Below the pieces are notes generated by a model. The model was not told where the DNA came from. It searched no databases and worked only from the letters and a program-made list of their open reading frames with translations. A DNA stretch of 64,000 nt, taken from contig NZ_JAUOEK010000056.1 in assembly GCF_030540835.1 (NCBI RefSeq), positions 1 to 64,000 of the forward strand, given 5' to 3'. A program made the position numbers and the translations under genes. The stretch is from Flavivirga aquimarina. GTDB lineage: Bacteria > Bacteroidota > Bacteroidia > Flavobacteriales > Flavobacteriaceae. The stretch's first letter is position 1. The number at the start of each line of letters is the position of its first letter. This document shows, in pieces, positions 1 to 64,000 of this stretch.

Positions 1-303
1 CTCAAATGGAGTTAAAACTATGTACTTTAGTGCATGTCGCTTTCAGCTTCTAAAAACTTTTGACACGAATTCAGTTTTACCATATTTCACGAAGCAGACT
101 TTCAGTCTGCCAAAACGAACCTATGGACTTCCAGTCCATAGCGGTTTAGTCTTTCTTATATTTTAATACGTAGTTGTTCGTGCCGTTATTACCATTAAGT
201 ACTATTCCACTAGGACAATGAAGGTGTTTTGATTCATTAACTAAACCAATACCAATACTGTTGTTTTTGTTAAAACCCTAGACTTAAAACCTAGCCCGTT
301 TTT
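1..303. other. Intergenic region with two short hairpins
   Basis: No complete gene is visible here. Two perfect short hairpins with three-base loops lie at 94-110 (7-bp stem) and 121-141 (9-bp stem), about 10 bases apart. On the minus strand a frame without ATG runs from about 263 to a stop at 146-148 and could be the C-terminal scrap of a gene, since it has varied amino acid usage. The hairpins lie just beyond that stop. The paired layout resembles REP-type palindromes, but no transposase is present. No clear terminator for the inositol operon, which ends at 304, was found. Confidence 0.5.
94..141. repeat. Pair of REP-like hairpins
   Basis: Two perfect inverted repeats are visible: gcagact-ttc-agtctgc at 94-110 and ctatggact-tcc-agtccatag at 121-141. 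Both have three-base loops. Neither is followed by a T run, so an intrinsic terminator is less likely than a dispersed REP-like element. Assignment to a repeat family is inference, because copy number cannot be seen from one window. Confidence 0.5.
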
Positions 304-1881
304 TTAGTTCCTTCCAAGTAATATATAAATCAATAAGGTTGCCACGCATAAGAATATAGACAGATGCTTGGTGTATTTCCATTCATGCATATCCACGACA
401 TGCAAATCTTGTAAGGTAAAAGACTTGTCTGCTGGGTAAAAATAAGATACCGCGAACATGGTTGCTACATTCAATAAAAATTCTATACCCCAAATATGAA
501 CGAAGTGAATATCTAATTTTAAAATAAACGTAGATAAAATATAGAAGGCAAGCCCCACAAATAATGACGCCTTTGCGCCCATGGCAGATATTTTTTTTAA
601 GAAAAAACCAGCAATCATAATAGACCCTATAGGAATAAAAAAGATGCCATTTAGTTGCTGTAATAACTGGAAGAGACCATCTGGAGCATTGGCTACCATA
701 GGTGCTGCCATAATTGCAAAGACTGCTAAAATTGTAGAGACCGTTTTACCAATCCTTACCAGTTTTAGATCACTAGTATTTTTTCCAAAATGCTGCTTAT
801 AGATATCAATACTAAAAATAGTCGCCGCACTGTTTAATACACTATTGAAAGTACTTAATACGGCACCCATAACTACAGCTGCAAAAATACCAACCAAGCT
901 TAAAGGCAGTACTTTTTTAATAAGTTCTGGGTAAATCATATCTTGATTGTCATAAAGCGAATCACCATAATAATAGTACCCAATAACCCCAGGTAGAATA
1001 ATTACGATAGGAATTAAAATTTTAAGAACTCCAGTAAATAATAATCCCTTTTGGGCTTCTACTAAATTTTTTGCTCCCAATGCCCTTTGTATAATAGTCT
1101 GATTCATGGCCCAAAAATAAAGTTGGTTAATAATAAGCCCTGTAAAGAGAACCTCAAATGGCAACACAGAATCCTTGGCGCCCATGACATTAAATTTTTC
1201 GGGGCTGTTCTCATAAACCTTAGCTATACCTGTTAAAAAATTTCCATCTCCAATACTTATTAAGGCAATTAAAGGAACTGCTAAACCTCCAATCAATAGA
1301 CCATAACCGTTAATGGTATCTGAAATAGCAACAGCTTTTAAACCTCCCAAAATAGCATATAATGAGCCTAAAGCACCTATAGCAACAACGGTTATCCAAA
1401 GCCCTTTTTCTTTAGTAACATCTAAGACTTCCGAAATATTAAAAATACTTTCCAGATTGATTGCCCCTGTATACAATACAACGGGTAAAAGTGTTACCAC
1501 AAATGAAATGATTAAAAAGAAAGCGACTATGGTTCTGGTCGTTTTATCAAAACGCTTTTCCAAAAACTCAGGAATAGTAGTCAATCCCATTTTTAAATAC
1601 CTGGGCACAAAATAAATAGCCGCAGCCACAAGCGCTAATGCCGAAGTGACTTCCCATGATATAATAATGAATCCGTTTTTGTATGAAGACCCATTCATGC
1701 CAATAAGATGTTCAGTTGAAATATTGGTCAATAACATAGATCCGGCTATCACCACACCTGTTAAACTTCTACCTCCAAGGAAATAGCCTTCTTCAGAACT
1801 TAGTTTTTCTTTTCTAAGTTTTAGCCATGAATAAATAGCAACGAAAGCTGTAAAACCAATAAAAGTAAGGAAAGTTTGCAT
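304..1881 (-). CDS. Sodium:solute symporter (SSS family), probable inositol/sugar importer
   Basis: A 525-residue, highly hydrophobic protein with roughly 13-14 membrane segments, as is usual for the SSS (SGLT-like) family. The N-terminal stretch GYFLGGRSLTG (about residues 32-42), followed by a polar-hydrophobic segment with NISTEHL, is characteristic of these transporters and most like the vSGLT/YidK branch. It would import a polyol or sugar with Na+ across the inner membrane. It is the last gene of the inositol operon, 37 bases after iolG, so an inositol or a related cyclitol is the likely substrate. That substrate is inferred from context only. The start is ATG, 37 bases after the preceding stop. 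Confidence 0.88.
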   Translation of the reverse strand: MQTFLTFIGFTAFVAIYSWLKLRKEKLSSEEGYFLGGRSLTGVVIAGSMLLTNISTEHLIGMNGSSYKNGFIIISWEVTSALALVAAAIYFVPRYLKMGLTTIPEFLEKRFDKTTRTIVAFFLIISFVVTLLPVVLYTGAINLESIFNISEVLDVTKEKGLWITVVAIGALGSLYAILGGLKAVAISDTINGYGLLIGGLAVPLIALISIGDGNFLTGIAKVYENSPEKFNVMGAKDSVLPFEVLFTGLIINQLYFWAMNQTIIQRALGAKNLVEAQKGLLFTGVLKILIPIVIILPGVIGYYYYGDSLYDNQDMIYPELIKKVLPLSLVGIFAAVVMGAVLSTFNSVLNSAATIFSIDIYKQHFGKNTSDLKLVRIGKTVSTILAVFAIMAAPMVANAPDGLFQLLQQLNGIFFIPIGSIMIAGFFLKKISAMGAKASLFVGLAFYILSTFILKLDIHFVHIWGIEFLLNVATMFAVSYFYPADKSFTLQDLHVVDMHEWKYTKHLSIFLCVATLLIYILLGRN

Positions 1882-1918
1882 AATTTGTTATTTTAAATTT
1901 TGTCTTTTTAATTTAATT

Positions 1919-2902
1919 TTAAGATATTCTAACCGCTCTATTTTCGAGTAAAGATTTTTTACAAGCTTCAGCCAATTCCAAAGCCTTTAAAGCATCGTAT
2001 GCGGTAGCTGGAAATTCGCGTTTAGTAACTACACAATCTAGAAAAGCACGAGCTTCCTGCTCATAAGCATCTGCATATCTTTCAAGAAAAAAATTCTGAT
2101 AGACACTTGATTGCTTCCCTTGAGTCGTGTAAAAACTGTTATGGTTCACCTTTTTATTATTTACTTGAAGCATTCCCAAAGTGCCGAGTATTTCTAAACG
2201 TTGGTCATACCCATATGGACTCTGTCTGCTATTATCGATAGTACATATTATTCCGTTTTTGAATTTTAAAGTGACCATGGCAGTATCTATATCAACGCCA
2301 TCAATCCCTTCTATATAATTAATACTTCCCGTTGCATATACTTCAACTACATCATCTTCTACAATAAAACGTGACATATCAAAATCATGAATGGTCATAT
2401 CTTTAAATAGGCCTCCAGAGGTTTTTAGATATGCTAAGGTTGGTGGCGCAGGGTCTCTACTGGTAATCTTTACAATTGTAGGAACCCCTATTTTAGCTAT
2501 ATTTTTCTTAGCCTCGATAAATTCTGAATCAAACCTTTTATTAAAACCAATCATTAATCGTTTATCAATATCTGAAAAACTATTGAGAAGAGCGGTTATT
2601 TTATCAATTTCAATTTCTAATGGTTTTTCACAAAACACATATTTTTTATGTTCAAGCGCTGCTGAAACTTGTTCATAATGCAATTTAGAAGGAGAACAGA
2701 TCCATATAGCCTCTACTTCTTTATTAGCTATAAGCTTGTTATAATCAATATAGGAATAAGGGATCTTATTTTCTTCGGCTATTTGATTGCATTGTTTTTC
2801 ATCAATATCAGAAACAGCTATGACTTTCAAACCATCTATTTTCTGTATTGCTTTAAGATGGGTTTTCCCAATTCTTCCCAATCCTATAATTCCTATTTTC
2901 AT
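1919..2902 (-). CDS. iolG: Inositol 2-dehydrogenase
   Basis: A 327-residue Gfo/Idh/MocA oxidoreductase. The N-terminal Rossmann domain has GLGRIG (residues 7-12). The conserved EKP is at 92-94, with catalytic Lys93. The DxxxH pair (Asp168, His172) lies in a segment, SGGLFKDMTIHDFDM (162-176), typical of myo-inositol dehydrogenases, as is SRDPAPP just before it. It would oxidise myo-inositol to 2-keto-myo-inositol with NAD+, the first step of the pathway encoded here. Of the three Gfo/Idh genes in the operon, this one matches IolG best. It lies between iolA and the symporter with short spacers, in the same operon. Confidence 0.9.
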   Translation of the reverse strand: MKIGIIGLGRIGKTHLKAIQKIDGLKVIAVSDIDEKQCNQIAEENKIPYSYIDYNKLIANKEVEAIWICSPSKLHYEQVSAALEHKKYVFCEKPLEIEIDKITALLNSFSDIDKRLMIGFNKRFDSEFIEAKKNIAKIGVPTIVKITSRDPAPPTLAYLKTSGGLFKDMTIHDFDMSRFIVEDDVVEVYATGSINYIEGIDGVDIDTAMVTLKFKNGIICTIDNSRQSPYGYDQRLEILGTLGMLQVNNKKVNHNSFYTTQGKQSSVYQNFFLERYADAYEQEARAFLDCVVTKREFPATAYDALKALELAEACKKSLLENRAVRIS

Positions 2903-2941
2903 ATACTTTTTGTTTTTGAATACTATTAATCAAGAGTTTTC

Positions 2942-4420
2942 CTAAAATTTTCTTGACCAATTTTTTGGCCACCTTTCGATAACCACTTTGGTTTGTGTAA
3001 AAAACTCTATAGCATGTCTACCTTGACCGTGTAAATCACCGAAAAAGGATTCTTTCCATCCTGAAAAAGGAAATTGCGCCACAGGTGCTGCAACGCCTAT
3101 ATTGATGCCTATGTTACCTGCCATTACTTCACTTCTAAACTTTCTAGCAGCTAAACCATCACGAGTAAAAATACAGGCCATATTGCCATAAAGTCCTTTA
3201 TTAATAAAATCAATGGTATCGTCTAACTGTTTAAAGTTGGCTAAACTCATTACTGGGCCAAAAATCTCGGTGCTAATAAGTTCACCATCTAACGGAAGTC
3301 CTTCTATAATACTTGGCGCAATGAAATTACCTTTTTCAAAACCTGAAACTTTTGGGTTCCTTCCATCTACCAAAAGATTTCCTCCTTCCTGAATACCTTT
3401 TTCTATGAGTCTTTCAACGCGAACTTTACTGTCTGAATTAATTACTGGCCCCATCTCGGTACTTTTATCCATCCCATAACCAACGGTTCTTGTTTTTGCG
3501 GCTTCTACCAAGGCTTCTTGGAATATGCCTTTATCATCACCAACAGGTATAATAATTGAAGCTGCTAAACAACGTTGTCCTGCACAACCGTAAACAGAAT
3601 CGGTAATAATTTTAGTGGTCATCTCTATATCTGCATCGGGCATAATAACAACTGGGTTTTTAGCCCCTCCTTGCGCTTGTACGCGTTTACCATATTTTGT
3701 GCCTTCTGAATAAATATATCGTGCGACTGCTGTAGAACCAACAAAACTTATGGTTTTCACCTTGGGATGTTGCAATAGGGCATCTACGGATTCTTTACCA
3801 CCATGTACCATATTTAATAAACCTTTGGGAAGATCGATATGTTTATCGATAAGTTCGAAGACGTATTGCATGGTCATCGGTACTTTTTCCGATGTTTTTA
3901 ATATAAAGGCATTACCTGTAGCAATGGCATAGGGTAAAAACCAAAAAGGAATCATTCCTGGGAAATTAAAAGGCGTAATACAGGCAGAAACTCCTATGGG
4001 TTGCCGAATCATAAATTCATCAATACCAGTTGCGACATTCTCTGAAAATTCCGATTGACTCAAAACATGAGTACCGCATGCCACTTCAACATTTTCAATA
4101 GCTCTTTGTATTTCCCCTATAGATTCGCCAAACGTCTTACCACACTCATTAGTTATGAGCGTTGCTATCCCTTCTTTATGATTTTCTAAAAGAGTCTTCA
4201 ACTTAAACAGTGGTTGAATGCGTTGCATCGTCGGCACATCTTTCCATTCTAAATAAGCTTCGTGTGCAAGTTCTATGGCATTGTTCACATCTATAGCTGC
4301 ACCAGAACCAAAAGGCACTTTAGCAATAACTTCTTGTGTTGCTGGATTGTGCACATCTAAAGATTCTTTGCTTTTACTAGAAACCCATGCACCATTTATA
4401 TAATTAGGTAATACTTTCAT
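2942..4420 (-). CDS. iolA: CoA-acylating methylmalonate-semialdehyde dehydrogenase
   Basis: A 492-residue aldehyde dehydrogenase of the MmsA/IolA type. The catalytic cysteine is Cys284 in GCAGQRCLAAS, and the oxyanion Asn is Asn152 in TPFNFPG. The region where other aldehyde dehydrogenases carry the general-base Glu reads AQGGAKN, the signature of the CoA-dependent methylmalonate-semialdehyde branch. In the inositol pathway it converts malonate semialdehyde plus CoA to acetyl-CoA and CO2, the last step. It is 13 bases downstream of iolD. The same enzyme can serve valine catabolism, but the operon supports the inositol role. Confidence 0.93.
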   Translation of the reverse strand: MKVLPNYINGAWVSSKSKESLDVHNPATQEVIAKVPFGSGAAIDVNNAIELAHEAYLEWKDVPTMQRIQPLFKLKTLLENHKEGIATLITNECGKTFGESIGEIQRAIENVEVACGTHVLSQSEFSENVATGIDEFMIRQPIGVSACITPFNFPGMIPFWFLPYAIATGNAFILKTSEKVPMTMQYVFELIDKHIDLPKGLLNMVHGGKESVDALLQHPKVKTISFVGSTAVARYIYSEGTKYGKRVQAQGGAKNPVVIMPDADIEMTTKIITDSVYGCAGQRCLAASIIIPVGDDKGIFQEALVEAAKTRTVGYGMDKSTEMGPVINSDSKVRVERLIEKGIQEGGNLLVDGRNPKVSGFEKGNFIAPSIIEGLPLDGELISTEIFGPVMSLANFKQLDDTIDFINKGLYGNMACIFTRDGLAARKFRSEVMAGNIGINIGVAAPVAQFPFSGWKESFFGDLHGQGRHAIEFFTQTKVVIERWPKNWSRKF

Positions 4421-4433
4421 AAAAAAGGTATTT

Positions 4434-6311
4434 TTAGTATTTATTAGGTTTTATATATTGTTTTTGGATTTTCCTTTCTTCTTCATATTTTTTCCTTGCT
4501 TTACGAACATCTTCAAATTCGGATACCTCAGGAATAGGAACTTCCCACCAAGAATGCCCATATCCTGCTAGTTTTCTATCACGAATGGTTTCTACATAAA
4601 TAACTGTAGTTCTTGTGTTTTTCTTTGCTTTTGCTAAGGCCTCTTTATATTCTTGCATGCCTTTTGGTTTATAAACAATAGCACCTAGACTCTCCGCATT
4701 TTTAGCTAAATCAACAGGGAGGTAATCGCCATCTAATTGCCCTGTTTCTTCGTCTCTGTATTTAAAATGTGTTCCAAAACCATTGCCTCCTACTTCATTA
4801 GAAAGTCCGCCAATACTAGCATAACCGTTATTATTAATGAGTATCATCGTAATTTTATACCCTTCTTGTATGGTTGTAATTAAATCGGATGGTAGCATTA
4901 AATAGGTAGCATCACCACAGATTACATATACTTCTCGAGAAGGATCTGCCATTTTTACCCCCAAACCACCGGGTATTTCATACCCCATACAGGAGTTACC
5001 GTATTCTAAGTGAAATCCTTTTGAGTTTTTGGTACGCCACAATTTGTGTAAATCACCAGGAGCGCTACCAGCAGCACATAATACGACATCGTTATCTTTC
5101 ATAAAATTGTTCAAAGCTCCCAAATATTCTGATTGTACAGGGTGTGCCTCATCTACTGGTGCATAAGCTTTATCGACTATGGTGTCCCATTCTTGATTAT
5201 ATGTTTTGGCTCTTCGAACATATGCTTCGCCCGTGTGGTAATCTCTGAGTCCTTCCTCTAATTTTTTCAAGGTTTCTCTAGCATCTCCTTGTAACGGTAT
5301 GGCGCTATGTTTAAAAGCATCTATTTCGGCAACATTGATGTTAATAAAAGTAACATCTGGGTTTTGCCATGCAGATTTGGAAGCCGACATAAAATCGCCA
5401 TAACGCGTTCCTATACCAATAACCACATCTGCTTCTGCAGCAATTTCGTTAGCACCTTTGGTGCCTGTAGCACCGGCTGCCCCTAAATTTAATGGATGTT
5501 GAAAATGTAATGACCCTTTTCCTGCATAGGTTTCGGCAACTGGTATTCCTGTTTTTTCGATAAAGGTTTTTAATACGTCTTCGGCTTCAGAATACAGTAC
5601 GCCACCACCAGCAATAATCATTGGTTTTTTTGCTTTCTTTATAGTCTCTATGGCTTGCTCTATTAAATATACATCTGGAGTTGCTCTTGGTATATACCAG
5701 ATTCGTTTTTCAAATAATTCCTCAGGAAAATCATAGGCTTCTGCCTGTACATCATGTGGCAAGGCTATGGTCACTGCTCCTGTATCTGCTGGTGAGGTTA
5801 ATACCCGCATAGCATCTAATAAAGAAGATGTTAATTGCTCTGGACGATTGATTCTATCCCAATATTTAGAAATAGGTTTAAAGCAATCGTTCGCAGACAT
5901 ATCTTGTGTAAAACTATATTCTGGCTGCTGTAAAAGGGGTAGGGCAGTTCTTGTGGAAAAAAAGTCTCCTGGTAAAAGTAACACTGGAATTCTATTAATT
6001 GTAGCTGTTGCAGCAGCCGTAATCATATTTGTTGCACCAGGGCCTATAGACGTTGTACAAACAAAGGTTTGTAAACGGTTTTTCATCTTGGCGTATGCTG
6101 CTGCGGTATGTACCATGGCTTGTTCATTCCGTGTTTGATAATATCTAAAATCGGGATGTTGTTTTAAAGCTTCTCCCATTCCTACTACGTTACCATGTCC
6201 AAAAATCCCAAAGCAACCTGCAAAAAACGGCGTTTCTACTCCGTCTCTTTTTACGTATTGCTTTTTTAAGAATTCAACTGTTGCCTGCGCTACTGTCAAT
6301 CGTCTTGTCAT
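4434..6311 (-). CDS. iolD: 3D-(3,5/4)-trihydroxycyclohexane-1,2-dione acylhydrolase
   Basis: A 625-residue thiamine-diphosphate enzyme with the three-domain architecture of the acetolactate synthase superfamily. The N-terminal Pyr domain holds the cofactor-activating Glu in YYQTRNEQAM. The C-terminal PP domain has the diphosphate/Mg2+ motif starting GDATYLM (the family's GDG reads GDA) and ending ILINNNGY. Length and sequence fit IolD, which hydrolytically opens the ring of the dione made by IolE to give 5-deoxy-glucuronate. It sits between a Gfo/Idh gene and iolA, 11-13 bases from each, inside the operon. Confidence 0.93.
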   Translation of the reverse strand: MTRRLTVAQATVEFLKKQYVKRDGVETPFFAGCFGIFGHGNVVGMGEALKQHPDFRYYQTRNEQAMVHTAAAYAKMKNRLQTFVCTTSIGPGATNMITAAATATINRIPVLLLPGDFFSTRTALPLLQQPEYSFTQDMSANDCFKPISKYWDRINRPEQLTSSLLDAMRVLTSPADTGAVTIALPHDVQAEAYDFPEELFEKRIWYIPRATPDVYLIEQAIETIKKAKKPMIIAGGGVLYSEAEDVLKTFIEKTGIPVAETYAGKGSLHFQHPLNLGAAGATGTKGANEIAAEADVVIGIGTRYGDFMSASKSAWQNPDVTFININVAEIDAFKHSAIPLQGDARETLKKLEEGLRDYHTGEAYVRRAKTYNQEWDTIVDKAYAPVDEAHPVQSEYLGALNNFMKDNDVVLCAAGSAPGDLHKLWRTKNSKGFHLEYGNSCMGYEIPGGLGVKMADPSREVYVICGDATYLMLPSDLITTIQEGYKITMILINNNGYASIGGLSNEVGGNGFGTHFKYRDEETGQLDGDYLPVDLAKNAESLGAIVYKPKGMQEYKEALAKAKKNTRTTVIYVETIRDRKLAGYGHSWWEVPIPEVSEFEDVRKARKKYEEERKIQKQYIKPNKY

Positions 6312-6322
6312 AACTTAATTTT

Positions 6323-7339
6323 TTAAATACTTATTCTTTTTTTGAAGGATGCTGTGGCTAAATATGCCATTCGGTTCGATTCCAAAGCATCTTTTATTGT
6401 AATATCTGGTTGTCGATTATTGACTACACAGTCAACAAACGCTTTCATTTCTTCAACGTAGGCATCTTTGAAACGGTCTAGAAACATTAAATGCTCTTCT
6501 ACCACTTTTCCTGTACCATCTATAACTTCTACTAAGTTTTTTGATGGTGAAGATCCGATACGGTAAATGGCCTTGGTGCCAACAATTTCGGTTTCCATAA
6601 GATACCCATGAGGGGCTGTTCTTCCACAGTAATAGAACCCCATTGCTCCGTTTTTAAACTGTGCATGACAGGTTGCATTGTCAAGGTCATTATATTTTTC
6701 AAATTCTTTGAATAGGTAATTAGATCCCATAGCAGAAACGCTATCATCAATCCAATCGCTACCTACTAACCAACGAGACAAATCAAAATCATGCACAAAG
6801 AAGTCATAAAATATCCCTTCGCTTTCACTTAAAAAATCGATGGTTTGTTTCGATATTTTTTTGCTATCAACGGCATAGCCTCTAAACAATATGGGCGTAC
6901 CTAATTTACCGGCTTCTATTTCTTTTTTTACAAAGGCATAGGATGGGTCGTAACGTTTCATATACCCAATCATGCAAATTTTATCTGCATGATGCTTCTC
7001 TATTTGCTCCACGACTTTTTTAGATGCTTCATAGTTCTCTGCAATCGGTTTATCACAAAATACTGCCAGTCCTGCTTCTAAGGCTTTTAGTATTTGTTCT
7101 GGATGAAACCGCGTATATGTTGTAATGCAAATGGCATCCAACTCTTTATTCTCCAGCATTTCATCAAAACTATCATACGCATAAGGTACTTCTAGTTCTT
7201 GTTGTAAGGCTTGAGCAGAAGAAAGGGTACGTGAACAGACAGCAAACAAATTGGCTTGTGGAATCTGATAGGCTATATTTCTAGCATGGGTGGCGCCTAA
7301 GCGTCCAATCCCTACGGCTCCAATTTTAATTTTATCCAT
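6323..7339 (-). CDS. Gfo/Idh/MocA family oxidoreductase, second inositol-dehydrogenase-like enzyme
   Basis: A 338-residue protein with an N-terminal Rossmann motif (GIGRLG, residues 10-15) and the C-terminal Gfo/Idh fold. The usual EKP triplet reads DKP (96-98), which keeps the catalytic Lys97. The DxxxH region is present in YDFFVHDFDL. It lacks the SRDPAPP signature of the iolG at 1919-2902, so its substrate probably differs. Candidates are scyllo-inositol, D-chiro-inositol or another cyclitol. It abuts iolC directly (start at 7339, iolC stop at 7340), so the two are probably translationally coupled. Family assignment is firm; the substrate is inference. Confidence 0.8.
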   Translation of the reverse strand: MDKIKIGAVGIGRLGATHARNIAYQIPQANLFAVCSRTLSSAQALQQELEVPYAYDSFDEMLENKELDAICITTYTRFHPEQILKALEAGLAVFCDKPIAENYEASKKVVEQIEKHHADKICMIGYMKRYDPSYAFVKKEIEAGKLGTPILFRGYAVDSKKISKQTIDFLSESEGIFYDFFVHDFDLSRWLVGSDWIDDSVSAMGSNYLFKEFEKYNDLDNATCHAQFKNGAMGFYYCGRTAPHGYLMETEIVGTKAIYRIGSSPSKNLVEVIDGTGKVVEEHLMFLDRFKDAYVEEMKAFVDCVVNNRQPDITIKDALESNRMAYLATASFKKRISI

Positions 7340-8344
7340 TTAAAACCCTCCTTTATTTTCTATAAATTGTATAATTTCTTCATAGTAAGGTGCAAAATTG
7401 CAGCACCCTTGTTTGGTTACCATCCAAGCACCGCATGCATTTGCCAAACGACATGATTTATAGGTATCCCATCCGTTGAGGTATCCATATAAAAAACCTG
7501 CAGCAAACGAATCGCCAGCCCCAAGAATATTAACGGGATCTACCTTAAAACCTGGTACTTTTTCTACAGTACCGTCTTTGTGATAGGCAACCACACCTTC
7601 GGCTCCTGTTTTTACTAAGAGTAAGTCTACACCAAATTTCATCACTTTGGCAATGGCTTCATTTACATTACCACTAATAGTGGGGTCTGTTATGGCGCTT
7701 TCTTTTATTGAGACTTGGTTAGAGTCTTCTAAAAAAACAGATAATAATTCTTCTTCTGTACCTATAACTATATTACATTGTGTTAGGTATTGTCGCAATA
7801 CAATGCCATGTGTTCGAATATCTTTCCAAGAAATAGCTCTAAAATCGATATCTAAAATCACAGGAATAGCAGCTTCTTTTGCTTTTTCTGTAGCATATAA
7901 AGCGGCACTTCTTGCAGGCTCTACGGCAAGTGCTGTACCACTCATAAGAAAGGATCTGTATCTTGAAAAATTTATTTTTTCGGTATGATCTATGGTGATT
8001 TTTTCATCAGGAGCATTATCTCTATAAAAAATTAAAGGAAAACGGTCTGGTGGTATGATACCACAAATTACCGCTGTACTCGTTGTATTATTTATAGTTT
8101 GCACATGTGTTATATCTACACCTTCATCCTTTAAAGTATTGATTATAAATCCACCTGTTGGGTCTGGACCTACGGCAGAAAACAATCCTGTTTTTAAGCC
8201 CAATCGTTGTGACCCAACGGCAATATTGGTAGGTGACCCCCCAATTGAGGTCGTTAATTCTTTTATATCGTTGAACTCTGCCCCAATATTTTTAGAATAT
8301 AAATCGATAGATACTCTACCAAATGTTAATACGTCAAAATTCAT
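7340..8344 (-). CDS. iolC: 5-dehydro-2-deoxygluconokinase
   Basis: A 334-residue PfkB-family sugar kinase. The N-terminal glycine motif SIGGSPTNIAVG and the C-terminal signature GAGDSFAAGF (from residue 275, catalytic Asp278) are intact. In this operon it phosphorylates 2-deoxy-5-keto-D-gluconate from IolB to the 6-phosphate. Many Gram-negative IolC proteins carry a fused C-terminal aldolase-like domain (DUF2090). This one ends after the kinase, and the operon encodes a separate class II aldolase, which is the Bacillus-like arrangement. Confidence 0.9.
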   Translation of the reverse strand: MNFDVLTFGRVSIDLYSKNIGAEFNDIKELTTSIGGSPTNIAVGSQRLGLKTGLFSAVGPDPTGGFIINTLKDEGVDITHVQTINNTTSTAVICGIIPPDRFPLIFYRDNAPDEKITIDHTEKINFSRYRSFLMSGTALAVEPARSAALYATEKAKEAAIPVILDIDFRAISWKDIRTHGIVLRQYLTQCNIVIGTEEELLSVFLEDSNQVSIKESAITDPTISGNVNEAIAKVMKFGVDLLLVKTGAEGVVAYHKDGTVEKVPGFKVDPVNILGAGDSFAAGFLYGYLNGWDTYKSCRLANACGAWMVTKQGCCNFAPYYEEIIQFIENKGGF

Positions 8345-8355
8345 TTTTTTTCTAT

Positions 8356-9177
8356 TTAGTTTCTTCCTTCTGCATTTGAAGCTTCTACGCTATCTAATAT
8401 TTTTGGATAGGGATAATCAAAGCCCAATAATTGTTTTAGCATTGGTGAAGCATTTTCAATAATATTTTTTTTAACTCCTTGTTTTTGATCTTCTAAAGGT
8501 TTTACAAACTTTGGCAAATACTGTATCAAAATGGCGCTACGCATTTGGTCTTTCGTTTTATTTGGCATTGAACTATGCCACGTAAGCCCATAAAAAATAG
8601 CAATATCTCCTGCTTCACCTGTCATTCGTTCTGATTCCTCATAGTAAAGTTTGACATCTTTTTCATTTGGATATCTGCATAATTTCTGTGAATAAGGAAG
8701 GACTCCTGTAGCACCATTCTCTTTTGTAAAATCATCTAATAATATGGTTACCTGACAGTTTAAAGGAAATGAAGCATTGATATTCTGAGGAAATGTTTTT
8801 TCCTTGTACATATCCCAATAAGGATAGTCTACATGGGGTTCTTGCCCAGGTCCACCGGGGAGAATACAATTTGCTGCTATAGAACCTAAACAGAATTCAC
8901 TCCCAAGAAAATCGCCTACAATCTCCATGATCTTAGGGTGTTGTACCATTTTTATAAAAATATCTCCTTTATTTAAAAGATTCCATACTCTTTTTTGCAA
9001 GTGCATAGTATCTTTATTAGCGCCTTGAAAATGGGTTACTTTTTGTTTTTCTTGAGCGATACAGTCTTGAATACGATTATTTGCCTCTTTTATTTCTGTT
9101 TTTGAAAAAATTCCAGGCAACACTATATAGCCTTTGCCATAGAGGAGTTCGTCGGAATAAGTTCGTATAATACTCAT
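8356..9177 (-). CDS. Phytanoyl-CoA dioxygenase family protein (Fe(II)/2-oxoglutarate type)
   Basis: A 273-residue protein of the PhyH family. A complete 2-His-1-Asp iron triad can be read: His115 and Asp117 in PHVDYPYWDMY, and His201 in GLTWHSSMPNK. Arg213, twelve residues later, is placed to bind 2-oxoglutarate. Such enzymes hydroxylate or oxidatively demethylate small molecules. Its position between iolC and another Gfo/Idh gene in a tight inositol operon is not explained by the standard pathway. It may modify a substituted inositol, such as an O- or C-methyl derivative, before entry. That role is inference. Confidence 0.8.
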   Translation of the reverse strand: MSIIRTYSDELLYGKGYIVLPGIFSKTEIKEANNRIQDCIAQEKQKVTHFQGANKDTMHLQKRVWNLLNKGDIFIKMVQHPKIMEIVGDFLGSEFCLGSIAANCILPGGPGQEPHVDYPYWDMYKEKTFPQNINASFPLNCQVTILLDDFTKENGATGVLPYSQKLCRYPNEKDVKLYYEESERMTGEAGDIAIFYGLTWHSSMPNKTKDQMRSAILIQYLPKFVKPLEDQKQGVKKNIIENASPMLKQLLGFDYPYPKILDSVEASNAEGRN

Positions 9178-9212
9178 ATAATTATCAAGCTATTATTATG
9201 ATCCTTTTTGAT

Positions 9213-10250
9213 TTATTTCGCTTGCAAAACCAAATCATCAACATTAATTAATCGTTTTTCTTTAAAAGATAAGGTTAGCGCATTTGCTACTAAAGTTGCT
9301 TTGGTAGCGTTTTGCATGGTTAATGCGGGTTGTTTTCCTTCTAAAACGCAGTCTACAAAATCTTGGATCTGTACTAAAAAGGCGCCTTTAAAACGTTCGA
9401 AAAAAGTCTCTAAGCACTCATAACGAACACCATGTACATCTGCTATTTCCAGCATATTTTTACGCGGTGGATCTCCCACTTTTAAATTACCTTCGGTTGC
9501 CATTATCTCTGTAAATGTATTGTGACCAAAAGGAGACACTCTAGAGGCTGCGATTACAGCTGTTGTTCCATTTTCTAATTCACACATAGCAAAAACATTG
9601 TCGGCATCTCCTGCTTCACCAAATTCCTTAAATCGATAGGCACCACCCAACGACCATACTTTTTTAATATCGCTACCTAAAAACCAATGTGCAAGGTCTA
9701 TATCATGAACACTAAAATCATGAAACATACCGCCACTAGCTGTACAATATTCTATTTGAAAAGGCGCAAAAACATCTTTATCTACAGTTTGTGAGCGTAC
9801 AAAGAATGGACTGCCCACCAAACCTTCATCTAATTTTGTTTTTGCATCTGCATAACTCGGATCATACCTACGCACAAAACCTAACATTGTAATTTGATCT
9901 GGGTATTTTTCTACCACTTTCTCAACCTTATAACAGTCTTCAATATTAATGGCCAAAGGTTTTTCACAAAACACATGAAAACCTGCCTCAACAGCCATAA
10001 TTATTTGGTCTGCATGTTGATCTGTAGAAGTAATAATCGCTACAGCATCTATTTCTTTATTGGTTAACATGTCCTCGTAAGAACTATACAAGTTCTTAAC
10101 ACCACAAGTATCTCTTGCAAAATCTAATTCTTCCTGAACTAAACTACAAGCTGCAATAAGGTTTGCGTTATGTACTAAGTATGCTATGTTATTAGCATAT
10201 TCTTTACCAAGTCTTCCTAGGCCTACTATGCCTATATTTAATTTTATCAT
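9213..10250 (-). CDS. Gfo/Idh/MocA family oxidoreductase, third inositol-dehydrogenase-like enzyme
   Basis: A 345-residue oxidoreductase with Rossmann motif GLGRLG (10-15), EKP at 96-98 and the GGMFHDFSVHDIDL segment carrying the catalytic Asp/His. It resembles the 6323-7339 protein more than iolG: both share a GRLG...NIAY N-terminus and a C-terminal FxxRFKxA helix. The two are therefore probably paralogues with different cyclitol substrates. It sits 10 bases downstream of iolB and 35 bases upstream of the dioxygenase. An inositol or inosose substrate is likely from context but unproven. Confidence 0.82.
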   Translation of the reverse strand: MIKLNIGIVGLGRLGKEYANNIAYLVHNANLIAACSLVQEELDFARDTCGVKNLYSSYEDMLTNKEIDAVAIITSTDQHADQIIMAVEAGFHVFCEKPLAINIEDCYKVEKVVEKYPDQITMLGFVRRYDPSYADAKTKLDEGLVGSPFFVRSQTVDKDVFAPFQIEYCTASGGMFHDFSVHDIDLAHWFLGSDIKKVWSLGGAYRFKEFGEAGDADNVFAMCELENGTTAVIAASRVSPFGHNTFTEIMATEGNLKVGDPPRKNMLEIADVHGVRYECLETFFERFKGAFLVQIQDFVDCVLEGKQPALTMQNATKATLVANALTLSFKEKRLINVDDLVLQAK

Positions 10251-10259
10251 TTGTTATAT

Positions 10260-11111
10260 CTATTTAAAATGGCTTATCATATCTTTTATTCCCGGAATTG
10301 TTTCTAATTGATAGGCGTGATCGGGATGAAAATATTGTATTAATGAACGATGGGTTTCTCCAACAATAATTGTGAAATAATACATTTCGTAACCAGGTGC
10401 AGCTACTGATGGGTGGTACCCTTTATCTATCATGATATTACTTTGATCTTTTACATGATAAACAGGCCCATAGCTATCGTCTTCTGGGTACATAAATTGT
10501 GCGCCAAAACCATGTGGCGGATTAAATCGAAACTGATATACTTCTTCAAATCTTGTTTCGACAGGGTGACGGTCTTCATCGTGTTTATGTGGCGGAAAAC
10601 CAGACCAGCCACCAGCACCTACCGTAAAAAGTTCGCTTACCAATAAGCGACCTGCTCTACCATTGGCATTCTGACCTAGAATATGAAAGATTTTACGATG
10701 TGTTTTGGTGTCATCACTTCCGTACTGTACTTTATCCACTTCATTTTGATCTACATAAAATGGAGGATATTTTGTTTCTATTTTTCCTCCTGCTACATAG
10801 ATTTCAGCACCATTTTCAGAAACTGCAGTAAATTTTACTTCTGCTCCTTTACCAGCATAAACACCTTCTGGTTTACCTTCCCATAGCGATTTTCTTTTCC
10901 CTACGGTATTAAATGCTTCGCTATCTACAGTGACATCAATGGTGCCTTGTACAACAGACATCACACTTTCATGATTTTCTAATTGATAGCTATGCGATTC
11001 TCCTTTATTTAGCTTCACATGATTAAAATAAACTAAGGGAACAGATGTGTTATCTACATCTACTATAGGTTTATTTTTATTATCATATGGTTCTATATGA
11101 TGATTTATCAT
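10260..11111 (-). CDS. iolB: 5-deoxy-glucuronate isomerase
   Basis: A 283-residue bicupin of the KduI/IolB family. The second cupin carries the metal-binding pattern GGWSGFPPHKHDED followed by a glutamate in ETRFEEVYQF, and a late His in KGYHPSVAAPGYEMYY. IolB isomerises 5-deoxy-D-glucuronate to 2-deoxy-5-keto-D-gluconate. Length is typical. It is separated from iolE by only 3 bases, which fits a tightly coupled operon. Confidence 0.92.
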   Translation of the reverse strand: MINHHIEPYDNKNKPIVDVDNTSVPLVYFNHVKLNKGESHSYQLENHESVMSVVQGTIDVTVDSEAFNTVGKRKSLWEGKPEGVYAGKGAEVKFTAVSENGAEIYVAGGKIETKYPPFYVDQNEVDKVQYGSDDTKTHRKIFHILGQNANGRAGRLLVSELFTVGAGGWSGFPPHKHDEDRHPVETRFEEVYQFRFNPPHGFGAQFMYPEDDSYGPVYHVKDQSNIMIDKGYHPSVAAPGYEMYYFTIIVGETHRSLIQYFHPDHAYQLETIPGIKDMISHFK

Positions 11112-11114
11112 ACT

Positions 11115-11999
11115 TTAAAATTTTAATTGATTCGTTAAAAACTCGTATCCTTTTTTAGAATATTCATATGGATTAGCAACAGAAGGGTCTTGCTCAGCTT
11201 CTACTACAAGCCAACCTTCGTAATTGCTTTTATGTACTATATCTGCCAAGGCATACATATCTAAATCTCCATCACCTGGTACTGTATATATACCTAATTT
11301 AACAGCTTTTAAAAAGCTGAGGTCATCTTTACGAACGCGCTCTCTTACGCTATGCCTAACATCTTTAAAGTGAATATGAGACGTCCTGGAAATATATTTT
11401 TGTAGCATTGCTACTGGATCTTCACCAGCAAAATAAAAATGGCCACAATCATAATTTAGTGTCACGTATTTATCGTCCGTTTCATTAAGCAATCTATCTG
11501 CTTCACTTTGGGTTTCAACCATTGTTGCCATATGATGATGGTACGCTAATTTTATTCCATATTCTTCTAATGAAATACGCCCTAATTCATTCAAGCCTGA
11601 TGTTAGTTTTTTCCAGTCTTCTTTACTGGCTTCTTTTCTATAAGAAAGTGGCGTGTGATATTGTCCGTGTAATGTGTTTCCACATTCTGCACCTCCAACT
11701 ACTTTTGCGTTGAAGTAATTAAGAAAATCGATATGATTGATAAAATTTTCTTTTACTTCTTGAAATGGTTTTGTTGAGAATTCATAACTAAACCATTGAT
11801 TGCAAATTGTAATCCCACGAATATCTAACATGTGTTTTAACAATTGTTTGTCGTGCACGGGATATTTTGTGCCAACTTCACAACCCGCGTAACCTGCTAA
11901 AGCCATTTCGCTTATGCACTGTTCGAAAGTGATTTCACCACCTAGTTCGGGCATGTCATCATTGGTCCACCCTATAGGAGCTATTCCAAGTTTTATCAT
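11115..11999 (-). CDS. iolE: Inosose dehydratase
   Basis: A 294-residue TIM-barrel protein of the xylose-isomerase-like superfamily. IolE features visible are the N-terminus IKLGIAPIGWTNDDMPELGG, YHHHMATMVE in the middle, NYDCGHFYFAGEDP and HIHFKDVR, the last contributing metal ligands. It dehydrates 2-keto-myo-inositol to the trihydroxycyclohexanedione used by IolD. I chose the ATG at 11999. A longer frame from 12044 adds 15 residues that overlap the aldolase gene and lack family similarity. With this start the two genes are separated by 16 bases. Confidence 0.92.
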   Translation of the reverse strand: MIKLGIAPIGWTNDDMPELGGEITFEQCISEMALAGYAGCEVGTKYPVHDKQLLKHMLDIRGITICNQWFSYEFSTKPFQEVKENFINHIDFLNYFNAKVVGGAECGNTLHGQYHTPLSYRKEASKEDWKKLTSGLNELGRISLEEYGIKLAYHHHMATMVETQSEADRLLNETDDKYVTLNYDCGHFYFAGEDPVAMLQKYISRTSHIHFKDVRHSVRERVRKDDLSFLKAVKLGIYTVPGDGDLDMYALADIVHKSNYEGWLVVEAEQDPSVANPYEYSKKGYEFLTNQLKF

Positions 12000-12015
12000 T
12001 TTAATTTTATTATGT

Positions 12016-12954
12016 TTATTTATATAAATGTGCCTTTCCGGCATTACCTAGCAATTCGAATTTTTTAGCGAGAAGCACTTCTAGCTCCTCCATATATTGT
12101 TTTCCAGGGATTAAATGATCCCATTCACCGTTATGATCGCGAAAGTATTCCCGAAAAACTCGGGTCCATAGCAATCGTAAATCTGTAGCAATGTTGAGTT
12201 TACAGACACCATGCGTGATTGCTTTTTTTATTTCTGCTTCTGTTATACCTTTTGCATTGTCTTGAAGACCGCCTCCTGCTGCATTAATCCGAGAAACTTC
12301 GTTCTGATCAATGGTGGATGCTCCATGCAATACAATTGGAAAGTTTGGAACTCTTCGCTGAATGTCTTCCAGTAAATCAAAACGCAAACCTCTACCGCCT
12401 GAAAACTTGTAAACTCCGTGACTTGTTCCCACAGCCACTGCTAAGCAATCGCAATGGGTTTGTTTAACAAAATATTCTACCTCTGCTGGGTCTGTATATA
12501 GTGCATTTTCATCATTAATATCAATATCATCCTCTTTCCCGCTTAGCACCCCTAATTCTGCTTCAACAGAAATATTTTTTGAATGTGCTAATGAGACAAT
12601 TGCTTTTGTACGTTCGATGTTTTTCTCTAATGTATCGTGTGAAGCATCAATCATTACCGAGGTATATTCATTGCTATTTATGGCGTCGTAAATATGCGCT
12701 TCATAACCATGATCTACATGTACTGCATAAACAACATCAGGATAGAGTTGTGCTGCGGCATTGATATAACTTAATAACATTAGAGGATGCGCATATTCTC
12801 GTGCTGCTGGCGTGGTTTGCACGATAATAGGCGCTTCCATTTTCTGTGCTGTCGCAAATAAACCATGTACTTGCTCTGGGTTTGAGATGTTTATTGCAGG
12901 AATACAAAAGCTGCCATAAGCCTTTTCAAATAATTTGTTTGCGTTAACTTTCAT
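12016..12954 (-). CDS. iolJ: Class II fructose-bisphosphate aldolase-like, probable 2-deoxy-5-keto-gluconate-6-phosphate aldolase
   Basis: A 312-residue zinc-dependent class II aldolase. The catalytic/zinc motif HVDHG (79-83), EAELG (131-135), GTSHG (176-180) and HGAS (210-213) are all present, and NIATDLR near residue 255 binds phosphate in the family. As first gene of the inositol operon it should cleave the IolC product into dihydroxyacetone phosphate and malonate semialdehyde, the role of IolJ in Bacillus. A predicted promoter and operator lie 37-80 bases upstream. A glycolytic aldolase role cannot be excluded from sequence alone. Confidence 0.85.
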   Translation of the reverse strand: MKVNANKLFEKAYGSFCIPAINISNPEQVHGLFATAQKMEAPIIVQTTPAAREYAHPLMLLSYINAAAQLYPDVVYAVHVDHGYEAHIYDAINSNEYTSVMIDASHDTLEKNIERTKAIVSLAHSKNISVEAELGVLSGKEDDIDINDENALYTDPAEVEYFVKQTHCDCLAVAVGTSHGVYKFSGGRGLRFDLLEDIQRRVPNFPIVLHGASTIDQNEVSRINAAGGGLQDNAKGITEAEIKKAITHGVCKLNIATDLRLLWTRVFREYFRDHNGEWDHLIPGKQYMEELEVLLAKKFELLGNAGKAHLYK

Positions 12955-12990
12955 TTACAATATGTGCGTTTAAATACTTTTAATTAGTTC

Positions 12991-13004
12991 CGTGTTCGAA
13001 CACG
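12991..13004. promoter_or_regulatory. Operator-like palindrome upstream of the inositol operon
   Basis: The sequence CGTGTTCGAACACG is a perfect 14-base palindrome. A 12-base core copy (GTGTTCGAACAC) lies upstream of the TonB receptor, and a weaker copy precedes the LacI gene. It directly abuts the predicted -7 element of the minus-strand promoter, where bound repressor would block transcription. Palindromes with a central CG are typical LacI-family operators. Binding by the LacI protein at 16535-17577 is inference. Confidence 0.75.
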
Positions 13005-13032
13005 AATATATAGATATTAAATATATTCCCAA
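13003..13032 (-). promoter_or_regulatory. Predicted promoter of the inositol operon
   Basis: Reading the minus strand, TTG (13030-13032) is followed by 19 bases and then TATATTCG (13003-13010). This fits the Bacteroidota promoter pattern TTG-N17-23-TAnnTTTG with one mismatch. The receptor promoter has the same spacing and the same TTCG ending. The -7 end overlaps the palindromic operator. The aldolase gene starts about 48 bases downstream. Confidence 0.65.
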
Positions 13033-13087
13033 AGAAAAAGGATCAATACATGTTATTAATATGCTAAAAAAGTTATGTCGTTTTTTA

Positions 13088-16000
13088 TTAGAATTCATAT
13101 TTCAACCCAAATTGCATTCTAAATTGATCACCGCCAGTATTATATCTACCTGCAATCGGATTTACAGAATAAACACCATCAGATTCATTAAATAAGTTGG
13201 TATTGCTAACTACATCAAATGATCCGTCTTTATAGTCGAATAGGTTTAGTACATTGAAAATGTCCATTCTCAGGCTTATTTTATGCTTTTCGGCAAAAGT
13301 GAAGCTTTTAATCAAACTCATATTCGTAGTATATGCCCATGGTTGTATACCTCCGTTGAAGTCTGCAAATTCACCTCTGTGTTTGTTTATGTATTCTCTA
13401 AACTCTGGACTTGTAGACGCCAATAATAAATTGAACCCTTCGTAAGGATTATACAATGTGCTTGTATTTGGGTTAACTAATTCTGTGCTTTCAACCTCTG
13501 CCTCAGTAGGAATATATGCTAGATTTAAACCTCCTATAACATTTCCATTAGCGTTAGGGGCTGTTGTTGCAGAAAACCTACCAAATTGGCCTGCCACCAA
13601 TGAACCACTTAATGTAAACCCATGTATTTCTGGAGTCACAAAGCTAAAGACTAATTTATTTGGAATAGAGTTCCCATCGTGCCAATTTTGAGCTTCTGTA
13701 GGGTAACTATTATAAGCATAACTTATAGGTTTACCGTCTTCTATACCACCACCAGCATTATAATAAGAGAATCCTTTTGATGCTGATTTTGTGTATGATA
13801 CACTTACATTACCACCTTTTGGTAACCTTGCATAGGCTTCGAGTGAAGCTGCAAAAAATGTAGCTTTCCAATCTGAATTCTGAAATACATGTATATTTCC
13901 GAAATTAGGAGACGCCCCATTTGTATATGCAACTCTGCCATCTAAAGGGTTAATACCGTTTTCTTGAAGGTTTATGTTGTTGTAATAAGGTACGTTTTTA
14001 GTATTGTTATAGTACAAACTACCTCCTAAGCGAAACCAATTATTAAAAAAACGATGGTAACTTACATTAGCCTTAAATGTTACTGGCATATCAAAATCTG
14101 GGTCTAATATCACCACGTCGGGGGCAATATCATCAAAATCAACTCCTGTAGCTGCTGCATATTCTTCGGCAGTTATCTGGCTATCTAAATCGCTAAAACC
14201 TCCGTTATTAACATAATTCTGATGAATAGCTGCTAATGCCGTTGGGTCGGTCGTACTAACTGTAGTGAAACGTGAGCCGCTGTTCGCTAAAGTAGAGGTA
14301 TAAGGTTGTGTTGTGAACTGAGATGCAAAGAAACCCATCCCAAATTTAAAAATTTCTTTTCCTTCACCTTTTCTATCCCATGTAATACTAACTCGAGGTT
14401 GAATATTATTAAAATCTCTTAATTCACTATTATTTACAATATTTTCACCTCTAAAAACAATGCTATTTAAATTTGGATTGGTAGGGTCAATTTTTGGATT
14501 AAAAATAGTTCCATCCCAACGAATTCCTACTTTTAGCTCTAAGTCATCTGTTAAATCGTATTCTCCTTGTGCAAACAATGCTAATTCAGAAGCCGTGTAT
14601 TTTAATCGACCATCATCATTTGGATCATTAGCAAACTTTTTGTTAAAGAAAAATGGTGTTCCGTTTTGTAAATCTTCAAGCGTGTCATACCTAAAGCTGG
14701 ATGCTATATTATGAGGTATGTTTTCATCTGACATTGTAATTAAAATGTCTGTTCCAAATGTATAGGTATCATTTCCTATTTGTTTGGTAAGTACATCAAT
14801 GAATTGAAAGCTATCAAAATAAACTTGTTCAGGAACCCAAGTAGCTAATCCTGATCCAACTCTAAATTGAGGGCCATTATTTATTGATCCAACAGAAATT
14901 CTAGGAGTACGTGTTACACCAGGGGCTAATTCGTTTACTCTTTCTCCTCTGGAATAAGACACTCTTAGATCATTTGAACCTGATTTAAGTCGCGTCTTTA
15001 AACTCGCGATGACTTTTTTATCTTTAGTTAGAAATGGATACCCTCTTGAGAATAAGGTTACATTATCGAAACCATCAGATCCTGCTTGAAAGCCTTCTGT
15101 GTAATCTAAATCGTTATATCGTAATGATAAATTATTATTATCATTGATATTCCAATCCATTCTTAAAAATATATTTTTTGTGACTTTTTCCTCACCTAGT
15201 TCTCCTATTTGAGTGGATAAATCATTATTTTCTAAGACTCCTAAATTTACAAGTTCGTCTACATAATTCTGAACATCACTTTCAACAAAAGGGTAGGTTT
15301 GACCTGAATTAAAATTAATAAACCCAGCAGAGTTACTACCTGCTCCCACGGGACTTTCTTGTGTAAATTGATCGTAAACAGCAATAAAGCTGAGTTTGTC
15401 TTTAATAATTGGTCCAGAGACTCTAGCTCCGAATTGATTATTATTAAAATCCACCAATTTAGAACTGCCATCAAAATTTTTATCTCCACTTAAACTACCA
15501 CCGGAACCATAGTACCATACGGCACCACTCCAGTCATTTGAACCACTTTTTGTAACTGCTTTAATTGAACCACCAGAACCTCTAGGTCCAGATACATCAT
15601 ATTCGTTAGTTACAATTTCAAATTCTCGTATGGCCTCTAATGATATTGAAAATGCAGGACCATCAACTGTTCCTCCAAAAACATTACGCCTATTATTCAC
15701 CCCATCCAGGGTTATTCCTGTACTACCACCATTGGAACCAGCTACGCTAATTCCACCAAAAGAACTCCCTTCATTAAGCCCTATATTAGGGGTTGATAGG
15801 GGAGATAGATTTGCCAAATCTTCGTAGTTTCTGGTTGTAGTTGGAATTTTTTCCAGTGTTTTGCCAACTACAGAAAGAGCAGACCCTAATCGGTCGCTAT
15901 TTTGAAAACCAGACACATCGGCGGTTATCACCAATTCATCCAATGCTTCTCCTGCAGTCATATTAAAAGGTAACTTTAACTTATTACCTAAATTAAGTTG

Positions 16001-16309
16001 GTATCCTTTTTTTGTAATGGTTTGATAACCTACATAACTAACAGTAATAGTGTAGGGACCACCTAGTTGAAGGTCTCGTATTACAAAATTACCATCAAAA
16101 TCTGTTATAGCTCCTGCCTTAAAGCCTGTTGCGTTATTCACTACAATGATGTTTGCTCCTGTAATGGGTGCGTTGTCCTGAAGGTCTTTTACTGTTCCTG
16201 AGATTTCTGCTTCGTTTTGAGCGAAGGCAGTAGCGCTGCTTCCTAGTAATAATGCGATAAAAGCCAATTTCCTTATTGACGTTTTTATCAAGATTAGTTT
16301 GTTTTTCAT
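13088..16309 (-). CDS. TonB-dependent outer-membrane receptor with carboxypeptidase-regulatory-like N-terminal domain
   Basis: A 1073-residue outer-membrane protein. The signal peptide ends near AFAQ (about residue 31). A beta-sandwich domain (EISGTVKDLQDNAPITGANI onward, to about 115) and a plug domain precede a large beta-barrel ending in QFGLKYEF with a C-terminal aromatic residue. The Oar-like layout differs from SusC, and no susD gene is adjacent. It should import a ligand using TonB energy. Context suggests an inositol derivative such as an inositol phosphate or glycoside. It has its own promoter and operator and lies 133 bases upstream of the catabolic operon. Confidence 0.87.
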   Translation of the reverse strand: MKNKLILIKTSIRKLAFIALLLGSSATAFAQNEAEISGTVKDLQDNAPITGANIIVVNNATGFKAGAITDFDGNFVIRDLQLGGPYTITVSYVGYQTITKKGYQLNLGNKLKLPFNMTAGEALDELVITADVSGFQNSDRLGSALSVVGKTLEKIPTTTRNYEDLANLSPLSTPNIGLNEGSSFGGISVAGSNGGSTGITLDGVNNRRNVFGGTVDGPAFSISLEAIREFEIVTNEYDVSGPRGSGGSIKAVTKSGSNDWSGAVWYYGSGGSLSGDKNFDGSSKLVDFNNNQFGARVSGPIIKDKLSFIAVYDQFTQESPVGAGSNSAGFINFNSGQTYPFVESDVQNYVDELVNLGVLENNDLSTQIGELGEEKVTKNIFLRMDWNINDNNNLSLRYNDLDYTEGFQAGSDGFDNVTLFSRGYPFLTKDKKVIASLKTRLKSGSNDLRVSYSRGERVNELAPGVTRTPRISVGSINNGPQFRVGSGLATWVPEQVYFDSFQFIDVLTKQIGNDTYTFGTDILITMSDENIPHNIASSFRYDTLEDLQNGTPFFFNKKFANDPNDDGRLKYTASELALFAQGEYDLTDDLELKVGIRWDGTIFNPKIDPTNPNLNSIVFRGENIVNNSELRDFNNIQPRVSITWDRKGEGKEIFKFGMGFFASQFTTQPYTSTLANSGSRFTTVSTTDPTALAAIHQNYVNNGGFSDLDSQITAEEYAAATGVDFDDIAPDVVILDPDFDMPVTFKANVSYHRFFNNWFRLGGSLYYNNTKNVPYYNNINLQENGINPLDGRVAYTNGASPNFGNIHVFQNSDWKATFFAASLEAYARLPKGGNVSVSYTKSASKGFSYYNAGGGIEDGKPISYAYNSYPTEAQNWHDGNSIPNKLVFSFVTPEIHGFTLSGSLVAGQFGRFSATTAPNANGNVIGGLNLAYIPTEAEVESTELVNPNTSTLYNPYEGFNLLLASTSPEFREYINKHRGEFADFNGGIQPWAYTTNMSLIKSFTFAEKHKISLRMDIFNVLNLFDYKDGSFDVVSNTNLFNESDGVYSVNPIAGRYNTGGDQFRMQFGLKYEF

Positions 16310-16325
16310 TTAGAGTGTTTGTATA

Positions 16326-16337
16326 GTGTTCGAACAC
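16326..16337. promoter_or_regulatory. Operator-like palindrome upstream of the TonB receptor
   Basis: GTGTTCGAACAC is a perfect 12-base palindrome identical to the core of the site at 12991-13004. It is 17 bases upstream of the receptor start codon and touches the predicted -7 element, in the same geometry as the other site. Repetition at two regulated starts supports a shared operator. Confidence 0.75.
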
Positions 16338-16366
16338 GAAGATAATATTTATTTTCAATTTACCAA
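16337..16366 (-). promoter_or_regulatory. Predicted promoter of the TonB receptor
   Basis: On the minus strand TTG (16364-16366) is followed by 19 bases and TATCTTCG (16337-16344). This is one mismatch from the Bacteroidota -7 consensus TAnnTTTG and has the same spacing as the inositol operon promoter. The palindromic operator begins at its last base. Confidence 0.65.
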
Positions 16367-16406
16367 AAAAATGTTGATAAAATATTAACAAATAGACAAA
16401 AATAGG

Positions 16407-16459
16407 TACTTTTGAATGAAAAAATCGTAATCTCATAAAGTTAAATAGTGTTCGATAAC
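16407..16459 (+). promoter_or_regulatory. Candidate promoter and degenerate operator of the LacI regulator
   Basis: TACTTTTG at 16407-16414 matches the -7 consensus TAnnTTTG, with TTA rather than TTG 19 bases upstream. GTGTTCGATAAC at 16448-16459 is a one-sided match to the operator palindrome (left half identical, right half changed at two positions). It lies downstream of the putative start of transcription. This would suit weaker autoregulation of the divergent regulator. The assignment rests on pattern only. Confidence 0.45.
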
Positions 16460-16534
16460 GTTTTTTTTAAAACTTGTGGAATTAATTGTTCTATAATTTT
16501 ATTTAATTTAGTAAATTGTAAAAAAATAATATAA

Positions 16535-17577
16535 TTGAAAACTATTAAGGATATTGCCAAACTAGCTAATATTTCTGCGGGAACGGTAGATAGAGTCCTT
16601 CATAACAGAGGTGGAGTTTCTGAAAAAACAAAGAAATTAGTTAATCAAATTATTAAAGATTCGGGGTTTGAGCCTAACCTGATTGGTAGAAATCTAAAAC
16701 TTAATAAGGAATATAATCTGGTAGTGCTTATTCCTTTTTCTAATGAGGATAGCCCTTTTTGGATATTTCCAAAGCAGGGAATAGAAAAAGCAATTAAAGA
16801 AGTTTCCCATTTTGGAGCTAAAGTGGATGTACGCTATTTCGATCAATACGATCCTAAATCCTTCGAAAAAGAACTTGTTGCTGTGTTGTCACTTGAAGGT
16901 GTTGATGGGCTTATAATTTCTCCACATTTTGTAAAAGAATCAATCAAACACAAAAACCTTTTCAAAAAGCTAAAAGTCCCTTATACTTTTATTAATACTG
17001 ATTTAGATGGGTTTAATAATGCTTCTTTTGTAGGTCAAGATTCGTTTAAAAGCGGTTATTTATCTGCTAAGCTTTTCGATATTTCTCAAACAAAAGAATC
17101 TACTATATTAATAATAACGGCTCTTCAAGAAATAGAAAATTACCATATATTAGATAGTAGAATTAAAGGTTTTAGAAAGTACTTTGAGGAAAAACCTTCT
17201 TCTCTCTTAAAAATTGAAACTTTAGAGATTGCAAAGTTTGGAGAAAACATTACTAAGGACTTGACTAAAAAGCTCATTACGAATAATGATATAAAAGGCA
17301 TATTTGTTCCATCTATAAAAATCAATATAGTTGCAGAATATTTAGACGAATTTGAAATAGAAATGGATACTGTTGTTGGTTATGATTTAACTATTGATAA
17401 TCTAAAATATTTAAAATCTGGAGTGATTACTTTTCTTATTGGTCAAGAGCCTTTTAACCAAGGCTACAATAGTGTAAAATTAATGTTCGACCATTTAGCA
17501 CATAATACTGATTTAAAAAGTAAATACATATCTCCGATACATGTTATTGTAAAGGAAAATTCAGAATACCACATTTA
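16535..17577 (+). CDS. LacI/GalR-family transcriptional regulator, probable inositol regulon repressor
   Basis: A 347-residue regulator. The N-terminal LacI helix-turn-helix is intact (KTIKDIAKLANISAGTVDRV, residues 2-21, then LHNRGGVSEKT). It is followed by a periplasmic-binding-protein-like effector domain with segments such as GLIISPHF and FVGQDSFKSGYLSAKL. The start is TTG at 16535: an in-frame stop lies immediately upstream, and the helix-turn-helix begins at residue 2, so no other start fits. It is transcribed divergently from the receptor and inositol operon, whose promoters carry the shared palindrome. Its effector, perhaps an inositol intermediate, is unknown. Confidence 0.87.
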
Positions 17578-17984
17578 ACAGTTTGCTATTTTCTTGAATT
17601 TGCGTCATAATTATCATTAGATGCACAAGGCTTGGCTTACAGTAGTAGATATAATTCTATAAATTCGACAGACAGAGATCGTTGGTTTTAATAATTTTTT
17701 AATCTATATAACCTTTCCGGTTGTATTTGTAATGTTTAGATTATCAGTGTTTTGATTTTGTGTTTTTTCATAAGCATGTGAATTTATATTATTATAACAG
17801 GTCTTGGAGCAAATTTTCATAGACACTCCTTTTCAACAAAATTCCCCTTATAGTACTTTCAACCTAATTTCTGCAATTCATCCATTCATTTGTCTCAATA
17901 TAGGGGTGAATATGTATAAAATCATACACCATGTGTTTTATTTTCTCTTTTTTTGTATAGTGCTATTAATTAAATACTTAACCT
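17578..17984. other. Intergenic region, nothing assigned
   Basis: An AT-rich stretch of about 400 bases between the regulator and a possible small lipoprotein gene. A short frame at 17804-18004 has biased, hydrophobic composition and no recognisable features. I see no convincing terminator, RNA gene or repeat. Confidence 0.5.
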
Positions 17985-18248
17985 ATGTTAAATATAAAAG
18001 CTGAAAATCATGTTAAAATTAAACATCAGTCAAGTATTTGTCTTTTAACAATTTCAGTATTTTTTACTTTTTCATGTTCAATAGAAAATAAGTTCGAGAA
18101 TTATAAATCTTTTGAGAACATATTTAATTTGGTTGAACAAACGAACCAAACTAATAAATTAGAAGATAATCATATTAGTACCAATGGTGATTCCAATGTA
18201 ATTAAAATAAATCAAGCTCTTAATAGTTGGACGGATGATAGAACCTAA
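17985..18248 (+). CDS. Possible small lipoprotein, unknown function
   Basis: An 87-residue frame with a lysine/histidine-containing N-terminus, a hydrophobic stretch (SSICLLTISVFFTFSC) and a plausible lipobox cysteine at about residue 31, followed by a polar, Asn-rich tail. The layout suits a lipoprotein, but the region before the hydrophobic core is longer than usual. No family is recognised. It stands alone in a gene-poor region next to a decayed IS element, so it could be a remnant. A 7-bp hairpin follows at 18300-18325. Confidence 0.4.
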   Translation: MLNIKAENHVKIKHQSSICLLTISVFFTFSCSIENKFENYKSFENIFNLVEQTNQTNKLEDNHISTNGDSNVIKINQALNSWTDDRT

Positions 18249-19238
18249 TGTTAACTCATACCAGTAGCAAATTAAATAAGTAGGGTAACCTTAAAAAATA
18301 TGCTCTTAGCCCTAAATGAGAGCATGAGTAGTCTCTCAAAAGGTGTACCTGAAAATGCTCATAATCAGATATATTTTTATATTTGGTTATGAGTATATTT
18401 GCTATATCTACCTATACTGAACTTATCTTGACTTTTTCTATTTCCTAAAACCTGCCGGTAGGTAGGAACGGCTAAAATTCGCCCATATTTCGTTACTTTT
18501 TTTATGCTTAGTGATGCTATGCTTTTCAAAAAGAGTCTCATCTGAACAAATTTTATTTCGTTTAAAAACAAAAAGTCAAGATGATTTCTATAAAAGACAT
18601 TAAAAAACAAATTATTTTTGAATGTATTTTCTTGTTTATTATGAAAGTTTTTTAATATGTGTTAATCGATGATAAATAATTTTGAATCTATCTTAGAATG
18701 ATTCCTTTTCGTTTTACGGATTTACCACAACGGCTTTTTGAATTTTTCGACGAAAAGCGTATTTTGATTAATATCAATTTTTGTAATTTGTAATAAGTAA
18801 TATAAGTTTACAGTAAGTAATATAAATTTTTTATTCGAAAGATTAATTGTATTTATTAATATATCTAGGTTAAAGATGAAAGTTATTTTGTATAGCCTAA
18901 ACAGAAATATTTTGGTTTTTAATTTAGTGAATATGGTTAAATACTCAAACAAACTAGGTTATAAAACCTAAAGTGAAGTAAGGTTTTGAATATTTATTTG
19001 GAAGAACTAGAAAAGTACGACGGTATTATTGTTTATAACTCTAAATAAAATGTTATTATTATTGTTTTTTGAGCTACATTAAAATACCTTTATATTTTAA
19101 TTCTTTATTGATTAAACCCCTTATATACCTCTATTGATAACCGAATGGTATGTAGATACATTTATATTGTAGCAAAATAAAATATAATAAACTTTAAAAT
19201 TATTAACCATTTAATTTAAAACAATTGAATATCCATAA
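18249..19238. other. Gene-poor AT-rich region with relict repeats
   Basis: Nearly 1 kb without a convincing gene. It contains a 7-bp hairpin (18300-18325, 12-base loop), a 158-bp segment bounded by 13-bp inverted repeats (18425-18582), and a 12-base direct repeat taagtaatataa at 18794-18805 and 18814-18825. The frames at 18377-18610 and 18722-18952 on the minus strand have low-complexity, unlikely composition and are not called. Confidence 0.5.
18425..18582. repeat. 158-bp segment bounded by 13-bp inverted repeats
   Basis: The sequence atcttgacttttt (18425-18437) recurs as its exact reverse complement at 18570-18582. Between them lie a GC-richer patch with cctgccggtaggtagg and a stretch that stays open on the minus strand without looking like a protein. 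The form suggests a non-autonomous mobile or dispersed repeat. Only one copy is visible here, so the call is tentative. Confidence 0.45.
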
Positions 19239-19241
19239 TGG

Positions 19242-19951
19242 ACCACAATTAAAAATACAAAGCTTAAATTTGATAAAAAATCAATAGCGAATTTTGATAG
19301 TGAAAAAGCTTGTAACTCTTATTTTAATTTGCATTGGAACAAGTTAGGCATAGTTTGCTAATGTGGTTATACCGAACATTATTGGATAAAAAGTTATTTA
19401 AGCTATGAGTAACAAAGATGACAGCTATATCTTAATGGATATGAAGGCTTATTTTACTGTAGTATCCTTAGAGTTAGAACAATTTAAAGACCTAAGTGGT
19501 CGTGGAACAGTAGGAAAACAAAATGTAGCTATTATGGCAGAATCAGCCCCTTTAGAAGATATCCAAACAAAAAAAACAGAAAGACAACCTAGATGCTTTA
19601 AATCTAAGGCATTAAGCACTCACAATATAACAGAAATTAACCCAACCATAGAGAATTCTATTAATGAAAAAAAGTATTATTCTTACAGATAAAAGCATTT
19701 CTTATGTTGATATTGCTGATCTTATAGAACGACATGTAACTAAAAAAGCAAGTAAAGAAACAATAAAAGAAATTTTAAAATGGATGCACATTACAATAAG
19801 TAATATAAGTAATTTATTGAGTAATTACCATAAAATAAAAGGTAAGTACCTTCAGTTATATTTAAGTGGGTTCGTTTATAAATTAAATCAAAAGTATTTT
19901 AGAGATGTGCTATTTGATAAGCTTGTTATTGCTAATATTACTGGATTATGA
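19242..19951 (+). pseudogene. Decayed IS1595-family (ISXO2-like) transposase
   Basis: Three pieces resemble consecutive parts of ISXO2-like transposases. Piece 1 (19242-19403) encodes a zinc-ribbon region including SEKACNSYFNLHW and CGYTEHYWIKS. Its first CxxC reads Cys-stop-Cys because a codon is lost. Piece 2 (from ATG 19405) encodes GTVGKQNVAIMAES. Piece 3 (to 19951) encodes HKIKGKYLQLYLSGFVYKLN and the terminal LFDKLVIANITG. The segment between pieces 1 and 2, about 60 or more residues, is deleted. Pieces 2 and 3 are in different frames because of a run of seven A at 19667-19673: with six A the frame continues as NEKSIILTDKS. The gene cannot be functional. The family call is from remembered motifs. 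Confidence 0.75.
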
Positions 19952-20107
19952 TTTAAATAGAAAATCATTTATACAATTAAAACATCGGTTATTTCGTATA
20001 ATAAACGTTTATATCGTGCATAGTCCTTATATATCTTTTCAATAAACATTCTCTTTAATTATATATAAGTTTGTTTATTGACAATAATCTCCCTAAATCA
20101 AAATTTA

Positions 20108-20860
20108 ATGAATAAAATTAGCGCATTAATAGTTGAAGATGATACAGTTAGCCTTAATATTCTTAGGTCTCAAATAAGAACACATTTAAAAAATATTAAT
20201 ATATTAGGTGTTGCCAAAAATATTAGTGATGCTATTAGCTCATATAAACAATTAAGACCTCAAATTATATTTTTAGATATTAACCTAGGAGGTGAAAATT
20301 CATTTTCTATGTTAGATGATTTAAAAAAAGAAGCATATAACCCTCAAGTTGTATTCACAACTTCTACCGATGAATTTGCTGTTAAAGCTATAAAGTACGC
20401 TGTTACCGATTATGTTTTAAAACCTATTTCTCCAAGAGATCTCATAAAAGCTGTTAATAAAGCAGTGCATAACATAGAATCTTTTATAAAAATGGAAGCA
20501 TTGAAACGATTGGAGAAAAAAAGCCAAGAATACCCAAAAATTATAGCTATTCCATATATTGATAAAATTGAACTAATTAAATTTGAAAACATATTATATT
20601 GTGAAGCTGACGGACGCTACACGAAATTTCATCTAATAAATGGGGATACAAAAGTAGCCAGCCGTAATTTGGGAGAGTACGAAAAATTATTAGATAAAAA
20701 TTTGTTTTTTAGAGTTCATCATTCTTACATAGTTAATATACTTATGATTCATCATATTAATAAACTTGACGGCAATTATTGTCATTTGATGAACCATAAA
20801 ACACTACCAATTGCTAAGCGAAGACAGGATGAATTAAATAGGTTTTTAAATTTAAAGTAA
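20108..20860 (+). CDS. LytTR-type response regulator
   Basis: A 250-residue two-domain regulator. The receiver domain (about 1-125) has the acidic pair in VEDD, phosphoacceptor Asp57 in FLDINLG, and the Lys in YVLKPIS. The LytTR DNA-binding domain (about 145-248) includes ILYCEADGRYTKFHL and FFRVHHSYIVN. I chose ATG 20108. The frame extends to a TTG at 20078, but the receiver begins right after the ATG. No histidine kinase is adjacent, so it is an orphan here. It lies 500 bases upstream of the exopolysaccharide locus and could control it, which is inference. Confidence 0.88.
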   Translation: MNKISALIVEDDTVSLNILRSQIRTHLKNINILGVAKNISDAISSYKQLRPQIIFLDINLGGENSFSMLDDLKKEAYNPQVVFTTSTDEFAVKAIKYAVTDYVLKPISPRDLIKAVNKAVHNIESFIKMEALKRLEKKSQEYPKIIAIPYIDKIELIKFENILYCEADGRYTKFHLINGDTKVASRNLGEYEKLLDKNLFFRVHHSYIVNILMIHHINKLDGNYCHLMNHKTLPIAKRRQDELNRFLNLK

Positions 20861-21372
20861 CCTAGTTGTTACGCATTCTTAGTTTATAATATAAAAGTTA
20901 TCTGTTAATGTGATATAGCTAAATCAAAATAAATCGTCATTAATTAGATTTACTTCTTTCGAAAGACCTGCTAGGTTTTTAAAACCTGGCAGGTCTAATA
21001 TAAAATTCCGCCTATGTCAAATTATGATGATTTAGCTATATATGCAATATTAAAAGGATTGTAAGATCAATTTTAATACCTCTTCAATCACCAATTAAGC
21101 TAAGGCAAAATTTTAAATTCAGGTATGTGCATACCATACCTGTCATAGGTTGACTATAGAAAACAACAACTTTCTAAATATTTATTTTTTTCTAACTGTA
21201 GTGTTCTAGATTTTCTTACCTGGATAAGATTGAACTTAAATAGCTGTTTATAAATGGGCTTTATAACAGATATAGTTAAATAAAGCACTTATTATATAAA
21301 TGAACCACTTGTTACTTCTTTATGTTATGTAAGGCGTAAAACCTTTTGCTTTGCGTCAAAATGTTTTAAATT
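20861..21372. other. Intergenic region with MITE-like inverted-repeat element
   Basis: About 510 bases without a gene. It contains the inverted-repeat element at 20913-21041. The rest is AT-rich, and the leader directly before the OmpA-like gene holds gctttgcgtc but no convincing promoter with both elements. Confidence 0.5.
20913..21041. repeat. MITE-like element with 14-bp inverted ends and an internal palindrome
   Basis: The ends atatagctaaatca (20913-20926) and tgatttagctatat (21028-21041) are perfect 14-base inverted repeats. Near the middle is a near-perfect palindrome at 20964-20996 (arms agacctgctaggtttt and aaaacctggcaggtct, one mismatch), a motif resembling palindromes dispersed in flavobacterial genomes. 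The total length is 129 bases and there is no coding capacity. It could be a non-autonomous mobile element or a structured regulatory region. Confidence 0.5.
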
Positions 21373-22503
21373 ATGAAAGTTCTTTCTCTCTCTCTTTTAT
21401 GTATAATGTCTTTTTATTCATTTTCTCAAAATCAACCTAAAAACCCGAATGGTTTTTTGATTAAGTTAGGAGCAAACTATGTTGATAATTCAGGAGATTC
21501 GAATCCGTTTAAATTTTTAACGTCATTTAAAAAGGGAGCTTTTAGTCAGCCTTTAAAATTAGGTGTCGAATATAGGTTTAGTGACCTATTTTCTGTAGGG
21601 GTAGATGGAAGTATAAACAAATGGAAAGCACCTGATGCTGTAATAGATTTAGAAAAAATAACAGAAGATCAAGATTATTTTTCTTTAGATACGAAATTAA
21701 ACCTTTATGTAGATGAGGTTTTTAATTGGTTTTCAAATGCAGATTGGTTGGATTTATATTTAGATGTAGGTGTTGGCTACTTTAAAATAAATGAAGGTGG
21801 TTTGAGTGGTAATTTTGGAGGAGGAACTAATATTTGGCTTTCTCAAAAAATAGGATTGAATTTGACAGCTGTTTCAAAATGGACTTTAGATGAAACCCCT
21901 GCTAAGTATGATACCAATCATCTTCAGTTTTCAGCAGCTGTTATTTTTAAATTATCTAATGGTACTAAAAAACAAGCATTGGATGAATTGAATGATAATA
22001 CTTTAAAAGTTAACTCCGAATCTAAAGATGTAGTAAAAGATGCGTATGCACAAGCTGCGCCAGAGATTGATAATAATAAGGATGTGGCGCCTAATCAAAT
22101 TGAATCTAATACCGAGAAAATAGATAATTCAGAAAATGATTTTGATGATGTTGCAGCTAATTATATTTTGAACTTATCGAGGAAAATTAAATTCAAAGTT
22201 GGAAATTATAATTTTACTCAAGAGTCTTATGAAGACTTAAACAGAATTCTTTTAAGGCTTTTAGAATACCCTAATATTAAATTAAGAATAGAGGGGCATG
22301 CCGATAGCGTTGGTGAGTTTAATGATAATGAAATATTGTCTAAAAAAAGAGCAAATACCGTGAAAAATTATTTAGTTGCGGGGGGAGTCAATCCCAATAA
22401 CCTTATTGTAATAGGGAAAGGAGAGTTGTATCCTATTACATCAAATTTAACAAAAGAAGGGCGTCAAAAAAATAGAAGAGTTGAAATAGTAAGAATTGAT
22501 TAA
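21373..22503 (+). CDS. OmpA-family outer-membrane protein
   Basis: A 376-residue protein with a short signal peptide ending near SFYSFSQ. An N-terminal beta-barrel-like half has alternating residues and aromatic-rich strands (about 25-200). A linker rich in Asp, Asn and Glu is followed by a C-terminal OmpA domain (about 270-376) with IEGHADSVGEFND and KGELYPI...GRQKNRRVEI, the peptidoglycan-binding signature. It opens the exopolysaccharide locus and its stop is 10 bases before the next start. Similar proteins commonly precede capsule genes in Bacteroidota. Whether it takes part in export or only anchors the envelope is unknown. Confidence 0.85.
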   Translation: MKVLSLSLLCIMSFYSFSQNQPKNPNGFLIKLGANYVDNSGDSNPFKFLTSFKKGAFSQPLKLGVEYRFSDLFSVGVDGSINKWKAPDAVIDLEKITEDQDYFSLDTKLNLYVDEVFNWFSNADWLDLYLDVGVGYFKINEGGLSGNFGGGTNIWLSQKIGLNLTAVSKWTLDETPAKYDTNHLQFSAAVIFKLSNGTKKQALDELNDNTLKVNSESKDVVKDAYAQAAPEIDNNKDVAPNQIESNTEKIDNSENDFDDVAANYILNLSRKIKFKVGNYNFTQESYEDLNRILLRLLEYPNIKLRIEGHADSVGEFNDNEILSKKRANTVKNYLVAGGVNPNNLIVIGKGELYPITSNLTKEGRQKNRRVEIVRID

Positions 22504-22513
22504 ACTCTTTTTT

Positions 22514-23611
22514 ATGGTCAAGATAATTACTTCGGTTTTACCTTTTTTCTTATCAATACTTATTTCATTTTCGATATTACCACGTATTATATACATATCA
22601 AGGAAGTTTAAATTATTTGATAAGCCATCTCTAAGGAAGTCACATCGCAAAAAAGTACCTTATTTGGGTGGGGTTAGTATTTTTTTGTCAACAATATTTG
22701 TTGTTTTAATAATAGGCAGTACATACCCGTTGAGTAAGAATATTTTAGACTTAAAGCTTGGTTTTGGTTTGTTTGTAGCATTGTTTACTCTAAATTTAAT
22801 TGGGTTGAAAGATGATTTAGTAGGGACTAAACCTATCGAGAAATTCATATTTCAAATACTTGCGGTATCTTTTTTAATATCGGTTAGTGATGTTAATATT
22901 TTAAGTTTAAATGGCCTTTTTGGAATTTACTCTTTAAATCCTTTGTTTAGTTATATACTGTCTTTATTTGTGTTTATACTCTTAATCAACTCTTTTAATT
23001 TGATTGATGGTATTGATGGACTTTCGGCATCTATTAGTATAATAAGCAATCTCTTTATGGGATTCTTTTTTATTAAAAATGATTCCATTTTTAATGCTAT
23101 TATCATGTTTAGTTTTTCGGGAGCTACACTGTCTTTTCTGTTTTTTAATTTTAGCCGTAACCTGAAAAGAAAAATATTTTTGGGAGATAATGGAGCTTTA
23201 TGTTTGGGCTTAATAAGTGCCTATGGTATTATTCTTTCCATTAATCAAAGTGTTCAAATAGAAGACATAGCTACCGATAAGCTGTTTAAAAATTTTCAAA
23301 TTATAATTATGGCGTTAGTTAGTTATCCTTTGTTAGATACACTAAGAGTTTTTTTTGTTAGGTTGTTTAAAGGGTTAAGTCCTTTTAGAGCAGACAATAA
23401 CCATATGCATCACCATTTACTTAAATTACATTTATCGCATAGGATGAGTACGTTGGTTATTGTCTTTTATACCATTTTGCTTTTTTTGATTGCCTTTATG
23501 CTAAGATTTTTAAACATAAATAATCACTTTATTATCATTTTAATAATGTCTATGCTTATATACTTTATCCCGCTTATTTCGCAATTTCATAAAAGATATA
23601 AGCATGAGTAG
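22514..23611 (+). CDS. Undecaprenyl-phosphate sugar-1-phosphate transferase (WecA/MraY-like)
   Basis: A 365-residue polytopic membrane protein of the GT4/WecA-MraY transferase family with about 10-11 membrane segments. Family motifs are visible: GLKDDLVGT, NLIDGIDGLSAS, FLGDNGAL and the cytoplasmic loop RADNNHMHHHLL. It transfers a HexNAc-1-phosphate from UDP-sugar to undecaprenyl phosphate, the initiating step of repeat-unit assembly. I chose ATG 22514. A TTG at 22496 inside the ompA gene would add six residues. It lies at the head of the assembly genes. Confidence 0.9.
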   Translation: MVKIITSVLPFFLSILISFSILPRIIYISRKFKLFDKPSLRKSHRKKVPYLGGVSIFLSTIFVVLIIGSTYPLSKNILDLKLGFGLFVALFTLNLIGLKDDLVGTKPIEKFIFQILAVSFLISVSDVNILSLNGLFGIYSLNPLFSYILSLFVFILLINSFNLIDGIDGLSASISIISNLFMGFFFIKNDSIFNAIIMFSFSGATLSFLFFNFSRNLKRKIFLGDNGALCLGLISAYGIILSINQSVQIEDIATDKLFKNFQIIIMALVSYPLLDTLRVFFVRLFKGLSPFRADNNHMHHHLLKLHLSHRMSTLVIVFYTILLFLIAFMLRFLNINNHFIIILIMSMLIYFIPLISQFHKRYKHE

Positions 23612-23714
23612 TGCTTTCTATAGAATTGCAGTAACGGGTTTGAACTACATAGAGTTTTCATTAGCCTATTTATTTGCCAGAAAACACCCATTGGTTGGGT
23701 TAGAAAATAAATAA
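23604..23714 (+). pseudogene. Vestige of a nucleotide-sugar dehydrogenase N-terminus
   Basis: A 36-residue frame overlapping the end of the transferase gene reads YRIAVTGLNYIEFSLAYLFA followed by RKHPLVGLENK and a stop. It aligns by eye with the NAD-binding start of UDP-glucose/UDP-ManNAc dehydrogenases (pattern KIAVIGLGYVGLPLA..FA..FPVVGFD). The glycines of the GxGxxG motif are changed (GLNYIE), and nothing recognisable continues to 23804. This looks like the relic of a uronic-acid-forming gene once present here, though chance resemblance is possible. Confidence 0.6.
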
Positions 23715-23804
23715 GATCCAGGTTTTTGGATTAAAGAAATAGAATTATGTAATGGGGGTTTTAGAAACCTTTCTAAAATCTATCATTAGTTTCAGAAGTT
23801 TATA

Positions 23805-25259
23805 ATGTTGAATAAAAAATCTTTAAAAAATCAAACTTTATCGGGTATTGCATGGCGAGGTAGTTCAGATATCATACAACAGATATTGCAAATTATTTTC
23901 ACTATGATTTTAGCTAGGTTACTCTCTAAAAGTGATTTTGGCTTGGTGGCAATGGCAATGCTGGTTAACAGGTTTGTAGTGGCAATGACCAATATAGGGT
24001 TTGGAGGTGCAATTATACAAAGCCAAATGGTTAATAAGAACCAGATTTCAGCCATTTTTTATATACAATTAACTATAAATATTTTTTTAACCATAGTTGT
24101 TTTTTTTAGTGCAGACTTAGCAGCAGGGTTTTTCGAAGCATTAGAGCTAGCACCGCTAATTAGAGTGTTTTCTTTTGTTATTGTTTTGCAAACATTACAG
24201 TTTCCAAATATTTTATTGAGAAAAGAATTAAAGTTCAAAAGCTTTTCATTAATTGAAATCTTTTCGATGGTTTTATCTAATGGGGTTGCCATTTTTTTAG
24301 CGGTTATAGGTTATGGGGTTTGGGCACTGGTTTGGAGGTTGATTATTCAAAGAATACTTTTTGGATTACTTTCTTTTTATTATGGAAATTGGTTACCTAC
24401 AAAACCGGAATTTAAAGGTATAAAACCCTTATTTAAATTTGGTGTTAATATGTTAGGGTCTAATATGGTCTACTATTTCGTTGAGAATCTGGTAGCCATA
24501 CTAACTGGAAAATATTTGGGGAAAGAAGTGTTGGGCTTATTTAATTTGGCATATAATTTGGCAATAATACCTGCTACTAAAATTAAGACCATTATTACCA
24601 CCGTACTAACGGCTAGCTTTTCAAAAATACAGTTTAAAACTGAAAAATTTGTCAACGGATATGGTTTAATGTTAAAGTATACATCCTTAGTTTTTATTCC
24701 TTTAATGTTATTTATAGCGGCCTCTAGTTATAATACTATTCCATTGTTTTATGGTAATAGCTGGAGTGGAGCAAGTCCTTTTTTATTAATTCTATGTTTT
24801 GTTGGTATTTTAAGAGGCATTTCTCATATGCTACGTTCTGCCATATTAGCAAAAGGAAAGTCTCAAATTATTTTTAGGTCGGCATTAATTGAAATGCTAG
24901 TGTCTGTACCAATGATGTGGTTTTTGATGCCAAAATATAAAGTTAATGGCTTAATAGGTGCCTACCTTGTTGGAGTTTTTTTTGGATTTCTTTATACAGG
25001 TATTATTTACAATAGGGAAGTCAATTTAAAATATGCTTTTCTCAAAGGAATGCAAAAGGGGGTAAAGATTGGGGCTGTCATTTTTGTAGTAGTTTCGCTT
25101 CAATATATTTTAAATATTTCAAGAGAGTTGAGCTTAATTTTACAGATAATATCCTCCTTAGTTGTGTATTATTTAATGATAGGAACTAGCGAAAAACAGA
25201 CTATGATGCTGTTTTTTAAGAGAAAACTAAACAAAATATCAGTTAAGTCTTATGATTAA
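23805..25259 (+). CDS. wzx: Polysaccharide flippase (Wzx, MOP superfamily)
   Basis: A 484-residue protein with about 14 hydrophobic segments. The N-terminal pattern GIAWRGSSDIIQQILQ, then LARLLSKSDFGLVAMAM, is typical of the lipopolysaccharide-biosynthesis (WzxC-like) branch of the MOP superfamily. It would flip lipid-linked repeat units across the inner membrane. It is the first of a run of overlapping genes: its stop overlaps the next start by 8 bases. Pairing with a Wzy-like protein at 32486 and Wza/Wzc at 39163-42380 supports a Wzy-dependent pathway. Confidence 0.9.
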   Translation: MLNKKSLKNQTLSGIAWRGSSDIIQQILQIIFTMILARLLSKSDFGLVAMAMLVNRFVVAMTNIGFGGAIIQSQMVNKNQISAIFYIQLTINIFLTIVVFFSADLAAGFFEALELAPLIRVFSFVIVLQTLQFPNILLRKELKFKSFSLIEIFSMVLSNGVAIFLAVIGYGVWALVWRLIIQRILFGLLSFYYGNWLPTKPEFKGIKPLFKFGVNMLGSNMVYYFVENLVAILTGKYLGKEVLGLFNLAYNLAIIPATKIKTIITTVLTASFSKIQFKTEKFVNGYGLMLKYTSLVFIPLMLFIAASSYNTIPLFYGNSWSGASPFLLILCFVGILRGISHMLRSAILAKGKSQIIFRSALIEMLVSVPMMWFLMPKYKVNGLIGAYLVGVFFGFLYTGIIYNREVNLKYAFLKGMQKGVKIGAVIFVVVSLQYILNISRELSLILQIISSLVVYYLMIGTSEKQTMMLFFKRKLNKISVKSYD

Positions 25260-26403
25260 TCTGGGAATTCTAACAGCACATCATTACCCAAGACTTGGAG
25301 GTATGGAGTATGCTGTTCATTTCATGGCAAATGAGTTACATAAAAATGATAGCGTACAAGTTAATGTGGCTTGCAACTCTTTAAAAGGTATTTCTAAAAC
25401 CTTTCATTATAATTATAACTGTTATCGGGCTAAAAGTTTTTCATACTTAACCCCTTGGTTGTTTAAATACAATCAAGATAAAATGATAAAAGAACAACAT
25501 ATTAATTTACTTCATGACCCAATGCTACACGGTGGAGGGTATTATTGTTACCAACAAAAATTAAAGCAAGATATTCCTTATATAGCACATTTACAAGGGG
25601 CTGATGTTCAGGTTGTAAAAGCTATAGCGTATGGTGCTTTATTGGATTCTAATTTAAAGCAACGTATAAAAAAGGTTGTTAAACATGCTGATCACCTCAT
25701 TGCTGCAAGCAAAATTAACAAGCAAAATATGATAGACTTAGGGGCAGATGCAAACAAAATTTCTATTGTCCATAATGGGATACAAATAGAAGAGATTAAT
25801 AAAATCCCCTTTCAGAATCAAAGAGCATTGTGGGGTATTGAAAAGGATGATTTTTTAATTATAACAGTAGGAAGAAATAAACCTGTAAAACGTATGTCTT
25901 TGCTTTTCGAAGCGCTTGAAAAATTAAAAGAGTATAAAAAAATAAAGTGTATCTGTGTAGGACCAGTTCAAGGTTTACAACAATTAGCTAAAAATAAAGG
26001 AATACAGGATCATGTAATTTTTACGGGACAGATTCCTAAAAATCAGAATATAAATATTCAGACACCATACCCAGAACTAATAAACCTATATCGTTCATCA
26101 AATATATACATTTCAACATCTTATGTGGAATCTTTTGGTAACGCTGCTGCAGATAGTTTGGCTTGTGGTATTCCAATTATTATAGGAAAAAAACATGGCA
26201 TAAGAGATGCCATAGTTGAAGGTGAAACCGGATGGGTCATCGATGAAGAAACCCCAGCTTCTTTAGCTGAGATGATATTGACTTTTTATAAGCAAAGAGA
26301 CACTTTTAATAATAATCAAGTTATGATTAGCCAATCGGTGGAACATTTAACTTGGGAAAATATAGCTAAACAAATGATGAACATATTTAATAAAATAGTT
26401 TAA
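25252..26403 (+). CDS. Glycosyltransferase, family 4-like
   Basis: A 383-residue GT-B glycosyltransferase. The N-terminal domain begins NLGILTAHHYPRLGGMEYAV, the acceptor-side glycine loop of GT4 enzymes. The C-terminal domain has ITVGRNKPVKRMSLL and the donor-binding segment STSYVESFGNAAADSLACG, where the two glutamates are spaced as in EX7E variants. It is presumably cytoplasmic and adds one sugar to the lipid-linked unit. Donor and linkage cannot be read from sequence. It starts inside the flippase gene. Confidence 0.85.
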   Translation: MINLGILTAHHYPRLGGMEYAVHFMANELHKNDSVQVNVACNSLKGISKTFHYNYNCYRAKSFSYLTPWLFKYNQDKMIKEQHINLLHDPMLHGGGYYCYQQKLKQDIPYIAHLQGADVQVVKAIAYGALLDSNLKQRIKKVVKHADHLIAASKINKQNMIDLGADANKISIVHNGIQIEEINKIPFQNQRALWGIEKDDFLIITVGRNKPVKRMSLLFEALEKLKEYKKIKCICVGPVQGLQQLAKNKGIQDHVIFTGQIPKNQNINIQTPYPELINLYRSSNIYISTSYVESFGNAAADSLACGIPIIIGKKHGIRDAIVEGETGWVIDEETPASLAEMILTFYKQRDTFNNNQVMISQSVEHLTWENIAKQMMNIFNKIV

Positions 26404-26409
26404 CCTATT

Positions 26410-27564
26410 ATGAAACTAGCCTTACTGGCGCAAGCCTATTTATATGATAAAACTGCACGAATTAATGGGACATTAGTACAGTTGCATAATCTGGCCTATG
26501 GCTTTAAAGAAGCAAGTCTTGAAGTGCATTATATAGCAAGTACCAAAGATAAAGCTAAGTTAGGTAAAGAAATTATAGATGGTATCCATTTTCATTGGAT
26601 ACAAGCTGAAACAAGCATTTTTTCTTGGAAAAAAATGATGTCTTTTTATACAGATGTACTTGTAGAAGTTAAACCAGATGCTCTGTATGTAAGAGGTAGA
26701 AATGTTATGCAGTACGTTGCTGGAAAATATGCTAAAAAATATAATATTCCTTACGTCTGGGCTACAAATGGTGATGATAGTGCCGAGTTTTGGAAAAATA
26801 TAAAAAGACTTGGAAATACTAACAAACCTATTTATAAAAAGTGTTTACTATGGCCTATTAAGGCATACGAAGATTGTTATATCAATAAAGGTATGAAAAT
26901 GGCAAATAAAATAATAAACCAGTCAGAATACCAGCAAAAAGAAACCAAACGCATCCTTAAAAAAGAAGGTATAATATTACCAAGCTACTTTATTAAGGAT
27001 AAAGGAGCAAACATAAAAGAGAACAAAATTCTTTGGCTGGCAAATTTATCACCTAATAAGCAGCCTCATTTGTTTATAGAATTAATAAATGGTTGTTCAT
27101 TAAATGGATGGAAGGCAATTTTAGGTGGTGGAACACTAGATAAGAAGTATGAAAGTAAAATAATCAGTTTAGCTAAAGAACAATCCATTGAGGTGGAAGG
27201 AAAAATTGATTTTAAAGACTCTTTCAGGTATTATAAGTCATCCAGAATATATATTAATACAAGTAAATTAGAAGCAGATGGTTTGCCTAACGCATTTATT
27301 CAGAGCTGGTTAAGTGGTGCGGTTGTTTTATCCTTAAATCACGACCCAAATAATTGGATGGAAACTTATAATATAGGGTTTTGTACCAACGGAGATATTA
27401 AAGCTTTAAAAGAAAAGCTACAGTTGTTAATAAATGAACCAAAACGCTTAGAAATTATGAGTGCTAACGCTGTGGAGTTTGCTGAAAAAATATTTACCAA
27501 CCAATCCATTATACAAGAGTATATAACACTTTTTAAAAACACCTCTAAAAGAACATTAAGATGA
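26410..27564 (+). CDS. Glycosyltransferase, family 4-like
   Basis: A 384-residue GT-B enzyme. The N-terminus LALLAQAYLYDKTARINGT is followed by a Rossmann-like half, and the C-terminal half carries LWLANLSPNKQPHLFIELI and NTSKLEADGLPNAFIQSWL. The last motif is shared with the next gene (GDGFPNTFVQAWL), so the two are probably duplicates acting at successive positions of the repeat unit. It is 6 bases after the previous gene and overlaps the next by 4. Donor sugar unknown. Confidence 0.82.
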   Translation: MKLALLAQAYLYDKTARINGTLVQLHNLAYGFKEASLEVHYIASTKDKAKLGKEIIDGIHFHWIQAETSIFSWKKMMSFYTDVLVEVKPDALYVRGRNVMQYVAGKYAKKYNIPYVWATNGDDSAEFWKNIKRLGNTNKPIYKKCLLWPIKAYEDCYINKGMKMANKIINQSEYQQKETKRILKKEGIILPSYFIKDKGANIKENKILWLANLSPNKQPHLFIELINGCSLNGWKAILGGGTLDKKYESKIISLAKEQSIEVEGKIDFKDSFRYYKSSRIYINTSKLEADGLPNAFIQSWLSGAVVLSLNHDPNNWMETYNIGFCTNGDIKALKEKLQLLINEPKRLEIMSANAVEFAEKIFTNQSIIQEYITLFKNTSKRTLR

Positions 27565-28721
27565 ATATTACTTTTATAATGCCTTGGCACATATCAGAAC
27601 GAGGAGGTGGGGCAGAGGTTCAGGCCAATTATCTGGCATTAGAATTAGCAAATAGGGGGTATACGGTAAATTATATATGTCAAACCAAAAATGAAAACAA
27701 AATAGATCGTATAGAGACAGTTAACCATATAAATATCTATTGGCTAAAGCCATCTGGTCGATTTCCATGGTTAGATCAAGGGAAATATTATAAACCACTA
27801 CATAAAATAAAACCAGATATAATTATTCAGCGTTTAACATCAAATGTAAACTATATCATAGGGAACTATTGCAAAAAAAATAAAGCCAGATATTGTTGGG
27901 TTTGTACCGATAATTTAAGCCCGTTTAAAAATTTTCATGTTAAAAAATTTAAAGAAAGGTTTAATTTAAAAAATACCTCTTTATTGAAATACGTCCTTTT
28001 TTTAATAAATGCTAAAATAATGGATAGCTATCGCAATAATGGCATGAAACATATTGACTATGGGTTTTCTCAAAACAAGTTTCAAAAAAAAACAATAAAA
28101 CAAAATTTTGATATTGAAACTTATACTATGATTACGGGGCATCCAAAACCTCAAAATAATTATAGCTTGGGAACATGCTATGCATTTCAAACTGTATTAT
28201 GGTGTGCTAATTTTGGAATACATAAACGTCCGGAATTGTTCGTTCAGTTAGCTAGGCATATGCAAGATACTTCTATCAAATTTATTATGGTTGGAGGTCA
28301 TAGTGATAAAGCTTATATGAAGGATCTTTTAAAAGATAAACCTTCTAATTTATATTGTACTGGTCATTTGCCTTTTGAAAGGGCGTTAACTTATTTTGAT
28401 TTCGCTTCAATTTTTATTAATACGTCATCCCCAGGTGGCGATGGTTTTCCGAACACATTTGTTCAAGCATGGTTAAGAAAAATACCAGTTATAAGTTTTG
28501 GATTTAACCCTGATAATATTATTACAAAATACAAATTAGGTTATAATGTAGAATCTCTTGATGAAGGCATAGAAAAGCTAAACTTACTAATGTCCAATTA
28601 TAAAGCTTATAAGGAAATATCTGATAATGCCTATAAATATGGCAGTAAAAATCATAGTATTAAAATAATGACAGATAATTTTTTAAAAACAATAAAGAAT
28701 GAAAGTGTTGCACTGTCTTAA
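27561..28721 (+). CDS. Glycosyltransferase, family 4-like
   Basis: A 386-residue GT-B enzyme starting with the GT4 glycine loop ITFIMPWHISERGGGAEVQA. The C-terminal donor-binding half includes LWCANFGIHKRPELFVQLA and NTSSPGGDGFPNTFVQAWL. The pattern closely parallels the preceding gene, which suggests tandem duplication and divergence. It overlaps its upstream neighbour by 4 bases (ATGA) and its downstream neighbour by 23. Substrates cannot be inferred. Confidence 0.82.
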   Translation: MNITFIMPWHISERGGGAEVQANYLALELANRGYTVNYICQTKNENKIDRIETVNHINIYWLKPSGRFPWLDQGKYYKPLHKIKPDIIIQRLTSNVNYIIGNYCKKNKARYCWVCTDNLSPFKNFHVKKFKERFNLKNTSLLKYVLFLINAKIMDSYRNNGMKHIDYGFSQNKFQKKTIKQNFDIETYTMITGHPKPQNNYSLGTCYAFQTVLWCANFGIHKRPELFVQLARHMQDTSIKFIMVGGHSDKAYMKDLLKDKPSNLYCTGHLPFERALTYFDFASIFINTSSPGGDGFPNTFVQAWLRKIPVISFGFNPDNIITKYKLGYNVESLDEGIEKLNLLMSNYKAYKEISDNAYKYGSKNHSIKIMTDNFLKTIKNESVALS

Positions 28722-29784
28722 TAGTCCACATGTTGGCGGTATAGAACGGTTGGTTATAGAGTTTGCTATTGCTCAAAAAAAGCAGGGCATAGACGTTTCT
28801 ATAATGTTAGATACCTGTAAAGGGCAGTATTATAACTATCTGTTAGAGCAAGAGATTCCTATTCTGGATTCGGGTATTAAAGGTGGTTGGGATTTTAATT
28901 ATAAAACATATAAACAATTAAAAAAACAGTTTAAAGCATTTCAAATTGTTCACTTACATAGCTTTTCGGTACTACGTTCAATGTCCGCTAAACATTCAAA
29001 AGTAAAAACCATATATACGATTCACGGATTATCTAAAAATGTGAGAAAAGAAGAACGATTAAAATATCATGCTAGAGAATTTCTAAAAAAATGGTTTCTT
29101 AACAGCGTAGATGTTTTAATAGCTAACTCTCATTATACGTTAGATTTAGCCAGAAAGCATTATAGTTTAAAAACGGTTAAAACAAAAACCATATTAAATG
29201 GAATCAAGCTAGCCGATTATACTCCAAATTCAGTTCCTAAAAACCATGAGTTTACAATAGGTTTAGTCTCTCGTTTTACACCAAGAAAAAGAATAGACAG
29301 ACTTATAAATGCTTTTAATAAATATAGGAACATTGGAGGTGTAGGTGAGTTAATTTTAGTAGGAAATGGAACTGAATTTAATACTATTAAGAAGATGGTG
29401 AAGGGTTTGGGGTTAGAAAATTTAATAAAAATGGTTGGTTATAAAACCAATGTAGAAGACTATTATAATGCTTTTGATATCATTGCTCATCCGTCTGATA
29501 ATGAAGGATTTGGTTTAATAGCAGTCGAATCTTTTTTATATGGCAAACCAATAATTGTATTTAACGATTCAGGAGGAATGAAAGAGGTTATACAACCTAT
29601 AGAGCCTTATAACATTGTTGAAAATGAAGATGAGTATGCAAAGCGTTTATTGTTTTATGAAAATCATAGAGCAGAAATTTTCAAAGCATCAAAAAATAGA
29701 ATTGCTTATGCTAAAAAACATTTTAGTATAGAGCGTATGGAACGAGATTATTATAAGGCATATAAATCGATTTTATTAAGATGA
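28699..29784 (+). CDS. Glycosyltransferase, family 4
   Basis: A 361-residue GT4 enzyme. It begins MKVLHCLNSPHVGGIERLVI, a typical acceptor-domain loop. The donor domain shows GLVSRFTPRKRIDRLINAF and the canonical EX7E motif in SDNEGFGLIAVESFLYGKP. It is the most canonical GT4 of the cluster. The start lies 23 bases inside the previous gene and the stop overlaps the next start by 4 bases, so translation is probably coupled. The sugar transferred is unknown. Confidence 0.88.
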   Translation: MKVLHCLNSPHVGGIERLVIEFAIAQKKQGIDVSIMLDTCKGQYYNYLLEQEIPILDSGIKGGWDFNYKTYKQLKKQFKAFQIVHLHSFSVLRSMSAKHSKVKTIYTIHGLSKNVRKEERLKYHAREFLKKWFLNSVDVLIANSHYTLDLARKHYSLKTVKTKTILNGIKLADYTPNSVPKNHEFTIGLVSRFTPRKRIDRLINAFNKYRNIGGVGELILVGNGTEFNTIKKMVKGLGLENLIKMVGYKTNVEDYYNAFDIIAHPSDNEGFGLIAVESFLYGKPIIVFNDSGGMKEVIQPIEPYNIVENEDEYAKRLLFYENHRAEIFKASKNRIAYAKKHFSIERMERDYYKAYKSILLR

Positions 29785-30875
29785 TACATGTACTTTGGTT
29801 AGCACCAACCTTTAACCATTACAAAGCTAGGTTTTTAAACTATTTAGCAAACGTAAAGGAAATAAAACTCACAGTACTTTCGGGTACTGGTAGAGAGGGT
29901 ATGGGTGACAAAGAAATAGATACATCATATCATTTTAATCAAATTCGGTTAAATATAAATAAACAAAATTTCGGAAAATCAGCATTAGTAAGAAAATCAC
30001 TTAAAGGTTGTTTTAAAAACTATGATTGGGTGTTAATTCCAACAGAAAAGAAAAATTTATTGCTCTTTATTTATGCCTTGTATTTGAGAATAAGACATCG
30101 AGAAACCAAGTTGTTTACGTATACACATCCTATATCAAAATCTGGAAAAAGGAAAACAACTTTCTTGGATTGGTTTATTACTAAGTTTTACTATAAGCAA
30201 TTAAATCGGGTTATTTTTTATACAGAGCAAAGTTGTCAGTGGGCAATTGAAAAAAAACTAATAGATTCAAAAAAAGCTTATTGGGCTAATAATACGATCG
30301 ATACACTGGAAGTGAAAAAATATTATTCATTTGAGTTGCCGCTTTTAAAAACACCTGCGATTTTATTTATAGGACGACTCATTCCATCGAAGCGATTGCA
30401 TGATTTAATACGCTATTATAAAGTTTTAAAAACGCATTTACCAAATTTAAAATTAGATATAATTGGTGACGGGCCAGAACTCTCAACTCTGATATCTGCT
30501 ATAAAAGAAGATAAAAATATCACCCACCACGGTGCTGTTGTTGATGAGGTAGAAATATCGAAAATTATGAAGACATGCAGCATAGTTTTTGTTCCTGGTT
30601 TGTCAGGTTTATCAATCAATCATGCATTTACTTATAGTCGCCCTTATATTACATTAGAAGCAGATAAACATGGACCAGAAATTAATTATTTAGAACATGG
30701 CAAAAATGGGTATATCCTTAGCGGAACTTTTCATGAAAACACCACTAAATTATTAGAACTACTTACAAGTAAAGCCTTATTAACCACGTTTTGCCAAAAT
30801 GCTAAAGTAAAAGGTGAGGAGCTATCTATAGAGCATTGGGTACAACAAATAACATTTAGCTTGTTACATGAATAA
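29781..30875 (+). CDS. Glycosyltransferase, family 4-like
   Basis: A 364-residue GT-B enzyme. The N-terminal half begins HVLWLAPTFNHYKARFLNYL. The C-terminal half has ILFIGRLIPSKRLHDLIRYY and a divergent donor motif around FVPGLSGLSINHAFTYSRP, where the usual EX7E is not evident. The change may mean a different donor or a weakened retaining-type site. It overlaps both neighbours (4 and 8 bases). Confidence 0.8.
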   Translation: MIHVLWLAPTFNHYKARFLNYLANVKEIKLTVLSGTGREGMGDKEIDTSYHFNQIRLNINKQNFGKSALVRKSLKGCFKNYDWVLIPTEKKNLLLFIYALYLRIRHRETKLFTYTHPISKSGKRKTTFLDWFITKFYYKQLNRVIFYTEQSCQWAIEKKLIDSKKAYWANNTIDTLEVKKYYSFELPLLKTPAILFIGRLIPSKRLHDLIRYYKVLKTHLPNLKLDIIGDGPELSTLISAIKEDKNITHHGAVVDEVEISKIMKTCSIVFVPGLSGLSINHAFTYSRPYITLEADKHGPEINYLEHGKNGYILSGTFHENTTKLLELLTSKALLTTFCQNAKVKGEELSIEHWVQQITFSLLHE

Positions 30876-32034
30876 TAATAAACCCAAAATATTATTTATA
30901 GGTCCAACACCACCACCGTTTTCCGGTCCGGAATTGAGTATGCAACAATTTTTAGAATCTGATGTGCTAAACGATGCGTTCTCTATTACTTTTTTAAAAA
31001 CCAATTTTAGGCTTGACAATACAAGAAAAGGGTTGTTCGATTTTTTAATGATTACGAACTTCTTTATTTACTTTTTTAAGCTTTTTAGATTGCTAATAGT
31101 TGTACGTCCCGAATGTGTGTACTATCCGGTAACGCCAACACAAATAGGTTGGGTGGGTAGAGATGTATGGACTATTATATTAAGTAAACTATTTGGAATT
31201 AAAGTTATTATTCATTTACGAGGAAGCCATTTTAAACTCAATTTTGCTCAATTTTATCCAGTTTTTAAAAGGTTAATAGCATATAGTTTAAAGAAAGTTG
31301 ATACAGCTGTGGTACAGGCAAAGTATCTTAAAGATCAATTTGCCCCCTATGTTTGTTCAAAAAATATAGAGGTTTTATATCAATCTATAGATGTACATGA
31401 GTACTCTACTAAGCATTCTTTTTCTACAGTTAAAGGAAAGATACTAGTTATAGGGCATCTCACGAAAGCAAAAGGCTATACAGATATACTAAAGGTCATT
31501 CCAAAAATATGCAAGCAATTTCCGTATGTAGAGTTTTATTTCGCCGGTAATATAAGAAAAGGAGAACGCGGTGTTTTTTATAACCAATTTACAGGGGAGA
31601 AGTTGCAATATGAAGACCCTTTTTTAGCCGAAAAAGAGATTAAAGATTCTGTCTATAAAACCCATTATAATAATCTGGGAATTATTACAGGTGTGCATAA
31701 AATGATACATCTTAAAACGGCTCAATTGTATTTAAGTGCTTCATATTCTGAAGGGTTTTCAAGGTCTCTTTTAGAAGCTATGGCTGTAGGGAAACCTGTT
31801 GCATATACACCGGTAGGTGCCCATAAAGAAGTGTTTACAAACAAAATACATGGTTTTAGTTTTGAACCAGGAAACTTGAATCAATTAGAAGAAACTTTAA
31901 CTTATATGCTTACTAATTCAGATGAGCTTTTAACCATAGGTAAGGCAAACTCAGACTATGTAAAAAACAATTTTTCATTAGATAAAATAGCGAATGATTT
32001 TAGATCTATAATTTTAAAGACGTTAGCAAAATGA
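30868..32034 (+). CDS. Glycosyltransferase, family 4
   Basis: A 388-residue GT4 enzyme. It begins KPKILFIGPTPPPFSGPELS, with the acceptor loop, and carries the donor motif SEGFSRSLLEAMAVGKPVAY with correctly spaced glutamates. An insertion of about 35 residues (FAGNIRKGERGVFYNQF region) precedes it. It overlaps the preceding gene by 8 bases and the acetyltransferase by 4. Six GT4-like genes in a row plus the WecG homologue suggest a repeat unit of several sugars. Confidence 0.87.
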   Translation: MNNNKPKILFIGPTPPPFSGPELSMQQFLESDVLNDAFSITFLKTNFRLDNTRKGLFDFLMITNFFIYFFKLFRLLIVVRPECVYYPVTPTQIGWVGRDVWTIILSKLFGIKVIIHLRGSHFKLNFAQFYPVFKRLIAYSLKKVDTAVVQAKYLKDQFAPYVCSKNIEVLYQSIDVHEYSTKHSFSTVKGKILVIGHLTKAKGYTDILKVIPKICKQFPYVEFYFAGNIRKGERGVFYNQFTGEKLQYEDPFLAEKEIKDSVYKTHYNNLGIITGVHKMIHLKTAQLYLSASYSEGFSRSLLEAMAVGKPVAYTPVGAHKEVFTNKIHGFSFEPGNLNQLEETLTYMLTNSDELLTIGKANSDYVKNNFSLDKIANDFRSIILKTLAK

Positions 32035-32489
32035 GACATTTAATTAGGCATATTATTCATCATTTGGGAAATATACTTAGGTTTTTTCACATGTCATTTC
32101 TAAGAGCTTCTGGTGTAAAAATTGGAAAAAACACGATGATAAGTTTAAATGCAAAGATTGATGTAAGACGTGGAAAGGTTGTCATTGGAGATAATTGTTT
32201 AATCACTCATGGTTGTTATATTTTATCACATGATGGTGCCGCACATGTTATCAATCATAAAGACGATGGCTCAGGTTTTGTATCCATTGGTAATAATGTA
32301 TTTATAGGCGTAAATGCTGTTGTAATGCGTAATGTAACAATAGGCGATCATGCTGTAATTGGAGCAGGCTCTGTAGTAAACAAAGATATACCAGAGGGTG
32401 TAGTGGCTGCAGGAAACCCTATCAAGATAATAAAAGAGTTGCCAAAACCTTACAAGATATTGCCTAAAAAACATAAGCTGGTAAAATGA
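32031..32489 (+). CDS. Hexapeptide-repeat acyltransferase
   Basis: A 152-residue left-handed beta-helix acyltransferase. Hexapeptide repeats are readable from about residue 30 to 130 (IGKNTMISLNAKIDVR, VVIGDNCLI, VSIGNNVFIGVNAVV, VTIGDHAVIGAGSVV). The conserved histidine region of the family is represented by ILSHDGAA. It would O-acetylate a sugar of the repeat unit using acetyl-CoA. It overlaps both neighbours by 4 bases, so it is part of the same translational chain. Confidence 0.88.
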   Translation: MRHLIRHIIHHLGNILRFFHMSFLRASGVKIGKNTMISLNAKIDVRRGKVVIGDNCLITHGCYILSHDGAAHVINHKDDGSGFVSIGNNVFIGVNAVVMRNVTIGDHAVIGAGSVVNKDIPEGVVAAGNPIKIIKELPKPYKILPKKHKLVK

Positions 32490-33709
32490 TTGTATTTCTC
32501 GTTTTAATTCTAATAGTTATCATTTTTGTCCGATTGTTTAAGGGCATGTTTGCTGCTTTTTTAGTGTTAGTAGCTACAAAATCATTTATGGATGCTTTTT
32601 GGGATATAAGAGTTGGTCCATTATCATTTAGTTCTGTAGGAGGTATTTTAATTCCCATACTATTTTATCCAGTATTTTTAAAAATGAGGTGTTTGCCCGG
32701 TAAGTGGATTTCAAACGCCAAATTATTATTTATAGCCTATTCTTTTGGAGTGTTGTTTGCTTTTCCAATAAAACCTATGGAAAGCCTTGAGATTCTTTTA
32801 ATAAACATTAATATTTTAATGGGTTTTTTACTAATACCTCTATTGGTTGATAGTAGGGATAAACTCCGAAAGTTGTTAATCGCTATTATGGTTTCTGGAA
32901 TGTTCCCTATAGCAATCAGTATTTTTCAGTTTCAAACAGGTATTTTGTTTTCCGAACGGCAAACAGCCGGTTTAACCAGATATGTTGGGCTTTATCATGA
33001 TGCCTTTCCAGTTAGGTTTTATGGGATGTTTACACTTTTTTCATGTCTCATGTACCTCTCTATTTTTAAAATTAAGAACAAGCTTTCAATTGTTGTTTTA
33101 ATAGCATTATGCTGTGCCGCTTTATTTTCGGTCTATTTGGTATTCAGTAAAGCAGCAGTTACTATTATAGTGTTATGGACATTGTTAATGCTTGCTTTTT
33201 CACAGATAAAACTTAAATATGTTTTCTTTTTTTCCATATGCTTCATTCTGGTATCTGTTAATTTAGGAGATGTCATTTATGATAATATCCAACAACTTTT
33301 TAGCAAGGAAGTTGGATATAATGACGGCACATACACCGATGTAAGATATACGCTTGCGGGTCGTGGCTACATATGGGACGATTTATGGAGTTTTTGGATA
33401 AATGAACAAATCCCATTGTTTCAATGGACCGGAGATGGCATAAACAGACCTACCCATAATGAGTTTTTAAGAGTGTTATTAGCAAACGGTATTATTGGAT
33501 TAATCTTGTTTTCTTTTTTCATTTTTAGAAGCATAAAATATGTTTTTGAAATTAATAAAAAAGTACGGGTTTTTGGTTTGATGTTATTAGGAATGTTCTT
33601 TATAGATAGTTTAGGCTTAACCCCCGGAGTTTACTATTATTACAGCATATTGGTATGGGGCATTATTGGTTTGTTGTTATTAAAACCTGATTTACTTAAA
33701 AATATTTAA
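32486..33709 (+). CDS. wzy: O-antigen ligase/polymerase family protein (Wzy-like)
   Basis: A 407-residue integral membrane protein with about 11-12 hydrophobic segments. A large extracytoplasmic loop (about residues 265-320) contains YTLAGRGYIWDDLW and THNEFLRVLLANGIIGLIL. The latter resembles the Wzy_C-family loop, where the arginine and histidine are functionally important. It is the only polymerase candidate in the locus and would join repeat units in the periplasm. A ligase role is less likely beside Wza and Wzc. It overlaps the acetyltransferase by 4 bases. Confidence 0.82.
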   Translation: MIVFLVLILIVIIFVRLFKGMFAAFLVLVATKSFMDAFWDIRVGPLSFSSVGGILIPILFYPVFLKMRCLPGKWISNAKLLFIAYSFGVLFAFPIKPMESLEILLININILMGFLLIPLLVDSRDKLRKLLIAIMVSGMFPIAISIFQFQTGILFSERQTAGLTRYVGLYHDAFPVRFYGMFTLFSCLMYLSIFKIKNKLSIVVLIALCCAALFSVYLVFSKAAVTIIVLWTLLMLAFSQIKLKYVFFFSICFILVSVNLGDVIYDNIQQLFSKEVGYNDGTYTDVRYTLAGRGYIWDDLWSFWINEQIPLFQWTGDGINRPTHNEFLRVLLANGIIGLILFSFFIFRSIKYVFEINKKVRVFGLMLLGMFFIDSLGLTPGVYYYYSILVWGIIGLLLLKPDLLKNI

Positions 33710-33720
33710 AAAAACGATAC

Positions 33721-35865
33721 ATGCAACAACTTACACAAAAACTAGGTTCTGGAGATATGATCATTCAAGACATACCGTATCCGCAACTAAGCAAAGGTTT
33801 TGTTATTGTGAAAAATCATTACTCCATTATTAGTGCAGGCACAGAAGGATCAACAGTACAGGCAGCTCGAAAAAGTTTAATAGGCAAAGCAAAAGAACGT
33901 CCACAACAAGTAAAGCAAGTACTTGATACTTTAAAAAGCCAAGGGCCTATGCAAACTTATAGGGCAGTTATGAAAAAACTGGATGCATATTCACCACTAG
34001 GATATAGTTCGGCAGGAGAAGTTATTGAAGTTGGAGAAGGTGTTACAGAATTTAAAATTGGCGATAAAGTGGCCTGTGCCGGAGCAGGGTATGCTAATCA
34101 TGCAGAGGTTGTTGCTATTCCAATAAACCTTTGTGTAAAATTAGAGGATACCTCTAATCTAAAGCATGCCGCCTATAATACATTAGGAGCCATTGCTATG
34201 CAAGGCGTAAGACAAGCCGATATGCGTTTAGGCGAAACCTGTGTCATTATAGGACTTGGCTTATTAGGGCAATTAACCGCCCTTATATTAAAAGCTTCTG
34301 GTGTTAATATTATTGGTATCGATGTTTCCGAAATGGCGTTAAATCAGGCCGTAAAAAACAAAGCAGTAGATCTTGGGTTTACAAGAAATAAATCCGGATT
34401 AGAAGAGGAAATTCGTCTTTATACCAAAGGTATAGGAGCAGATACAGTTATTATTACAGCAGCAACCTCTAGCTTAGATCCTATAAATTTTGCAGGAGCA
34501 GTTGCAAGAAAAAAAGGAAAAGTCGTTATTTTAGGAGATGTTCCTTCTGGGTTTAATAGAAACCCTTTTTGGTACCCTAAAGAATTAGAGTTAAAAATGT
34601 CTTGCTCGTATGGCCCAGGGCGGTACGATTTAAATTATGAAGAAAAAGGCATAGACTATCCGGTAGCCTATGTACGTTGGACCGAGAAAAGAAATATGCA
34701 AGCTTTTCAGGAATTATTATCAAAGAAAAGGATTGACATAGATTATTTAACAACCCATGAATTTAATTTTGAAGCAGCCCCAAAAGCTTTTGATCTGGTT
34801 GTGAATAAAACCGAGCCTTTTACAGGAATAGCTTTAAAATATAATATTGAAAAAACGGCAATTAAAGACAAGGTTATTATTTCCGATCCATCAAAAAGAG
34901 GTTTAATAAACATATCTTTTATCGGAGCAGGAAGCTATGCACAAGGTAGTTTATTACCTTATATAACCCCATCAAAACAAATACAAAAAGTAGGAGTACT
35001 AACCAATACGGGGACTACTTCTAAACGAGTTGCAGAAAAATTTAGATTTGAATATTGTGCAACCTTGGAGGCAGATATATTTAATGATAAAACAGATACA
35101 TTGTTTATTGCAAGTCGTCACGATTCTCATGGGAGTTATGTTTTAAAAGGCCTAAAGTCTAATAAACATGTGTTTGTAGAAAAACCATTGTGTTTGTTAG
35201 AAACCGAGCTTAATGCTATAATTCATGCTCAAAAGAAATATAACAATACAGTAATGGTTGGATTTAACAGGCGTTTCTCTCCTTTAACACAAAAGATTAA
35301 AAATACGCTAGGCTCTGGACCAATGACTATGATTTATAGAATTAATGCAGGGTATATTCCTAAAGATACTTGGGTTCAAGATCCGGAAATTGGTGGTGGA
35401 AGAATACTAGGTGAAGTGTGCCATTTTATTGATTATTTAACATTTATAAACGGAAGTATACCAATTAAAGTGTCGGCAAATGCCTTACCAGATCCTTTAA
35501 ATTTGAATGATACTGTAAATATTCTAATTCAGTTTGAAAACGGATCTACAGGAACTATTGGGTATTATGCCAATGGTTCTAAATCATTGTCAAAAGAATA
35601 TGTTGAAATATATGCCTCAGGTACAACAGCCATTCTTAGCGATTTTAAAGCATTAAAAATTTACGGAAAAAGAAAGCCTTACAAGCAGAAATTAATCAAC
35701 CAAAACAAAGGACAGAAAAACATGGTTGAAACTTTTTTGGATAGTTTATTAAAAGGAAAACCAAGCCCTATTGATTTTAATGAAATTGTCGCAGTTACAA
35801 GAGCTTCTTTTAAGGTTTTGGAATCTATAAAGAATGGAGGTCAACAAAGTGAAGTGTTTAACTGA
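33721..35865 (+). CDS. Bi-domain oxidoreductase: MDR (zinc-type alcohol dehydrogenase-like) fused to Gfo/Idh/MocA
   Basis: A 714-residue fusion. Residues 1 to about 370 are an MDR-type dehydrogenase with a GroES-like part (SAGTEGSTVQAARKSLIGKA) and the Rossmann motif VIIGLGLLGQLTALIL. Residues from about 390 form a Gfo/Idh domain starting ISFIGAGSYAQGSLLPYI, with VEKPL and GGGRILGEVCHFIDYL. Such fusions recur in exopolysaccharide clusters, often near heparinase-like genes, with no established reaction. It probably remodels a sugar nucleotide or polymer sugar. It overlaps the next gene by 32 bases. Confidence 0.85.
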   Translation: MQQLTQKLGSGDMIIQDIPYPQLSKGFVIVKNHYSIISAGTEGSTVQAARKSLIGKAKERPQQVKQVLDTLKSQGPMQTYRAVMKKLDAYSPLGYSSAGEVIEVGEGVTEFKIGDKVACAGAGYANHAEVVAIPINLCVKLEDTSNLKHAAYNTLGAIAMQGVRQADMRLGETCVIIGLGLLGQLTALILKASGVNIIGIDVSEMALNQAVKNKAVDLGFTRNKSGLEEEIRLYTKGIGADTVIITAATSSLDPINFAGAVARKKGKVVILGDVPSGFNRNPFWYPKELELKMSCSYGPGRYDLNYEEKGIDYPVAYVRWTEKRNMQAFQELLSKKRIDIDYLTTHEFNFEAAPKAFDLVVNKTEPFTGIALKYNIEKTAIKDKVIISDPSKRGLINISFIGAGSYAQGSLLPYITPSKQIQKVGVLTNTGTTSKRVAEKFRFEYCATLEADIFNDKTDTLFIASRHDSHGSYVLKGLKSNKHVFVEKPLCLLETELNAIIHAQKKYNNTVMVGFNRRFSPLTQKIKNTLGSGPMTMIYRINAGYIPKDTWVQDPEIGGGRILGEVCHFIDYLTFINGSIPIKVSANALPDPLNLNDTVNILIQFENGSTGTIGYYANGSKSLSKEYVEIYASGTTAILSDFKALKIYGKRKPYKQKLINQNKGQKNMVETFLDSLLKGKPSPIDFNEIVAVTRASFKVLESIKNGGQQSEVFN

Positions 35866-37054
35866 GATAGCTTTTAACAAGCTTAAAAAATATTGCGAAG
35901 CTCAAAATTATAAAGGCTGGGATCCTTATGACGGGTTGAATTCCAAACTGTTTCAGGCATTGCCATTTAAAAAATGGGATGTTGCCAGATTACTTTGGAT
36001 TCAGTTTTTTAAGCGTTCTCCTGTAAATTTTAGAACTTTGACAGGTGTGCCCAAAGCGTATAATGCTAAAGGTATTGCCTTGTTTTTATCAGGCTATTGC
36101 AATCTTTATAATGTTTCGAAATTTAAAAACACAAGTTATGGTTCTTCAAAAGAACTAAAAGGATATATTATTAAGTTGGCAGACCTTTTATTAACACTTC
36201 AAAATAAAGATCATAGTGGCGCTTGTTGGGGGTATAATTTTGATTGGCAAGCCAGACGGTTATTTTTATTTCCAAAAAACACACCTACAGTTGTAGCGAC
36301 TTCATTTGCAGTAGATGCCTTGTTAAAGGCTTATACTGTTACAAAAAAACAGACTTATTTAAATGCCTGTATTTCTGCATCAAAATTTGTGTTGAATGAT
36401 TTGAATAGAACAGAATATAAATCAGGATTTTTATTTTCTTATTCCCCTTTAAATGGTAATAATACAGTTTTTAATGCCAGCTTGTTAGGTGCAAAAATTC
36501 TTAGTCAGGTGTATATGTATACTAAAGATGATATATTAAAAACAACAGCAAAAAGAACTATAAAAGCTTGTTGTGAAGCTCAGAATAAAAATGGTTCTTG
36601 GATTTATGGTATGTTACCTATACAAAGTTGGATTGATAGTTTTCACACAGGTTATAATTTAGATGCCATACAAACATATCAAGACTGTACAGGAGATATA
36701 ACATTTCAAGCCAATATTGCCAAAGGGTTAAGTTTTTATTTAGAGCATTTTTTTAAAAGTAATGGCACCCCTAAATATTATCATAACAAAACCTACCCAA
36801 TAGATATCCATTGCCCAGGACAATTGTTTGTAACACTCTCCAAACTCAATGTTTTTCCTTTGCATAATATTCTGGCACAACAGGTAATGCAATGGACAAT
36901 AAAACATATGCAGGACAAAAGAGGTTTTTTCTATTATCAAATAAAAAAAGGAATAAATTCTAAAATCTCATATATGAGATGGAGTAATGCATTTATGTTT
37001 AATGCCATGTCTTATTACCTGTTAGAAAAAGAAATCCAAAAGCATAAAATTTAA
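35834..37054 (+). CDS. Polysaccharide-cluster protein, probably an alpha/alpha-barrel fold, function unknown
   Basis: A 406-residue protein without signal peptide. Repeated helical hairpins with Trp, Gly and Asn (GKGIALFLSGYCNLY-like, NKDHSGACWGYNFDWQARR, NKNGSWIYGMLPIQSW, SFHTGYNLDAI) suggest an (alpha/alpha) barrel like those of terpene-cyclase-fold or polysaccharide-active enzymes. Homologues follow the same bi-domain oxidoreductase in other bacterial exopolysaccharide clusters, as far as I recall, and sometimes carry doubtful annotations. The start may be ATG 35834 or a GTG 18 bases later. No catalytic residues can be assigned. Confidence 0.65.
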   Translation: MEVNKVKCLTEIAFNKLKKYCEAQNYKGWDPYDGLNSKLFQALPFKKWDVARLLWIQFFKRSPVNFRTLTGVPKAYNAKGIALFLSGYCNLYNVSKFKNTSYGSSKELKGYIIKLADLLLTLQNKDHSGACWGYNFDWQARRLFLFPKNTPTVVATSFAVDALLKAYTVTKKQTYLNACISASKFVLNDLNRTEYKSGFLFSYSPLNGNNTVFNASLLGAKILSQVYMYTKDDILKTTAKRTIKACCEAQNKNGSWIYGMLPIQSWIDSFHTGYNLDAIQTYQDCTGDITFQANIAKGLSFYLEHFFKSNGTPKYYHNKTYPIDIHCPGQLFVTLSKLNVFPLHNILAQQVMQWTIKHMQDKRGFFYYQIKKGINSKISYMRWSNAFMFNAMSYYLLEKEIQKHKI

Positions 37055-37397
37055 GTTGTAAATCGGTATAGTCAATCGAAAAGAATTCCCCTAGGCTCTG
37101 CCTTGGGGATATTTGGTTTCAAGAAATTCTTTGTTACAAATCCGATTCAAAAAAGAGTGTTTTTTACTCTTTCAAAAATAAGTTTAAAGCCTCTTATTCA
37201 TTATAGCTCCCACATATTACTTTACAGTTATTAAGTCAGGTGTCACATGATATTTTTGCGCCATCAATCTAATATCAATGCTATATTTTATTGTTCGTGT
37301 TAGTCATTTTCAAAAGCTTCTTAACACTGATTGACTTATTGTTTTTCAGTGTTACAGAAGGTAGCGTAATAAAAGGGATACTAAATCAAGTAAAAGG
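37055..37397. other. Intergenic region with one GC-rich hairpin
   Basis: A 343-base gap within the polysaccharide locus. A strong hairpin lies at 37087-37109 (10-base arms tcccctaggc and gccttgggga with one mismatch, 3-base loop). No T run follows. The rest has no feature I can support. The gap may split the locus into two transcripts. Confidence 0.5.
37087..37109. repeat. GC-rich hairpin, REP-like
   Basis: The arms tcccctaggc and gccttgggga pair with a single mismatch around a tct loop. Palindromes of this kind are dispersed in many flavobacterial genomes. The absence of a T tract makes an intrinsic terminator less likely, though it could pause transcription or protect an mRNA end. Confidence 0.5.
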
Positions 37398-38093
37398 ATG
37401 GAATTTAAGATCTTAAATGGTGTGAAAACGTATGCTCCCACTTCAAAGCAGGAACTTATTGAGTATGCATTTAATAAGAAAAATATGTTAATAGCTGTTA
37501 ACGCCGAAAAAATTCTGCACTCATCAAAAGAAATTAAAAATCTTATAAACGAAAATATAGGCTATCCAGATGGTTATGGAGCTGTTCTTATTTTAAGGAA
37601 AAAAGGAAATAAAAATGCTATTAAGGTTCCCGGATGCGAGTTATGGCTGCAAATAATAGAATCTTATTATAAAACCAAATCCTTTTATCTAATAGGAGCA
37701 GAGCAACATGTTGTTGATAGTACTGTTAAGAAGTTAAAGGAAGATTTTAAAGGGGTTAATATTTGTAACTACAGGAATGGATACATAAAAACAGAACAAG
37801 AAAAACAAGATTTAATTAAAGATATAAAGGAACATAAACCAGATGTGGTTTTTATTGCTATGGGATCGCCTAGACAAGAGCAATTTATGAAATCTTTGCA
37901 AAAAGAGTATAAAACAGTTTATCAAGGATTAGGAGGAAGTTTTGATGTGTATACAGGTCGTATTAAGAGAGCTTCAAAATGGTGGCGAGATAATAATTTA
38001 GAATGGGCTAACAGGTTAATTAAACAACCTTCAAGAATTAAACGTCAAATACATTTAGTGCGTTTTGTTTTTAATTTGGTTCTTAAGTACTAA
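37398..38093 (+). CDS. WecG/TagA/CpsF-family glycosyltransferase (GT26)
   Basis: A 231-residue GT26 enzyme. Family features are YPDGYGAVL with the conserved Asp, KVPGCELWLQI, FYLIGAEQHVVDSTVKKL, PDVVFIAMGSPRQEQFM and GLGGSFDVYTGRIKRA, ending in a basic amphipathic WANRLIKQPSRIKRQ that associates with the membrane. Members use UDP-ManNAc or UDP-ManNAcA to extend lipid-linked GlcNAc. The adjacent epimerase-like gene and the dehydrogenase vestige at 23604 fit a ManNAc or formerly ManNAcA context. Confidence 0.88.
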   Translation: MEFKILNGVKTYAPTSKQELIEYAFNKKNMLIAVNAEKILHSSKEIKNLINENIGYPDGYGAVLILRKKGNKNAIKVPGCELWLQIIESYYKTKSFYLIGAEQHVVDSTVKKLKEDFKGVNICNYRNGYIKTEQEKQDLIKDIKEHKPDVVFIAMGSPRQEQFMKSLQKEYKTVYQGLGGSFDVYTGRIKRASKWWRDNNLEWANRLIKQPSRIKRQIHLVRFVFNLVLKY

Positions 38094-38123
38094 GAGGCTA
38101 GTGTTTTTAGAATCAATTAATAT

Positions 38124-39161
38124 ATGAATAGACCCAAAATTACAATAGTAGCTGGCGCAAGATCAAATTTCATGAAGGTTGCTCCAATTATTCATGAAAT
38201 AAAGCGTTTACAATCAGAATTTATACCTATAGATTTTAGATTAGTTCATACCGGGCGGCGTTATGATAAAAACATGTTTAAGCAACTTCAAATTCCTGCG
38301 CCTCATGCTGATTTAGAATGTAATACAGGAACTCAAATACAACAAGCAGCCAATGTAATGAAGGGCTTTGAAAAAGAATTAATGGCTAATCCAACAAGCT
38401 TGGTATTGGTTGTTGGCGATATAACTTCTTCAATGGCTTGTGCTATTACAGCCCAAAGATTACACATTAAAGTAGCACATATAGAAGCTGGGATACGCTC
38501 AAAAGACTGGAGTATGCCAGAAGAAATAAATCGATTAATAATTGATAGTATTTCAAATTATCTCTTTACGACTTCAAGCCTTACAAGCGAAAACCTTGTT
38601 AAAAGTGGTTTTGATGAATCTAAAGTCTTTTTTGTTGGGAATACAGTGATTGATACGTTATTAAAACAACGACCTAATTTTAAGAAACCTGATTTTTATG
38701 ATTCCTTAAAGTTAAAAGCTGAAAATTATTTCGTTTTAACGCTTCATCGTCTTTCTAATGTTGATGAAATGCTAAACTTAAAGGGATTAATTACCGAAAT
38801 AATTAATAATACAAACAACCTTACTATTATTTTTCCAATACACCCAAGAGCAGTTAAAGCTTTTAATAGTTTAAGAATCAATTGTTCGCGTTTACACATC
38901 GTAAAACCAATGGGTTATTTAGAATTCAATTATTTGATACAAAATTCTAAAGCTGTTATTACCGATTCCAGAGACATTACAGAAGAAGCCAGTGTATTAA
39001 ATATTCCATGTTTAACATTGTGTAATGATACAGAAAGACCTGCAACAGTTAGTTTGGGCTCTAATCAATGGAAAACGTCTAAAGATATTCCTTTGAGGGA
39101 CGGAAAAGCTGCAAAAAGAATTGTAGACATATTGATTTGTGAATTAAAAAAAACGTCTTAG
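38124..39161 (+). CDS. UDP-N-acetylglucosamine 2-epimerase-like protein with altered UDP-binding loop
   Basis: A 345-residue protein of the non-hydrolysing WecB family. Conserved parts include GARSNFMKVAPII (11-23), the Asp in VVGDITSS (99), HIEAGIRSKDW (119-129), PEEINR (132-137), LTLHRLSNVD (205-214, His208) and ERPATVSLGSN. The family motif TDSGG..EE reads TDSRDITEE (280-288), so both glycines that contact the UDP moiety are replaced by Arg283 and Asp284. Either the frame encodes an enzyme with changed specificity or it is losing activity. It follows the GT26 gene by 30 bases and precedes wza directly. Confidence 0.82.
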   Translation: MNRPKITIVAGARSNFMKVAPIIHEIKRLQSEFIPIDFRLVHTGRRYDKNMFKQLQIPAPHADLECNTGTQIQQAANVMKGFEKELMANPTSLVLVVGDITSSMACAITAQRLHIKVAHIEAGIRSKDWSMPEEINRLIIDSISNYLFTTSSLTSENLVKSGFDESKVFFVGNTVIDTLLKQRPNFKKPDFYDSLKLKAENYFVLTLHRLSNVDEMLNLKGLITEIINNTNNLTIIFPIHPRAVKAFNSLRINCSRLHIVKPMGYLEFNYLIQNSKAVITDSRDITEEASVLNIPCLTLCNDTERPATVSLGSNQWKTSKDIPLRDGKAAKRIVDILICELKKTS

Positions 39162-39162
39162 A

Positions 39163-39918
39163 ATGATAAAAAAAATTCTTATTTGTATTCTAGTTTTTAT
39201 TGTACAATCCTGTACAGGTAAAAAAAGCATTATATACCTGCAAAATACAAATACAGATATTGCTTCACAAATTGACTATTACGATGCATACATTCAGCCT
39301 AACGATATTCTTAAAATTACAATAGGAACTCCGGTTCCAGAAGCAGCAATTCCATACAATAAACAAACGAATCCAGTTGGTGGTAGTGTAGAGCTTTTAA
39401 AATTAGAAGGGTATTTAGTATCAGAAAAATATATGATTAAACTTCCTGTAATTGGAGCGGTTTCTGTGAAGGATAAAACACCAGCACAACTGGAAGAAGT
39501 GATTAAAGAAGAACTTTTATCTGGCAATCATTTAGACAGCCCCAATGTAGACGTTCGTTTATTAAATTCTAAAGTCACCATTTTAGGAGAAGTTAATGCT
39601 CCCGGAACTTATAATTTTAGCGAAGCATCTATTACCTTATTGCAAGCATTAGGTTATGCAGGAGATTTAACTATTAATGGTAAAAGAAATGATATTTTGG
39701 TTATTAGAGAAGAGAATGGTATTCGGCATATTTCCAATATAGATTTAACATCGGCCAACCTATTGAAGAATCAATATTATACCATAAAACAAAATGATGT
39801 TATTTACGTAAAACCCAACATGGCTAAAGTGAAAAGTGGCGGTTACATAAATAATTTCGGAACAGTTTTATCTGTAACTTCCATTTTAATATCAACCATT
39901 ATTTTAATTACGCGTTAA
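39163..39918 (+). CDS. wza: Outer-membrane polysaccharide export lipoprotein (Wza family)
   Basis: A 251-residue lipoprotein: signal peptide with lipobox VQSC and cysteine near residue 17. The Poly_export domain begins at YDAYIQPNDILKITIG, an SLBB domain contains KVTILGEVNAPGTYNFSE, and a C-terminal hydrophobic helix (about 228-249) ends the protein, as in flavobacterial Wza relatives. It forms the outer-membrane export channel for the polymer and works with Wzc, encoded next. It begins one base after the epimerase stop. Confidence 0.9.
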   Translation: MIKKILICILVFIVQSCTGKKSIIYLQNTNTDIASQIDYYDAYIQPNDILKITIGTPVPEAAIPYNKQTNPVGGSVELLKLEGYLVSEKYMIKLPVIGAVSVKDKTPAQLEEVIKEELLSGNHLDSPNVDVRLLNSKVTILGEVNAPGTYNFSEASITLLQALGYAGDLTINGKRNDILVIREENGIRHISNIDLTSANLLKNQYYTIKQNDVIYVKPNMAKVKSGGYINNFGTVLSVTSILISTIILITR

Positions 39919-40058
39919 TCTTAAATATGATTTTAAGAATATTAATAAGTAATACAGTGAATTATCAATAAAAATATTACTACAAAAGGAGTATTCACCA
40001 GCAATAAAGACAATTATAAGTATGCTTTCTATTAAAAAAGAGATTGCAATAGTTAAAT

Positions 40059-42380
40059 ATGGAAAATCAAAATAATAAATCAATGTTTAATACAGAAGCA
40101 GATCAAATTAATGTTTTAGACGACATTCGTAAATATTTAAAGTATTGGCCTTGGTTTTTAATAGTATTAGTAAGTACCATAACTATTAGTTTTTTTTATT
40201 TAAAGTATAGTACTAAAATTTATTTAACAAATGCAAAAATACAGGTATTAGATAAGGCGAAAGGCATTGAACTGAACGCATCTGTATCTCTTTTTAATAG
40301 ATTGAATGTTAATTTAGAGAATGAAGTTGAGTTATTAAAATCATATCCAATTATAGAAAAGGTGGTTGTTAATAATAATTTAAATATTACTTTTTTTGAG
40401 AAAGGAAGCATACAAACCTCCGAATTAGTAAAGCTACCGTTTAAATTAATAGCACTAGTAAAGAGTGACAGTATTCACACTACAAAAAGTTTCGATATTA
40501 CCATTACTTCTAACGGGTACGATATTTTAAATCAAAACAAAAATGAACGAATACAAATAAAAGATTATAATACTTTAGATCATGTAGACGAACTTCCTTT
40601 TGAAATACTTGAAGAAGCTAAAAATATGCGTAATCTTATAGGGCATACATATCAAATAAAATTTACACCAAAAGAAGAAGTAGTAAGTCAATTGAAATTG
40701 GGAATAAAGATTAAAAAAGCTGGAAATTTGAGTAATGTACTAAGCTTGAGTTTGCAAGGTGAAAATAAAACAAAATCAGAGTTAATACTTAATTCCTTGA
40801 TTGAAGAATATAACCAAGATGGTATAAAAGACAGACAATCGGTATCCAGAAAAACTATAGAGTTTATTAATGAAAGGTTAATAGGTTTATTTGGAGAACT
40901 AGATTCAATTGAAAACAATAAGAAAGAATTTAAACTACAAAGTAAGTTTTTAGATATACAAAAAAATGCAGCTCAGAGCATTATGGAGCTTAATATGTCT
41001 GATGTTTCAGTATTTGAAATATCTAATCAGTTATTTCTGGCTAATGCTTTAAAAGATAAATTGATAAGCAATTCTAAAGAGATACATTTATTACCTGCGA
41101 ATTTTGGATTTAACAATGATAATCTAAATGACTTTATAGATGATTATAATACGAAAGTATTGGAGTATAAAAAACTAAATTCGAATGCCGGAATTGGTAA
41201 CCCATTAATCATAAATATTAAAGAGCAACTCGATAAAATTAAAAATAATTTAGAGAATTCTTTAGATATATTTATTAAAGAATTTCAATTTAAAAAAACT
41301 CAATTAAAGAGCCAGAATAAAAAAATAAACACAAAAATAGCTTCATTGCCTTTAAACGAAAAGTTATTGCGTTCTATTGAAAGACAGCAGGAGATTAAGG
41401 AAGGTCTATATATACTATTACTCCAAAAAAAAGAAGAAGCGGCTATAAATCTATCTGTAATAGAACCATCGGCAAAGGTTGTAGAATATTCTAAATCTAA
41501 TATAGACGCCATATCTCCTAAGCCATTTATAATCTATTCTATGGCTATTTTATTAGGATTATTATGCCCATTTGGAGTTTTATATGCTGTATTTACATTA
41601 GATACAAAAATACATGGCGTTAAAGATTTAGAAAAATTTGTGCCGCAAATTCCTATAGTAGCAGAAATCCCGTTAAACAAAAGCCCTAAAGAACAAATTC
41701 TTGTTAATTCAAACGAAAATACCATACAAAATGAAGTATTTAGGATATTAAGTTCTAACATAAGTTTAATTAACTCTTTTAGTAAAAAAGACCAGTCAAA
41801 AGTTATTTATACTACATCATCTATTAAAGGGGAAGGGAAAACTTATGTAAGTACGAATTTGTCTTTAGTTTTGGCATCATTTAAGAAAAAAGTTTTACTG
41901 GTGGGAGCAGATTTAAGAAATCCCCAAATTCATAACCTTATTGGTTATGATAAAAATTATAATGGACTATCTAACTATCTATATAATGGGGATAATAACA
42001 CACACTGGGAAGATAACCTAATCAAAGGATTTAAAAATTGTTCAAGTTTAGATATTTTGTTAGGAGGCCCTATTCCTCCAAACGCTCCTCAATTATTAAT
42101 TAACGGGTCGTTTAAAAAGCTATTAGACGAAGCCAAAGATAAATACGACTATATTATAGTAGATACGGCGCCAACAATTTTAGTTTCAGATACCTTTCTT
42201 ATCTCTAAATATGCAGATATAGTGTTGTATGTCGTTAGAGCAAATTATTCGGATAAAAAGATAATTAAACATTTAAAAATGTTACATGAAACGGAAAAAT
42301 TATCAAATATGGCGTTGGTAGTTAATGGGGTTAAAAAAGATAATTATAACTATGGGTATAGCTATGGGTATAAAAATTAA
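40059..42380 (+). CDS. wzc: Polysaccharide co-polymerase/tyrosine autokinase (Wzc family)
   Basis: A 773-residue inner-membrane protein. A Wzz domain with the first membrane segment (about 30-50) is followed by a long coiled periplasmic part, a second membrane segment (about 488-512) and a cytoplasmic BY-kinase domain. Kinase motifs are Walker A KGEGKT (590-595), Walker A' VLLVGADLRNP and Walker B YDYIIVDTAP. The C-terminus is a tyrosine cluster (DNYNYGYSYGYKN), the expected autophosphorylation site. It controls chain length and export with Wza. It closes the polysaccharide locus, 140 bases after wza. Confidence 0.93.
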   Translation: MENQNNKSMFNTEADQINVLDDIRKYLKYWPWFLIVLVSTITISFFYLKYSTKIYLTNAKIQVLDKAKGIELNASVSLFNRLNVNLENEVELLKSYPIIEKVVVNNNLNITFFEKGSIQTSELVKLPFKLIALVKSDSIHTTKSFDITITSNGYDILNQNKNERIQIKDYNTLDHVDELPFEILEEAKNMRNLIGHTYQIKFTPKEEVVSQLKLGIKIKKAGNLSNVLSLSLQGENKTKSELILNSLIEEYNQDGIKDRQSVSRKTIEFINERLIGLFGELDSIENNKKEFKLQSKFLDIQKNAAQSIMELNMSDVSVFEISNQLFLANALKDKLISNSKEIHLLPANFGFNNDNLNDFIDDYNTKVLEYKKLNSNAGIGNPLIINIKEQLDKIKNNLENSLDIFIKEFQFKKTQLKSQNKKINTKIASLPLNEKLLRSIERQQEIKEGLYILLLQKKEEAAINLSVIEPSAKVVEYSKSNIDAISPKPFIIYSMAILLGLLCPFGVLYAVFTLDTKIHGVKDLEKFVPQIPIVAEIPLNKSPKEQILVNSNENTIQNEVFRILSSNISLINSFSKKDQSKVIYTTSSIKGEGKTYVSTNLSLVLASFKKKVLLVGADLRNPQIHNLIGYDKNYNGLSNYLYNGDNNTHWEDNLIKGFKNCSSLDILLGGPIPPNAPQLLINGSFKKLLDEAKDKYDYIIVDTAPTILVSDTFLISKYADIVLYVVRANYSDKKIIKHLKMLHETEKLSNMALVVNGVKKDNYNYGYSYGYKN

Positions 42381-42638
42381 TCCTAATTAAAGAAAAATAA
42401 TTAGTTTATATTAAATGAATACACCATTGTAACATAGTCTGTGTGAGTTGAATACCTCGATTATAAGTAATAATGCCCATATATTACTTATGCTTTTATA
42501 TGCAACCTGTATATGTTTTTCTTTACTAAAAAGAAGAATAGCCATGATTAAAACTAGAGCCTAGCGGTTAAGAAAAAACTAATCTGGCAAAAAATCATAA
42601 ATATCAACAGACGAAAAGCATATAAAAACCTAGAATAA

Positions 42639-42761
42639 ATGACAATAAAACGAAATCATCTAAAACATTGCTATGAAGTGTCACTTAGTATTAAAGAATT
42701 TTTGTGCTGTCTTATTTTTTTGGCGGCCTTACTCTTTGGAGCTTATCAAGTATTGAGTTGA
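42639..42761 (+). CDS. Possible 40-residue single-pass membrane protein
   Basis: A short frame from ATG to TGA begins with polar and basic residues (TIKRNHLKHCYEVSLSIKE) and ends in one hydrophobic helix (FLCCLIFLAALLFGAY). It lies between wzc and a strong terminator, so it could be the last gene of the polysaccharide transcript. There is no homology evidence. Confidence 0.3.
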   Translation: MTIKRNHLKHCYEVSLSIKEFLCCLIFLAALLFGAYQVLS

Positions 42762-42958
42762 ATAATATAATAACTTATTACAAACATGTCCTTCAGGTAG
42801 TTTTTTTGATGGTTGTAAATAGTAAAGTAGTCAGATAAAGAAACACTTACCAGAATATACGTTCAGTTATTACTTTATTAAATAAATATATATATTATTA
42901 ATTTACCTTAGTACTTCTTTCTGATCTAAGTAGGTTAAATTAGAAAGTAGATTTGGGG

Positions 42959-42984
42959 AAAAGGAGAACATTTGTTCTCCTTTT
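42959..42984 (+). terminator. Intrinsic terminator
   Basis: A perfect 12-base inverted repeat (aaaaggagaaca and its complement) around a 2-base spacer is followed by ttatttttag. It is the clearest terminator in the window and probably ends transcription of the polysaccharide locus before the paired HTH genes. Confidence 0.75.
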
Positions 42985-43145
42985 TATTTTTAGTAATCAT
43001 AGAAACTTAAAACTTTTCAACTTAGTTAATAGTTTTTTAGAGAGGTATCGAAAACGGAATTGAGTTTACAATCGTATCGTCAATTATTTTAGTCTAAGTC
43101 CACTTATTACTCGGGTTTTTTTATTGTTGCTACTTAATCGTAAAT

Positions 43146-43970
43146 ATGTTGATAAAATACTTCAAAATGGTTAAGATATATACATTAAAGGAGGATACCA
43201 ATGTAAACAGAATAATATTAAACTATTCTGAATTGACATATTTAAGGCTTTACATTCATAATTTTAATGATACTGTAATAAAAGATTTTTTAGACATTGA
43301 CACTAAAAAAATCTATTTAATAAGGCATAATTTGCATGTGAAATTTGGTTCTAAAAATTGGATAAAAATAATCTCTAAAGCTTTTGAAAAAGGGCTTATA
43401 AAAAGAGAGGATTTTATCGAAAGTACTGTTAAAAGACTTTCTATAGAAAAAACTCAAATTATTTTTGATAAACATATTTGTTTAGAGTCGTTAACAACGA
43501 ACGAACTTAAAAGTTATTTATTAGAGTTTTACAGGTCTTGCGAAAATGAAATAATGAAGGAGAAATTTCATAAAATGAAATTAGATCTTATGTCGGAAGA
43601 GATTGATTTTATAAAATATAAATATCAAAGTTTGATGGTACCACTAAGTATTTCAGGAAAATTACCAAATTTTAAATTCTTTAAAAAGATAAATCAAAGT
43701 ATTTTTTACAAGCTAGATGTTTCTAATTGGTTTAATGCTTTTAGGGTAGCATTTCAACTTAATATTTTAGAGAAAAGAGATTATTGGTTAATAGATTTAG
43801 ATACTGAAATTAACAAAACCGCCGAAAAATTAAATGCTATAAACAAATTAAACACAGACTATTACGAGAAAAAAAATAAGGTTTATTATTTATTAAATAA
43901 ACTATATACAGATATTGAATATTCTTATTTACTGAATAAGAATGTATTCCCCAAAAACATGCTAACGTAA
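43146..43970 (+). CDS. Double LuxR-like HTH protein A, unknown function
   Basis: A 274-residue protein that I cannot assign to a named family. Two segments have the length and pattern of LuxR-type helix-turn-helix domains: residues about 25-90 (NYSELTYLRL...IKDFLDIDTKKIYLIRHNL) and 147-212 (SEEIDFIKYKYQ...NWFNAFRVAFQLNILEKRDY). Each is followed by a helix with an acidic-aromatic signature (LLEFYRSCENEI at 125-136, LNKLYTDIEYSYLL at 250-263). The whole protein thus looks like a duplicated module. The next gene has the same plan. The second HTH copy lacks the usual recognition-helix pattern. ATG 43167 is an alternative start. Confidence 0.6.
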   Translation: MLIKYFKMVKIYTLKEDTNVNRIILNYSELTYLRLYIHNFNDTVIKDFLDIDTKKIYLIRHNLHVKFGSKNWIKIISKAFEKGLIKREDFIESTVKRLSIEKTQIIFDKHICLESLTTNELKSYLLEFYRSCENEIMKEKFHKMKLDLMSEEIDFIKYKYQSLMVPLSISGKLPNFKFFKKINQSIFYKLDVSNWFNAFRVAFQLNILEKRDYWLIDLDTEINKTAEKLNAINKLNTDYYEKKNKVYYLLNKLYTDIEYSYLLNKNVFPKNMLT

Positions 43971-43972
43971 TT

Positions 43973-44767
43973 ATGACTGACTTATATTTAGAAAATTTCT
44001 GCAAAAAAAATGTAAAACAAAGAACTGAATTAACGTCTAAAGAGATATACTATTTAAGACTTATATCTCATGGCTGTCAAACTTCCGAGATTTGCGATTT
44101 TTTGAATGTTAAAAAGAAAACACTTTATGTATATACAAAGAGGGTAAAAGATAAACTTAAATGTAAAACGAATGTTGATACTATAATTAAAGCTTTTAAA
44201 TTAAATATTTTAGATAAGTATGACTTCGTAGAAGAGTCTATAAAAGATCAGGCATCTATTTATGCAGATACTGTTAGTAATAGAATAAATGAGCTAACAG
44301 AAGATATGGGTAATAATAGTATAAATACTTTAGGGATGGCTGTTGTTGAATTTTATGAGACATGCGAAATGGAGTTACAGGCAAAAAGCAAAGTCTTTTT
44401 TAATTTAAAAGAAAAAAGTTATTTAGAACTTAAATTTAAAGGTTTGCCTTCCAGTTTTATTATCGAAGAATTAAAATTATCGATAGATGAAGTTAGTGCA
44501 TTAAAGAAGAGTATATTTCAAAAATTAAAAACTCACGAATGGTTTAATAGTATAAAAAAAGGGTTTAATTATGGGATATTAAATAGACAGGATTACTTAT
44601 CTTTAGATATGTATACAGAAGCACTAGATTGTGCTTCAAAAATAATGGCAATTAAATCATTTACTAATTTAACAGATAAAGAAAAACATTTAGTAGTTTA
44701 TCACCAACTGATTGATTTTTACAACGTTTTGGAATATAATTGCTTATTAAAAATGAAAGCATCATAA
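43973..44767 (+). CDS. Double LuxR-like HTH protein B, unknown function
   Basis: A 264-residue paralogue of the preceding protein, starting 2 bases after its stop codon. The first HTH (about 19-83) is close to canonical LuxR/GerE: LTSKEIYYLRLISHGCQTSE, then ICDFLNVKKKTLYVYTKRVK and DKLKCKTNVDTIIKAF. A second, more divergent copy spans 144-205 (LKEKSYLELKFKGLPSSFII then FQKLKTHEWFNSIKKGF). Each copy is followed by the helix EFYETCEMEL (126-135) or DFYNVLEYNCLL (248-259). No receiver or sensor domain is present. It is probably a DNA-binding regulator or half of a heteromeric one, possibly for the polysaccharide locus. Confidence 0.65.
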   Translation: MTDLYLENFCKKNVKQRTELTSKEIYYLRLISHGCQTSEICDFLNVKKKTLYVYTKRVKDKLKCKTNVDTIIKAFKLNILDKYDFVEESIKDQASIYADTVSNRINELTEDMGNNSINTLGMAVVEFYETCEMELQAKSKVFFNLKEKSYLELKFKGLPSSFIIEELKLSIDEVSALKKSIFQKLKTHEWFNSIKKGFNYGILNRQDYLSLDMYTEALDCASKIMAIKSFTNLTDKEKHLVVYHQLIDFYNVLEYNCLLKMKAS

Positions 44768-44810
44768 TCTGTTTATCTGCGTATTTGAAACGGTATAAGT
44801 TCAAAAAAAA

Positions 44811-45326
44811 TCATTTATAAAATAACGTAGTGAAGTAGTACCTATCCTTTAATGATGATTTTAATACGCCAAAACCTATATTCGAAAAATCACCTTCTAT
44901 GACTTCTCTATGAGCTTCACTTTTTAACCAGGCATTAACCACCGTTTGAGCAGAACTATAGCCATAAGCAACATTTTCACTTACATCAATAACACCTTTG
45001 CTTTTTAACCCATTACTTCTAAAGTAAAAAAAGTCATGACTAACATTATCGGTAGAGATCATATATTTACTATGCTTAACAGCATAAGCAGTTGCATATA
45101 AGGTGTCTTTTTTAAGTATACTTTTGCCTTTTTCGCTTCTATGCTTATTAATTAAGTCTAATATAGTATTAGACATGTTCCAGTCGTTTTCATTAACAAG
45201 AGCTAAATCAATATCGTTATATAAACCAAGATTATTATCCTCCATTTTATCGGTTGTACACGATAATACAGACATTATAATGAAAGAAAGCGTAATTGTT
45301 TTTAGTGTTAATTTATCAGAAATCAT
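44811..45326 (-). CDS. CAP-domain (SCP/PR1-like) lipoprotein
   Basis: A 171-residue secreted protein with a signal peptide and lipobox VLSC (cysteine near residue 23). The CAP domain spans about 50-171: ILDLINKHRSEKGKSIL, AVKHSKYM with the conserved His, SENVAYGYSSAQTVVNAWL with the conserved Glu, and SEAHREVIEGDFSNIGFGV with the second His. Bacterial CAP proteins are envelope proteins of mostly unknown activity. I use ATG 45326 rather than a TTG two codons upstream. It converges with the HTH pair. Confidence 0.85.
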   Translation of the reverse strand: MISDKLTLKTITLSFIIMSVLSCTTDKMEDNNLGLYNDIDLALVNENDWNMSNTILDLINKHRSEKGKSILKKDTLYATAYAVKHSKYMISTDNVSHDFFYFRSNGLKSKGVIDVSENVAYGYSSAQTVVNAWLKSEAHREVIEGDFSNIGFGVLKSSLKDRYYFTTLFYK

Positions 45327-45641
45327 AAGCAATTATTATGCTACAAAACTGACAATAAAAAGGAGGTTTTATAAGTGAAAAGTAATAAGTGGGTGTATTC
45401 TTTTTTTAACAGGGAGAGAATAGAAATAAACGGTTTTTATTTAACGGCTTAATATCACATATCCTAATAATAGCATATAGATTTGTAGCTTTTTTAAACT
45501 AAAAACTAAGTATATCACCGATTGCTTAACTAGATATTCGAGATATGATACAGTTATTACTTTGTACTTACTAACGGTATATGCATTATCTACATTTACA
45601 AAAGCTTATAAAGAAGCGATTATGTTAATAGATATTTTAAA
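45327..45641. other. Intergenic region, nothing assigned
   Basis: About 315 bases between the divergent CAP-domain gene and a small membrane ORF. It presumably holds both promoters, but no -7/-33 pair is convincing and no repeat or RNA gene is seen. Confidence 0.4.
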
Positions 45642-45836
45642 ATGAATACAATGAGTCATATTATTAAAGTGGCATTAAGCCTAACACAAACAGAACTAAA
45701 AAGTATTTTCTTTTTCATTTTGTTTTTTTTAATCGTAACACTTGTTTATTTGTTTTTTAAAATGTTTAAATTCATAAAAGAAGAAGCCATTAAAGATGCT
45801 AAAAATGAAAAAGGACAAGATTTATATTGTAATTAG
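45642..45836 (+). CDS. Possible small single-pass membrane protein
   Basis: A 64-residue frame with one strong membrane helix (SIFFFILFFLIVTLVYLFF, about residues 21-39) followed by a charged cytoplasmic tail (KEEAIKDAKNEKG). The composition is plausible for a real small membrane protein, but no family is recognised and it stands alone. Confidence 0.45.
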   Translation: MNTMSHIIKVALSLTQTELKSIFFFILFFLIVTLVYLFFKMFKFIKEEAIKDAKNEKGQDLYCN

Positions 45837-46216
45837 TAATTGATGAGAAAATGAACATTGTATACTAAAAGAATACCTTAGTAGGAACAATTGCAATAAA
45901 TTTTGATTAGCCACTCTATTTTGTTTTAAACAATCAGCAACTTTTCAAAGCCTTCTTGGTAACTACACGATGATATATTTTTTTTTTAAGCATCCCAAAT
46001 AAATAATTATAGCTATATAATCTTACCTCATAGGACTATTACCAACCTTTAGTAATTAAACATATCATAAAAAAGTATGTAAATTTTGCTATGGCGATTT
46101 TTGACTTCGTTTAAACTTTGTTTTATATCTTTGAAACTCTAATATCTTAATCAAAATCGAAGCTTTTTTATTTCGAAACAGCCTCGTAATCTTAGAGTGT
46201 TATAAACATTGTATTA
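45837..46216. other. Intergenic region before the fucose locus
   Basis: About 380 bases with no supported gene. Immediately before the AraC gene is GTGTTATAAACATTGTA (46197-46213), which shares half-site letters with the palindrome before the dehydratase gene at 47223. Nothing else stands out. Confidence 0.4.
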
Positions 46217-47080
46217 ATGAAACTTCATTTATTAGATAAAACAATATTTGATAATACCTCATTTTCTATAGGCGAAAATAGCTATGCCCATTTTTTAAAA
46301 TTATGGCATTATCATCCGGAGTTAGAATTAGTTGTAATATTAAAAAGTACAGGAACTCGTTTTATAGGAGATAGTATTGAGAAATTTGAAGAAGGTGAAA
46401 TTATCTTAATTGGAAAAAATCTTCCCCATAAATGGCTTAATGACAGTAACTACTTTTCTAAAACATCAAAGCTACAAGCTAAAGCCATAGCGATTCATTT
46501 TGCAGAGAATTTTTTAGGTGATATTTTTAACCGCGCTCCAGAAATGAATTCCATTAGTGCGCTTATAGAAAGAGCTTCACGAGGTATTAGGTTTATTGGT
46601 GTTAATAAGGCCTTAAAAGATAAAATAATCAATTTAAATAATAACACCGCTTTTAATAGAACCATTAAGTTTATAGAAATCCTATATGAACTGTCAAATC
46701 ATAAAAATTACACATTATTGGCAAGTCAGGGTTTTATTAGTCAAAGTAATAAATTTACTAATAAAGGTTTAGATAAAATGTATGATTATATTTTTGATAA
46801 CTTTAAAAATGATATAAGTGCTAAAAACGTAGCAGAAGTTATATGTATGAATCCTTCAGCTTTCAGTCGTTTTTTTAAGCGTATACAAAGAAAAACTTTT
46901 TCGCAGTATTTAGCAGAAATTAGAATAGGGTATGCATGTAAGCTTTTGTTAGAAGATAAATTTAATATAGCAGCGGTTTGTTACGAATCTGGTTTCGATA
47001 ATATCTCTAATTTTAATAGGCAATTTAAGCGTATCATGAAAACAACACCATCTTCATATATTAAAGAGTATAACGCTTAA
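46217..47080 (+). CDS. AraC-family transcriptional regulator, probable fucose regulator
   Basis: A 287-residue regulator. The N-terminal cupin-like ligand domain has LWHYHPELELVVILKSTGTR and GEIILIGKNLPHKW. The C-terminal double helix-turn-helix (about 185-287) has AEVICMNPSAFSRFFKRI and the AraC signature FDNISNFNRQFKRIMKTTPS. It is encoded just upstream of, and on the same strand as, the L-fucose pathway genes, separated by 184 bases that probably hold the pathway promoter. Activation by fucose or a pathway intermediate is inferred. Confidence 0.87.
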   Translation: MKLHLLDKTIFDNTSFSIGENSYAHFLKLWHYHPELELVVILKSTGTRFIGDSIEKFEEGEIILIGKNLPHKWLNDSNYFSKTSKLQAKAIAIHFAENFLGDIFNRAPEMNSISALIERASRGIRFIGVNKALKDKIINLNNNTAFNRTIKFIEILYELSNHKNYTLLASQGFISQSNKFTNKGLDKMYDYIFDNFKNDISAKNVAEVICMNPSAFSRFFKRIQRKTFSQYLAEIRIGYACKLLLEDKFNIAAVCYESGFDNISNFNRQFKRIMKTTPSSYIKEYNA

Positions 47081-47133
47081 AAATATATTAAGTGGCTTAT
47101 CTTTAGTCGATAACGATTAAAGTGAATAAGTTT

Positions 47134-47240
47134 TAAATTTGCTCATATTAGCAATAAGTTAAAATAAGGGCAAAAAAAGTATTATATTTAATCAAATTTT
47201 AGGAAGCTATCTTGTCTTAGAAGTGTTAGTATTGTAACAC
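47134..47240 (+). promoter_or_regulatory. Candidate control region of the fucose operon
   Basis: TAAATTTG at 47134-47141 matches the Bacteroidota -7 consensus TAnnTTTG, but no TTG lies at the expected distance upstream. Downstream, GTGTTA-GTATTG-TAACAC at 47223-47240 is a perfect 6-6-6 inverted repeat, 24 bases before the start codon. An activator-dependent promoter would explain the missing -33 element. Both are pattern matches only. Confidence 0.4.
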
Positions 47241-47264
47241 ACAAATATTTATTTTATTTTTTTA

Positions 47265-48926
47265 ATGAATACAGAACAGAAAGTCCTTAGGATACATGAA
47301 AAAGATAACGCTATAGTTGCCTTATGCAATTTAAAAAAGGGAACAGAAATCACTTTTGAAGGTAAGCAATATCATTTTCAAAGTGATATTGATGCTAAAC
47401 ATAAGTTTGTTTCAGAAGATTTATCTGAGGGCGATGCCGTATACATGTATGGTGTGTTAGTAGGAAGAGCAAAACAAAACATTTCGAAAGGCGAATTAAT
47501 TCATACACACAATTTAGTTCACGATACCGAGAAATATGGTGTTAAAAATGAAGAAAAACAAATAGTTTGGAATACACCAGATGTTTCTAAGTTTAAAGAT
47601 AAAACGTTTTTAGGCTATCATAGAGCAGATGGTAAGGTTGGTACAGAAAATAATTGGTTAGTAATACCATTAGTGTTTTGTCAAAATAGAAATGTTGAGG
47701 TTTTAAAAGATGCGTTAATAGAAAAATTAGGCTATGGTAAGAAACAACATTTAAGTTTAGATGTTGATTCGCTAATTAATAGTTATAAAGAAGGAGAATC
47801 TTCAGATACTATTTTAGAAAAAAATATATTGAAGGATGGAGAAGATTTTAATAAAAACCCACTTTTTCCAAATGTAGATGGCATTAAATTTTTAACCCAC
47901 GATGGGGGATGTGGTGGAGCAACTTCAGATTCTGTAACACTTTGTAACCTATTGGCAGGGTATATTAATAACCCGAATGTAGCCGGAGCAACGGTTTTGA
48001 GTTTAGGATGTCAACATGCACAATCAGCTATTTTACAAGAAGCACTTGCGAAAATGTCGCCTGATATCAAAAAACCAGTTTATGTTTTAGAGCAACAGCA
48101 AATTAAATCTGAAAAAGAATTATTAGCACAAGCTGTAAAGAAAACCTTTGTCGGTATAATTGAAGCGAATAAAATAGAACGAAAACCAGCAACTCTAGAT
48201 AAATTAATAGTTGGCTTAGAATGCGGAGGGTCTGATGGATTTTCTGGAATTTCTGCAAACCCAACACTAGGATATGTATCCGATTTAGTTGTTGCTATGG
48301 GAGGTACTACAGTACTTTCAGAATTTCCAGAATTGAATGGTGTAGAGCAAGAACTAATTAATAGGTGTACAAGTAAGGAAAAAGCAAATAAATTTTCGAG
48401 TATCATGTCTGCCTACAATGAAAAAGCAGATGCTTTAGGAGCAGGTTTTTATGCCAACCCATCACCAGGGAATATAAAAGACGGATTAATTACCGATGCT
48501 ATAAAATCTGCAGGAGCAGCAAAAAAAGGAGGAAATTCACCAGTAGAAGATGTGTTGGATTACACAGAACAAGTTGAAAAACCGGGGCTTAATTTATTAT
48601 GCACTCCAGGTAATGATGTTGAATCTACAACAGGTTTAGCTGGTTCTGGTTGTAATGTCATCTTGTTTACAACAGGACTAGGTACCCCAACAGGGAATCC
48701 TATTACCCCAACGGTAAAAGTATCTTCAAACACGTCACTTTATAAAAAAATGCCAGATATTATAGATTTTAATTCAGGCGAAATAATAGAAGGAAAAGCT
48801 ACAATTCAAGAAATGGGAGAAGCATTGTTAGACCATGTGATTGAAGTTGCTAGCGGAAAACAAACTAAAGCAAGATTGCTAAAACAAGACGATTTTATTC
48901 CGTGGAAAAGAGGCATGTCGTTATAA
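47265..48926 (+). CDS. UxaA-family dehydratase, probable L-fuconate dehydratase
   Basis: A 553-residue altronate/galactarate dehydratase-family enzyme. The N-terminal SAF domain (about 1-95) is joined to the catalytic domain with GGCGGATSDSVTL, LSLGCQHAQS, GLECGGSDGFSGISANPTLG and the C-terminal STTGLAGSGCNVILFTTGLG. Its cysteines may bind the metal or cluster. In Campylobacter jejuni, UxaA-type proteins take part in L-fucose catabolism. In this cluster the enzyme should dehydrate L-fuconate to 2-keto-3-deoxy-L-fuconate. Substrate assignment rests on the neighbours. Confidence 0.85.
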   Translation: MNTEQKVLRIHEKDNAIVALCNLKKGTEITFEGKQYHFQSDIDAKHKFVSEDLSEGDAVYMYGVLVGRAKQNISKGELIHTHNLVHDTEKYGVKNEEKQIVWNTPDVSKFKDKTFLGYHRADGKVGTENNWLVIPLVFCQNRNVEVLKDALIEKLGYGKKQHLSLDVDSLINSYKEGESSDTILEKNILKDGEDFNKNPLFPNVDGIKFLTHDGGCGGATSDSVTLCNLLAGYINNPNVAGATVLSLGCQHAQSAILQEALAKMSPDIKKPVYVLEQQQIKSEKELLAQAVKKTFVGIIEANKIERKPATLDKLIVGLECGGSDGFSGISANPTLGYVSDLVVAMGGTTVLSEFPELNGVEQELINRCTSKEKANKFSSIMSAYNEKADALGAGFYANPSPGNIKDGLITDAIKSAGAAKKGGNSPVEDVLDYTEQVEKPGLNLLCTPGNDVESTTGLAGSGCNVILFTTGLGTPTGNPITPTVKVSSNTSLYKKMPDIIDFNSGEIIEGKATIQEMGEALLDHVIEVASGKQTKARLLKQDDFIPWKRGMSL

Positions 48927-48958
48927 TAAAAACACAAAAAAGAATAACCTAGTTAAAA

Positions 48959-49741
48959 ATGACCAAGTTTAGTTTAAAAAATAAAGTAGCATTAGTTACA
49001 GGAGGCGGAAGCGGTATAGGAAAAGCAATTTCCTTAACCTTTGCAAGCCAAGGAGCAAAAGTACATATCCTAGATTTTAATATAGAGGCAGCAGAAGAAA
49101 CAGTTAAAGAAATTGAAAACTTAGGAGAACAGGCCGCTGCACACAAATGTGATGTATCTAACCAAAGTAATGTTAACGAGATTATTGAAAATATTACTAA
49201 AAATGATACCATAGATATTTTAATAAACAACGCAGGTATTGCCCATGTAGGTAATATAGAAGCAGTAGAGGTAGAAGATCTGGATAGATTATATAACGTT
49301 AATATAAAAGGTGTTTACAACTGTATAAAAGCCAGTTTACCTGCATTAAAAGCTAATGGAGGCGGTGTTATTTTAAATCTAGCTTCAATAGCTTCTTCAG
49401 TTGGTATAAATAGCCGATTTGCTTATTCTATGACTAAAGGAGCCGTATTAACCATGACATATTCTATAGCAAAAGATTATGTGTTAGAAGGGATACGTTG
49501 TAACTGTATTTCTCCCGCTAGAGTACATACACCTTTTGTAGATGGATTTATTAAGAAAAATTACCCGGGTAAGGAAGACGAAATGTTCGATAAATTATCT
49601 AAAACACAACCTATAGGTAGAATGGGTAAGCCACAGGAAATAGCAGATTTAGCCTTGTTTTTATGTTCAGACGAAGCTAAGTTTATCACAGGATCAGATT
49701 ACGCGATAGATGGCGGATTTATAAAATTAAACGGAAATTAA
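48959..49741 (+). CDS. SDR oxidoreductase, probable 2-keto-3-deoxy-L-fuconate dehydrogenase
   Basis: A 260-residue classical short-chain dehydrogenase. It has the cofactor motif GGGSGIG (15-21), NNAG (90-93), catalytic Ser143, and Tyr156/Lys160 in YSMTK. Asp39 after the second strand favours NAD+. Its place between the dehydratase and the FAH-family hydrolase suggests oxidation of 2-keto-3-deoxy-L-fuconate at C4 to the 2,4-diketo acid. It lies 32 bases after the dehydratase. Confidence 0.87.
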   Translation: MTKFSLKNKVALVTGGGSGIGKAISLTFASQGAKVHILDFNIEAAEETVKEIENLGEQAAAHKCDVSNQSNVNEIIENITKNDTIDILINNAGIAHVGNIEAVEVEDLDRLYNVNIKGVYNCIKASLPALKANGGGVILNLASIASSVGINSRFAYSMTKGAVLTMTYSIAKDYVLEGIRCNCISPARVHTPFVDGFIKKNYPGKEDEMFDKLSKTQPIGRMGKPQEIADLALFLCSDEAKFITGSDYAIDGGFIKLNGN

Positions 49742-49761
49742 AATAGAGAAAACGTATAGAT

Positions 49762-50616
49762 ATGAAATTAATAAGATTTGGAGCTGTTGGTGAAGAAAAA
49801 CCAGGTGTACAATTAGCAAACGGAACTAACATAGATGTATCGGCATTTGGAAGTGATTATGATGAAGCATTTTTTGGAAATGATGGTATCGAAAAATTAA
49901 GTGCTTGGTTAGAGCAAAACGAATCAAGTTGTCCTGTAATTGATGATAGTGTACGTTTAGGAGCTCCTTTAACACGACCTTCTAAAATAGTTTGTGTAGG
50001 ACTAAACTATGCGCAGCATGCAGCAGAGGCAGGTATGGAGATACCTAAAGAGCCTGTGTTATTTTTTAAATCGACTACAGCATTAGTGGGCCCTAATGAC
50101 GATGTTATTATACCAAAAGGGAGCGAGAAATCCGACTGGGAAGTAGAGTTAGCCATTGTAATAGGTAAAAAAGCATCTTATGTTGAAGAAGCAGATGCTT
50201 TCGATCATGTAGCAGGTTATGTATTACACAACGATGTAAGCGAACGTGCTTATCAATTAGAACGTTCAGGGCAGTGGTGTAAAGGAAAAGGCTGCGATAC
50301 GTTTGCACCTGTAGGTCCTTTTATTGCAACTAAAGATGAAATTAAAGACCCTAATAACTTAAACTTGTGGTTAAAACTAAATGGTGAAGAGATGCAAAAT
50401 AGCTCAACGTCAGATTTTATTTTTAACGTACAGCACGTTGTGAGCCATATTAGCCAATTCATGACACTTTTACCAGGAGACATCATTTCAACAGGAACGC
50501 CGTTTGGTGTTGGTTTAGGCTTAAACCCTCCTATGTATTTAAAAGAAGGTGATGTTATGGAGTTAGGAATAGAAGGTTTAGGAGTATCTAAACAAAACGT
50601 AAAAGCTTATAAATAG
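49762..50616 (+). CDS. FAH-family hydrolase, probable 2,4-diketo-3-deoxy-L-fuconate hydrolase
   Basis: A 284-residue fumarylacetoacetate-hydrolase-family enzyme. Metal ligands are readable as Glu127 and Glu129 in DWEVELAIVIGKK and Asp158 in HNDVSERAYQ. The C-terminal STGTPFGVGLGLNPP and YLKEGDVMELGIEGLG are typical of the diketo-acid-cleaving branch. Cleavage of 2,4-diketo-3-deoxy-L-fuconate would give pyruvate and L-lactate, which explains the lactate genes downstream. Its stop codon overlaps the GTG start of the next gene by one base. Confidence 0.88.
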   Translation: MKLIRFGAVGEEKPGVQLANGTNIDVSAFGSDYDEAFFGNDGIEKLSAWLEQNESSCPVIDDSVRLGAPLTRPSKIVCVGLNYAQHAAEAGMEIPKEPVLFFKSTTALVGPNDDVIIPKGSEKSDWEVELAIVIGKKASYVEEADAFDHVAGYVLHNDVSERAYQLERSGQWCKGKGCDTFAPVGPFIATKDEIKDPNNLNLWLKLNGEEMQNSSTSDFIFNVQHVVSHISQFMTLLPGDIISTGTPFGVGLGLNPPMYLKEGDVMELGIEGLGVSKQNVKAYK

Positions 50617-51446
50617 TGATAATAGATGCACATCAACATTTTTGGAATTACGATCCAGTTAGAGATAGCTGGATTGACGATTCGATGCAGGTCATTCGTA
50701 AAGATTTTTTACCTAAAGGCCTAAGGCCAGTTTTAGAAGCCAATAATGTTGATGGGTGTATTGCAGTACAAGCAGACCAATCAGAAGAAGAAACAGAATT
50801 TCTTCTAGAATGCGCTAAAAATAATCCTTTTATAAAAGGGGTTGTAGGTTGGCTAGATCTACGGGCAGAAAATATAGAAGAGCGTTTAACACATTATTCA
50901 AAGCATAAACTATTTAAAGGAGTTAGACATATTGTACAAGCAGAAACAGATGATGCTTTTATGCTCAAGCCAGATTTTTTAAATGGTATTAACAAACTGG
51001 AACAATTTGGATTAACATACGATATATTAATTCATGAAGGCCAACTATCTCAAGCTGTTGCTTTGGTAGAAAAATGCCCAAATCAGCAGTTTGTTTTAGA
51101 TCATATAGCAAAACCTAAAATATCTAATGGTGTAGATTCGATTTGGGAAAAGCACATGAGAGCTTTAGGGGCATATAAAAATGTGTCTTGTAAAATTTCG
51201 GGTATGGTTACCGAAACACAAGACTTTAAATGGCAGGAGAAAGATTTTACGCCTTTTTTAGATGTCATAGTAGATGCTTTCGGCGTAGATAGATTACTCT
51301 ATGGTTCCGATTGGCCGGTGTGTTTACTCGCTGGAACTTATGGAGAAGTCATACAAATAGTACAGCGTTATTTTGAAAAGTTTTCAAAACAAGATGTTTT
51401 GAAGGTTATGGGTGAGAATGCTGCAAGAATATATAAACTAGATTAA
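50616..51446 (+). CDS. Amidohydrolase-superfamily lactonase, probable L-fucono-1,5-lactonase
   Basis: A 276-residue TIM-barrel amidohydrolase of the fuconolactonase/PDC-lactonase group. Metal-binding IDAHQHFW is at the N-terminus, with FKGVRHIVQ, FVLDHIAKP and YGSDWPVC with the conserved Asp further on. It would hydrolyse L-fuconolactone to L-fuconate. The start is GTG, overlapping the previous stop as TAGTG: the HxH motif begins at about residue 5 and no in-frame ATG precedes it. This arrangement indicates translational coupling. Confidence 0.88.
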   Translation: MIIDAHQHFWNYDPVRDSWIDDSMQVIRKDFLPKGLRPVLEANNVDGCIAVQADQSEEETEFLLECAKNNPFIKGVVGWLDLRAENIEERLTHYSKHKLFKGVRHIVQAETDDAFMLKPDFLNGINKLEQFGLTYDILIHEGQLSQAVALVEKCPNQQFVLDHIAKPKISNGVDSIWEKHMRALGAYKNVSCKISGMVTETQDFKWQEKDFTPFLDVIVDAFGVDRLLYGSDWPVCLLAGTYGEVIQIVQRYFEKFSKQDVLKVMGENAARIYKLD

Positions 51447-51473
51447 GAAAAGAAACTAAATTGAGACTAATTA

Positions 51474-52256
51474 ATGGATTTACAACTAAAAGATAAGGTC
51501 GTAATAGTAACAGGGGGGTCTAAAGGAATAGGCCTAGGGATTGTAGAATCCTTAGTTAGAGAAGGAGCTATACCTGCTATAATAACTAGAAATAAAGCTA
51601 GTGTTTTAGAGATTATACCAGAGTTTAAAAAAAGAGGGATAGACCTTTTTTATGCGCTTGCAGAACTTACAGATAAAGAACAATGCAAAGCAGCTGTAGA
51701 AAGTGTTATAGAAAAGTACGGAAAAATAGACGGGCTAGTAAATAATGCTGGTGTAAATGACGGTATTGGTTTAGAAAATGGCGATTACGAAGGTTTTATG
51801 TCATCATTAAAACGCAATGTAGTTCATTATTACCTTATGGCACATTATGCGTTGCCAGCACTCAAAAAAAGTAAAGGCGCTATTGTAAATATAGGATCTA
51901 AAACAGCCGATACAGGTCAAGGAGGCACATCCGGATATGCAGCTTCCAATGGAGGTAGAAATGCTTTAACAAGAGAATGGGCAGTAGAGTTATTACCTTA
52001 TAGCATTCGTGTTAATGCTTTAATTGTGGCAGAATGCTATACACCTTTATACGAAAAATGGATTAGCACATTTCCTAATAAAGAGGAGAAATTAGCAGGA
52101 ATCACCAAAAATATACCTTTAGAAAAGCGTATGACAACCGCCGAGGAAATTGGAGATACTGTAGCCTTTTTGCTATCAAATAAATCCAGTCATACTACAG
52201 GGCAACTTTTATATGTAGATGGTGGTTATACCCATCTGGATAGAGCTCTTGAATAA
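51474..52256 (+). CDS. SDR oxidoreductase, probable L-fucose 1-dehydrogenase, with atypical YxxxN
   Basis: A 260-residue short-chain dehydrogenase. It has cofactor motif GGSKGIG (14-20), NNAG (90-93), Ser142 in NIGSKTADTG, and Tyr155 in GYAASNGGRNALTREW. The catalytic Lys of YxxxK is replaced by Asn159 (codon AAT at 51948-51950). The rest of the fold, including VDGGYTH near the C-terminus, is intact. Context points to oxidation of L-fucose to L-fucono-1,5-lactone, the first step. I recall Asn at this position in related Bacteroidota enzymes, so it may be a subfamily trait and not damage. Confidence 0.83.
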   Translation: MDLQLKDKVVIVTGGSKGIGLGIVESLVREGAIPAIITRNKASVLEIIPEFKKRGIDLFYALAELTDKEQCKAAVESVIEKYGKIDGLVNNAGVNDGIGLENGDYEGFMSSLKRNVVHYYLMAHYALPALKKSKGAIVNIGSKTADTGQGGTSGYAASNGGRNALTREWAVELLPYSIRVNALIVAECYTPLYEKWISTFPNKEEKLAGITKNIPLEKRMTTAEEIGDTVAFLLSNKSSHTTGQLLYVDGGYTHLDRALE

Positions 52257-52294
52257 TACACAATAATTAAATATATTGAAACTAAACTAAAACC

Positions 52295-53662
52295 ATGAAT
52301 ATGAAAAACACGACTAAAATTCCAGTAGTTCCTAAAAAAATGCTTTTGCCATTTATTTTGGTAACTTCATTATTTGCATTATGGGGGTTTGCTAATGCTG
52401 TAACAGATCCAATGGTTGGAGCTTTCAAAACGATATTAGAATTATCAAATACTCAAGCATCGTGGGTGCAAATGGCATTTTATGGCGGATATTTTTGTAT
52501 GGCATTACCAGCAGCTTTATTTATGCGTAAATATTCATATAAAGTAGGTATTTTAATAGGATTGGCACTATATGCTACTGGAGCACTTTTGTTTTACCCA
52601 GCTGCACAAACAGAAAGTTTTATATTTTTTTGTTTAGGATTATATGTGTTAACTTTTGGATTAGCATTTTTAGAAACAGCTGCAAACCCATACGCACTAG
52701 CTATGGGAGCAAAAGAAACAGCAACACAACGTTTAAATTTAGCTCAAGCAGTAAATCCTTTGGGATTAGTAGCAGGGTTGTTGATTGCTAAATTTTCAGT
52801 TAAAGAAAAATTACAATCAGATGATATTGCTGATTTTTCTACTTTAGATGAATCGACTAGGGATGCTATAAGAATGGCTGACTTATCTGTTATTCGTGAT
52901 CCTTATGTTGTTTTAGGCTTAGTTATAATTGCTGTTTTTATAATGTTTTTGGTTAGTAAAATGCCACAATCTAAAGAAGAGGGAGCTATGCCTAGTATTA
53001 AAGATACCTTTATTATTTTATTTAAAAATAATAAATACGTTTTAGGTGTTTTAGCTCAAATATTATATGTTGGTGCGCAAATTATGTGTTGGACATATAT
53101 ATATCATTATGTGCAAGGGCTTTTAGCCAAAAATGTATTCGAAATTTCGAGTATCAATATTTTGGGTCTGGAGTTTGAAAAAGATGCTTTTTATTATCAA
53201 TTTTTAGCTTTCATATTATTTGTAGTAGGAAGAGCTGTTGGTACGTATTTATTACGTTTTGTAAGTTCTGGAAAACTTTTAATGTATTTTGCTGTTTTAG
53301 CAACAATATGCGCAGCAGGTACAATTTGGATTGAAGGTATGTTTGGTGTCTATAGTTTAGTTGGAATTTCATTCTGTATGTCTTTAATGTTCCCTACCAT
53401 ATATGGCATTGCTTTAGGAGACTTAACAGAAGAAGAATCTAAAGTTGGTTCTGCTGGTTTAGTTATGGCTATTGTAGGAGGTGCTTTAATGCCTATGTTA
53501 CAGGGAATGATTATTGATATTGAAGGAACAGGTGTTTCAGATACTATAATAATGGGCGTTTCAGAAGTTAATTTTTCATTTATTTTACCTTTAGTTTGTT
53601 TTATATATATCGCTTGGTACGGATTTCATGTATTTAAAAAATACGAAGTAAAAACAGCTTAG
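52295..53662 (+). CDS. fucP: L-fucose:H+ symporter
   Basis: A 455-residue major-facilitator protein of the FHS (FucP) family with about 12 membrane segments. Motifs include FALWGFANAVTDPMVGAFK in the first segment, FYGGYFCMALPAALFMRKYS, and FLETAANPYALAMGAKETAT with QRLNLAQAVNPLGLVAG, a strong FucP signature. It imports L-fucose with protons. It is flanked by the fucose dehydrogenase and mutarotase genes (38 and 4 bases away), confirming the substrate of the operon. Confidence 0.92.
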   Translation: MNMKNTTKIPVVPKKMLLPFILVTSLFALWGFANAVTDPMVGAFKTILELSNTQASWVQMAFYGGYFCMALPAALFMRKYSYKVGILIGLALYATGALLFYPAAQTESFIFFCLGLYVLTFGLAFLETAANPYALAMGAKETATQRLNLAQAVNPLGLVAGLLIAKFSVKEKLQSDDIADFSTLDESTRDAIRMADLSVIRDPYVVLGLVIIAVFIMFLVSKMPQSKEEGAMPSIKDTFIILFKNNKYVLGVLAQILYVGAQIMCWTYIYHYVQGLLAKNVFEISSINILGLEFEKDAFYYQFLAFILFVVGRAVGTYLLRFVSSGKLLMYFAVLATICAAGTIWIEGMFGVYSLVGISFCMSLMFPTIYGIALGDLTEEESKVGSAGLVMAIVGGALMPMLQGMIIDIEGTGVSDTIIMGVSEVNFSFILPLVCFIYIAWYGFHVFKKYEVKTA

Positions 53663-53666
53663 TTTT

Positions 53667-53996
53667 ATGAAAAGGTATTGTTTTGCACTCGATTTAAAAG
53701 ATGATCCTGCTTTAATTAGTGAATATATAGAGTATCATAAAAAGGTATGGCCAGAAATTTTAAAGAGTATAAAAGATTCTGGAATTATATATGCTGAAAT
53801 ATACCATGTTTTCGACAGATTGTTTTTAATAATAGATACCCATGAATCATTTTCTCTTGAAAATAAAGGAAAAATGGATTCTGAAAACCCAATAGTTCAA
53901 AAATGGGAAGATCTTATGTGGAACTATCAAAAAGCATTACCAAATGCTAAGCCTGGAGAAAAATGGATTTTAATGGAGCGCATTTTTAAACTTTAA
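53667..53996 (+). CDS. L-rhamnose/L-fucose mutarotase family protein
   Basis: A 109-residue ferredoxin-like-fold protein of the RhaM family. Diagnostic residues are present: RYCFALDLKDDPALI at the N-terminus, YHKKVWPEIL with His24 and Trp28, IYHVFDRLFLIIDTH and the C-terminal WILMERIFKL. It interconverts anomers of L-fucose or L-rhamnose and would feed the dehydrogenase with its preferred anomer, as FucM-type enzymes do. It starts 4 bases after fucP. Confidence 0.88.
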   Translation: MKRYCFALDLKDDPALISEYIEYHKKVWPEILKSIKDSGIIYAEIYHVFDRLFLIIDTHESFSLENKGKMDSENPIVQKWEDLMWNYQKALPNAKPGEKWILMERIFKL

Positions 53997-54033
53997 TGAG
54001 ATGTATTTCATAATTAATTAGATAAAAAGAATA

Positions 54034-54771
54034 ATGAAGGTAGGTTTATTTATACCCTGTTACATAAATCAGTTATATCCGCAAGTTGGAGTTGCTACTT
54101 TAGAACTATTAGAAAAGTTAGGGGTTGAAGTCGATTATCCAATGGGGCAAACCTGTTGTGGACAACCCTTAGGTAATTCTGGTTATGAAGAAGATTCTAA
54201 AGGCGCATGTCAGTTGTTTGTTGAAAACTTTAAAGCTTACGATTACATTGTTGGCCCTTCTGGAAGTTGTGTATATCATGTAAAAAAACATTTTGATATT
54301 TTAGAACAAACAGATGCTGTAAAAAAGGTGAGAAATAATACATACGAACTGTGTCAATTTATTTATAAAGTATTAGGAAGAACAGATATAGGCGCGTCGT
54401 TTCCTTTTAAGGTTGGGATTCATAAAAGTTGCCATGGATTAAGAGGATTGCGTTTAGGTTCATGTTCCGAACGTATGGATGATCCTTACTCTACAGAAGA
54501 AAGTTTACTTAAAGAAGTAAAATCTCTTGAATTAAAGACTTTAAATAGAGCAGATGAATGTTGCGGATTTGGAGGAACGTTTTCTGTTTTTGAAGAAGCC
54601 ATTTCGGTTAAAATGGGAAAAGATAGAATACAAGATCATATAGATAGTGATGTTGAAGTCATAACAGGAGCAGACCATTCTTGTTTAATGCATTTAGAGG
54701 GGTTGATAAATAGAAATAATCAACCATTAAAAGTGATGCACATTGCAGAAATTTTAAATAGCACAATGTAA
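54034..54771 (+). CDS. lutA: Lactate utilisation protein A, Fe-S oxidoreductase
   Basis: A 245-residue protein with two cysteine-rich CCG domains: QTCCGQPLGNSGY (about 43-55) and DECCGFGGTFSVFEEA (about 180-195). Additional Cys and His residues lie in GPSGSCVYHVKKHF and GIHKSCHGLRG. LutA, LutB and LutC together oxidise L-lactate to pyruvate. It precedes lutB by 2 bases. In this operon the lactate would come from FAH-hydrolase cleavage of the fucose-derived diketo acid. Confidence 0.92.
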   Translation: MKVGLFIPCYINQLYPQVGVATLELLEKLGVEVDYPMGQTCCGQPLGNSGYEEDSKGACQLFVENFKAYDYIVGPSGSCVYHVKKHFDILEQTDAVKKVRNNTYELCQFIYKVLGRTDIGASFPFKVGIHKSCHGLRGLRLGSCSERMDDPYSTEESLLKEVKSLELKTLNRADECCGFGGTFSVFEEAISVKMGKDRIQDHIDSDVEVITGADHSCLMHLEGLINRNNQPLKVMHIAEILNSTM

Positions 54772-54773
54772 TC

Positions 54774-56141
54774 ATGGCACACGCAAAAGAAGCAGAAATA
54801 TTTAATAGAGACGAATCAAAAGTTAATTGGCATGATAAAGCGTTGTGGTTTGTTAGAAATAAACGCGACAAAGCTGGAAGTAATGTTAAAGGGTGGGAAG
54901 AACTCCGAAATTTAGCCTCAGCCATTAAAGCTAATGTGTTATCTAATTTAGATAATTATTTGGTTCAGTTTGAAGAAAATGCCAAAAAAAATGGAGTTCA
55001 TGTTCATTGGGCAGCAAATGCCGAAGAGCATAATAAAATTGTTCATTCCATTTTATCAAAACACAAGGTAGAAAAAGTAGTGAAAAGTAAGTCGATGCTA
55101 ACAGAAGAGTGTCACTTAAATCCCTATTTAGAAGCCAATGGTATAGAAGTCGTAGACACCGATTTAGGTGAACGCATCGTACAATTGGCCAAAGAGCCGC
55201 CAAGCCATATTGTTCTACCAGCTATTCATAAAACAAAAGAAGAAGTAGATGTTTTGTTTCAAGAGCATTTAAATACAAAACCGAGTAATGGTGATCCGCA
55301 ATATTTAACAAGTGAAGCGAGAAAGCATTTACGAGAAAAGTTTTTAAAAGCAGATGCAGCCATTACAGGAGTAAATTTTGCAGTAGCAGATACAGGTGGT
55401 GTTGTAGTTTGCACCAATGAAGGAAATGCCGATATGGGCACGCACCTTGCAAAAGTTCATATTGCGTGCATGGGTATGGAAAAAATCATTCCGCAAGAAA
55501 AACATTTAGGGGTTTTCCTTCGATTATTGGCACGTAGTGCTACAGGACAACTCATTACCACTTATTCGTCGCATTTTAATAAACCGGCTCCAGGAACAGA
55601 AATGCATATCGTAATTGTCGATAACGGAAGAACCAAACAACTAAGCCGTGATGATTTTAGAGCTTCTTTACACTGTATTCGATGTGGTGCTTGTATGAAT
55701 ACATGTCCCATATACAGACGTAGTGGTGGACATAGTTATAAAACAACCATTCCAGGCCCTATAGGTTCTATTTTATCACCAGGTATCGATTTAAAGAAAA
55801 ACAGTTCGTTACCGTTTGCATCTACCTTATGTGGTTCATGTTCTGATGTTTGTCCGGTAAAAATCAATATTCATGAACAGTTATATCAATGGAGGCAAAT
55901 AATAACTAAAGAAGTAAAGCAGCCTGTTGTAAAGAAATCTGTTTTAAAAATAACCGGACGTGTTTTAGCGAATTCTAAAATGTATGGTTTTATGGGTAAA
56001 TCAGCGCGATTTATGCTAAAGCATATGCCTCGATTTATGATATATTCTAAGTTAAATGCTTGGGGGAAAGCAAGAGAATTGCCTAAAGTGAAGGATGGTA
56101 ATTTTGATGAGTGGTATAAAAAAAGACAAAAAAATGAGTAG
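54774..56141 (+). CDS. lutB: Lactate utilisation protein B, iron-sulfur protein
   Basis: A 455-residue protein with an N-terminal LUD domain (about 65-290) and a ferredoxin-like part with two [4Fe-4S] motifs: CIRCGACMNTCPIYRR and LCGSCSDVCPVKINI. A C-terminal LutB-type segment ends the protein. It carries electrons from lactate oxidation toward the respiratory chain. It overlaps lutC by 8 bases and follows lutA by 2. Confidence 0.92.
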   Translation: MAHAKEAEIFNRDESKVNWHDKALWFVRNKRDKAGSNVKGWEELRNLASAIKANVLSNLDNYLVQFEENAKKNGVHVHWAANAEEHNKIVHSILSKHKVEKVVKSKSMLTEECHLNPYLEANGIEVVDTDLGERIVQLAKEPPSHIVLPAIHKTKEEVDVLFQEHLNTKPSNGDPQYLTSEARKHLREKFLKADAAITGVNFAVADTGGVVVCTNEGNADMGTHLAKVHIACMGMEKIIPQEKHLGVFLRLLARSATGQLITTYSSHFNKPAPGTEMHIVIVDNGRTKQLSRDDFRASLHCIRCGACMNTCPIYRRSGGHSYKTTIPGPIGSILSPGIDLKKNSSLPFASTLCGSCSDVCPVKINIHEQLYQWRQIITKEVKQPVVKKSVLKITGRVLANSKMYGFMGKSARFMLKHMPRFMIYSKLNAWGKARELPKVKDGNFDEWYKKRQKNE

Positions 56142-56718
56142 TAGAGATTCCATTTTAAAAGCGGTTAAAAATAACAAACCTGAATTATTACCATTACCGG
56201 AAATCGATTTAGATGTTTTTAATGAAGATATTAACTTACTTGAAACATTTATAAAAAGTGTAGAACTTGTAGGAGGACGTGCCAAAGTATTAAATTCAAT
56301 ATCAGATTTAGATAATGAAATAAAAGCATTATATCCTAATGCAAAACAAATTGTTTCTTCTGTTAAAGAATCCGATTTTGGCACGGTTTCAATTTCAAAA
56401 GATACAGATCCACATAGTTTAGAAACTATTGATTTAGCGATTATACAAGGAGAATTTGGTGTTGCAGAAAATGGAGCTGTTTGGATTTCTGAAAATGATT
56501 TCAGTATTAGGGTTTTACCATTTATAACAAACGATTTAATTTTGGTAATATCCAAAGATGCTATTTGCTTACACTTACATGATGCTTATAAATTAATTTC
56601 AAAGAGAGAAAGAACTTTTGGGTTGTTTGTTGCTGGGCCATCAAAAACGGCAGACATTGAGCAGTGTTTAGTTATTGGAGCGCATGGTGCTGTTAGTCTA
56701 ACGGTTATGGTAGTTTAA
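56134..56718 (+). CDS. lutC: Lactate utilisation protein C, LUD domain
   Basis: A 194-residue LUD-domain protein. It begins MSSRDSILKAVKNNKPELLP and contains the LUD core IIQGEFGVAENGAVWISEND, ending VAGPSKTADIEQCLVIGAHG, the typical LutC C-terminus. I chose ATG 56134. A frame extension to 56095 reads through the lutB tail and has no family match. It is the last gene of the fucose-lactate operon and is followed by a probable terminator. Confidence 0.9.
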   Translation: MSSRDSILKAVKNNKPELLPLPEIDLDVFNEDINLLETFIKSVELVGGRAKVLNSISDLDNEIKALYPNAKQIVSSVKESDFGTVSISKDTDPHSLETIDLAIIQGEFGVAENGAVWISENDFSIRVLPFITNDLILVISKDAICLHLHDAYKLISKRERTFGLFVAGPSKTADIEQCLVIGAHGAVSLTVMVV

Positions 56719-56725
56719 AAAGTAA

Positions 56726-56757
56726 AGGGTTAGACTTTTATTAAAAAATCCAACCCT
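56726..56757. terminator. Probable bidirectional terminator between lutC and the head-GIN gene
   Basis: The arms agggttaga and tccaaccct pair with one mismatch around a loop containing ttttattaaaaaa, placed 8 bases after the lutC stop and 22 bases beyond the convergent head-GIN stop. It could serve both convergent genes. Confidence 0.55.
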
Positions 56758-56779
56758 AGTATTCTTAGCTTAAATCTAT

Positions 56780-57508
56780 TTATTGTTTTTTTATACTCCC
56801 AGAAACGCTGTTGTTTTTATTAACTGTTTCAGGATTTCCGTAATATCTTATATCCCCTCCACTAGTTGCTTTTGCCGTAAGTTCTTTAGAAGTGTTTACG
56901 CTAATATCTGCTCCACTGGTAGCTTTTACATGACTAGATTCTGCAATTAAATTACTTGCTTTTATACCGCTTCCGCTGGAGGCTTCTGCAATTAACTCGA
57001 TCGTTTTTCCAGACAAACGTAAGTCACTTCCACTTGTCGATTTACAGTTTAATACAGATGTGTTTACTTCAAGTTTCATATCGCTACCACTAGTCGATTT
57101 AAGTTCTAAATTTTCAGTAGTAATAACATTTGTAGCATATACATCACTTCCACTGGTAGATATAATACTGGAAATATCTTTAAAACTTACCATTACTTTT
57201 TTCGATGAAGATTTACCAATGTTTTCTTTTGTGTGTATTTTTAAAACATCATTCACTACTTCAACGATAATAAGGTCGTGTAAGTTATCATCTGCTTCAA
57301 CAGTAATACTTTCGTTATCACTTTGTGTTAAATAGACATCTAAACCTTCTGTAGCTTTAATAGTAGAAAAAGGCTCATGGATGGTTCTTTCTTCTGTCGT
57401 AACGTTTCCATTTCCTTGAACTCCGTGGCCGAACTTTAGATCGAAATTGCAAGAAAAAAGTGTTAAACTTAAAATGGTGGCTAGAATAAACTTAATGAGT
57501 GTTGTCAT
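56780..57508 (-). CDS. Head-GIN domain lipoprotein (DUF2807)
   Basis: A 242-residue envelope lipoprotein with lipobox LFSC (cysteine about residue 20). The rest is the right-handed beta-helix-like head-GIN (DUF2807) domain, with about nine turns carrying TSGSD or similar (STSGSDVYAT, SGSDMKLEV, SGSDLRLSG, SSGSGIKAS, SGADISVNT, SGGDIRYYG). Members occur near PspC and PadR genes in Bacteroidota, as here, and their role is unknown. A near-consensus -7 element (one mismatch) lies upstream. It is convergent with the fucose operon. Confidence 0.85.
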   Translation of the reverse strand: MTTLIKFILATILSLTLFSCNFDLKFGHGVQGNGNVTTEERTIHEPFSTIKATEGLDVYLTQSDNESITVEADDNLHDLIIVEVVNDVLKIHTKENIGKSSSKKVMVSFKDISSIISTSGSDVYATNVITTENLELKSTSGSDMKLEVNTSVLNCKSTSGSDLRLSGKTIELIAEASSGSGIKASNLIAESSHVKATSGADISVNTSKELTAKATSGGDIRYYGNPETVNKNNSVSGSIKKQ

Positions 57509-57613
57509 AATAATTCGTTTTAATTGATGATTAATATAATGCTCAAATATCTTTTAAAATGTTGTTGATTAATAACTTAAATATCCGAGCTGTAGTTTTT
57601 TATTGATGAATTG

Positions 57614-59449
57614 TTAGTTTTTCGATTCTATATTTATTCCGGTAGAATCGATATTTACTTTTACAACATCAGACTTAACTTTTAAACCGGTATCGTCAAC
57701 TTTTAAACTATTACTATCCGATTTAACTTCTATGCCTTCATCATTAATTTTTAAATTAGGGGTATTTACCTTTACTTTAAAATCTTTTTCTTTCTCTTTT
57801 TTAGCAGGACAGTCTAAACATTTAGTATCATCTTCTATAATTTCTAAAAAATTTCCTGCGCCTTTTGATAAAACTATATTGCCATTATGTTTGTGATTAG
57901 TTAAGAAGTGCTTAGTGTTTTTATCAAATTTTACGATACTGCCTTCTGGAAGATATAGTATGATTTTTATTTCTTGATCGCTAATTTTATTTTCAGGATT
58001 TGTAGTTAAATATGGGTCTAATAGTAAATTAGAATTACTAAAAGCGTAATTATAATTTATGTTTTTAGCGCGTTCTATAGATTTGTCATAACTTCTACCA
58101 TCAGAACTTTTTTCAATAACCATTGACGCCACAGAGTCTGTAGTCGATTTAACAATAATATGAACATCGGCAGAATAGATCATTTTATTTCCATCATTAT
58201 CATTTGCCAATCTAAAATTATGATACTTGTAAAAATTCTGGCTAAATTTTGTGTCTCCTACCATTTTTATACTTAAGGTATCATTGGCTTTAATTTGTAA
58301 TTCGGTTTTTTCTATATATTTTTCGTTATAAACATGTTCGCTAGCTTCTCTTATGATTATAATAGCTACCCCTATTGTGGATATTAACCATAAGCCTAGT
58401 AATGTGAATTTGGCTATATTACCAATCGATTTCAAGTTGTTAATCAGGATTTTTAAACCTAAATAGAACAAGAAAAAGAAAGGAATACCGACAGCAAAAA
58501 AGCTTAACAAGGACGCTAACCAAAGTGGTGTGTTTCCAGCATTGGCAATTTCAACTAAGTCTAATCCAGGAATATGGATAATATCTATAATGCCAACAGA
58601 AAATAGGGCAATTATTAAAACGATTAAGGAGAAAGCCCCAATAAGTATTAACAGTATCCCAATAAATTTTGCAAATACTTTAAAGAAGAACATAATGACT
58701 TCACCTAAAGTGTCGAAAAATGTTTTAGAACTGGACTTAATTTTATTACCCTGTTTTTGAAAATCAATATTTTTAGTGGCATCAGATACGGTGCTGCTTA
58801 CGTTTTTTGCAGCATCAGAAACAGATTCGGACACATTTTTTGCGACATCACTTACTGTTTCAGTGACATTTTCAAAGCCGTCTTTAATTTTTTTTTCTAT
58901 ATTACTAATGTTCACAGGCTCTCCCGTCATCATTATCTTTTCGGCAGTAGTTTTGGCCTCAGGTACTAAAATCCAAAGCAAAATATATAATAGAATACCG
59001 GTACCAGCGGCACTAAACAATATAATCCATGCTAAACGAACCCATATCGCATCAATACCAAAATAATGCCCTAAACCAGATGATACACCACTTATATAAG
59101 AGTTGTCTGTATCTCTAAATAGTTTTTTAGAAGGTGCTGTTTTTCTTTTGTAAGTTGTTTGCGGTTCATCTTCAAAGATTTCGTCATCAACCAAATAGTC
59201 TTCCGGTTGCCCCATAATGGAGATAACTTCATCTACCTCTTTAATTCGTATAACCTGTTTATTGTTTTGAACACGTTCATTAAAAAGTTCGGCAATTCGA
59301 GCTTCAATGTCAGCTATAATTTCAGAACGCCCTTGAGAGTCTGTAAATGAACGTTTTATAGCCTCAAGATAGCGTTGTAATTTTAAGTACGCATCTTCAT
59401 CTATATGAAAAAATATACCTGCTAAATTTATGTTGACTGTTTTATTCAT
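57614..59449 (-). CDS. PspC-domain membrane protein with C-terminal adhesin-like half
   Basis: A 611-residue protein. The N-terminal region (1-90) resembles the conserved segment before PspC in Bacteroidota, with DIEARIAELFNERV. The PspC domain (about 108-165) has DNSYISGVSSGLGHYFGIDA and a membrane helix. It is followed by three 11-residue repeats with the pattern V(T/S)xxVSDxxKN (195-227), four further membrane helices (about 250-380) and an exposed C-terminal half ending in repeats of KVDDTGLKVKSD type. It probably senses or responds to envelope stress. It overlaps the PadR gene by 4 bases, indicating regulation by it. Confidence 0.85.
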   Translation of the reverse strand: MNKTVNINLAGIFFHIDEDAYLKLQRYLEAIKRSFTDSQGRSEIIADIEARIAELFNERVQNNKQVIRIKEVDEVISIMGQPEDYLVDDEIFEDEPQTTYKRKTAPSKKLFRDTDNSYISGVSSGLGHYFGIDAIWVRLAWIILFSAAGTGILLYILLWILVPEAKTTAEKIMMTGEPVNISNIEKKIKDGFENVTETVSDVAKNVSESVSDAAKNVSSTVSDATKNIDFQKQGNKIKSSSKTFFDTLGEVIMFFFKVFAKFIGILLILIGAFSLIVLIIALFSVGIIDIIHIPGLDLVEIANAGNTPLWLASLLSFFAVGIPFFFLFYLGLKILINNLKSIGNIAKFTLLGLWLISTIGVAIIIIREASEHVYNEKYIEKTELQIKANDTLSIKMVGDTKFSQNFYKYHNFRLANDNDGNKMIYSADVHIIVKSTTDSVASMVIEKSSDGRSYDKSIERAKNINYNYAFSNSNLLLDPYLTTNPENKISDQEIKIILYLPEGSIVKFDKNTKHFLTNHKHNGNIVLSKGAGNFLEIIEDDTKCLDCPAKKEKEKDFKVKVNTPNLKINDEGIEVKSDSNSLKVDDTGLKVKSDVVKVNIDSTGINIESKN

Positions 59450-59787
59450 TTTTTTGTTGTTTTTTGGCTTGTTACTATTGTTACTGCATTGTGTAATTCA
59501 CTCCAGGTTGTGTTTAATTCTTTTAAAAATAGCTTACCTGTTTCGGTTAAACCGTAATATTTTCTTGGAGGTCCGGAGGTAGACTCTTCCCATCTGTAAT
59601 TTAAAAGCCCTGCATTTTTAAGTCGTGTAAGTAAAGGGTAAATAGTTCCTTCTACTACCAGCAACTTTGCATTTTTAAGGGTGTCTAAAATTTCTGCTAC
59701 ATAAGCATCATTGTCTTTTAAGACAGATAGTATGCAGAATTCTAACACACCTTTACGCATTTGTGCTTTTGTGTTTTCTATCTTCAT
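59446..59787 (-). CDS. PadR-family transcriptional regulator
   Basis: A 113-residue winged-helix repressor of the PadR family. It has QMRKGVLEFCILSVLKDNDA, VVEGTIYPLLTRLKNAGLL and STSGPPRKYYGLTETGKLFL, covering the complete winged helix. Small PadR proteins usually respond to envelope or drug stress and repress the adjacent operon. The stop overlaps the PspC start by 4 bases, so both are made from one transcript. Confidence 0.92.
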   Translation of the reverse strand: MKIENTKAQMRKGVLEFCILSVLKDNDAYVAEILDTLKNAKLLVVEGTIYPLLTRLKNAGLLNYRWEESTSGPPRKYYGLTETGKLFLKELNTTWSELHNAVTIVTSQKTTKK

Positions 59788-59913
59788 ATTCTAAAGCGTT
59801 TTAATATTATGAAACTGTTCATTTTTTGATTTACCTGCCAATAGACAGATTGATTTGATGATTGTTTATTGATGAATCCTTTACATTTGCCAAGCAGATG
59901 CTCAGGGTAATAT

Positions 59914-60360
59914 TTATTTTAAAAAATTAATTGTTAATGGGTATTTATAATATTCGCCATCTCTCGCTTTTAAACTTGCTAATACAATAAAAACAAGTTC
60001 TACTATAAAACCTATAATGGCTAAAAAACCTAATGCTCCGCCTATATAAAGTAGAGGAGAGGGTTTACCAATGTTAATATGAAAGTCATGAAAACCATGA
60101 AAATCTATAAAATCGATACCATGAAAAACCTTGAAAATAAAAAATGGTATTGTTAATGTTCCTATAATGATAGCATAAAGCAAAATACTAATCTGAAAAT
60201 TAATAGCTTGTTTACCATGATTATCTATAAATTCAGATTTATCCTTATTCGTAACCCATAGAATAATAGGGCCAATAAAGTTTCCAAACGGAATTATAAA
60301 CCTGCTAAAGGTTGATAAATGAATAAATGTTGCAATGTTTTTTTGATGATTATCTAGCAT
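59914..60360 (-). CDS. DUF4870-domain membrane protein
   Basis: A 148-residue membrane protein matching the DUF4870 pattern: LSTFSRFIIPFGNFIGPII near the N-terminus, then DNHGKQAINFQIS and three to four hydrophobic segments, with a Gly/His/Phe-rich loop (FHGIDFIDFHGFHDFH) between the second and third. Function is unknown. It is encoded behind the PadR-PspC genes but 126 bases away, with its own promoter candidate (CAAATATA at 60390-60397 on the plus strand, TATATTTG on the coding strand). Confidence 0.85.
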   Translation of the reverse strand: MLDNHQKNIATFIHLSTFSRFIIPFGNFIGPIILWVTNKDKSEFIDNHGKQAINFQISILLYAIIIGTLTIPFFIFKVFHGIDFIDFHGFHDFHINIGKPSPLLYIGGALGFLAIIGFIVELVFIVLASLKARDGEYYKYPLTINFLK

Positions 60361-60389
60361 GATTTTAAAACATATAATAGTTTCTTATA

Positions 60390-60397
60390 CAAATATA
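60390..60397 (-). promoter_or_regulatory. Predicted -7 element for the DUF4870 gene
   Basis: The minus strand reads TATATTTG, an exact match to TAnnTTTG, 29 bases upstream of the start codon. No TTG is found at the usual distance upstream, so confidence is limited. Confidence 0.4.
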
Positions 60398-60594
60398 TGT
60401 CTAAAAGAAGGTACTTTGTTACGCATAGTACTGAAAATTAACATAACATTAACATTTGTAGTTAATTAATTTATTCCCTTTACTACCCCTAACAGTTTTT
60501 TCTTTTTCATCACAGTTAAATCTTAACTGAGGGAAAATGGATAATTAACTTAAGATCGAAAATATTACAGATTTTTCGTTTTTTTAAATTCATT

Positions 60595-60602
60595 TATATT
60601 TG
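60595..60602 (+). promoter_or_regulatory. Predicted -7 element of a small lipoprotein gene
   Basis: TATATTTG exactly matches the Bacteroidota -7 consensus and lies 16 bases before the ATG at 60619, implying a very short leader. The -33 position is occupied by a T run without a clear TTG. Confidence 0.45.
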
Positions 60603-60618
60603 CAGCTAAATTTTTTTT

Positions 60619-60786
60619 ATGCCAAAAGTTTTTAAATTTTCTTTTTTAATAATTATTTCTTTTTTAATTTTTAATTGTTCCTCTAATGATGATTGCACTA
60701 AGTTCATAGAAGTTAGCGTACAATCAGTTGATGGTAATGGGAACTATACTCCTGCGCAATACAAAGAAGTTCCTTGTGATTTTTGA
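60619..60786 (+). CDS. Small lipoprotein, unknown function
   Basis: A 55-residue frame starting with a lysine-containing N-terminus and a hydrophobic core (FSFLIIISFLIFNC). The lipobox cysteine is followed by Ser-Ser-Asn-Asp-Asp, the flavobacterial outer-membrane lipoprotein pattern. The mature part is only about 36 residues and contains two further cysteines. A consensus -7 element just upstream supports expression. No family is recognised. Confidence 0.55.
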   Translation: MPKVFKFSFLIIISFLIFNCSSNDDCTKFIEVSVQSVDGNGNYTPAQYKEVPCDF

Positions 60787-60910
60787 GCCCTTGTTTGTAC
60801 AATGTTATCACAGGATTTAGTTTATGATAATTATAGCTATAAGAGCAATTAATTTTAAAATTCTATTTTCTAACTTCGCTTTATTAATCAATTTTTATTT
60901 TAAAAAATCT

Positions 60911-61129
60911 ATGCTAACAATTAAAAAAATCACAAAAAAATCCACTAAAACTATTCTTGATATATCTAATGGTGTTAGATATTCTATTGGTGAAGATTCT
61001 AAAGGTTATGAAAATATTAATTATTGGAATGAAGAAGATAACATTGATATTAATGTTACTGATGATAATAATATATATACTCTCATTTGCCATAACACTT
61101 CGGTTATAGTAACATATTTTAAAAATTAA
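60911..61129 (+). CDS. Small protein of unknown function with duplicated upstream sequence
   Basis: A 72-residue acidic, Asn-rich protein starting MLTIKKITKKSTKTILDISN, with probable beta-strands and ending LICHNTSVIVTYFKN. I chose ATG 60911. A frame open to 60824 adds 29 hydrophobic residues that overlap the upstream control region. That region (60829-60880) resembles the one preceding the small gene at 63395, including a TAACTTCG -7-like element at 60871-60878. No family is recognised. Confidence 0.5.
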   Translation: MLTIKKITKKSTKTILDISNGVRYSIGEDSKGYENINYWNEEDNIDINVTDDNNIYTLICHNTSVIVTYFKN

Positions 61130-61193
61130 TTTTTAACCATAATTCAAAATCTACGGTTAAATATCCAGTATATGTTGTGGGGTTTGCGGTCTT

Positions 61194-61973
61194 TCATTGT
61201 ATATTGAACATTATTTTAATTACTGTCCAGACGTTTTGGATTAAGACGAAAGCGATAAGAAATATCCCTAGCAAATAAGAAAAAAAAGAAACTTTTTTAT
61301 AATTGCTTTTTGACATATTTAACAAATCGTATATCATCCAAAAACCATTCTCTAGTCCTTTTTTATTGTTTTTCTTTTCATGAAGATAAACTATATAGAA
61401 CCATACTACATTTATTTCATAAAGTATATTTTTATTTTTATCTTTATTTTTAAAGTTAATAGTTGATTTAAAATTGTTTAACTGGTGTTTATGAAAATAT
61501 TTATTAGTAAAACGATTTAATTTATTAATAAACAACAAGAACAATTCTTTGTCTAGTTTCTTTTTATCTCCTTCCTCCATAAATGATACGATTTTCTTCC
61601 AATTCAGTTTATTATAATATTTTGTATTACCATAAAATTCCCCAATATACCTATCTAAATGCTTAAAATTCTTTTGTTCTTCCACAAAACTAGCATATGA
61701 TTTATTCTCTTTTATGATAGAGGGAGCTTTTAAATTATATATTACTGCTGCTATAGTGAAAAACAAAGAGCAAAAGTAAAATACTTGCCATGTAAATGGT
61801 AGTTCAAAAACTATTTCAATATCCTCTCCAAAAATAACCATATTTAATGGTGACTTAACTTTTTCAAGTATTTTGGCTAAAGCAGGAACTATAAAAAGGT
61901 AGATGTAAGATTTGTTTATCATTTTGTTTTCTCCCAATACTCTTAAATCACTCCACTTAATATTTTTAAACAT
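61194..61973 (-). CDS. Membrane protein of unknown function
   Basis: A 259-residue protein with hydrophobic segments at about 22-38, 62-82 and 235-257 and a charged, Lys/Asn-rich middle part that is probably cytoplasmic and helical. No motif is recognised. It is divergent from the membrane gene at 62054, and the two share an intergenic region with a 14-bp inverted repeat. High lysine and asparagine content sets it slightly apart from the metabolic genes. Confidence 0.55.
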   Translation of the reverse strand: MFKNIKWSDLRVLGENKMINKSYIYLFIVPALAKILEKVKSPLNMVIFGEDIEIVFELPFTWQVFYFCSLFFTIAAVIYNLKAPSIIKENKSYASFVEEQKNFKHLDRYIGEFYGNTKYYNKLNWKKIVSFMEEGDKKKLDKELFLLFINKLNRFTNKYFHKHQLNNFKSTINFKNKDKNKNILYEINVVWFYIVYLHEKKNNKKGLENGFWMIYDLLNMSKSNYKKVSFFSYLLGIFLIAFVLIQNVWTVIKIMFNIQ

Positions 61974-61987
61974 CTAACAAATAGTTT

Positions 61988-62041
61988 TTTACAAAGTAAA
62001 TGTAAGAAATTTTATATATTTCAATATATTTACTTTGTAAA
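61988..62041. promoter_or_regulatory. Symmetrical inverted repeat between two divergent membrane-protein genes
   Basis: tttacaaagtaaat (61988-62001) and atttactttgtaaa (62028-62041) are perfect inverted repeats separated by 26 bases. Each arm contains TTACTTTG read toward its own gene, one mismatch from the -7 consensus and 10-20 bases before each start codon. They could be mirrored promoters or an operator pair. Confidence 0.45.
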
Positions 62042-62053
62042 CTTTCACCCGAT

Positions 62054-62689
62054 ATGATTAAAGTATTAAAGAATTTTGCTCTAGGTCTAATTATCACCTC
62101 TGCTCTCGCATTAGTTACTTATATTTATTTAAATAATATAAAGCTGTCAATTATATTCCTGTCACCATTAGCAACCTTAGTTGCTATATTTTGGGGGAAT
62201 ATTTCTGTTTTTTCCAATGATAAGAAAGAGCCTCAAGGCCTAAATAAAAGGTCTGTTTACAATAAGCATAGAGATATTGAACTAGTTGGAGAAAAAGAGA
62301 TCGAACATCAAAGGAAATTACCTAGACAAGGCTCTGGAGCTTTTGGTGATAGAGATAGAGATAGAGATTTTCAAGATGACCGTTACTATAAAAGTAGAAC
62401 AATACGAAAAGATACTCCTAAGAAAAAAGAAGATAGTAGTGGGTGTACTTGGCTTATTATCATTTTTTGTATTATATGGATAGTACCAGCTATAATGATT
62501 TATTGGATACTAAATCCAGAAAATGTAAATAAGGCGATTAGAATAAGCGTATTTATAGTTAGTTTGAGCTGTTCTGTAATTTACTTCCTTTTAAATAGAG
62601 AGAAATTCAAAAGCCCTGGTGATATTGTCGGGTACTTCTCAGGCGCAACAATTGGTCCCGTTGGTGTAACTGAAATATTATTTCTTTAA
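62054..62689 (+). CDS. Membrane protein of unknown function
   Basis: A 211-residue protein with two N-terminal membrane helices (about 8-27 and 30-52). A charged cytoplasmic linker follows, containing a short Asp-Arg repeat (GDRDRDRDFQDDR, about 98-110), and then three further hydrophobic segments (about 130-150, 160-178, 190-210). No family is recognised. The Asp-Arg stretch comes from repeated gatagagatagagat in the DNA and may be a slippage-prone tract. It is divergent from 61194-61973. Confidence 0.55.
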   Translation: MIKVLKNFALGLIITSALALVTYIYLNNIKLSIIFLSPLATLVAIFWGNISVFSNDKKEPQGLNKRSVYNKHRDIELVGEKEIEHQRKLPRQGSGAFGDRDRDRDFQDDRYYKSRTIRKDTPKKKEDSSGCTWLIIIFCIIWIVPAIMIYWILNPENVNKAIRISVFIVSLSCSVIYFLLNREKFKSPGDIVGYFSGATIGPVGVTEILFL

Positions 62690-62731
62690 TATTTTTAGGG
62701 TTTTTCCTGTTTTTTTTATATAATTGCGAAT

Positions 62732-62863
62732 ATGCTAGAATATTTTGACATAAAAGGTTTTATTACGGGGCTTATAATAGCCTTGGTCATATTTTTAGCC
62801 ACTCTTCTAAAAGATTTTGTCCTTTTTGAGCTTAAAAAAAAATGCCGTTCTCTAAAAGTTTAA
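62732..62863 (+). CDS. Possible 43-residue single-pass membrane protein
   Basis: A short frame with a single hydrophobic helix (FITGLIIALVIFLATLL) preceded by a short polar start and followed by a lysine-rich tail (ELKKKCRSLKV). It follows the 62054 gene by 42 bases and could belong to its transcript. Composition is the only support. Confidence 0.3.
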   Translation: MLEYFDIKGFITGLIIALVIFLATLLKDFVLFELKKKCRSLKV

Positions 62864-63041
62864 CATACCTTTAACAAACTCTGGCTTTGCATGTATTTAC
62901 AGTGATTAAGAGCGTTTTTAGGGTTGAATTTGGTAGACTCATTTGATTTATACCCCCTCGAAAATACAGGTGTTTACGTTATCTAATCCTATTGTTTTTA
63001 ATCGAAATAATTTTACTGAATAAAGGATTTATGAAGCCTGT

Positions 63042-63269
63042 TTATCTGTTTCTTTTATCTTTTGAGTAAACCACCACTTGTGCATCATGTACGCAGTAAT
63101 ATTCTAGCATATAATTATGAATGTCTTCAAATTTCACCTCAAAAAACTCGCCTTCATATATAAATTTTTCAAAATATTTATGGGCGTTACTCTCGGCTTT
63201 ATCATATTTCAAAACTTCATATTTTGCAACTAGCTTTAAATTAGGATTACTAGTTTTAAGCGAAGACAT
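63042..63269 (-). pseudogene. Probable C-terminal remnant of a GIY-YIG/T5orf172-type protein
   Basis: A 75-residue frame begins MSSLKTSNPNLKLVAKYEVL and continues with AHKYFEKFIYEGEFFEVKFE. This matches the second half of T5orf172/Mug113-type GIY-YIG domains, where RLxxLxTGNPxxLxL and an H...GEWF motif occur. The N-terminal GIY-YIG strand pair is missing: upstream the frame reads only about ten residues to a stop. It is either a truncated gene or an independent small protein. Family match is from memory. Confidence 0.5.
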
Positions 63270-63394
63270 TCTTTTATTTGTAAAAAATACAAGCCTTTAA
63301 CTCCTACTTATTTTAATTATAGCCATAAGAGCCAATAATTTTAAATTCCTTTGATTTAACTTTGTATTTTTAATTAACATTCAATTTTATTATT

Positions 63395-63583
63395 ATGTCA
63401 AAATCATCAAAATATCAACTTTATAAAAGCAACAAAACAAGTACAATATGTAATGATTCTGGAAGCTATTATTGTAATGAACACGATTATATTCAAAATT
63501 ATATCCACGAAGGAGATACTTTCCCTAAATGCGATAGAGGAGGTCGAAAACATAATACTGTTTGGTTTAAATTCAATAATTAA
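63395..63583 (+). CDS. Small Cys-containing protein, possibly zinc-binding, unknown function
   Basis: A 62-residue protein with Cys residues in TICNDSGSYYCNEHD and the pattern EGDTFPKCDRGGRKHNTVW near the C-terminus. The latter recalls small YjzC-like or zinc-ribbon proteins (GDxFPxC...W). A TAACTTTG -7 element (63357-63364) fits the consensus exactly. The upstream region (63315-63365) resembles that of the small gene at 60911. Function is unknown. Confidence 0.55.
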   Translation: MSKSSKYQLYKSNKTSTICNDSGSYYCNEHDYIQNYIHEGDTFPKCDRGGRKHNTVWFKFNN

Positions 63584-64000
63584 CTACAGGATTTTAGATA
63601 AAATAATTATTATTAATAATAGCCCTAAAGTCAAAATAGCCCCTTTGGAAATTCTGTGATTGTGAACTTCTTTTGAGTTCATAATAACCTTGTATTAATT
63701 TATTGTATTTGTATAGGTTTATCATACTCAAGAGGCTAGAGTTTATCTGACTAACGCTTTTGGTATAGTAGATGCCTGGTAATGGTTTTGTAGTTCCTTT
63801 AAAACGTTTTTTAATCAGTAATAACGAGACTCAATTTTAGAGCGTTCTAATGAAAGCTGGCAGTAAATAGCATAATAAATACAAACTATTATTATCTTTA
63901 TGTACTATTCTTTATCACTTTAGGTAAAAAATAAATTATAAATAATGAGCATAACTCCCAGAAAACTAAATACTTTCATAATATTTAAGCTGCCGGCGGC
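63584..64000. other. Terminal intergenic region, nothing assigned
   Basis: About 417 AT-rich bases at the end of the window. A small imperfect hairpin tgaact...agttca near 63664-63681 is the only structure noted. No gene or known repeat can be supported. The last bases (gctgccggcggc) are unusually GC-rich for this genome and may begin a new feature outside the window. Confidence 0.4.

Follow-up and report, generated by a model that had tools for sequence, protein, structure and literature searches.

The adjacent genes A and B probably encode regulators that bind DNA, in each of which a pair of LuxR-type modules, N and C, is fused. We put this reading at roughly 55%. Both proteins are built from a unit of about 130 residues that occurs twice, and in which a LuxR/GerE-type helix-turn-helix (HTH) is followed by a helical hairpin, and the hairpin of each unit carries an aromatic-acidic motif. 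The genes lie 2 bases apart in the window, the whole stretch of 64,000 nucleotides that was analysed. The true start of A is likely 43167 (Met8), so that the protein is probably 267 aa long. The features are as follows:

20078-20860, + strand, LytTR response regulator gene, on the 5' side of the capsule locus and 22 kb from A
42959-42984, + strand, terminator-like inverted repeat (intrinsic type), between the capsule locus and gene A
43146-43970, + strand, gene A, 274 aa as called
43146-43559, + strand, putative N-type module of A, HTH at about residues 21-87, hairpin 93-141
43560-43970, + strand, putative C-type module of A, second HTH helix (residues 164-173) not confidently formed
43973-44767, + strand, gene B, 264 aa
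43973-44383, + strand, putative N-type module of B, GerE-type HTH at residues 16-82, hairpin 88-137
44384-44767, + strand, putative C-type module of B, HTH helices 145-199, hairpin 213-259
44811-45332, - strand, gene of a CAP/SCP-domain predicted lipoprotein, convergent with B

The initial annotation proposed two LuxR-like HTH modules in each protein, and profiles and AlphaFold models agree on this. Residues 19-73 of B match PF00196 (GerE) with 48.4 bits, against a gathering score of 23.5; protein A had no match in Pfam. At E 0.1, GerE matches were obtained for 5 of 14 N-type rows, 6 of 10 split C-type rows and 5 of 8 fused proteins. Profiles of A-like modules matched GerE domains at E 2e-7 and 3e-7, and the C-module profile matched GerE at E 1.7e-4 (probability 49%) in its split form and at E 9e-9 in its fused form. 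Structure prediction of A and B singly, suggested in the initial annotation, gave the HTH fold in both N modules. The N modules are modelled with a four-helix LuxR-type HTH; the C module has all four HTH helices in B and lacks one in A. The GerE structure 1fse was among the structural likenesses, and the structures listed were matches to N modules.

A and B are described as four modules in two genes, with N-terminal HTHs and no sensor, and this description is supported; no receiver or ligand-binding domain was found. Neither a receiver domain nor an autoinducer-binding domain was matched by Pfam in A or B up to E 1. NCBIfam response-regulator models match B in the HTH region only (best at residues 5-84), and a TraR-type model covers residues 13-72 only. 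The HTH begins near residue 16-21 in A and B, that is, N-terminally in the module. By these searches, A and B show neither the layout of LuxR/NarL response regulators, an N-terminal receiver with a C-terminal HTH, nor the autoinducer-binding domain of LuxR autoinducer receptors.

The family is small. It was accepted in 11 of 397 sampled Flavobacteriaceae genomes; 57 matched at E 1e-7, and we kept those in which the match extends into the tail or the C module. Of the 46 dropped genomes, G186 was matched in an ordinary response regulator and the others over about one HTH (profile positions 8-94). With B alone as query, 7 of 299 genomes matched at E 1e-6, and a first scan of genome contigs with B found no relative. 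Four of 395 genomes matched in the order sample at E 1e-8 (G394 and G517 being ordinary one-HTH proteins), 2 of 237 in the class sample (the G953 match spanning one HTH) and 2 of 228 in the phylum sample, both from the window's own family. No accepted member was found outside this family in the order, class and phylum samples; in each genome the profile searches scored the 6 to 11 top candidates of a first look, and diverged members may be missed. Within the window's genus, members are present in 9 of 12 genomes, and 7 of these 9, including the window's genome, have split pairs, with three in G663. Genes near-identical to those of the genus were found in named records of Flavivirga and Algibacter lectus. 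The window's genome has a second, split cassette on contig C157, with genes of 135 and 142 aa that overlap by ATGA. Mobile carriage was rejected, as B had no match among plasmids or phages at E 0.01; in PHROGs, B had weak matches and A none at E 0.01. In searches of one open-access library, we found no description of such a module family.

Eleven fused proteins, as many split pairs and 6 lone modules were studied. Single modules stand alone in G077, G295, G185 and G020, and a lone module gene lies ahead of a fused one in G240 and G757, with an overlap of 7 nt. At two loci of different genera with the same chromosomal setting (L091:3965-7806 and L092:3718-7637), a single-module member lies directly upstream of a gene for a Cas9-like protein of 1118-1140 aa. 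Both Cas9-like proteins have HNH_4, RuvC_III is below cut-off in one, and the first RuvC-like motif, judged by eye, has Asp in L092 and Gly in L091. No direct repeat family (at least 22 bases, spacing up to 120) was found within the 11 and 14 kb read at these loci, and no cas1/cas2 was seen there by eye.

The order of modules, N then C, is constant whether fused or split. In all 11 distinct split cassettes the two genes overlap, by 4 nt (ATGA) in 8 and by 1 nt in 3. In a tree of 50 modules, with an uncertain root and several long branches, 22 N modules lie together beyond a branch supported at 97/90, and 22 C modules lie together beyond a weak one (46/77). The split single genes form one clade nested in N (100/99) and one nested in C (92/99). 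By this tree, N- and C-type modules are separate lineages, the C clade being weakly supported. The simplest reading of the history is one duplication that would have given N and C, after which a fused gene would have split once within the window's genus. A recent tandem duplication giving A and B was rejected: they are 30% identical to each other, and each is nearer to a protein of another genome (A to one of G669, 46%; B to one of G697, 55%). By sequence comparison, A and B are two old lineages side by side. Another view is that these are ordinary GerE-like regulators that each act alone, and that they are paired through an old duplication with no special mechanism. GerE itself is a stand-alone HTH (1fse), and lone single-module members occur, as this view would expect; N and C lineages that stay separate and paired in a constant order, fused or split, make it very unlikely. 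Ratios of dN/dS were 0.11-0.26 in all 12 unsaturated comparisons, covering N, C and fused genes and leaving out three pairs with dS >1 (B-G697, A-G669 and A-B). As judged from these ratios, N and C modules are both under purifying selection.

The two module types differ in the charge of the recognition helix. Its mean net charge is +3.3 in fused and +4.6 in split N modules, and +0.6 in fused and +1.1 in split C modules (n=11 each); in the GerE domains of ordinary regulators of the window's genome it is +2.3 (n=10). Exceptions to this trend are the C modules of A (+4), G220 (+3) and L053 (+3) and the N modules of G666 (0) and G697 (+1). The C module is selected and its recognition helix is mostly uncharged, and thus C is needed, though probably not as a standard DNA reader. 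It could instead be, as the initial annotation first suggested, that both modules bind DNA, with one protein reading a tandem or long site and A with B reading four half-sites. Over the whole HTH, mean net charge is alike in the two module types (+3.3 to +4.0), the C module of B keeps an HTH-like order of helices, and the +4 of A's C module would suit such binding. This reading is unlikely in view of the far lower mean charge of C recognition helices, the low confidence of the second HTH helix in A's C module and the aligned HTH segments that are shortened in G240c, G757a and G071. Use of the divergent modules for protein contacts, one of the ideas offered at the outset, is the best-fitting one, as C recognition helices are mostly not basic and N and C behave as a pair.

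We infer that N and C are an obligate pair, in which N would read DNA and C would be its built-in partner. This is the most economical reading because the genes either overlap or are fused. Through packing of the hairpins, N and C would be held together as a fixed pseudo-dimer, and perhaps A and B as well. The basic recognition helix of the N module would contact and read DNA, and the C module, with its mostly discharged recognition helix, would be a structural or regulatory partner. The site read by such an N:C pair would be short or asymmetric. The pair might be controlled by its own amount or dose, or by a partner, for which a LytTR response regulator is the best candidate.

The LytTR gene at 20078-20860 belongs to a subfamily that adjoins modules elsewhere, and no kinase gene was noticed beside it. 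We fetched 41 LytTR loci and dropped L137, which had no ORF over its midpoint. Among 13 locus groups, made by hand from trees and neighbours, a LytTR gene lies within 16-319 bp in four (L020/L088, L024, L094 and L054-L058-L059) and within 5.1 kb in eight, the further four being L022, L090, L093 and L052-L053, the last of which belong to a seven-member group. L060, of the group of L054-L058-L059, had no LytTR in the fetched stretch. In a binomial test on 15 groups, with 4 within about 1.2 kb, P was 3e-5 for the mean LytTR density and 1e-3 when the density of the richest genome was used. In a LytTR tree, 13 of 17 linked rows are in one clade of 15 rows (99/99), where rows counted as linked despite their distance include the window (22 kb), L090 (4.9 kb) and L093 (5.0 kb). 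G220, whose genome has a fused module at another place, supplies the remaining two rows of the clade. The four linked rows outside the clade are L022 (twice), L052 and L053; L022 has two membrane-type LytTR proteins, which were found by a wider LytTR model. A different LytTR protein (268 aa) is encoded at L052:13017-13823 and L053:12817-13623, at a distance of 4.4-4.6 kb from the split cassettes; it is related to G000:C180 (L144). Directly upstream of a fused module gene, L024:6476-7589 holds a gene of 116 aa and one of 118 aa, each encoding hardly more than a LytTR domain, and no receiver domain was seen in their products.

At a threshold of at least 236 bits, the subfamily is present in 6 of 11 module genomes and 17 of 386 others (Fisher P 7e-6, kinship uncorrected). 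Four of these six genomes (G000, G240, G757 and G697) supplied sequences to the LytTR model, and with them removed the subfamily is in 2 of 7 module genomes (P 0.04, kinship uncorrected). It also occurs in genomes without detected modules, in some cases beside LytS-type kinases. An obligate partnership is thus weakened, as the subfamily is wider than the modules and P is 0.04 once model-source genomes are removed. The proteins might instead be adaptors or anti-activators rather than transcription factors, with modules of HTH fold that serve protein contacts, binding a regulator such as the linked LytTR protein to block or redirect it. The recurrent linkage to one subfamily and the acidic tail of B's N module (-10) are consistent with this. 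It is nevertheless quite unlikely, as the average N recognition helix is more basic than that of this genome's ordinary GerE regulators and the first HTH of B scores above the GerE cut-off.

A link to capsule or Wzc loci, raised by the initial annotation, did not survive as a rule. We compared 17 window proteins encoded at 21373-42380 with 26 fetched stretches, 25 of which hold a family member, at E 1e-3. The 16 proteins from 22496 on had no match in the 26 stretches, save for one dehydrogenase-like protein at 24% identity, and capsule genes are thus not a conserved neighbour. The outer-membrane protein at 21373-22503, encoded ahead of the capsule genes and beside the LytTR gene, has a relative at 50% identity in L094 and weaker ones in five other stretches. 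From these genomic neighbourhoods, the link to the LytTR subfamily is better supported than that to capsule genes, without being obligatory.

Possible targets of the modules are adjoining surface or envelope genes. Some neighbours, named by eye, are of this kind (SusCD-like genes, LamG-type proteins, PorP- and OmpA-like genes and a secreted repeat protein). The case is weak because the neighbours at many loci are metabolic or housekeeping genes. A CAP-domain neighbour convergent with a B-type gene is shared by the window and G697, which has the closest relative of B; the two CAP-domain proteins are 63% identical (dN 0.24, dS 1.38). Further downstream, window 45642-45836 is a 64-aa predicted membrane ORF, whose match to IcaD (E 0.0024, 18 bits) is below the cut-off of 69. 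A putative sugar-acid catabolic cluster lies at 47265-56718, beyond an AraC-type regulator. Its members were named by sequence appearance (altronate-dehydratase-like, SDR, fumarylacetoacetase-like, amidohydrolase, transporter), unlike the AraC HTH, which was identified by Pfam.

Operators were searched in the 350 bases upstream of 16 loci (arms of at least 8, loop up to 12), and 11 upstream regions were also aligned in two groups. Perfect inverted repeats were found at 5 of the 16 loci, and only those of the window and G697, which are terminator-like, are alike; by this search of repeats and alignments, a shared operator was rejected. A repeat resembling window 42959-42984 lies in L090, upstream of 8029 (-) and likewise 5' of a module gene, and the form shared by the two is AAAAGG[A/C]GAAC...GTTC[T/G]CCTTTT. 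A broader proposal is a two-part system of Flavobacteriaceae, in which the obligate N:C pair, together with one LytTR subfamily, switches envelope, capsule and surface-protein loci, C being a former DNA-binding domain that now serves as dimer partner or receiver. We regard this as speculative and rather unlikely.

In this family, living genomes carry one pair of HTH modules in a fused and in a split form. One module apparently loses its DNA-reading face while it stays under selection, which would be a testable example of how a DNA-binding domain becomes a dedicated partner. The A/B family also supplies a candidate regulator of genes in marine members of the Flavobacteriaceae.

Among known systems, GerE of B. 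subtilis has one HTH of PF00196, whereas A and B have an HTH and hairpin twice, in distinct N and C types. NarL/FixJ-type response regulators of the same genome share the HTH domain family with A and B by profile, but A and B have no receiver domain that we found, and their HTH is N-terminal in the module. LytTR belongs to a different DNA-binding family from the LuxR/GerE-type HTH, and LytTR response regulators, a recurrent genomic neighbour of the modules, are a possible partner and not a relative. BldM and WhiI have a C-terminal HTH behind another domain. Pairs of LuxR-type proteins that act together are BldM-WhiI in Streptomyces and RcsA-RcsB in E. coli, as described in PMC4125116. There, WhiI and RcsA apparently do not activate alone, the partner alters which site is read in both pairs, RcsA-RcsB activates capsule genes, and the HTH of RcsA and RcsB is C-terminal, behind another domain (PMC4125116). 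By contrast, the partners in the A/B family are fused or encoded by overlapping genes and have no other recognised domain. We do not class A and B with either system because the architecture differs; by analogy, BldM-WhiI and RcsA-RcsB are the nearest worked-out parallels.
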